This document shows positions 1-25,740 of a DNA stretch of 25,740 nucleotides, piece after piece. The translations under genes and the position numbers were made by a program. The notes beneath the pieces are model-generated. The model was not told the DNA's origin and made no database searches. It saw only the letters and a program-made list of their open reading frames with translations. Position 1 is the stretch's first letter. The number at the start of each line of letters is the position of its first letter. Origin of the DNA: Acidobacteriota bacterium (GTDB lineage Bacteria > Acidobacteriota > Terriglobia > Terriglobales > Acidobacteriaceae); NCBI GenBank assembly GCA_021810735.1, contig JAJZIF010000007.1:1-25740 (forward strand). The letters run 5' to 3'.

Positions 1-1696
1 GGGGGGACGGCGCGATGGCGTAGACAACTTCGCCATAGAACTGGCCGAGGTTGTCTGGAATGAGATCGCCGGAGGAGACGAGGTATTTGGGGTTGTGGGT
101 GGAGAGGTCAGGGCTGATGACGCTCCAGCTTTGGCCCGCGTTGGTGGTCTTGAAGATGACCTGGCAGCCGTAGTAGACAGCGTTATGGTTGAAGGGGTCG
201 ATGGCGAGCGGCGCGGTCCAATGACAACGGTATTTAACCTGGTTGGGCGCGGCGTCGAGGGTGTGCAACCAGGGGCTGACGGAGCGGGCAGTCTGTGTGG
301 CGGCGTCCCAGCGGGTGACCTCGTTGCCGTAGCAGGTAGCCCAGACGATATTGGGATTGGCGGGGTCGGGCAGAGCGAAGCCGGATTCGCAGCCGCCCAT
401 ACCGCGGTTGTGGCCAGCGTTGGGATCTTCGTCATTGAGCGGGATGCTAGGGAAACGCATGGTGGTGGCATCCTGCATGTCTGTGTAGACCTCGTAAGGG
501 ATCTGGTCATCGACGGCGACGCGGTACATCTGGCCGATGGGCAGAGTGACGTAATGGAAGCCGTGTCCGCCGGTGGTGGTGATGTCGATGCCTTCGTCAA
601 AAGTGATGGCGAAGTGTCTGGAGTTCCTGGGATCCCACCAGATGTCGTGATTGTCGCCGCCCCAAGGTGTGGCCTTGAAGGTGTGGCCGCCATCGCGCGA
701 GATGGAGAGGCTGCTATTGGCGACGAGGATTTCGTCTTCGTCCGTGGGTGAGACAGCGATGGTGCCGTAATAGGGTGCGCGGCCGATGAGGGTACGGTCG
801 TAGCTGGTGCGGTACCAGTTGTTGCCGCCGTCATCGGAGCGCCAGAAGGAGCCCTGTCCGCGGGTCTCAATGAGGGCATAGACGCGGTTGGAGTCAGTGG
901 GGGCGACGGCTACGCTGACTTTGCCGAGCGGGGAGTGGGGCAGTCCGTGGCCGGTGATGCGATGCCAGGTGGCACCGCTGTCGTGTGAGACGTAGATGCC
1001 GCTGCCGGGGCCACCGCTGAACTCGCCCCAAGTGTGGATGACGACCTGCCATGTTCCGGCGAAGAGGGTGCGCGGATTCCGGGGATCGAAGGTGAGGCTG
1101 GAGCAGCCGGTGTTCTCGTCGACAAAGAGGACACGGGTCCAGGTTTTGCCGCCGTCAGTAGAGCGGAAAACGCCGCGCTGCTGCTGCGGGCCGGTAAGAC
1201 GACCTTCCGCACAGACGTAAACGTCGTTGGCATTGCGCGGGTTAATGAGAATCTTTGCAATGCGGCCGGTTTTGGCCAGGCCCATGTGCTGCCAGGTCTT
1301 GCCAGCGTCAGTGGATTTATAGACACCGTTGCCGGGAACGCTCATGTCGCGAATGGGATAAGGGTCGCCGGTGCCGACCCAAACGATGTTGGGGTCGGAG
1401 TGCGCGACGGCGATGGAGCCAATGGCAGCGGCGGATTCGTGATCAAAGATGGGGCGCCAGTGGTTGCCGCCATCGGTGGATTTGAAGACGCCACCGGAGG
1501 CTGCTCCGGCATAGTAGATGCTGGAGTTGCCGGGGATTCCAGCGAAGGCAGAGACACGATTGCCGATGCGAGGCCCTATGAAGCGAAAGTGGAAGCCTGT
1601 GGTCTCTTGTGCGCGTGTTTGCTGGGAGAGTGCCGGAATGGAGGCGAGGAAGAGCGTCAGAGTGCAGGCGGCAAGGGCAGTAAGGGACTTTTTCAT
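1..1696 (-). CDS. Secreted BNR/Asp-box repeat protein (VPS10/sialidase-like fold), N-terminal part
   Basis: The gene runs off the left edge; about 565 codons are visible with no stop. It starts at ATG 1696 (MKKSLTALAACTLTLFLAS...), which gives a classic signal peptide with likely cleavage near ALSQQ (residue about 25), so the product is exported. The body is built of Asp-box (BNR) repeats of the form S-x-D-x-G-x-x-W: KSTDGGNHW near residue 72, KSTDAGKTW near 127, RSTDGGKTW near 178, then VSHDSGATW, RSDDGGNNW and KTTNAGQSW. These repeats form seven-bladed beta-propellers in sialidases, GH74 enzymes and VPS10/sortilin-like proteins. The opening FIGPRIGNRVSA followed by SGGVFKSTDGG is typical of roughly 1000-residue secreted proteins often labelled 'glycosyl hydrolase, BNR repeat', whose substrate is unknown. 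No catalytic assignment is possible here. It is the next gene downstream of the hydroxyproline operon on the same strand, separated by a 185-bp gap with a hairpin and its own possible promoter. Confidence 0.85.
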   Translation of the reverse strand, partial: MKKSLTALAACTLTLFLASIPALSQQTRAQETTGFHFRFIGPRIGNRVSAFAGIPGNSSIYYAGAASGGVFKSTDGGNHWRPIFDHESAAAIGSIAVAHSDPNIVWVGTGDPYPIRDMSVPGNGVYKSTDAGKTWQHMGLAKTGRIAKILINPRNANDVYVCAEGRLTGPQQQRGVFRSTDGGKTWTRVLFVDENTGCSSLTFDPRNPRTLFAGTWQVVIHTWGEFSGGPGSGIYVSHDSGATWHRITGHGLPHSPLGKVSVAVAPTDSNRVYALIETRGQGSFWRSDDGGNNWYRTSYDRTLIGRAPYYGTIAVSPTDEDEILVANSSLSISRDGGHTFKATPWGGDNHDIWWDPRNSRHFAITFDEGIDITTTGGHGFHYVTLPIGQMYRVAVDDQIPYEVYTDMQDATTMRFPSIPLNDEDPNAGHNRGMGGCESGFALPDPANPNIVWATCYGNEVTRWDAATQTARSVSPWLHTLDAAPNQVKYRCHWTAPLAIDPFNHNAVYYGCQVIFKTTNAGQSWSVISPDLSTHNPKYLVSSGDLIPDNLGQFYGEVVYAIAPSP

Positions 1697-1740
1697 GAGA
1701 TTCCCGGAGCAGTTGGATTGTCGTTCCTATGCGTGGGCGA

Positions 1741-1752
1741 ATTGTACACCAA
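1741..1752. promoter_or_regulatory. Weak match to the hydroxyproline-locus operator upstream of the BNR-protein gene
   Basis: The sequence ATTGTACACCAA matches 9 of 12 positions of the palindrome ATTGTAYACAAT found upstream of the hydroxyproline operon and the S9 peptidase (10 if Y is allowed to be C). It lies 45 bp upstream of the BNR-protein start codon, overlapping a TACAAT box on the minus strand that could be a -10 element. The left half-site is perfect and the right half is degraded, so this may be chance. Confidence 0.25.
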
Positions 1753-1839
1753 ATTACATCCAATCTTCAGCAATGAAATGAAGGAATGGCGGGATTCTGG
1801 GGTGCATGGGCGACGATGGCGCCGGGAAGAGGCCGCGTC

Positions 1840-1860
1840 GCCCGGAGGATGAGTCCGGGC
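1840..1860 (-). terminator. Hairpin after the hydroxyproline operon
   Basis: GCCCGGA and TCCGGGC form a perfect 7-bp stem around a 7-nt loop, 22 bp beyond the aldehyde dehydrogenase stop codon in the direction of transcription. No T-run follows on the minus strand, so it is either a Rho-type or stabilising 3' hairpin or a weak terminator. Confidence 0.4.
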
Positions 1861-1881
1861 AAGGGCGGGGGTGAGTGATTT

Positions 1882-3474
1882 TCAGGACGAGACGGCGTCG
1901 CGTGTGAAGGAGCCGTCGACGAGGCGCCAGATGCCAAGGGGATTGGCATCTTTGAGTTCTTCAGGAAGGGCGGCTTGTGGAAAGTCCTGATAGCAGACCG
2001 GGCGCGCGAAGCGGAATATGGCCTGGCTACCGACGGAAGTGAAGCGGCTATCTGAGGTTGCGGGGTAGGGCCCGCCGTGGACCATGGCATGGCAGACTTC
2101 GACGCCGGTGGGAAAGCCGTTGAAGATGATGCGTCCGGCTTTTTGCTGGAGCGAGTCGACAAGATCGGCGAAGGCGGCGAGATCGGCCTCAGTGCCGTGA
2201 AGAGATGCCGTGAGCTGGCCCTCAAGTGCGTGAGCGAGGGCAAGAAGCTGAGCGCGGTCGGCGTAGCGCACCAGAAGTGTGGTGGGGCCGAAGAGTTCGT
2301 GTGCGAGCTCGGGATGCTCGAGGAGGGCTTCGCCGGTGGTTTGCAGGAGAGCGGGAACGGCACGATAGCCGGACTCGTCTGTGATGGGAGCTTCGGCGAG
2401 GATCTGGATGCGGGAGTGCGTTTTGCGCTGGGTAAGGCCGGCGCGGAAGTTGCCGCAGATGCCTTCCGTGAGCATGATGGCGCTGGCGCCCTGACGGGTG
2501 CGGATCTGTAACTCCTGCGCGAATGCATCGCCGTCAGAGTTGGCCGGGAGGAAAACGAGGCCGGGTTTGGTGCAGAACTGTCCGACGCCGAGTGTGAAGG
2601 AATCGAAGAGGCCGGCGGCGATGGCTGCTCCGCGTGAGGCAAGAGCCTGGGGCAGCACGACAAGTGGATTTGTGCTGCTCATTTCAGTGAAGCAGGGGAT
2701 GGGGTCGGGCCGTGCGGCGGCGAGATCCATGAGCGCGCGGCCGGCGCGGAGGGATCCGGTGAAGCCGACAGCTTTGACGGCGGGATGCTGTACGAGGGCG
2801 GCGGCGACTTGCGTGCCGGCATCAAAAAGCAACGCGAAGACGCCGGGCGGCAGGCCGCAGCTGACTGCCGAGCGAACGATGGCGTGGCCGACGAGTTCGC
2901 TGGCGCCGGGATGAGCGGGATGGGCCTTGACGATGACGGGGTTGCCAGCGGCGAGCGCGGAGGCGGTGTCTCCGCCAGCGACAGAGAAAGCGAGTGGGAA
3001 GTTGCTGGCGCCGAAGACGACGACCGGGCCGAGGGGGCGCAGCATGGACCGGATGTCAGAGCGCGGAAGCGGCTTGCGCTCCGGCAGCGCGGGGTCGATG
3101 CGGGCCTGCACCCAGGAGCCTTCTTCGACCATTTGTGCAAAGAGGCGGAGCTGGTTGGCGGTGCGGGCGAGCTCGCCCTGAAGGCGCTTGATGGGCAGGC
3201 CGGATTCCAGATGCGCGCGCGCGACCAGTTCTTCGGAAACGCCTTCCAGGCTGGATGCGATGGTGCGCAGGAAGTGCCCTTTTTGCGCGCCGGGCAGCTT
3301 GCCGTATGTGACGAAAGCCTCGGCGGCGAGATTTGCGGCCTGTCTGACGTCGTCCAGCGCGGCGGAGTGAAAGAGCGGCGTGAGGCGCTCGCCGGTGGCC
3401 GGATTGACGGCCGAGAATGTCTCGCCTGAACCCGGTTGCGGGGCCGAGCCGATGATGGAGAGTCCTTGTAGCAT
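1882..3474 (-). CDS. Alpha-ketoglutarate semialdehyde (2,5-dioxovalerate) dehydrogenase
   Basis: This aldehyde dehydrogenase superfamily enzyme of about 530 residues is the expected NAD(P)+-dependent last step of hydroxyproline breakdown, oxidising 2-oxoglutarate semialdehyde to 2-oxoglutarate. Numbered from the upstream ATG at 3480, the sequence shows VVFGASNFPLAFS (155-167, with the oxyanion Asn160), the cofactor lysine in VIVKAHPAHPG (Lys185), the Rossmann GFTGS (239-243), the general-base Glu266 in FTEMSSTNP, and the nucleophile Cys303 in GQFCTKPG. EMSSTNP and GQFCTKPG are characteristic of the KGSADH branch rather than betaine or phenylacetaldehyde dehydrogenases. Two in-frame ATGs exist, at 3480 and 3474. 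The AGAGGA ribosome site leaves only about 1-2 nt before the first but about 8 nt before the second, so 3474 is preferred. It is the last gene of the operon, about 25 bp after the deaminase gene. Confidence 0.9.
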   Translation of the reverse strand: MLQGLSIIGSAPQPGSGETFSAVNPATGERLTPLFHSAALDDVRQAANLAAEAFVTYGKLPGAQKGHFLRTIASSLEGVSEELVARAHLESGLPIKRLQGELARTANQLRLFAQMVEEGSWVQARIDPALPERKPLPRSDIRSMLRPLGPVVVFGASNFPLAFSVAGGDTASALAAGNPVIVKAHPAHPGASELVGHAIVRSAVSCGLPPGVFALLFDAGTQVAAALVQHPAVKAVGFTGSLRAGRALMDLAAARPDPIPCFTEMSSTNPLVVLPQALASRGAAIAAGLFDSFTLGVGQFCTKPGLVFLPANSDGDAFAQELQIRTRQGASAIMLTEGICGNFRAGLTQRKTHSRIQILAEAPITDESGYRAVPALLQTTGEALLEHPELAHELFGPTTLLVRYADRAQLLALAHALEGQLTASLHGTEADLAAFADLVDSLQQKAGRIIFNGFPTGVEVCHAMVHGGPYPATSDSRFTSVGSQAIFRFARPVCYQDFPQAALPEELKDANPLGIWRLVDGSFTRDAVSS

Positions 3475-3500
3475 GGGCATTTCCTCTTTAGGATGCGGCG

Positions 3501-4397
3501 TCAGGCCTTTCGGGAGGGCCGGTTTGCGAGAGCGTGCTGCACGATGGCGCGGGCCTCTTCGAGTTCGGTGCCTGCGAGTTCGAGACGAGGGCCACGTACA
3601 CGGGCGCTGCCCATGCCGACTTCTTCCTGCACAAATTTGATGAGCTGGATGAATTTTGGCACGGTGTCCATGCGCAGGAGCGGCAGGAACCAGCGGTAAA
3701 GGGCAAAGGCCGCGGTCTTGTCGCCGTGCGAGGCGAGGTTGAAGAGCTCGACGGATTCAGCGGGGAATGCATTGACGAGGCCCGCAACCCAACCCACGGC
3801 GCCGGCATAGATGCCTTCGACGATGGCGTCATCGACGCCGACGAAGATGGAGAGCGTGTCCGTCAGGGCGCGAATGGCGGTGATGCGGCGAACGTCGGTG
3901 CTGGATTCCTTGACGGCGTGAAGGTTCGCGTGTTCGGCGGCGAGTTCGGCGATGTGTCCGGGCAGAAAATCGGTGCCGTAGGAGACAGGATTGTTGTAAA
4001 GCATGCAGGAAAGCGGCGTGGCCTGGAATACCTCGCTGAGATAGGTTTTCATCTCGCGCCAGTCGCCTTTGTAGACATAAGGCGGCAGGACCATGAGCCC
4101 GCTGCAGCCCGCGTCGTGGGCTGCTTTGGCGAGGCTGACGGATTCGTGGGTGGAGAGTGACGAGATTGCGGCGACCACGGGAACACGGCTGCCGACGGTC
4201 TGCACCATGTTGCGGAGAATGGCGAGTTTTTCTTCTGTAGTCAGGGTCGCGGCTTCGCCAAGCGAGCCGAGCATGATAAGGCCGCTACATCCACTGTCGA
4301 CCATCCAGTTGGCGTGTCTGCTCATGAACTCGTGGTCCACGCGCATATGGTTATCGAAGCAGGTGGTCATGGCGGGCATGACGCCTTTCCATTGCAT
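3501..4397 (-). CDS. DapA-family lyase, probable 1-pyrroline-4-hydroxy-2-carboxylate deaminase
   Basis: The 298-residue product belongs to the dihydrodipicolinate synthase / N-acetylneuraminate lyase TIM-barrel family. It carries the carboxylate-binding loop GSLGEAA (44-50, equivalent to GTTGE in DapA), the catalytic tyrosine Tyr134 in LYNNPVSYG, and the Schiff-base lysine Lys163 in HAVKESSTD. The family also includes KDG aldolases and true DapA. The neighbours (epimerase, D-hydroxyproline dehydrogenase, KGSA dehydrogenase) point to the deaminating dehydratase that converts 1-pyrroline-4-hydroxy-2-carboxylate to 2-oxoglutarate semialdehyde plus ammonia (LhpC/HypD type). The start is firm: AAGGAGA lies 7 nt before ATG 4397. 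It sits 28 bp after the oxidoreductase gene and about 25 bp before the dehydrogenase gene, so co-transcription is likely. Confidence 0.85.
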   Translation of the reverse strand: MQWKGVMPAMTTCFDNHMRVDHEFMSRHANWMVDSGCSGLIMLGSLGEAATLTTEEKLAILRNMVQTVGSRVPVVAAISSLSTHESVSLAKAAHDAGCSGLMVLPPYVYKGDWREMKTYLSEVFQATPLSCMLYNNPVSYGTDFLPGHIAELAAEHANLHAVKESSTDVRRITAIRALTDTLSIFVGVDDAIVEGIYAGAVGWVAGLVNAFPAESVELFNLASHGDKTAAFALYRWFLPLLRMDTVPKFIQLIKFVQEEVGMGSARVRGPRLELAGTELEEARAIVQHALANRPSRKA

Positions 4398-4425
4398 GAT
4401 TGGTTCTCCTTATCGAGGGCGAAAT

Positions 4426-5703
4426 TCAATGTTGCGCCGTGGGCTTCTCCGCCTCGGCAAGCGTATCAAAGCGCACCGGCAATATCGGCGGGCGGATGGA
4501 CTCACCGGGCCAGCCATAAAGAAATTCAGTTGCAGCGCCGCATACCCGGCCCTGGCAGGGGCCCATCCCGCAGCGAGTGTGGAGCTTGGCGCTGCGCCAG
4601 GAATCGTGTTGTTGCAGGAGTTCGTGAGCGACATCTTCGCAGCGGCAGACAGTTGTCTGGGGCGCAGGCAGGCGGCGCAATTCGGGGCGCGGAGCGAATG
4701 CGCGCTCCATCGCGGCAGCAAAACCCAGGGCCTTGTTGCGTTTGGCGAAAAGCTTCCGAGCTGGGGAGTTCTGGCCGGTGCTGGCATATCCGGCGATGGA
4801 GCCTTCGATGAGTGACTTGTCGAGTCCGCCTATGCCGGTGATTTCCCCGGCACAGAATACGTTGGGTACGGAGGCCTGCTGCAAGGAGTCGACCGCGACA
4901 AAACCGTTGTGGAGCGAGCAGCCGAGAAGCGCGGGCAACTCCGTGTTGGGAACGAGATGGAAGCCGCAGGCGAGGAAGTCACAGTCGAGCGTGAGACGGC
5001 GCGCTCCGTTGGTGAGCGTGACGGATTCGACCTGGGACTTGCCGTGAGCCGTGACGGGCCACCAGCCGATGCGATAAGGCACAGCGGCAAGCTGCGTGCG
5101 ATATTGCACGGCCTGAGAGATTTTCGAAGGGTATGCAACAATCGATGTTGCAAAATGAGCAAGCTGGCGGGGCGGCGCCTGTTCGCAGACGGCGACGACC
5201 TGGGCCCCATGGCTCTTGAGGAAAGCGGCGACGGCAAGTAGAAGCGGACCACTGCCGGCGAGGACGATACGCTTGCCAGCGACGGGCAGGCCGGACTTGA
5301 CCATCGCCTGCAAGCCGCCCGCACCGGTGACATTGCGCAGAGTCCAACCGGGGAATGGCAGGAAACGCTCGCGGGCACCGGTGGCGAGGATGAGTTTGTT
5401 GTAGCGCAGGATGTGGAGGCCGTCGGGAGCCTCAGCGTGGAGGGTGTTGAAAGCTGGAGCGTCGAAGACGCGGAGGCCGTGGAGGCGCGTGGCCTGGGTT
5501 TGTTGAAGCCGGTTGTGCCATGGTCCAGACGGATGGGACTGCCGAGCGGGGAAGCTGTTGCGCCAGATCTGGCCGCCGAGGGCGGGATTTTCATCGACGA
5601 TGGCGACGCGGGCATGAGGGGCGGCAGCACAGGCGGCCGCGATGCCGGCAGGTCCGCCGCCGATGACGAGGACATCGTAAGTGTACTCGTTACGGTTACG
5701 CAT
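4426..5703 (-). CDS. NAD(P)/FAD-dependent oxidoreductase with BFD-type Fe-S domain; D-hydroxyproline dehydrogenase subunit
   Basis: The 425-residue flavoprotein resembles HcnB, OoxA and LhpE. Residues 10-36 hold the N-terminal FAD Rossmann motif (VLVIGGGPAGIAAACAAA, with an acidic IVDE strand end). A second dinucleotide fold lies near 145-172 (RIVLAGSGPLLLAVAAF). The C-terminal BFD-like segment has Cys353-x-Cys355 and Cys378-x4-Cys383 in a CRCED...RCGMGPCQGR context, which normally binds a 2Fe-2S cluster. In hydroxyproline, cyanide-synthase and octopine-oxidase systems this protein pairs with a DadA-like subunit and a small ferredoxin-like subunit. All three genes are adjacent here. Its start overlaps the 2Fe-2S gene by 8 nt, and GGAGG lies 9 nt upstream of ATG 5703. 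The likely role is electron transfer within the membrane-linked D-hydroxyproline dehydrogenase complex. Confidence 0.88.
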   Translation of the reverse strand: MRNRNEYTYDVLVIGGGPAGIAAACAAAPHARVAIVDENPALGGQIWRNSFPARQSHPSGPWHNRLQQTQATRLHGLRVFDAPAFNTLHAEAPDGLHILRYNKLILATGARERFLPFPGWTLRNVTGAGGLQAMVKSGLPVAGKRIVLAGSGPLLLAVAAFLKSHGAQVVAVCEQAPPRQLAHFATSIVAYPSKISQAVQYRTQLAAVPYRIGWWPVTAHGKSQVESVTLTNGARRLTLDCDFLACGFHLVPNTELPALLGCSLHNGFVAVDSLQQASVPNVFCAGEITGIGGLDKSLIEGSIAGYASTGQNSPARKLFAKRNKALGFAAAMERAFAPRPELRRLPAPQTTVCRCEDVAHELLQQHDSWRSAKLHTRCGMGPCQGRVCGAATEFLYGWPGESIRPPILPVRFDTLAEAEKPTAQH

Positions 5704-5941
5704 GTGTGCTCACCTCCATTCCGGGCACACAGAGGGTCTGGCATGCGAGCCGGTTGGAAATGCGGTCGATGGTGACTCGGCACTCGTAACAGATGCCCAT
5801 GGCACAGAGCGGTCCGCGCGGCTGGCCGGTCACGGAGGTGCGGCATGGTTCGTTCAGAAGAGTGAGCGCGACGGCGACAGTGACGCCGGAGGGAACTTGC
5901 ACCGGAGCGCCGTTGACCGTGATCGTGATGGCGTCAGGCAT
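5696..5941 (-). CDS. Small 2Fe-2S ferredoxin-like subunit of D-hydroxyproline dehydrogenase
   Basis: This 81-residue beta-grasp ferredoxin is of the HcnA/OoxX type. The cluster ligands are Cys46, Cys51, Cys54 and Cys67 in GPLCAMGICYEC...RLAC; an extra Cys71 is present. The N-terminus, with ITITVNGAPVQVPSG, is the usual beta-hairpin. The gene overlaps both neighbours by 8 nt (5934-5941 with the FAD subunit and 5696-5703 with the NAD(P)/FAD subunit). Such overlaps imply translational coupling and fixed stoichiometry of a three-subunit enzyme. GGAG lies 7 nt before the ATG. The family is known from hydrogen cyanide synthase and octopine/nopaline oxidase; here the context assigns it to D-hydroxyproline oxidation. 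Confidence 0.9.
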   Translation of the reverse strand: MPDAITITVNGAPVQVPSGVTVAVALTLLNEPCRTSVTGQPRGPLCAMGICYECRVTIDRISNRLACQTLCVPGMEVSTHA

Positions 5942-7067
5942 GCGCAGTCTCCGTTGTGGGATGAAATGCGCGGGCGGGCAAGTAGGGTTCGACGGGGATT
6001 TCGGACCCCGAGCCGGTGAGGATGTGACGGATCAATTTGCCGGTGGCAAGCGCGGTGGTGATGCCGAGGCCCTCGTGTCCAGTAGCGAGAAAGAGCGTGG
6101 GATCGGCGGGATGTGGTCCGATGAGGGGCAGCTTGTCCGGCGTGGCGGCGCGGAAGCCGGTCCAGGTGCGCAGGACGGAGAGTTTGTCGATGCCAGGCAT
6201 ATAGCGCCGAGTCTGCTGCATCATGCGCTGGAGGATTTGGTGGTCGACAGATTTGTCGTGTGCGTTGTATTGCCGCGATGAGCCAATGAGGACCTGTCCG
6301 GTTTTGCGCGGTTGCACGTTGAAGGCGACTGAATCTGCCGTGCCGGAGCCTGCGCTGCGGACGTAGCCAAGTTCGACGAGTTGATGACGGACGAAGCCGG
6401 GTGCGCGGTCCGTGATGACGAGATGACCTTTGCGCGGGTGGACCGGCAGCCCCGGGGCGAGGGATGGGGCTGCGGCCCCGAGCGCGTTGATGATGCGCGG
6501 TGAGGAGAGTATGTCTCCGTTGGCAAGACAAGCTTTGCCTTCACCGGCCTGCAAGGCAGCCTGGCGGATGAGGGAAGCACCGGAAGAAAGAGCTTGTTGC
6601 AACAAATAATCCGCGGCAACGGGGGGATAGAGGACTGCGTCAGAGGAGACGAGGAGTCCGCCTGCCAGGCCGGGGCGGAGATGCGGTTCTTCATGCAGCA
6701 GGGCATGCGAATCCAGGACGCGAACTGGCAGGCCGCGCGTCACGTAAATGGATTGCTTGCGCGCGACCTCCTGCATTTCGACCTCGTCAGCCGCGACCCA
6801 GATGGTTCCGGGCGTTTCATATTCGGCTGCAGGTGGAAGCTGCGGTGCGAGGACATGCCAGAGCTGCTGGGAGTAATGGGTGAACGCGAGCTGCGCGGGC
6901 GAATCATCCATGACGACGATGTGACCCATGCCGGCGGCGGTTGCTCCTCCGCCGACGACGCCGGGCTCGACCACTGTGACGGACATGCCGGCGTGGGCCA
7001 GTTCCATGGCGCAGGCTGCTCCGACGATACCGGCACCGAGAACAATTGCGTCGCAATTGGAGCTCAT
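5934..7067 (-). CDS. DadA-like FAD-dependent D-hydroxyproline dehydrogenase, catalytic subunit
   Basis: The 377-residue DAO/DadA superfamily flavoprotein opens with the FAD-binding fold AIVLGAGIVGAACAMELAHAGMSVTVVEP (GxGxxG at residues 11-16, terminal acidic residue near 34). Near the C-terminus LRTWTGFRAATPDKLPLIGPHP and ATGHEGLGITTALATGKLI are typical of amine-oxidising members such as DadA, HcnC and LhpB. In the pathway it oxidises cis-4-hydroxy-D-proline to 1-pyrroline-4-hydroxy-2-carboxylate and passes electrons to the 2Fe-2S and NAD(P)/FAD subunits encoded directly after it. Its ATG overlaps the stop codon of the epimerase gene in an ATGA junction (7064-7067), and its own end overlaps the ferredoxin gene by 8 nt. 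The substrate assignment rests on the neighbours; D-proline is a plausible second substrate. Confidence 0.88.
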   Translation of the reverse strand: MSSNCDAIVLGAGIVGAACAMELAHAGMSVTVVEPGVVGGGATAAGMGHIVVMDDSPAQLAFTHYSQQLWHVLAPQLPPAAEYETPGTIWVAADEVEMQEVARKQSIYVTRGLPVRVLDSHALLHEEPHLRPGLAGGLLVSSDAVLYPPVAADYLLQQALSSGASLIRQAALQAGEGKACLANGDILSSPRIINALGAAAPSLAPGLPVHPRKGHLVITDRAPGFVRHQLVELGYVRSAGSGTADSVAFNVQPRKTGQVLIGSSRQYNAHDKSVDHQILQRMMQQTRRYMPGIDKLSVLRTWTGFRAATPDKLPLIGPHPADPTLFLATGHEGLGITTALATGKLIRHILTGSGSEIPVEPYLPARAFHPTTETAHA

Positions 7068-8011
7068 GTGCGGATTCCGGCGACGAATGGATCGGTGGAG
7101 TCGAGGATGAGTGTGGTTTCGGCCGTGATGTATGCGTTGCCGGTGATGCTGGGATAGACGCCGTCGTCACGGACCTCGATGCAGCCTTGAAAGATGCTGC
7201 CGAGAATGCCTTCCTGGCGCCAGAGCTCGCCGGGACTGAGTTTGCCGTCGGCGTAGAGGCATGCCATTTTGGCAGAGGTGCCGGTGCCGCAGGGTGACCG
7301 GTCATAGGCTTTGCCGGGGCAGAGTACAAAGTTGCGGCTGTCGGCCTGAGGGCTGACTGGTGGAGCGAAGATTTCGATGTGATCGATGATCTTGCCGTCG
7401 TCTCCGCAGATGCCCTGCGATTCAAGGGCCTGACGGATGGCCCAGGTGAATTCGGTGAGGCTCTCGACATGCTGGAGGTCGAGTTGCTGGTTGTGGTGGT
7501 CGACAAGATAGAACCAATTGCCGCCCCAGGCGATGTCACCAGTGACGATGCCGTATCCGGGAACCTCGATGGGAACGTGCTGTGCGGCGCGGTAGCTGCG
7601 GACATTTGTGACAGTGACCGCGCCGCTGGGGTGGAGGGTGGTTTTGACGGCGCCGACAGGGGTGTCGATCCAGTGCTCGCCTGGCTGAATTTTGCCGAGC
7701 CAGGCAAGGGTGGCGACGACGCCGATGGTTCCGTGGCCGCACATACCGAGATAGCCGACGTTGTTGAAGAAGATGACGCCGATGTCGCAGCGGGGATCCT
7801 GGGGCTCGCAGAGCATGCCGCCCACGATGACATCGGAGCCGCGCGGCTCATTGACGACGGCGGAGCGGAAGTCGTCGAACTGAGTACGGAGGCGGTCAAG
7901 CCTTTCGGCGAGAGATCCATCGCCCAATTCCGGAGCGCCAGCGATGACGAGCCGCGTGGGTTCGCCAGCGGTGTGCGAATCGATGGCCTGAATACGATGC
8001 AGAACGGACAT
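7064..8011 (-). CDS. lhpA: 4-hydroxyproline 2-epimerase (proline racemase family)
   Basis: The 315-residue enzyme interconverts trans-4-hydroxy-L-proline and cis-4-hydroxy-D-proline, the entry step of the pathway. Numbered from ATG 8011, both catalytic cysteines are present: Cys91 in GMCGHGTIGV and Cys241 in DRSPCGTGTSAKMA. This separates it from trans-3-hydroxy-L-proline dehydratases, in which one cysteine is replaced. The N-terminal IDSHTAGEPTR and the DRSPCGTG substrate loop are standard for the family. An in-frame TTG at 8017 would add two residues. The only purine-rich stretch, GGGG, is 12 nt from the ATG but 6 nt from the TTG, so the exact start is uncertain; ATG is used here. It is the first gene of the operon, and the promoter region with a GntR-type palindrome lies 33 bp upstream. 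Confidence 0.92.
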   Translation of the reverse strand: MSVLHRIQAIDSHTAGEPTRLVIAGAPELGDGSLAERLDRLRTQFDDFRSAVVNEPRGSDVIVGGMLCEPQDPRCDIGVIFFNNVGYLGMCGHGTIGVVATLAWLGKIQPGEHWIDTPVGAVKTTLHPSGAVTVTNVRSYRAAQHVPIEVPGYGIVTGDIAWGGNWFYLVDHHNQQLDLQHVESLTEFTWAIRQALESQGICGDDGKIIDHIEIFAPPVSPQADSRNFVLCPGKAYDRSPCGTGTSAKMACLYADGKLSPGELWRQEGILGSIFQGCIEVRDDGVYPSITGNAYITAETTLILDSTDPFVAGIRT

Positions 8012-8043
8012 TAGCAAGCTTGGCCCCGAATTATGTCTACCAC

Positions 8044-8055
8044 ATTGGATACATT
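8044..8055. promoter_or_regulatory. Putative GntR/FCD operator for the hydroxyproline operon
   Basis: ATTGGATACATT matches 10 of 12 positions of the palindrome ATTGTATACAAT, a form commonly bound by FCD-type GntR regulators. It lies 33 bp upstream of the epimerase ATG in the 182-bp divergent region shared with the regulator gene. The same motif occurs twice upstream of the S9 peptidase gene. Confidence 0.5.
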
Positions 8056-8193
8056 CTTGTCTTTAGATTATCAGTTCATCGTGGAACTGTTAAGACGGGG
8101 GCATGAGGTGGATGTTTCCGGTGCGGAGTCCGGACAGGAGCGAATATACTTCACAGCGGCAACCATAGTACATACACTTAGGTTGATAACAAT

Positions 8194-8937
8194 ATGGCGA
8201 ATGTGACTTCGAAAACGGGTCGTAAGCCGCATGCAAAGAAGGCGGCTGCTCAGCATGGGGCGGGGTTACAGACTGCCTTTCAGCAGGTTCGGGAGCTGAT
8301 TGTGCATGGGAAGCTTTCACCGGGCATGTGGATTGTGGAGGCTGATCTGGCGCAGCGGCTGGGGATGAGCCGGACTCCGGTGCGCGGAGCGCTGCAGTGG
8401 CTGCAGCGCGAAGGGTACGTGATTGAGCAGAAGAACGTGAGCAAATCACGGATGATTGTGGCGCCTTTGACGAAGGAAGATTCGTCGGAGCTGTACGCGA
8501 TTGTTGGTCATCTGGAGGGACTTGCCGGGAGGCGGACGGCGCAGTTGCCCAAGGAGAAGCGCATGGAGATTGTGCGCCAGCTCAGGAAGCTGAATACCGG
8601 GCTGAAGTCGATCAGCCGTGACCAGACAGGCAGGGCTGGAGATATTTTCGATCTGGACACGACGTTTCACTCGACGGTGGTGAAGGCCAGCGCGGGGCCA
8701 CGCCTGATGGCGCTATATAACGCCGTGAAGCCGCAGACGGAGCGGTATTGGCGGCTTTATGCCAGCTCGATCATCAACGATCTGCACAACAGCGTGACAG
8801 AACACGAGGAGATTATTGACGCGATCCAGGAAGGGGACCCGGATCGCGTGGAGGCGGCATTGCAGTTGAACTGGAGCAATGGCTCTCAGCGCCTGGGGAA
8901 GGTGATCGACCTGTTTGGAGAACGCGGCACCTGGTAG
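8194..8937 (+). CDS. GntR-family transcriptional regulator, FCD subfamily (probable hydroxyproline regulator)
   Basis: The 247-residue protein has a basic N-terminal tail (about 1-20), then a winged helix-turn-helix (about 25-85) with FQQVRELIVHGKLSPGMWI, the recognition helix LAQRLGMSRTPVRGAL, and the wing LQREGYVI. An all-helical FCD ligand-binding domain follows (about 95-235). The FCD metal-ligand pattern is partly kept: D-x3-H in DTTFHSTV and His in TEHEEI. The last expected histidine (MRxHL in the family) is replaced in QLNWSNG. Start ATG 8194 has only a poor ribosome site (TTAGGT). It is transcribed divergently from the hydroxyproline operon and followed by a strong terminator. The effector is inferred to be a hydroxyproline pathway intermediate. 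Confidence 0.9.
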   Translation: MANVTSKTGRKPHAKKAAAQHGAGLQTAFQQVRELIVHGKLSPGMWIVEADLAQRLGMSRTPVRGALQWLQREGYVIEQKNVSKSRMIVAPLTKEDSSELYAIVGHLEGLAGRRTAQLPKEKRMEIVRQLRKLNTGLKSISRDQTGRAGDIFDLDTTFHSTVVKASAGPRLMALYNAVKPQTERYWRLYASSIINDLHNSVTEHEEIIDAIQEGDPDRVEAALQLNWSNGSQRLGKVIDLFGERGTW

Positions 8938-8965
8938 ACGCTTTGTTTGAGGCAATGTACACGAG

Positions 8966-8994
8966 ATGCGGCTGAGTCAGCCGCATTTATTTTT
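8966..8994 (+). terminator. Rho-independent terminator after the GntR gene
   Basis: ATGCGGCTGA and TCAGCCGCAT form a 10-bp perfect inverted repeat (effective stem GCGGCTG/CAGCCGC with an AGT loop). TTATTTTT follows immediately on the plus strand. It lies about 30 bp after the regulator stop codon and separates it from the S9 peptidase transcription unit. Confidence 0.88.
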
Positions 8995-9036
8995 GGGCAT
9001 TTGCCGGAGAAATGAAGGCAATTTCATGATTCCGAC

Positions 9037-9092
9037 TTGACATCGCCCCAGGTTGGATCGTACACAATCATACGCTACAAATTGTATGCAAT
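9037..9092 (+). promoter_or_regulatory. Promoter and paired GntR-type operators of the S9 peptidase gene
   Basis: A perfect -35 hexamer TTGACA lies at 9037-9042, with a poor -10 candidate TACACA 18 bp on. Two palindromes follow: ATCGTACACAAT (9057-9068, 10 of 12 to ATTGTATACAAT) and ATTGTATGCAAT (9081-9092, 11 of 12), with centres 24 bp apart. The first overlaps the presumed -10, as expected for repression. The same palindrome stands upstream of the hydroxyproline operon. Confidence 0.5.
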
Positions 9093-9153
9093 CCACTGCC
9101 CGCTATACCGGTTGCGCGCGCAAAGTCCAGTATGCCCGAGTGAGGAGAAGCGA

Positions 9154-11475
9154 ATGCGGAAGCTATATCGATACCTGATGGTTTTTGTACTGCCAGCGGC
9201 AATTTTTCCGGTTGCAGGTTTCGGCCAGACACTGCGCGCCGAATATGAAAAGGCAGCGACGCTTGGGAAGCTGTACAGCAGCCTGACGGTGAATGTTCCG
9301 GGCAAGGCGGTCTGGATCGGAGACACGGACAGCTTCTGGTACCGCAAGAGCGTGAACGGCGGTTACGCATTTGTGCTGGTGAATGCAAGGGCCGAGACAC
9401 GCGGTCCGGCATTTGACCAGGCAAAACTGGCGATGGCTTACAACAAGGCGAGCGGCGAGACGGTGACGGCTCTGAAGCTACCGTTTGAGGAGTTCCGCTA
9501 TGGCAAAGATCAAAAAAGCATTCTGTTTGCCGCAGACCAGTCGCGCTGGGAATGTGACTTAGAAAAGTACGTATGCAAACGGACGGGGCCGGACGTGCAG
9601 TGGTGGCAGGAGCCGCAGTGGCTTTCGCCGAAGAACGATCCGTCAGATGTGGTGACCTCACCGAACGGGAAGTGGGAAGCGTTTATCCAGAACTTCAACG
9701 TCTATGTGAGGCAAAAGGGGAGTAAACACGCGGTTGCGCTGAGCACGGATGGGTCGCAGGGGAATTTTTACTATTTCCCATCGCTGAGGTGGTCGCCGAA
9801 TTCGGAGGACCTGGCGGCGTTTCGGATTCGACCGGGCTTTCACAGGCGGGTTTATTACGTGCAGGCGGCACCGCCGGACCAACTGCAGCCGAAGCTCTCG
9901 TCCATCGAATACGTGAAGCCAGGTGATGTGCTGGACTTGCAGCAGCCGGTGCTGTTTCATGTGGTGGAGCGGAAGGAAATTCCGATTGACAATGCGCTGT
10001 TTCCTAATCCGTTCAATCTGTCGAGGATGAAGTGGTGGAAGGACAGCCGCGGCTTCACGTTTGAGTACAACCAGCGCGGGCACCAAGTGTATCGCGTGAT
10101 TGAAGTGAACGCGACAACGGGCAAGGCGCGGGTCCTGATCAATGAAACGAGCAAGACGTTTATCGATTACGAGGGGTTGACGGGGAACCAGTATGACACT
10201 GGATGGACTTACCGTTATGACGTAAATGACGGCAAGGAAATTATCTGGATGTCAGAGGCGGATGGCTGGCCGCACCTGTACCTGTACAACGGGATGACAG
10301 GCGCACTGGAAAACAGGATCACCAGCGGGCCGTGGGTCGTACGCGATGTGAATTACGTCGATGTTGCGAAGCGGCAGATTTATTTCGAGGCCAGCGGAGT
10401 GAATCCGAACGTGGACCCGTACTTTGTGCACGAGTACCGAATCAACTTTGACGGGACGGGGATGACGCCTCTGACTCCGGAGCCGGGGAATCACCAGGTT
10501 GAGTTTTCGAAGGACGGGAAGTATTACGTCGATTCGTGGTCGACGGTGAGCGAGGCGCCGACGATGGTGCTGAAGCGGACAGCGGGCAACCAGGTGCTGA
10601 TGCACCTGGAGCATGGGGATATCAGTAAGTTAGTCGCGGCAGGGTGGAAGCCGCCGATGGTGTTTCACACGGCGGGCAGGGATGGGAAGACGCAGATATG
10701 GGGGCTGATCTACAAGCCGCTGAACTTTGATCCGCAGAAGAAGTATCCGGTGGTGGAGGATATTTATGCGGGGCCGCAGGGTTCATTTGTTCCGAAGTCG
10801 TTTACGACGCGCTTTGAGCCGCTGACCGCGCTGGGATTTGTGGTGGTGCAGATAGATGGGATGGGAACGAATAATCGCGGGAAGGCCTTCCAGGATGTGA
10901 TCTGGAAGAACCTGAAGGACAGCGGATTTCCGGATCGGATACTGTGGCACAAGGCGGCGGCGAAGAAGTTTCCGTGGTATGACATTTCGCACGGGGTGGG
11001 GATCTTTGGTGTTTCGGCAGGCGGGCAGAGCACGCTGAGCGCGCTGCTGTTTCATCCGGACTTCTACACGGTGGGGGTGGCGAACAGCGGATGCTACGAC
11101 AACCGGATGGACAAGGTCTGGTGGAACGAACTGTGGATGGGCTGGCCGGTGGGTCCGCAGTATGCGGCTTCGTCGGACGTGGCGAATGCATACCGGCTGA
11201 AGGGCAAGCTGCTGCTGTTTTTCGGCGGGATGGATCACAACGTGGATCCGTCGTCGACGCTGCAGGTGGTGAATGCGCTGATCACGGCAAACAAGAACTT
11301 CAGCCTGCTGGAGGTTCCAAATGGGGATCACGGCGTGGGGATCGCGCACGCCTACGTGCAGCGGAAGCTGGAGGACTTTTTTGTGAAGAATATGCTGCAC
11401 GAGCAGCCGCCGGACTGGAACCGGGATCCTGGAAAGTGGTTTAAGCCGGGGCAGGAGCCAGCGCCGCGGTATTAG
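9154..11475 (+). CDS. Secreted S9-family prolyl oligopeptidase / dipeptidyl peptidase IV-like protease
   Basis: The 773-residue exported serine peptidase starts at ATG 9154, chosen because AGGAG lies 6-7 nt upstream and because it begins a signal peptide ([22 protein letters not shown], cleavage near GFGQT). An upstream in-frame TTG would bury this signal. Residues about 60-500 are the DPP-IV N-terminal beta-propeller; the C-terminal alpha/beta-hydrolase holds Ser621 in FGVSAGGQS, Asp694 in [10 protein letters not shown] and His726 in NGDHGVG. The nucleophile elbow is GVSAGG rather than the usual GWSYGG. Enzymes of this family release dipeptides with proline, or hydroxyproline-like residues, at position 2. 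Linkage and shared operators with the hydroxyproline operon suggest that it feeds the pathway from collagen-like or extensin-like peptides. It ends just before a hairpin terminator at 11502. Confidence 0.92.
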
Positions 11476-11501
11476 AAACTCATATCGCTACAAATTAAGG
11501 T

Positions 11502-11548
11502 GAGAATCGCAGTTGGTCTGAATTTTAGGACAGCTGCGATTCTCTTTT
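11502..11548 (+). terminator. Rho-independent terminator after the S9 peptidase gene
   Basis: GAGAATCGCAG (11502-11512) and CTGCGATTCTC (11534-11544) form a perfect 11-bp stem, followed by TTTT on the plus strand. The loop is 21 nt. It sits between the convergent peptidase and GH39 genes and lacks a T-run on the minus strand, so it mainly serves the peptidase. Confidence 0.82.
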
Positions 11549-11552
11549 GGGG

Positions 11553-13238
11553 TTATTCGGAGCGCCAGTGGAGGCGGATGAGGGACATGGCCTGGCGGGG
11601 CAGGGTGAGGGAGAGCGTGAGCTGGCCGGAGTGGGTGTCGAGCCACCGCGGCGAGGTGAAGAGCTGAAGCTGGCCTGCGGCCTTGAGCTGGTGGATTTGC
11701 GCAGCGGTGGGGTGCTGGGGTGAGCCCATGGATTTCCAGGCGGTGTAAGCGTCGCTGTGGTGGTCGTCGATGCGGAACTGCGTGGCGAGGACGCGGGCGA
11801 CGTTGCGGGGCAGGCCGTCGATCTGGATGGTGACAGGCGCCGGTGGTGAGGCGGTGGAGTTGTCGTCGTAGTTCCAGACAAGAATGCTCGCGGTGTGGGA
11901 GCCGCGAGTGGCGATCACGCCGACGTCTGGCTGGGTGCGGACGCTGTTTTGCAGGAGGTCGTTGAGGCTGAGCTCACCGGTGCTGGTGGCGGCGATGCGG
12001 GTTTTCTGGAGCATGCCAAAGATGCGGAAGGCGTTGAGGACGGGCTTGTCCACGCCGTGGGTCATGAGCGAGCGATAGCCGTAAAACCAGGGGTGGCCAG
12101 GAAATGTAAATGCCCAGGTTACATATCCCTGCAGGTTCACGTGATACTTTGCGGCGAGGGCGAGCGTGCGGGTGAGGAGCTCGGCTTCGTAACTGGCGTA
12201 CTGCGGAGAGTCGCGGTATTGGTTCTCAGGATGGAGGCTGGCGGCGCAGGCAGCGCAGCCTTCGGGGTCAGACTCGCTGATGACAATGGGAAGATGACGG
12301 AGGGTGGGGAAGCTGGACACGATGGCGAAGCCGTGTGCGATGTCCTGGAGCTGGTGGCCGAGATCCATCTGGGCGTGGCCGTCGACCATGCGGGTGCGGC
12401 CCTTGGCGTGGAAGGAGATGAAGTCGAGCGGGGAGCCGGTTTTGCCAGTGGCGTAGTTTTTGCCGCTGACGCAGTGGGTGAGAAAGGCGCGGAGATATGC
12501 GGCGGCGTGCGGCCAGTCGGGACCGGTGGTGGCCGGTCCGCCGACGTTTGCGCTGGGCAGGGCACGTTTGACGGCGGCAGCCGAGTAATCATAGAGCTCT
12601 TCGTACTGCGCCTCAGTGCCGTGCCAGTAGCCGATGTCGGGTTCGTTCCAGACTTCCCAGTCCCAGCGCTGGACGTTGTCGCGACCGTAGCGCGAGATGG
12701 AGTGACGGACCCAGTGCTCTACAAGATTGGACCACCTGGTGTAATTGTTGGGCGGATACGACCATCCGGTGAAGAGCGGTCCTTTGGGCCAGTGATGGCG
12801 GTAGGGATGGGGATGCGTGGAGAGCGCCCTGGGCATGAAGCCGATTTCTACATAGGGAGTGATGCCGGTGGCTTTGTAGGTGTCGAAGATGTGGTCGAGG
12901 ATTTTCCAGTTGTAGACAGGGTGGCCGGCGGCATTTTGGGTGTAGGCGTTGGTGGAACCCCATTTGAGCGCGGGCGCGCCGTTACCGGTGGTGAGGAGGT
13001 TGTGGGTGCGGTCGTGAAAGCCGTAGGGGCTGAGATGGCCGAGCTGATTGAGGAGCGCGCGACCTTCCGGCGAGTAAGTGTAGTTAGGCTCGTCATGGCC
13101 GATGTAAGTCCAGACGGGTTTGAGCGTGCCGGTGGGCTGATTGAGGTGGACATGAATCTGGACGGGCTGCTGAGCGGAGAGGGTGATGGGCAGAATGCAA
13201 AGGGGGATTGCGGCGAGGAGGGTCAGCAGTTTTGTCAT
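11553..13238 (-). CDS. Secreted GH39-like glycoside hydrolase (beta-xylosidase type)
   Basis: The 561-residue exported clan-A (beta/alpha)8 glycosidase is most like family 39. The start is placed at ATG 13238, because AAGGA lies about 7 nt upstream and the protein then begins with a signal peptide (MTKLLTLLAAIPLCILPITLSAQQ). Numbered from there, the acid/base is Glu199 in WDWEVWNEPD and the nucleophile is probably Glu322 in LPIVISESDPEG. The strand-4/strand-7 spacing of about 123 residues fits clan A, and the opening VHLNQPTGTLKPVWTYIGHDEPN fits GH39-like enzymes. A beta-sandwich domain follows from about 430. GH39 members act on xylosides, iduronides or other sugars, and the substrate cannot be read from the sequence. 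It could help strip plant polysaccharide or glycoprotein side chains. Its promoter must lie in the 236-bp gap after tex. Confidence 0.82.
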   Translation of the reverse strand: MTKLLTLLAAIPLCILPITLSAQQPVQIHVHLNQPTGTLKPVWTYIGHDEPNYTYSPEGRALLNQLGHLSPYGFHDRTHNLLTTGNGAPALKWGSTNAYTQNAAGHPVYNWKILDHIFDTYKATGITPYVEIGFMPRALSTHPHPYRHHWPKGPLFTGWSYPPNNYTRWSNLVEHWVRHSISRYGRDNVQRWDWEVWNEPDIGYWHGTEAQYEELYDYSAAAVKRALPSANVGGPATTGPDWPHAAAYLRAFLTHCVSGKNYATGKTGSPLDFISFHAKGRTRMVDGHAQMDLGHQLQDIAHGFAIVSSFPTLRHLPIVISESDPEGCAACAASLHPENQYRDSPQYASYEAELLTRTLALAAKYHVNLQGYVTWAFTFPGHPWFYGYRSLMTHGVDKPVLNAFRIFGMLQKTRIAATSTGELSLNDLLQNSVRTQPDVGVIATRGSHTASILVWNYDDNSTASPPAPVTIQIDGLPRNVARVLATQFRIDDHHSDAYTAWKSMGSPQHPTAAQIHQLKAAGQLQLFTSPRWLDTHSGQLTLSLTLPRQAMSLIRLHWRSE

Positions 13239-13419
13239 GGCGGTTCCTTGAGGGCGAACTTCGTGGGGGTGAAAACGTATTCTGGATTTCACCTCGCGGC
13301 CCATGATACGCCATGGGGCTGGGGTTCTGGGAGAAGCTCAGGACGGTGTCGGGGCTCTACGCATTACCGGGATTTTTTGGCTTAGCCTCAGAATGACATT
13401 GTTATCCGGCATCCGGCCT

Positions 13420-13454
13420 ACACTTTCTCCTCGAAAAGCACGAGGAGAAAGTGT
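13420..13454. terminator. Perfect 14-bp hairpin between tex and the GH39 gene
   Basis: ACACTTTCTCCTCG and CGAGGAGAAAGTGT pair perfectly around the loop AAAAGCA. It lies 20 bp beyond the tex stop codon in the direction of transcription. No T-run follows on either strand, so it may act as a 3'-end stabiliser, a factor-dependent terminator, or a regulatory hairpin in the leader of the GH39 gene. Confidence 0.55.
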
Positions 13455-13474
13455 GGGACCCCTGAGGCGGTTTG

Positions 13475-15745
13475 TTAGGCGCGGGTGCGCCACTTGGAAG
13501 AGAGAGCGGCGAGCTTGTCCTGTGGGGATGGGGGTGGGGTCTTTTGCCTGCGCGGAGTTGAATTCGAGGTTGGGTGCGATGCGGGGGGCATGAGTGCCTT
13601 GATGGAGAGGCCGATACGGCGGGATTTGGCGTCGACGGTGAGGACTTTGACCTTGACGATCTGGCCGGCTTTGACGGCTTCGGAGGGGTCTTTAATGAAG
13701 CGGTTGGAGAGCTCGCTGATGTGGACGAGGCCGTCCTGGTGAACGCCAATGTCAACGAATGCGCCGAACTTGGTGACGTTGGTGACGACGCCCTCGAGAG
13801 TCATGCCGGGCTGAACGTCTTCGAGGGTGTGAACGCCTTCATCGAAGGAAGGTGCGACGAATTTGTCGCGCGGGTCGCGGCCGGGCTTGCGGAGCTCGGC
13901 GAGGATGTCATCGAGGGTGTAGGCGCCGGCGCTGAGCTGGCTGCGGTCGACTTTTTCTAGGAGTTGCGGCTGGCGGATGATTTCTTCGATGGAAGTGCTG
14001 AGCGAGCCTGCGATCTGCTCGACGACGGGATAGGACTCGGGGTGGACGGCGGTCATGTCGAGGGGATTGTCGCCGTTGCGAATGCGGAGGAAGCCGGCGG
14101 CCTGCTCGAAGGTCTTGGGACCAATACCGGGGACGTCGAGCACCTGCATGCGGGAGCGGAAGCTGCCGTTCTGATTGCGGTGGGTGACGATGTTGAGTGC
14201 GGTGCGCTCAGAGATTCCGGCGACGTGGCGGAGGAGGGTCCAGGAGGCGGTGTTGAGGTCGACGCCGACGCGGTTGACGCAGCTTTCGACGACCTGTTCG
14301 AGGGATTCGGCGAGCTGGCGCTGGTCTACGTCGTGCTGGTATTGGCCGACGCCGATGGATTTGGGATCGACCTTGACAAGTTCAGAGAGTGGGTCCTGGA
14401 GGCGGCGGGCGATGGAGATGGCTCCGCGCACGGTGAGGTCGAGGTCGGGGAATTCCTGGCGTGCGACTTCAGATGCGGAGTAGACGCTGGCTCCAGCCTC
14501 GCTGACGGTGACGGAGAAGATGTCTGCGATGCCTTTGTCACGAAGGAAGTTGCGGACGAAAGCGTCGGTTTCGCGAGAGGCGGTGCCGTTGCCGATGGCG
14601 ATGGCGCGGACGGTGTGCTTTTTGAGCAGGGATTCGAGTTTTGCAGAGGCTTCGTCTGTGCCGTGTTTGGAGGTGTGGAGGTAGAGGACGTCGTGCGCGA
14701 GGAGCTTGCCGGTCTGGTCGACAACGGCGACCTTGCAGCCGGTGCGAAGGCCGGGGTCGATACCGAGGACGGAGATGGGGCCGGCGGGTGGTGCGAGGAG
14801 TATGTGGTAGAGGTTGTCGCGGAAGACCTGGATGGCCTCAGTGTCGGAGCGGCGCTTGAGTTCGAGGCGGATTTCGCCCTGGATGGACGCGTTGAGGAGA
14901 CGCTTCCATGCGTCGTCGATGGCGAGCTCGAGCTGGGGTGTCCAGTCGCCGGGCTGGCGGAGGATGTGGCGGCGCATGAGCGCGAGTGCGCGCTCGGGTT
15001 CGACTTCAATGAGGAAGTAGAGAACCTTTTCGTCTTCGCCGCGGCGAATGGCGAGCATGCGATGGGAAGGGATGGCTTTGGCAGGCTCGCGGTACTCGTA
15101 GTACATGCGGAACTTTTCCTGCTCATCGACGGCGTCAGTGACTTTGCGGCTGACGACGACGCCTTCGTCAAAGACAAACTGGCGGAGGATTTTGCGGAGG
15201 TCAGCGTCTTCACTGATCCATTCGGCGACGATGTGGCGCGCGCCTTCAAGGGCTTCGTCGATGGTAGGAACGCCGTTCTCTTCACTAACGAATTTAGGCG
15301 CGAGGGTGTTGAGGGATTCTTCTGCGGGCTGCTGCGCCCAGAGGTATGCGGCGAGCGGTTCGAGGCCTCTTTCGCGGGCGATGGTGGCCTTGGTGCGGCG
15401 CCTGGGTTTGTAGGGGAGATAGAGATCTTCGAGCTCGGTTTTTTCGAGGACGGTTTCGATGCGGGTCTTGAGCTCGTCAGTGAGCTTGCCCTGCTCGGCG
15501 ATGGACGCGAGGACGGTAGCGCGCCGGTCTTCGAGCTCGCGGAAGTAGGCGAGTTGCTCGGAGATGGCGAGGATCTGGACTTCGTCGAGATTGCCGGTGG
15601 CTTCTTTGCGGTAGCGAGCGATGAAGGGGACTGTGCCGCCGTCGTCGAGGAGTTCGATGACAGCGACGATGCCGCGGAGAGGAAGCTTCAGGGTTTGGGC
15701 GATGTGGGCAAGGGTAGCAGGGGGAAGAGATTTCTTGTCCGTCAT
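13475..15745 (-). CDS. tex: Transcription accessory protein Tex (S1 RNA-binding)
   Basis: The 756-residue product has the usual Tex length. The start is set at ATG 15745 (MTDKKSLPPATLAHIAQTLKLP), the canonical Tex N-terminus; longer readings start in unrelated sequence. Domains in order are the Tex N-terminal helical domain with VPFIARYRKEATGNLDE (about 35-55), the YqgF/RNase H-like fold beginning VLGIDPGLRTGCKVAVVD (about 330), tandem helix-hairpin-helix motifs (RHVAGISERTALNIV and VLDVPGIGPKTFEQAAGFLRI, about 505-560), and the C-terminal S1 domain (VQPGMTLEGVVTNVTKFGAFVDIGVHQDGLVH, about 650-720). Tex binds nucleic acids and acts with RNA polymerase and RNA turnover; it is widely conserved. 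The ribosome site is weak (GGA). Convergent or overlapping genes are absent; the HPF gene is divergent with 181 bp between starts. Confidence 0.95.
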   Translation of the reverse strand: MTDKKSLPPATLAHIAQTLKLPLRGIVAVIELLDDGGTVPFIARYRKEATGNLDEVQILAISEQLAYFRELEDRRATVLASIAEQGKLTDELKTRIETVLEKTELEDLYLPYKPRRRTKATIARERGLEPLAAYLWAQQPAEESLNTLAPKFVSEENGVPTIDEALEGARHIVAEWISEDADLRKILRQFVFDEGVVVSRKVTDAVDEQEKFRMYYEYREPAKAIPSHRMLAIRRGEDEKVLYFLIEVEPERALALMRRHILRQPGDWTPQLELAIDDAWKRLLNASIQGEIRLELKRRSDTEAIQVFRDNLYHILLAPPAGPISVLGIDPGLRTGCKVAVVDQTGKLLAHDVLYLHTSKHGTDEASAKLESLLKKHTVRAIAIGNGTASRETDAFVRNFLRDKGIADIFSVTVSEAGASVYSASEVARQEFPDLDLTVRGAISIARRLQDPLSELVKVDPKSIGVGQYQHDVDQRQLAESLEQVVESCVNRVGVDLNTASWTLLRHVAGISERTALNIVTHRNQNGSFRSRMQVLDVPGIGPKTFEQAAGFLRIRNGDNPLDMTAVHPESYPVVEQIAGSLSTSIEEIIRQPQLLEKVDRSQLSAGAYTLDDILAELRKPGRDPRDKFVAPSFDEGVHTLEDVQPGMTLEGVVTNVTKFGAFVDIGVHQDGLVHISELSNRFIKDPSEAVKAGQIVKVKVLTVDAKSRRIGLSIKALMPPASHPTSNSTPRRQKTPPPSPQDKLAALSSKWRTRA

Positions 15746-15926
15746 GGGTGATCCATGTTGATGGTAAACGCTGCGGCGGGGGTGGTTGTGATGGTAGGTC
15801 TGTGCAAAACGGAGTGTGGGGTGACGCATCGCACATTTGCGGGCGGGGAGCGAGCGGAGAATCAAATCAGGACATCTGTACATCCTCTTGCTCGGCAACG
15901 ATGTCCAGGAAAGTAGGAGGAAAGTC

Positions 15927-16616
15927 ATGGAAAAGATTTCCGGAACGATTCCTGTTCCTCTACAAATCGCCTTTCACCATGCGGAGGTGATTCCTGATAT
16001 TGAAGAGCTGATTCGATCGGAGGCTGCCAAGCTGGAACGATATTATCCGCGGATCATGGGGTGCCGCGTGAAGGTAGAACACGAGAGCGGCCGCCACAGC
16101 GGAAATTTGTGGAATGTGCGGATTGATTTGACGGTGCCGGGCGGGGAGATTGTGGTGCAGAGCGAGCCGAGCCTGGGCGGGATGGCGCGGCAGATGGAGC
16201 AGGCGCAGATTCGCAAGGGCATGGAAGTGCGGAGGGAGCGGCAGATTCTACACCGGGCTGTCCGCGATGCCTTCAAGGCTGCACGGCGGCAACTGCAGGA
16301 TTATGCACGGAAGCAGCGCGGCGACACAAAGCGGTTGATAGCGCCGGGGACGGCGAACGTCACGCAGGTGTTTGAGGATCAGGGCTATGGATTTCTGATG
16401 ACGCCGGAGGGAAGGGAGATTTACTTCCACAGGGAGAGCGTCCTGAATGACGCGTTCGACGACTTGAAGCCTGGGACCACAGTCACATTTGCGGAGGAGG
16501 CGGGCGAAAAGGGTCCGCAGGCCAGCAGCGTGCGGATGGTGAGCCGGCAAGGTTCGCGCATGAAGAGGCATACGCTGACTACAAGGGCTCTTCAAGAGAG
16601 AAAGAAAGCGGGATAA
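15927..16616 (+). CDS. Ribosome hibernation factor (HPF/RaiA domain) fused to a cold-shock domain
   Basis: The 229-residue product starts at ATG 15927, with a perfect AGGAGG 6 nt upstream. Residues about 5-125 form an HPF/RaiA (S30AE) beta-alpha-beta domain: PLQIAFHHAEVIPDIEELIRSEAAKLERYYPRI and a basic helix VRRERQILHRAVRDAFKAARRQL. Residues about 145-207 form a cold-shock OB fold with GYGFLMTPEG (RNP1-like) and EIYFHRESV (RNP2-like). The HPF part would bind the 30S A/P-site region and block translation in starvation; the cold-shock part would bind single-stranded RNA. The C-terminal tail is very basic. The stop codon overlaps the next start in a TAATG junction, so the following HhH gene is translationally coupled. 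Fusions of this kind occur in some Gram-negative bacteria. Confidence 0.9.
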   Translation: MEKISGTIPVPLQIAFHHAEVIPDIEELIRSEAAKLERYYPRIMGCRVKVEHESGRHSGNLWNVRIDLTVPGGEIVVQSEPSLGGMARQMEQAQIRKGMEVRRERQILHRAVRDAFKAARRQLQDYARKQRGDTKRLIAPGTANVTQVFEDQGYGFLMTPEGREIYFHRESVLNDAFDDLKPGTTVTFAEEAGEKGPQASSVRMVSRQGSRMKRHTLTTRALQERKKAG

Positions 16617-17065
16617 TGGCGAAGGCGGCTCGGAATGAGGCACGGGCGCTGTCGATTGATCTTGCGTCGGGCCGGGAGACGGAATTGTTCAAGTGGCTTC
16701 TGGCATGCCTGCTGTTTGGGAAACCGATCCAGACGGAGATCGCCGAGCAGGCCTATCGGGAATTGACCGAAGCAGGATTGACGAGCCCCGACGCGATTCT
16801 GAGCGCCGGGTGGGACAAGCTGGTTCTGTTGCTGGATCGCGCACATTATGTGCGGTATGACTTTTCCACTGCGACAAAACTGCTGGAAGTGTGCAGTGAG
16901 TTGAAGCGCACCTATGGAAGCATCTCAAGCCTGATAAGCCAGGCGGGGACGGCGACGGAGTTGTCACGGAAACTTCAGGAGATCAAGCACATCGGCCCTG
17001 TAACGGCGCGGATTTTTCTGAGGGAGGTTCGCCCCATCCGCTATCCGCGCAAGCGCGCGGCGTGA
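16616..17065 (+). CDS. Small helix-hairpin-helix (HhH-GPD-like) protein, function unknown
   Basis: The 149-residue protein has an all-helical sequence resembling the N-terminal half of endonuclease III/HhH-GPD enzymes: LFKWLLACLLFGKPIQTEIAEQAYRELTEAG is like the EndoIII start, and LQEIKHIGPVTARIFLREVRP (about 118-138) is a helix-hairpin-helix. It is much shorter than a working glycosylase (about 210 residues). It lacks the catalytic lysine of the EndoIII hairpin and has no C-terminal iron-sulfur cysteines, so it is probably a DNA/RNA-binding relative rather than an active glycosylase. Related proteins are sometimes labelled 'DNA methylase' without good reason. It is coupled to the HPF/cold-shock gene through a TAATG overlap. 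Confidence 0.72.
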   Translation: MAKAARNEARALSIDLASGRETELFKWLLACLLFGKPIQTEIAEQAYRELTEAGLTSPDAILSAGWDKLVLLLDRAHYVRYDFSTATKLLEVCSELKRTYGSISSLISQAGTATELSRKLQEIKHIGPVTARIFLREVRPIRYPRKRAA

Positions 17066-17089
17066 AGGCCCGCAGACGAGTGCGGGCCT
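17066..17089. terminator. Hairpin between convergent HhH and universal stress protein genes
   Basis: AGGCCCGCA and TGCGGGCCT form a perfect 9-bp GC-rich stem around GACGAG, starting right after the HhH stop codon. No T-run follows on the plus strand. It lies between convergent genes and could end transcription from both sides inefficiently. Confidence 0.55.
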
Positions 17090-17112
17090 GGAAACGTCGA
17101 GGGGCAGGCTGG

Positions 17113-17967
17113 TCAGTGAGGCTCGGGGACAATCAGCAGCGGGCACCTCGACTTGCAGCAAACTTCGTAGGCGGTGCCACCGAGGAAGCGGCTTGCGAGT
17201 CCGGCGATCGCTCCCATGCCATGTGCTCCCATCACGATGAGGTCGACTTTTTGGTCCCGGGCGGTGTCCAGAATGTGCTTTGCGGGTTCTCCGAAGGCGA
17301 CGGTGATGCGAGCCTTCTCGATCGCGTGGGCCATGCCGCGGATGTGGTCCTGCATCCAGTCGCGCAAGCGTTGTTCAGCAATGACGCGATCCGCGGTGAA
17401 TCCCTTTTCGGAGTCTGATTCGACGTAGAGGGCTGTCAGTTGTGCTTCCTGGTCGTGCGCGATTCCGGCTGCGAGATGCAACGCCATCACCGACACGGCG
17501 GACATATCAGTGGCATAGAGGATGCCGCTGTACGGTTTGGGTGTGACACTTTCACGGGAGGTGATTGCGGGGCCGAGCACGAGAACAGGCCGGTGGGTTC
17601 GGCGGAAGATCTCCTGGGTGATAGAGCCCGCCACCCACTTTTGCAGGTTGTGTTTGGCGCGTGTAGTGAGGACGAGGATGTCTGGCTTGTAGGTGTCGAG
17701 TTGGCCGAGGCCATCGCTCATATTGGCCTTGGTGACGATGATTTTCGAGGAAAGATCACACCAGGCCGGATTCTCAAGCAGTGCGGCGAGCGTTTGTTTG
17801 GGCTCGTCTGGCGAATTGCCGTCGGTTGCATGGAAGAGAAGTAACTCGGAGTTGTACCAGCGGCACAAGGCGGTCGTGTACTCCAGAGTTTTTTCGATGT
17901 CGTCTCCGAGGTCAGTGAGAATTGCAATGCGTTCAAAGGGAAGGATGCGCTGGTCGGGAGTGAGCAT
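17113..17967 (-). CDS. Universal stress protein with two UspA domains
   Basis: The 284-residue protein is a tandem UspA-domain protein. The first domain covers about 8-140 (FERIAILTDLGDDIEKTLEY, then DILVLTTRAKH). The second covers about 150-280 and ends with the ATP-binding signature VMGAHGMGAIAGLASRFLG followed by GTAYEV (G-x2-G-x9-G-[ST]-like). Only the second half keeps a recognisable nucleotide loop. The start is set at ATG 17967, because GAGAGG lies 5 nt upstream; the in-frame GTG at 17973 overlaps that ribosome site. Such proteins are induced by stationary phase, hypoxia or energy stress. A CRP/FNR-type palindrome 160 bp upstream, shared with the divergent BON/SRPBCC gene, fits that kind of control. 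Confidence 0.9.
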   Translation of the reverse strand: MLTPDQRILPFERIAILTDLGDDIEKTLEYTTALCRWYNSELLLFHATDGNSPDEPKQTLAALLENPAWCDLSSKIIVTKANMSDGLGQLDTYKPDILVLTTRAKHNLQKWVAGSITQEIFRRTHRPVLVLGPAITSRESVTPKPYSGILYATDMSAVSVMALHLAAGIAHDQEAQLTALYVESDSEKGFTADRVIAEQRLRDWMQDHIRGMAHAIEKARITVAFGEPAKHILDTARDQKVDLIVMGAHGMGAIAGLASRFLGGTAYEVCCKSRCPLLIVPEPH

Positions 17968-18126
17968 ATTCACCTCTCAATGGCGCGCGTGAGGGGATGT
18001 GCGCGCAAGGGCGAGATTGTGCGGGCGGAGTCGCAGAAATCGCCGGAGCTACAAGTGACCCGAGCGACGCTGCCGACTCACACAAAGTACTTACGAGAAA
18101 TTGTGCCCAGCGAGGGAAGCGCACAA

Positions 18127-18142
18127 TGTGATTCCGGTCACA
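18127..18142. promoter_or_regulatory. Perfect CRP/FNR-superfamily binding palindrome
   Basis: TGTGA-TTCCGG-TCACA matches the CRP consensus TGTGA-N6-TCACA at all ten fixed positions. It sits in the 275-bp divergent region, about 160 bp from the universal stress protein start and about 100 bp from the BON/SRPBCC start. A cAMP-type or redox-type CRP/FNR-family protein is the natural ligand; which one cannot be told from the site. Confidence 0.65.
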
Positions 18143-18242
18143 AGCTGTGAACGCGCGCGGGAGGGTGCGCATCTGAACGAGTAGTGGCTGAGGTTGCGGC
18201 TGATCTTTTTGCTCGTTTGGGCATCCTCCGCAGGAGGTGGTT

Positions 18243-19415
18243 ATGAACAGGTGGCGTTCAGCAATGACGCTGGCAGGGATGGGTGCGTTTGCGATGTATC
18301 TGCTTGATCCGGACCGGGGGAAACAGAGGCGCGCACGAGTGAAAGACGGCTTTGTGCATGCGGGTTATGAAGCGAAGAAATTTTCGGGACGCTTCCAGCG
18401 CGATGCAGCGAACCGCATTGCAGGGACTGTGGCAGAAACGGAAAAGATGCTTCGGTTTGAGAAGGAAGGGGTTTCCGACGAGGTGCTGGAGCAGCGGGTG
18501 CGGAGTGTGATTGGCCGCTACGTATCGCATGCGCGTGCGATGGAGGTGAAGTGCAAAGACGGGACCGTGGAGCTTTCGGGATGGGCGATGACTTATGAAC
18601 TGGACGGACTGATTCGGGCTGTGAAGGCAGTGCCCGGGGTGAAGGAAGTCTCTGCGTTTCTGCATTCAGCCAATGAGTCTGGAAGCATACCGGCGTTGCA
18701 AGGTGGGCGTGGCAGAGGCGGCGCGGGTGGGTGGCGGAATCGGTGGTCGCCGACGCAGCGCGTGATGGCGGGCAGTTCAGGATTGGCCCTGGTGATGTAC
18801 GGCCTGGCAAAGCGTGGAACCATGAGCACGGTGCCGACGATAGCCGGCGTACTGCTGCTGGCGCGGTCGGTGTGGAACAGGCGTGTGGCAGAGATGGCGG
18901 GAGTGGGCGAAGACGCGGGGATTCACATAGAAAAAACCATGAGAATTTTGGCGTCGCCGGAGGAGTTGTATACCTTCCTCTCAGATCCGGAGAATTACTC
19001 CAATGTCTTTTCGCATGTACGTTCCGTGCGCCGTGAAGGGGAAGAGAGGTATCGGTGGGAGATCGCGGGGCCTGCTGGGGTGCCTTTGACGTGGACTGCG
19101 ACGATCGTTCGGCGTCGACCCGGCAAGCTGATCGAGTGGCGAAGCGAAGAGGGCTCAGTGATTGAAAATCACGGGGTGATTCATATCGATCCGACGGGTG
19201 ATGGCTATACGAGGGTTCATCTGCGGATGAGCTATGTGCCGCCAGCGGGCCTGGCGGGGCATGCGGTCGCGACGTTGCTGGGGCTGGACCCGAGAAGCAT
19301 GATGGAGACGGAGTTTGTGCGCCTGAAATCAATTTTTGAAGAAGGCAAGACGCATGCACATGGGCGCGAAGTTGCAGTGTCGGAGTTATACACCTCGCAT
19401 CCCGCCGCATCGTAA
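18243..19415 (+). CDS. BON domain - membrane hairpin - SRPBCC (polyketide cyclase/START-like) protein
   Basis: The 390-residue product starts at ATG 18243: AGGAGG lies 5 nt upstream, and the alternative GTG 18237 overlaps it. Segments in order are a short hydrophobic N-terminus followed by LLDPDRGKQRRAR (about 5-30), typical of YtxH-like small membrane anchors; a BON domain (about 78-142: VLEQRVRSVIGRYVSHARAM, DGTVELSGWAM, VKAVPGVKEVSAFLH); a Gly/Arg linker; two close hydrophobic stretches (about 173-189 and 194-211) like the YgaP/DUF2892 membrane hairpin; and an SRPBCC domain (about 226-375: IEKTMRILASPEELYTFLSDPENY). BON domains bind membranes; SRPBCC folds bind hydrophobic ligands. The combination suggests a stress-responsive envelope protein. 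It heads a plus-strand series of small genes and shares the CRP/FNR-type site with the divergent stress protein. Confidence 0.85.
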   Translation: MNRWRSAMTLAGMGAFAMYLLDPDRGKQRRARVKDGFVHAGYEAKKFSGRFQRDAANRIAGTVAETEKMLRFEKEGVSDEVLEQRVRSVIGRYVSHARAMEVKCKDGTVELSGWAMTYELDGLIRAVKAVPGVKEVSAFLHSANESGSIPALQGGRGRGGAGGWRNRWSPTQRVMAGSSGLALVMYGLAKRGTMSTVPTIAGVLLLARSVWNRRVAEMAGVGEDAGIHIEKTMRILASPEELYTFLSDPENYSNVFSHVRSVRREGEERYRWEIAGPAGVPLTWTATIVRRRPGKLIEWRSEEGSVIENHGVIHIDPTGDGYTRVHLRMSYVPPAGLAGHAVATLLGLDPRSMMETEFVRLKSIFEEGKTHAHGREVAVSELYTSHPAAS

Positions 19416-19451
19416 CTGAACTTCGCACCAACGCGGGAGGGTATAGGACTT

Positions 19452-19676
19452 ATGGAGATAGACGCGAGGATCGATCTGAATACCGCGAGTAGCCACGAGA
19501 TGACGGTGTTACCGGGAATTGCGATCGACATGGCGCGCAAAATCGTGGCGTTTCGCGAACGTCATGGCGGTGAGATTCACGATTGGGATGAGTTGCTGAG
19601 TATTCATGGGTTTCCCGCAGATCGCATGGAAGAGATTCGGGAGCGGTCGTGCCTGTTGCCTGTTACGCACGGATAA
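19452..19676 (+). CDS. Small helix-hairpin-helix (ComEA/PsbU-like) protein
   Basis: The 74-residue protein is essentially one HhH2 unit: IDLNTASSHEMTVLPGIAIDMARKIVAFRERHG followed by WDELLSIHGFPADRMEEIRER. This is the pattern of the ComEA C-terminal domain, where the hairpin binds DNA. There is no signal peptide or membrane anchor, unlike ComEA, so a cytoplasmic DNA-contacting or scaffolding role is possible. The gene lies 36 bp after the BON/SRPBCC gene, and a GGAGGG stretch precedes the ATG. A general function cannot be assigned. Confidence 0.78.
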   Translation: MEIDARIDLNTASSHEMTVLPGIAIDMARKIVAFRERHGGEIHDWDELLSIHGFPADRMEEIRERSCLLPVTHG

Positions 19677-19730
19677 ATAGTCAGGCGCGGAGTCAAAGGA
19701 CAAACGGCTAGGACACGCAAGGAGGGTGAG

Positions 19731-20036
19731 ATGCTGCTGGAACTCAACGTTATTCCACTGGGACGCGGACGCTCGATGAGCGGCGATATTGCTGAGCTGG
19801 TGAAGATCATTGACGCGAGCGGGGTTGATTATCAACTGACAGCCGAAGGGACGATTCTGGAAGGGGAGTGGGACCGGGTGATGGACGTAGCGAAGAAGTG
19901 CCACCAGCAAATGCGGATGAAGACGGATCGCGTGATCACGATCATGCATGCGGACGATTACGATGGGCGGGTCGGACGGCTGGAAGGGGCAGTGGATTCA
20001 GTCGAGAGCAAGCTGGGTAAGCCTGTCCGCCACTGA
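19731..20036 (+). CDS. Thiamine-binding (MTH1187/UPF0045-family) protein
   Basis: The 101-residue protein matches the UPF0045/MTH1187 (Thiamine_BP) ferredoxin-like fold: LLELNVIPLGRGRSMSGDIAELVKIIDASGVDYQLTAEGTILEG, then WDRVMDVAKKCHQQMRM and RVITIMHADDY. Family members bind thiamine or related pyrimidines as tetramers and are thought to buffer or salvage thiamine. Start ATG 19731 has an ideal AAGGAGG 6 nt upstream. It lies 54 bp after the small HhH gene in the same direction. Confidence 0.88.
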   Translation: MLLELNVIPLGRGRSMSGDIAELVKIIDASGVDYQLTAEGTILEGEWDRVMDVAKKCHQQMRMKTDRVITIMHADDYDGRVGRLEGAVDSVESKLGKPVRH

Positions 20037-20127
20037 CGGCGTGAGCGCCCGCATGCATGATAGCGGAGCGGTGGTTGCGGAGCGTGAGGTGTCACCGTAC
20101 ACTGCTTCGACGGAGCAAGGAGGCGGG

Positions 20128-20589
20128 ATGGCGTTTTGTGTTTCAACGACAGCGTTCGCCCAGGGAGAGACGATTCCGACGAAGTACACGTGCAGTGGAG
20201 CAGATGTATCTCCGCCGCTGAGTTGGAGTGCGCCACCCGCTGGCACGAAGAGCCTGGTGCTGATTGCCGATGATCCGGATGCGCCGGGCGGCACGTGGTT
20301 TCACTGGATGGTTTACAACATACCTGGTCACGCCGGAGGCATCTGGGAAGATGTAGCGCCGACGGGCGAACTGCCCGGCGGCATGCTGCAGGGGCGGAAC
20401 AGCTTTGGAAAAATCGGCTTTGGCGGGCCGTGTCCACCGCGCGGGCAGACGCATCGGTATTTCTTCCATCTCTATGCACTGGACACAATGCTGAAGCTCA
20501 AGGCGGGCGCGTCCCATGCGGAGCTGGAGGGCGCGATGCGCGGCCATGTGAAGGGTGAAACGGAGTGGATGGGGAGATTCGGGCGCTGA
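20128..20589 (+). CDS. YbhB/YbcL-family phosphatidylethanolamine-binding (Raf kinase inhibitor-like) protein
   Basis: The 153-residue PEBP-family protein has the signature DDPDAPGGTWFHWMVYNIP (48-66, ligand-site Asp49 and His59) and GPCPPRGQTHRYFFHLYALD (100-119, His109). These line the anion-binding pocket. Start ATG 20128 is favoured by AAGGAGG 5-6 nt upstream and gives the normal bacterial length; a longer in-frame reading from 19948 would overlap the thiamine-binding gene. No signal peptide is seen, so it should be cytoplasmic, like E. coli YbhB. The molecular role of bacterial PEBPs is not settled. Confidence 0.92.
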   Translation: MAFCVSTTAFAQGETIPTKYTCSGADVSPPLSWSAPPAGTKSLVLIADDPDAPGGTWFHWMVYNIPGHAGGIWEDVAPTGELPGGMLQGRNSFGKIGFGGPCPPRGQTHRYFFHLYALDTMLKLKAGASHAELEGAMRGHVKGETEWMGRFGR

Positions 20590-20696
20590 GATGAAGGTGT
20601 GATGCAATGCACATTCGATGGCGCACGAAATTGCCCAGAATATGCTCGTCAGCTTGAGGACGACCTGGCTTGGTTCTCCCCGCGTGGAGGTGCAAG

Positions 20697-21305
20697 ATGA
20701 AATCGAGCAGTGCAAAGAAGGGCACGACACAGGAAAAGCGGTTACGCGACGAGGTAGGCCGCTCGGGAGTTTATCCGGTATCGGGTCCATTGCCGGAGAG
20801 CGACGCGCCGATTCGCGGGCAGTTGGAATGGGGACAAGGCGAACGCGGCGCCGCAGGTTACGAGAATCATGGTTCGTCGGAGCTGTCGTTTCAGGGCGGC
20901 TCCCTGCTCGGTGGGCTGGATGAAGAATGGGCAGAACTCTTTGGAAAAGGCGCGCGCCAGTCGGTGGATGGACACGAAGTACCGCTGGCCAGCTGGACTT
21001 TGTTCTGCAAGTGGTTCACGCGGCATTATGCGGGGATTACCACGACGATTTCGTTCACGGATGGGCACCCTGGATTTCCGGTTGCAGCGCGGAGATTGCC
21101 GCTGGTGAGGCTTGAAGCGCACGTGCTGGAGAACAAGGTCGCAGCCATCTCAGTGCAGCTTGACCGGAAGCCGACGGACTATCTGCTCAACATTACGGGG
21201 CCGAGACGGTTGACCTACATGACGAACGCAAAAGGGTCGCCGAAGTTGGTGCGCATCGAGCGGGCAGAGGGTGCGGTGGCATTGTCGTTTGAGGGTGCGG
21301 CGTAG
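20697..21305 (+). CDS. Uncharacterised protein, DUF5335-like C-terminal half
   Basis: The 202-residue product starts at ATG 20697, with GGAGG 6 nt upstream. The N-terminal half (about 1-85) is polar, Gly/Glu-rich and low in predicted order (KSSSAKKGTTQEKRLRDEVG, GQGERGAAGYENHGSSEL). The C-terminal half (about 90-202) has a compact pattern: WTLFCKWFTRHYAGITTTISF, LPLVRLEAHVLENKVAAISVQL, DYLLNITGPRRLTYM, LVRIERAEGAVALSFEG. This resembles DUF5335-type domains, but it is a weak visual match. It closes the plus-strand small-gene series and converges with the PRPP synthetase gene after 41 bp. No function is proposed. Confidence 0.7.
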   Translation: MKSSSAKKGTTQEKRLRDEVGRSGVYPVSGPLPESDAPIRGQLEWGQGERGAAGYENHGSSELSFQGGSLLGGLDEEWAELFGKGARQSVDGHEVPLASWTLFCKWFTRHYAGITTTISFTDGHPGFPVAARRLPLVRLEAHVLENKVAAISVQLDRKPTDYLLNITGPRRLTYMTNAKGSPKLVRIERAEGAVALSFEGAA

Positions 21306-21346
21306 GGCCTGTTGTTCACGGTAGAGTGCGCGGCGATGGGAGCCGG

Positions 21347-22234
21347 CTACAAGCCTTCGCGGAGCAGGCTGCCGACCGGAAGTACGGTGATACGCGGGTC
21401 CTCGAGGATGCTTCCGGGAAGCGGGACCGTGTCGGCGCAGAAGATGCGGGATACGCCGAGCGACCAGAGGCGGGCCCAATCTGAGCCGGTGAAAAGGCCG
21501 TGTGTGACCATGACGACGATTTCTTTGGCGCCGTTGCGGAGGATCATTTCGCAGGCGGAGGTGAGTGTAGCGCCGGTATCGAGGATGTCATCGAGGATGA
21601 GAACGCGCGGCGTCGCTTGACCGCAAAATTCAAGATGCTTTACGCCGGACGGGTCGCGGCGCTTGCTCAGGTAGGGAACCTCGACGCCGGCGCGTCCCAG
21701 TGCATTGTTGAGAGCGCGACAGCGCTGGAGTGCGCCGTGATCAGGGGCAACGACGGTGGCATCCGCGAGTCCGAATTTGCGCGCGGCCTCCGCGAAGACA
21801 CCAGCGGGTGAAACAGACATCAGGGGCATGGGATAGAGCGCCTGGTCGTGCTCACTGTGTACATCGATAGTTATGACAGTGTCGACGCCCGAGGCGTGCA
21901 GAATTGAACCCGTCCATGCTGTGGCGAGACTCTCGCCGGCTTTCTGTTTGTCCTGACGGCTATAGGCGAGGTAGGGAATGAGCGCAGTGATCCTCTTGCA
22001 GCCGTCTTTCTTGAGCGTGTGCGCCAGCAATGCCAGAGAAAGCAGGTTTTCATCCGGCGGCGTGATGGAGCCGAGCAGGATGCAGTGGGAGAGATCGAAT
22101 GGCGTGGCGATGGTGACAAAGATTTCGCCGTTTGCGAACCGGCGAATCTGAAACTCTCGCTGTTGCAGATACGGATGCAGCGGCTCTGCGAGTGTTTCGA
22201 AGCCCGGAAAGGTGAAGAGCGTCATGGTTGCCAT
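21347..22234 (-). CDS. Ribose-phosphate pyrophosphokinase (PRPP synthetase)-like protein
   Basis: The 295-residue protein has two phosphoribosyltransferase-like halves and the PRPP synthetase landmarks. Numbered from ATG 22234, these are RRFANGEIFV (31-40), YSRQDKQ (91-97, ATP-site Arg93/Gln94/Asp95), TIDVHSEHDQ (122-131, metal/ATP His), the flexible-loop lysine in SKRRDPSG (190-197), and the PRPP-binding loop VLILDDILDTGATL (211-224). It would make PRPP from ribose 5-phosphate and ATP. It is about 20 residues shorter and more divergent than housekeeping class I enzymes (about 315), so it may be a second, specialised copy like those near pentose-phosphate or stress genes. The start is uncertain between ATG 22234 and 22225; the former is used. 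Upstream reading adds non-homologous residues. Confidence 0.82.
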   Translation of the reverse strand: MATMTLFTFPGFETLAEPLHPYLQQREFQIRRFANGEIFVTIATPFDLSHCILLGSITPPDENLLSLALLAHTLKKDGCKRITALIPYLAYSRQDKQKAGESLATAWTGSILHASGVDTVITIDVHSEHDQALYPMPLMSVSPAGVFAEAARKFGLADATVVAPDHGALQRCRALNNALGRAGVEVPYLSKRRDPSGVKHLEFCGQATPRVLILDDILDTGATLTSACEMILRNGAKEIVVMVTHGLFTGSDWARLWSLGVSRIFCADTVPLPGSILEDPRITVLPVGSLLREGL

Positions 22235-22951
22235 CCAGCAGCTCGGAGTGTGCGGTGGTATGGATCTGCGAGGGCGCCGATTGCGGAAACGAGAGGCAGC
22301 GCCTGTTACGCTCGCGAGGCAAGGAGCCACCTACGTGATCTGTAGCGCGGCAGAAGGCGAAGTTCGGTGATGGGGCGCACAGTGATGGATCGCGGGGAGA
22401 AATGTTCCGTTGCTTACCAGCCGCCCGCCCGCTATTTGGTGACTCACGGTAGTGGGAGTGCGATCGCAAGGATGACACATCTTCATGAAGGGAGCGGGGA
22501 CAGTCGGATTGCGGCAATTTGTTCTGAGAGTACTGGAGGAACCGGCGGTGCTTATTCTGAGTGGCGTTTCAGCTGACATCGCGGGCTGATTGCTGGATCT
22601 GTCGCTTCCGCTATCGTGCTTTTTGCACACGGCCTGGATGAAATCCGAGCGGGTACAGCAGGCGAGGGGTTGTGAGCGGCAACGAGAGATAAGACTTATG
22701 TTGCTTTGGCCAATGCTATGGTTCGGGAGAACGGGATGCCCAGGAGCTTGTTGAAAGACAGAATTTCAACCAGGAACCTACCCAATCCATTGCGTGTGCC
22801 TGTTTGCCGTTGCACAATTGGCTGCGCCTCGCTCGATGCTTCGGCGCGTTTTTCAACAAAATTCTGGGCGCGTCAGGCTGGGCAGAGTTGGGGAATTGCC
22901 GGATGCTGATTCCAACGCGTCCAATTCGCCAGATGCGTCGGTCCGATGCGG
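22235..22951. other. 717-bp region without a recognisable gene
   Basis: The region lies between the PRPP synthetase start and the end of the orphan secreted-protein gene. Open frames here are short, have no ribosome site or family resemblance, and overlap each other on both strands. The first about 100 bp should carry the PRPP synthetase promoter, but no convincing -35/-10 pair was seen. Nothing else could be supported. Confidence 0.6.
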
Positions 22952-23572
22952 TTACCGGCTATTTCCTGGGTAAGAACCAGAGGCTTTTCGAGAGGCAGCA
23001 TGGCATGGTCGATGAAGGAAAAAGAGCAAAGTGCAATCGTGTGCGGGATGCTGTTCGTGCATGCCCGCCAGGTCTGCGGCCGGAGTACTCGCTTTGGTAT
23101 TTGAGTTGTGGACGTCACACAACAGTTTGTGTGCCCTGGCACGATCGTTGGTCTTCGCGTAGCTGTTCAGGGCGCTGAGTACCCATGGTATCTGGGTACG
23201 GTCAGGATACAGGGAGTTGGTGGTGAAATATCCGTAAGAATTGCCGTTGGTGTCGAGAATGACTGGCGGGTGCTGGCCGAGGTCGTTCCATGGGCTCGAG
23301 GGAGAGAGGTCAGACCCGAACTCTCCGGAATTGTTCCAGATGCTCTGGGGCTGCAGGTCCCATCCATAGCGGCCATCTTCGTTACAGATGGATTGTTCGC
23401 TCGTCTCTGAACAATTCAGGCAACCGAGGAATGTCTTGTGATGCTTTCCTCCGTAAAGGAAGATCGTTTTCGATGACTGTGCGCTGCACGCCGGTCCGAA
23501 TGACGACAGAATGATTGCCGTTCCAATGGTGCAAAGCAGCGCAGACAGGGAATACGACCTCATGGATTGCAT
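22952..23572 (-). CDS. Orphan secreted protein with 16-residue tandem repeats and Cys-rich motif
   Basis: About 206 residues. Two nearby ATGs (23572 and 23563) both lead into a signal peptide (MRSYSLSALLCTIGTAIILSSFGPACSAQSS, likely cleavage after ACSA), so export is likely. The mature part begins KTIFLYGGKHHKTFLGCLNCSE and continues as a tandem repeat of period 16: QSICNEDGRYGWDLQP, QSIWNNSGEFGSDLSP, SSPWNDLGQHPPVILD. FLGCLNCSE followed by S-I-x-N-x-x-G-x-[YF]-G repeats recurs in small hypothetical proteins, but no function is known. The last about 55 residues (after AHKLLCD) are low in similarity to the rest and may be read-through of a disrupted 3' end. The ribosome site is poor. It is isolated in a gene-poor, mobile-element-rich stretch. 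Confidence 0.55.
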   Translation of the reverse strand: MQSMRSYSLSALLCTIGTAIILSSFGPACSAQSSKTIFLYGGKHHKTFLGCLNCSETSEQSICNEDGRYGWDLQPQSIWNNSGEFGSDLSPSSPWNDLGQHPPVILDTNGNSYGYFTTNSLYPDRTQIPWVLSALNSYAKTNDRARAHKLLCDVHNSNTKASTPAADLAGMHEQHPAHDCTLLFFLHRPCHAASRKASGSYPGNSR

Positions 23573-23684
23573 GGTCACAAGAAGAGCGTGGGCGTGCAAG
23601 CAATTTTGAGAGTGGCTGACTCCACTTAGTTACCTTGGTACTGCAGACAGGAGCTGGAACTGGTGGAGCTGTCGCAACAGCGGC

Positions 23685-23735
23685 GGCGTCCCGATGGGAT
23701 TCGAACCCCGTGTCACAGCCGTTAAAATGACCGTC
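23685..23735 (-). tRNA. tRNA 3'-half-like remnant (possible attachment-site scar)
   Basis: Read on the minus strand, this segment resembles the anticodon arm, T arm and 3' acceptor strand of a tRNA: a TTTTAA-type anticodon loop, then GGGGTTCGAATCCC and GGGACGCC, like the 3' end of tRNA-Glu genes. The T stem has only three good pairs. No matching 5' acceptor or D arm is found upstream, so it is not a complete tRNA. Fragments like this are left where elements integrate into tRNA 3' ends. Confidence 0.4.
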
Positions 23736-24034
23736 TGTTTCGTAACGTCTTGAAACGAAACGGCACGGAAGGCGCCGCAAGGTCCTTTCAGATAAAGTGG
23801 GAACCGGTAACCTTGGTGATCACGCAAAAGCGGCCATCCATGTAAGTCTTATGTCAAGAAAAAAGCAAAGGTGTTCTGGGCGCGCTCGGGAGAGTGCGCA
23901 TGTGTACGGCTCAAGAGCTTCGATTGCGCAAGTGTGCCTCTCGGCAACGGTCCCTGCATCCCGCAGGACCGGACATCCATTTGCTGCCTCAGGCTCTGTT
24001 ATAGCCGTTGCAGAAGATTGAGTTTGGGTTCTCT

Positions 24035-24111
24035 GCCAGTCCCGAAACATAGAGGAGGGAGCCTCGGAAGTCGCCTTCTTCGCCCCGGCCGCTTTCTGCG
24101 GGACCTGGCAG
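24035..24111. repeat. 77-bp palindromic repeat, copy 1
   Basis: It begins GCCAGTCCCGAAACA and ends GCGGGACCTGGCAG. The ends are inverted repeats of each other (GCCAGTCCCG versus CGGGACCTGGC with one bulge), so the whole unit can fold on itself; internal GGGAGCCTC and GGCCGCTTTCTGCGG add smaller stems. It is about 87% identical to copy 2, with most differences in positions 16-25. Confidence 0.8.
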
Positions 24112-24289
24112 TCTGCGCATCGATAGATCTCGTGATTCTGCTCATCTCTGTCAAACGCCAATACGAACCCCTGCACGAATCGGTCGAGAACTCCGACCAT
24201 GCTGTGCATTGGTTTCGGTATTGGCGAAACAGTTGCCAGTATTCCTACGGTGAAGCTCCGTCGTAGGAGGCCTCTGGATCCGAGATTGC

Positions 24290-24334
24290 GATGCCGCCGG
24301 GCGTTCTTTGCCCGGCATCCTTATTGCTTTTGCT
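24290..24334 (+). terminator. Terminator-like hairpin between the two repeats
   Basis: GATGCCGCCGGGC (24290-24302) pairs with GCCCGGCATC (24310-24319) with a three-base bulge. CTTATTGCTTTT follows, a poor T-rich tail. No gene on the plus strand obviously ends here, so it may belong to a decayed transcript. Confidence 0.4.
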
Positions 24335-24339
24335 TGATT

Positions 24340-24416
24340 GCCAGTCCCGAAACACTTTAGGAGGAGCCTCGGAAGTTGCCTTCGTCGCCCAGGCCGCTTT
24401 CTGCGGGACCTGGCAG
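24340..24416. repeat. 77-bp palindromic repeat, copy 2, next to the IS110 element
   Basis: It has the same length and orientation as copy 1, 305 bp further on, differing at about 10 of 77 positions. It keeps the terminal inverted repeat and the GCCTCGGAAG and GGCCGCTTTCTGCGGGACCTGGCAG blocks. It ends 32 bp before the IS110 transposase stop codon. IS110-family elements are known to insert next to or inside REP-like palindromes. Confidence 0.8.
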
Positions 24417-24447
24417 GGCTGTGTAGTGTGTTTCTCGCCGGATATTT

Positions 24448-25479
24448 TCATGCTACCGCCTTGCCGGCCATCTGCTCAGTCGCGAGAAAATCCTGTTTCC
24501 TCCGTTCTACCGCGAGCATGTAGGCCACCATTTTCCTGGCGACGGCCAAGGTGGCGCGATTGCGGTGCCCTCTTTGCAACTCTTTGTCTCGAACCAGGGC
24601 GAGGTCGTACGAGTATCTGGGCGCCAGTTTCGCTGCTTCAACGAGCACTTGCTGCAGGTGCTTGTTTCTTTGTTTCGAGATCGGCGTTCGTGTCACCTTG
24701 TCGGCGGAAGCTTTCTCCGAGCTACACAGTCCGCAGTAGCTGATCGCTTGCTTGATGGATCTAAAGCGAGAGTAGTCGCCGATCTCCAGAATCCACGTGA
24801 GAGCCGTGATCGGGCCAACACCAGGGATGGACCTCAGCCGGTTCAAGCGTTCTGAAAGCAATGGATCCTTTTCGAGAGAACTAATCAGAGCGTCATCCAG
24901 CCGCTGCGCCCGCATGATTTGTTCGTGGCCGAGCTTCAGCAGCGGGCGGATGCTCTCGCTGATATCCTCGTTTGCAGCAAGCAGCTCAGTGAAGTAGCCC
25001 GCCCTATGGAGCCGCTGCTTGTTATAGCTGACCCCGGTTTCCATCAGCAAGCCGGATACACGATTTTTGGTCTGCACCATTTGCTTGACCACCAAGTTGC
25101 GGTACCGCATCACCCGCCGTCGATCCCGAATCTCAGTTGGAGCCATGTAGCACTCCGGCAGGAAATCGCAACGAAGGCAATCAGCGATCTTGTTGGCATC
25201 GATCCGGTCATTCTTCTTCTTGGCAGCGGCGATTGCCCGTAGCATCAGTGGATGAGCAACCTTCACCGCTTCGGCACACGGGAGCAGGTGATCATAGATC
25301 CATCCGGTAAAGACGGTCGCTTCCATCGCAATCATCCGCGGTTGGGGTAGCGTCGTTATCCAGGCATCCAGCTCGCGCCGGGTCGATCCTATCTTGCCTT
25401 CCCGGTGCACATGACCAGCTGCATCCTTCACGCAGTAACTGATCGTTTTCTTGTGAACGTCAAGTCCGATGTAGTACAT
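24448..25479 (-). CDS. IS110-family transposase (DEDD/serine recombinase)
   Basis: The 343-residue transposase is full-length. The N-terminal RuvC-like DEDD domain shows Asp7 in YIGLDVHKK, Glu53 in AMEATV, and Asp91/Asp94 in KKNDRIDANKIAD. A coiled helical linker follows (about 120-210). The C-terminal Transposase_20 domain has the hairpin IPGVGPITALTWILEIGDYSRFRS (218-241) and then YCGLCSSEKASADK with Ser258 as the likely nucleophile, then ISKQRNKHLQQVLVEAAKLA. The usual QSG around the serine is ASAD here, an unusual variant. These recombinases use an element-encoded bridge RNA to choose target and donor. No frameshift or stop is seen, so the element may be active. There is no clear ribosome site; GGAGG upstream lies within a predicted stem. 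Confidence 0.95.
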   Translation of the reverse strand: MYYIGLDVHKKTISYCVKDAAGHVHREGKIGSTRRELDAWITTLPQPRMIAMEATVFTGWIYDHLLPCAEAVKVAHPLMLRAIAAAKKKNDRIDANKIADCLRCDFLPECYMAPTEIRDRRRVMRYRNLVVKQMVQTKNRVSGLLMETGVSYNKQRLHRAGYFTELLAANEDISESIRPLLKLGHEQIMRAQRLDDALISSLEKDPLLSERLNRLRSIPGVGPITALTWILEIGDYSRFRSIKQAISYCGLCSSEKASADKVTRTPISKQRNKHLQQVLVEAAKLAPRYSYDLALVRDKELQRGHRNRATLAVARKMVAYMLAVERRKQDFLATEQMAGKAVA

Positions 25480-25488
25480 ATCGCTTCT

Positions 25489-25561
25489 GAGGAGCCTCCG
25501 GGGTTGTTCTCTGAATCAGCGTCGCCGCTGAGTTCAGCTTATGCAACACCTCGTGCTCCTC
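25489..25561 (-). ncRNA. Nested stem-loop upstream of the IS110 transposase (bridge-RNA candidate)
   Basis: Three nested stems are visible: an outer GAGGAG (25489-25494) with CTCCTC (25556-25561); a middle GGGGTTG (25500-25506) with CAACACC (25544-25550, one mismatch); and an inner CTGAATCAGCG (25511-25521) with CGCTGAGTTCAG (25526-25537, one bulge) closed by TCGC. In the IS110 group the bridge RNA is encoded between the element end and the transposase start, which is this position. The internal loops TTCT and CTTATG are short compared with known guide loops, so it could be only part of the RNA or a translational control hairpin. Confidence 0.35.
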
Positions 25562-25634
25562 CTCGACTTAGCATTCAAACATAGGGAGAAGGTTTGAGAC
25601 AGAGCCACTGCCGGGGCAGTTAGCCTTTGTGGTC

Positions 25635-25740
25635 ATGAGCAACGTCTTGAACAGAGAAAAGCGGGAACAAGTCATTGCGCTGGGCCGGCTTGGTTGGTCT
25701 TTGCGTCGCATCGAGCAGGCAACGGGGGTGCGTCGAGAGA
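25635..25740 (+). CDS. istA: IS21-family transposase IstA, N-terminal fragment at window edge
   Basis: ATG 25635 opens a frame that continues to the right edge (35 codons): MSNVLNREKREQVIALGRLG followed by WSLRRIEQATGVRRE. This is the helix-turn-helix start typical of IS21 IstA proteins, which bind the element ends and carry a DDE domain further on. The preceding about 50 bp (TGAGACAGAGCC...) may hold the left end of the element. Only the N-terminal part is visible, so integrity and the partner istB cannot be judged. Confidence 0.72.
   Translation, partial: MSNVLNREKREQVIALGRLGWSLRRIEQATGVRRE

Follow-up and report, generated by a model that had tools for sequence, protein, structure and literature searches.

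We consider it likely that the GntR protein encoded at 8194-8937 is a HypR-like regulator of both hydroxyproline catabolism and secreted peptide breakdown, and this judgement applies to the following explanation as a whole. The operator, as predicted from the sequence of the window (the whole stretch of 25,740 nucleotides that was analysed, 25.7 kb), is a ATTGTATACAAT-type palindrome (GT-2nt-AC), often paired at a 12-bp pitch. A GntR dimer would bind these palindromes, often as two dimers side by side, and would sit on the promoters of hypE (8032-8055) and of a secreted S9 peptidase (9057-9092), and probably also on that of a BNR protein (1741-1764). By analogy with HypR and other FCD regulators, the stacked FCD dimers would repress these promoters until released by a ligand derived from hydroxyproline, and the export of peptide-degrading enzymes would then rise together with hydroxyproline breakdown. 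Repression and an inducer, both taken over from HypR, are the most likely form of this control. The features concerned are listed in Table 1.

Table 1 Genes, candidate operators and hairpin of the window that bear on the proposed regulon
Feature	Position	Strand	Remarks
BNR/sortilin-like protein	2..1696	-	Signal-peptide-like start by eye; PF15902 81.2, PF02012 39.4 bits; cut by window end
Third candidate operator, two copies at 12-bp pitch	1741..1764	minus	ATTGGATGTAAT + TTGGTGTACAAT; not listed in the preliminary description
Aldehyde dehydrogenase, likely alpha-ketoglutaric semialdehyde dehydrogenase	1882..3480	-	PF00171 162.8 bits
DHDPS-family protein, likely 1-pyrroline-4-hydroxy-2-carboxylate deaminase	3501..4397	-	PF00701 184.2 bits
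SoxA-like FAD/NAD oxidoreductase, likely D-hydroxyproline dehydrogenase subunit	4426..5703	-	PF07992 94.8 bits; TIGR01372 66.2 bits, under cut-off
DAO-family FAD oxidoreductase, likely D-hydroxyproline dehydrogenase subunit	5934..7067	-	PF01266 209.2 bits
hypE, predicted 4-hydroxyproline 2-epimerase, first gene of the operon	7064..8011	-	Pro_racemase 328.8 bits
Candidate tandem operator, 12-bp pitch	8032..8055	.	TATGTCTACCAC + ATTGGATACATT, upstream of the hydroxyproline operon
GntR/FCD regulator, proposed binding protein	8194..8937	+	247 aa; Pfam GntR 44.5, FCD 68.2 bits
Terminator-like hairpin 3' of gntR, between gntR and the peptidase unit	8964..8988	+	Hairpin scan
Candidate operator copy 1, S9 peptidase promoter	9057..9068	.	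ATCGTACACAAT; score 12.1-12.3; over the expected -10
In-register spacer between the peptidase copies	9069..9080	.	CATACGCTACAA; no convincing site itself
Candidate operator copy 2, S9 peptidase promoter	9081..9092	.	ATTGTATGCAAT; score 16.7, second best of the window
S9 peptidase (DPPIV_N + Peptidase_S9)	9154..11475	+	Signal-peptide-like N terminus by eye; GVSAGG serine motif

Judged by their domains, the minus-strand genes from 8011 to 1882 are predicted to form the known hydroxyproline route, and the order of the steps agrees with that in PMC6608401. The hypE product scored 427.7 bits against NF010577, slightly under the cut-off of 442. The gntR gene is divergent from this operon; a GntR/FCD regulator thus adjoins epimerase-pathway genes, as in a HypR-type hydroxyproline regulon, and the sequence of the predicted operator recurs at the hyp operon and at other putative members of the regulon. 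Both domains of the regulator, the wHTH (PF00392) and FCD (PF07729), scored over their gathering scores. When the protein was compared with NCBIfam, no model reached its cut-off, the best being TIGR03338 (81.2 of 271.5 bits). The recognition-helix motif SRTPxR was found in 40/40 GntR sequences, as were D155 and H159 of the ligand domain, while H204 and N226 were present in 39/39. Several VanR members possess a three-histidine metal site. The position of the third histidine ligand, chosen by eye without a structure, is N226 (Asn) in 39/39 sequences.

Among the 17 GntR relatives with names, 16 carried labels of Acidobacteria, Terriglobia or genera within these, and one that of Gemmatimonadetes; MAGs make up 16 of the 17. 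The relative in the Gemmatimonadetes-labelled record (L045) has 48% identity and may reflect transfer or a binning error. The scan of 7950-9200 yielded two terminator-like hairpins, and shuffled sequence 1.1 on average. At the other end of the window, a minus-strand ORF (24448-25479) has the look, by eye, of an IS110-type transposase.

The most likely start of the peptidase is the ATG at 9154. Only the broad families DPPIV_N and Peptidase_S9 were matched in Pfam, and the sole match in NCBIfam was Dpp5 (36.4 of 900 bits). The Ser-Asp-His catalytic residues are present when the protein is aligned to DPP chains (S621 in GVSAGG, then GGMDH and GDHG). In dipeptidyl peptidase IV (S9B), the specificity for Pro-dipeptides is fixed by a GWSYGG motif together with an N-terminal Glu pair. 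The peptidase has GVSAGG, not GWSYGG, and its sole EE in residues 1-400 is at 112, as read from the sequence without a structure. Given the broad families, the low Dpp5 score and the serine motif, the release of prolyl/hydroxyprolyl dipeptides put forward in the preliminary description is a proposal that these results do not establish.

When the whole window was searched with ATTGTAYACAAT allowing up to two mismatches, eight strand-matches were observed at five places (1741, 8044, 9057, 9081 and 20478). Shuffled windows gave a mean of 0.66 strand-matches, and 0 of 100 reached eight. The three palindromes from which the preliminary description had started were confirmed at 8044-8055, 9057-9068 and 9081-9092; the places at 1741 and 20478 were absent from its list. 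Its claim of an excess over chance in the gaps flanking gntR also held, as 2000 dinucleotide shuffles of 8018-8193 and 8938-9153 gave a mean of 0.066 places, with at least two places in four shuffles and three in none. A weight matrix was then trained on 13 hand-picked words from the gntR and hypE upstream regions of other genomes. With the window sites left out, it placed 8044-8055 (17.0) first and 9081-9092 (16.7) second in the whole 25.7-kb window and 9057-9068 only fifth (12.3), behind words at 4068 (within the DHDPS gene) and 18965 (within overlapping ORFs). The nearest genome compared (G001) has 96% of the window's sampled words in common. With at most one mismatch, four places were found in it, two at the peptidase and two within ORFs. 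A search of G001 with ATTGTATACAAT at up to two mismatches returned 28 places, and the reversed control 13; a lone two-mismatch match is therefore given little weight.

In the sister genome G105 (locus L048), where the GntR protein is 89% identical, the motif is kept at both promoters. Both words on the peptidase side and their 24-bp spacing are recognisable there amid less conserved flanks, with CGTRCACAAT conserved in copy 1 and AAATTGTAT in copy 2, which reads ATTGTATTTAAT. At the hypE site, ATGTCTAC..ATTGGATACA is conserved in L048, L050 and L051, ATGTCTAC lying upstream, and GTGTACAAT of the BNR-promoter candidate is conserved in L048. The sister S9 copy itself (637-2876 of L048) is broken over several frames, through either real decay or an assembly error. 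The preliminary description had proposed a motif scan of orthologous loci as a check, and the scan gave, besides the conservation at both units in L048, a motif upstream of gntR (up to two mismatches) in 20 of 40 loci and none in the other 20; this set includes the G001 copy of the window (L047) and two loci with <60 bp of upstream DNA.

Five of the loci (L033, L035 and L037-L039) encode a GntR relative of 50-54% identity, and ATTGTATACAAA stands upstream of the gene for it. Nearby is a gene resembling trans-3-hydroxyproline dehydratase (381.5 bits against a cut-off of 550 in the one member tested), as are, variously, SDR, DHDPS and APC genes. Large gntR clusters with APC permease, TonB-type receptor, DUF885, S9 and DUF5695-like genes were observed in L032, L054 and L066, the DUF5695-like label coming from a Pfam run on the L066 protein.

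The site at 8044-8055 is 33 bp from the hypE ATG (8009-8011). Together with its partner (8032-8055) it has the top tandem-12 score of the window, 24.9, against a maximum of 16.0 in 60 first-order Markov sequences; the training set of this matrix included the site, which was still first at 17.0 when the window sites were left out. The second tandem-12 score, 18.4, belongs to 1741-1764, 45 bp before the BNR/sortilin-like protein gene. The 24-bp spacing given earlier for the peptidase pair is correct and equals two 12-bp steps. The best weak match in the spacer is one base out of register (score 5.0 at 9070). As for the first copy, said to sit at the -10, a TTGACA at 9037-9042 sets it over that position, but a consensus scan calls no promoter, and the placement is plausible only.

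Pairing at 12 bp was also observed beyond the window. Among 63 noncoding high-scoring sites, which are distinct by sequence yet include near-identical relatives, 20 have a partner scoring at least 4 at 12 bp, and any other offset from 10 to 40 bp has at most two. The corresponding number for coding high-scoring sites was 3 of 27. Both members of the pair are sometimes strong (L050, L051). No enrichment of 24 bp as a general spacing was found among the 63 noncoding sites.

A total of 150 genomes were drawn, 24 with this GntR (GntR+) and 126 without (GntR-). Exact WTTGTATACAAW occurred at 14 places in the GntR+ genomes against one for the reversed pattern, and at 11 places in the GntR- genomes against 13 for the reversed control. 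It was present in 10/24 GntR+ and 11/126 GntR- genomes (Fisher p 2e-4, a statistic that ignores kinship). Because 12 of the 14 places in GntR+ and 7 of the 11 in GntR- genomes are noncoding, noncoding position alone separates the two sets little. The looser TTGKATACAAW gave 68 strand-matches in the 24 GntR+ genomes against only 28 for the reversed control, at 54 places, of which 32 are noncoding and 22 within ORFs according to the ORF caller; many of these sites are therefore attributed to chance. L132, which is among the 32, lies at the end of a contig, and its assignment is uncertain. In one GntR- genome (L234), a perfect motif precedes a different GntR-like gene (by eye), and the motif word is thus not peculiar to this regulator.

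The S9 ortholog (E up to 1e-150) was found in 16/24 GntR+ and 1/50 GntR- genomes (p 1.6e-9, again ignoring kinship), and a GH127/146 relative (E up to 1e-100) in 17/24 and 6/50, respectively; both searches covered 50 of the 126 GntR- genomes. The co-occurrence of GH127/146 is support and no proof. Among S9/GH127 loci in GntR- genomes, one of eight (L224) carries a high-scoring word (16.9).

Genes behind the noncoding TTGKATACAAW sites were named using Pfam on one or two members per kind, and the others by BLAST or by eye. The sites precede hypE/gntR (L159, L168, L169), S9 (L157, L161; G018 and G089 have S9 sites), DUF885 (L129, L155, L163), TonB-type receptors (L143, L146, L167) and GH127/146 (L121, L128, L160), as well as GH27 (L150), GH35 (L135), cyclophilin (L149) and APC permease (L146) genes; others, e.g. 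L125, L162 and L164, are without an evident link. In L157 and L161, from two genomes, a divergent S9 / GH28-like pair has one common motif site. The most telling site is in L151 (4629-7240), where the hydroxyproline route is a non-epimerase one and yet the motif is present. A perfect ATTGTATACAAT lies there directly before a radical-SAM activase, whose best model is the trans-4-hydroxy-L-proline dehydratase activase (368.6 bits, cut-off 425), and the next gene matched trans-4-hydroxy-L-proline dehydratase (HypD) with 907.4 bits (cut-off 1100), though it is cut by the contig end. A HypD activase was found in 1/24 GntR+ genomes.

The S9 promoters were scanned as a set. From 17 matches, two were dropped for a missing N terminus (L186, L188), and 5 of the remaining 15 promoters scored at least 12 (G001, the window's own copy, and G018, G089, G102 and G130), compared with 7 of 174 background promoters (p 0.0009). 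The comparison is conservative because the background contains some true motif genes (L135, L146, L147). In G103 and G118, S9 apparently lies further down an operon led by a gene with a word of at least 12; this count was made post hoc, and the first-gene start in G118 was judged from L032. A strong site is absent from the own promoter in 10/15 S9 orthologs, or in 8/15 if operon promoters count. In L187 (G130), ATTGTCTACAAT lies 170 bp upstream of S9, with a weaker partner exactly 12 bp further.

In the case of GH127/146, only 3 of 18 promoters reached 12 (p 0.055). Its membership of the regulon everywhere was not borne out, and we keep it as a proposal. S9 and GH127/146 matches are <70 bp apart on one strand in G099, G067 and G102, and the strong site before S9 in G102, being close to GH127/146, may therefore serve both. 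The L160 protein, the one GH127/146 relative checked in this respect, matched PF07944 with 381 bits, its best PDB match was 5opj, and its QECCC and WCC motifs, matched by eye, fit a Cys/Glu zinc site.

That one GntR/FCD regulator serves both units, as the preliminary description held, is well supported by comparative genomics, namely by L048, by the motif before S9 orthologs away from gntR (G018, G089, G102, G130) and by co-variation. Two explanations would detach the peptidase from it. The hypE site could be a true GntR operator and the peptidase-side matches merely AT-rich promoter sequence. This reading draws on the 8 of 15 S9 orthologs in which neither the own nor the operon promoter has a strong site, and on the overlap of copy 1 with the -10 position. 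We regard it as very unlikely, since chance AT-rich matches are ruled out by the gap shuffles, none of which reached three places, and by the conservation of both copies and their spacing in L048; the strong sites before S9 in the four genomes just named also speak against it. It is rather unlikely, too, that the motif is real but that one or more other FCD-family paralogs bind some of the sites, leaving the peptidase outside the hydroxyproline regulator. ATTGTATACAAT-type palindromes are indeed common to VanR-group regulators (ATGTATACAT for Atu1419, PMC7797058; ATTGTCAGACAAT for AlkR, PMC12042122), and the 11 places in GntR- genomes include the one before another GntR gene in L234. However, the number of sites and the presence of the S9 ortholog both follow this GntR, the peptidase adjoins gntR in the window, and the motif occurs upstream of gntR/hypE and before HypD.

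A further question is the direction of control. The regulator might activate, or repress hypE and activate the peptidase, an idea favoured by the suggestion that the divergent transporter gene SCO6295 may be activated by HypR (PMC6608401). We think this unlikely, as the position of copy 1 over the -10 and the sites near start codons fit repression, and HypR has been described as a repressor in two species (PMC6608401, PMC5343134).

In the glycoproteins of plant cell walls, hydroxyproline is a major imino acid. We tentatively raise the possibility that in Acidobacteriaceae the regulon is devoted to hydroxyproline-rich glycoproteins of plants (extensins and arabinogalactan proteins). A hydroxyproline-sensing GntR on 12-bp-stacked operators would induce the removal of sugars by GH127/146, GH27, GH35 and GH28 enzymes, for each of which the motif was seen in some relatives. 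It would also induce the trimming of peptides by S9 and DUF885, uptake through TonB and the catabolism of hydroxyproline, with the imino acid, not the sugar, as the signal for glycoprotein breakdown. The proposal is kept tentative because the closest solved relative of the GH127/146 enzyme, 5opj, is presumably BT0349, an arabinan/RG-I enzyme. Collagen was set aside as the obvious substrate on the weak ground that a collagenase-type gene was not noticed among the annotated motif-preceded genes. If the proposed regulon is right, an abundant, little-studied soil phylum would have a specific regulon of this kind, and the S9 clade, DUF885 and BNR/sortilin-like secreted proteins would be tied to hydroxyproline. 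The 12-bp stacked operator would offer a simple model for side-by-side FCD dimers.

The coupling of such a regulator to a peptidase, of which the preliminary description knew no account, is published for HypR (PMC5343134, PMC6608401). In Alteromonadales and Aeromonas, HypR regulons were predicted to include secreted collagenases, prolyl (di)peptidases and TonB receptors (PMC5343134), and in Streptomyces coelicolor a collagenase gene was shown to be under HypR (PMC6608401). The proteobacterial HypR resembles the present protein as a GntR/FCD regulator of hydroxyproline genes (PMC5343134), and HypR is among the FadR-subfamily regulators whose motifs have GT-2nt-AC, as the motif here (PMC4494728). 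The differences are the phylum and the genes, which here are S9, DUF885, BNR and glycosidase genes, not collagenases. The S. coelicolor HypR (SCO6294) is likewise a GntR/FCD repressor, of the epimerase pathway and a putative secreted collagenase (SCO5912), but its motif CTNTGC(A/C)ATGTCAC differs from the palindrome here and the peptidase is of another family (PMC6608401).

Atu1419 of Agrobacterium fabrum, from the VanR group, is also an FCD regulator, and its 10-bp palindrome overlaps -10 boxes; two palindromes occur in one intergenic region, as here (PMC7797058). However, those palindromes are 190 bp apart and looped by a tetramer, and they serve another pathway, whereas the spacing here is 12 or 24 bp (PMC7797058). 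The FadR, HutC and YtrA subfamilies often have weaker additional boxes 7-12 nt from the centre of the site, and the 12-bp pairing is therefore seen as a sharper case of a known tendency, although here a complete palindrome may be the partner, at exactly 12 bp, compared with the extra half-sites described (PMC4494728).

Some GH146/GH127 beta-L-arabinofuranosidases, with HypBA1 of Bifidobacterium and enzymes of Xanthomonas as examples, release arabinose from hydroxyproline and act on Araf-Hyp (PMC10850190). The motif-preceded enzyme in the relatives here matches that family and is a putative beta-L-arabinofuranosidase. Control of GH146/GH127 by a hydroxyproline regulator is unmentioned in the available part of that paper. 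GH127 and other glycosidases of Latescibacteria genomes were proposed to attack extensin and AGP, a proposal that, in the available text, names neither a regulator nor a hydroxyproline operon (PMC4454575). A 2025 survey reported hydroxyproline degradation as enriched in the SPL habitat group of Acidobacteria lineages, which we take to mean soil-preferring, and its available part names no regulator (PMC11778308). When titles and abstract starts of the open-licence literature were searched, no regulon of this sort was found in Acidobacteria or with GH127/146. The coupling itself is thus known, and what is apparently new here is the acidobacterial regulon, its set of enzymes and the architecture of its predicted operators.
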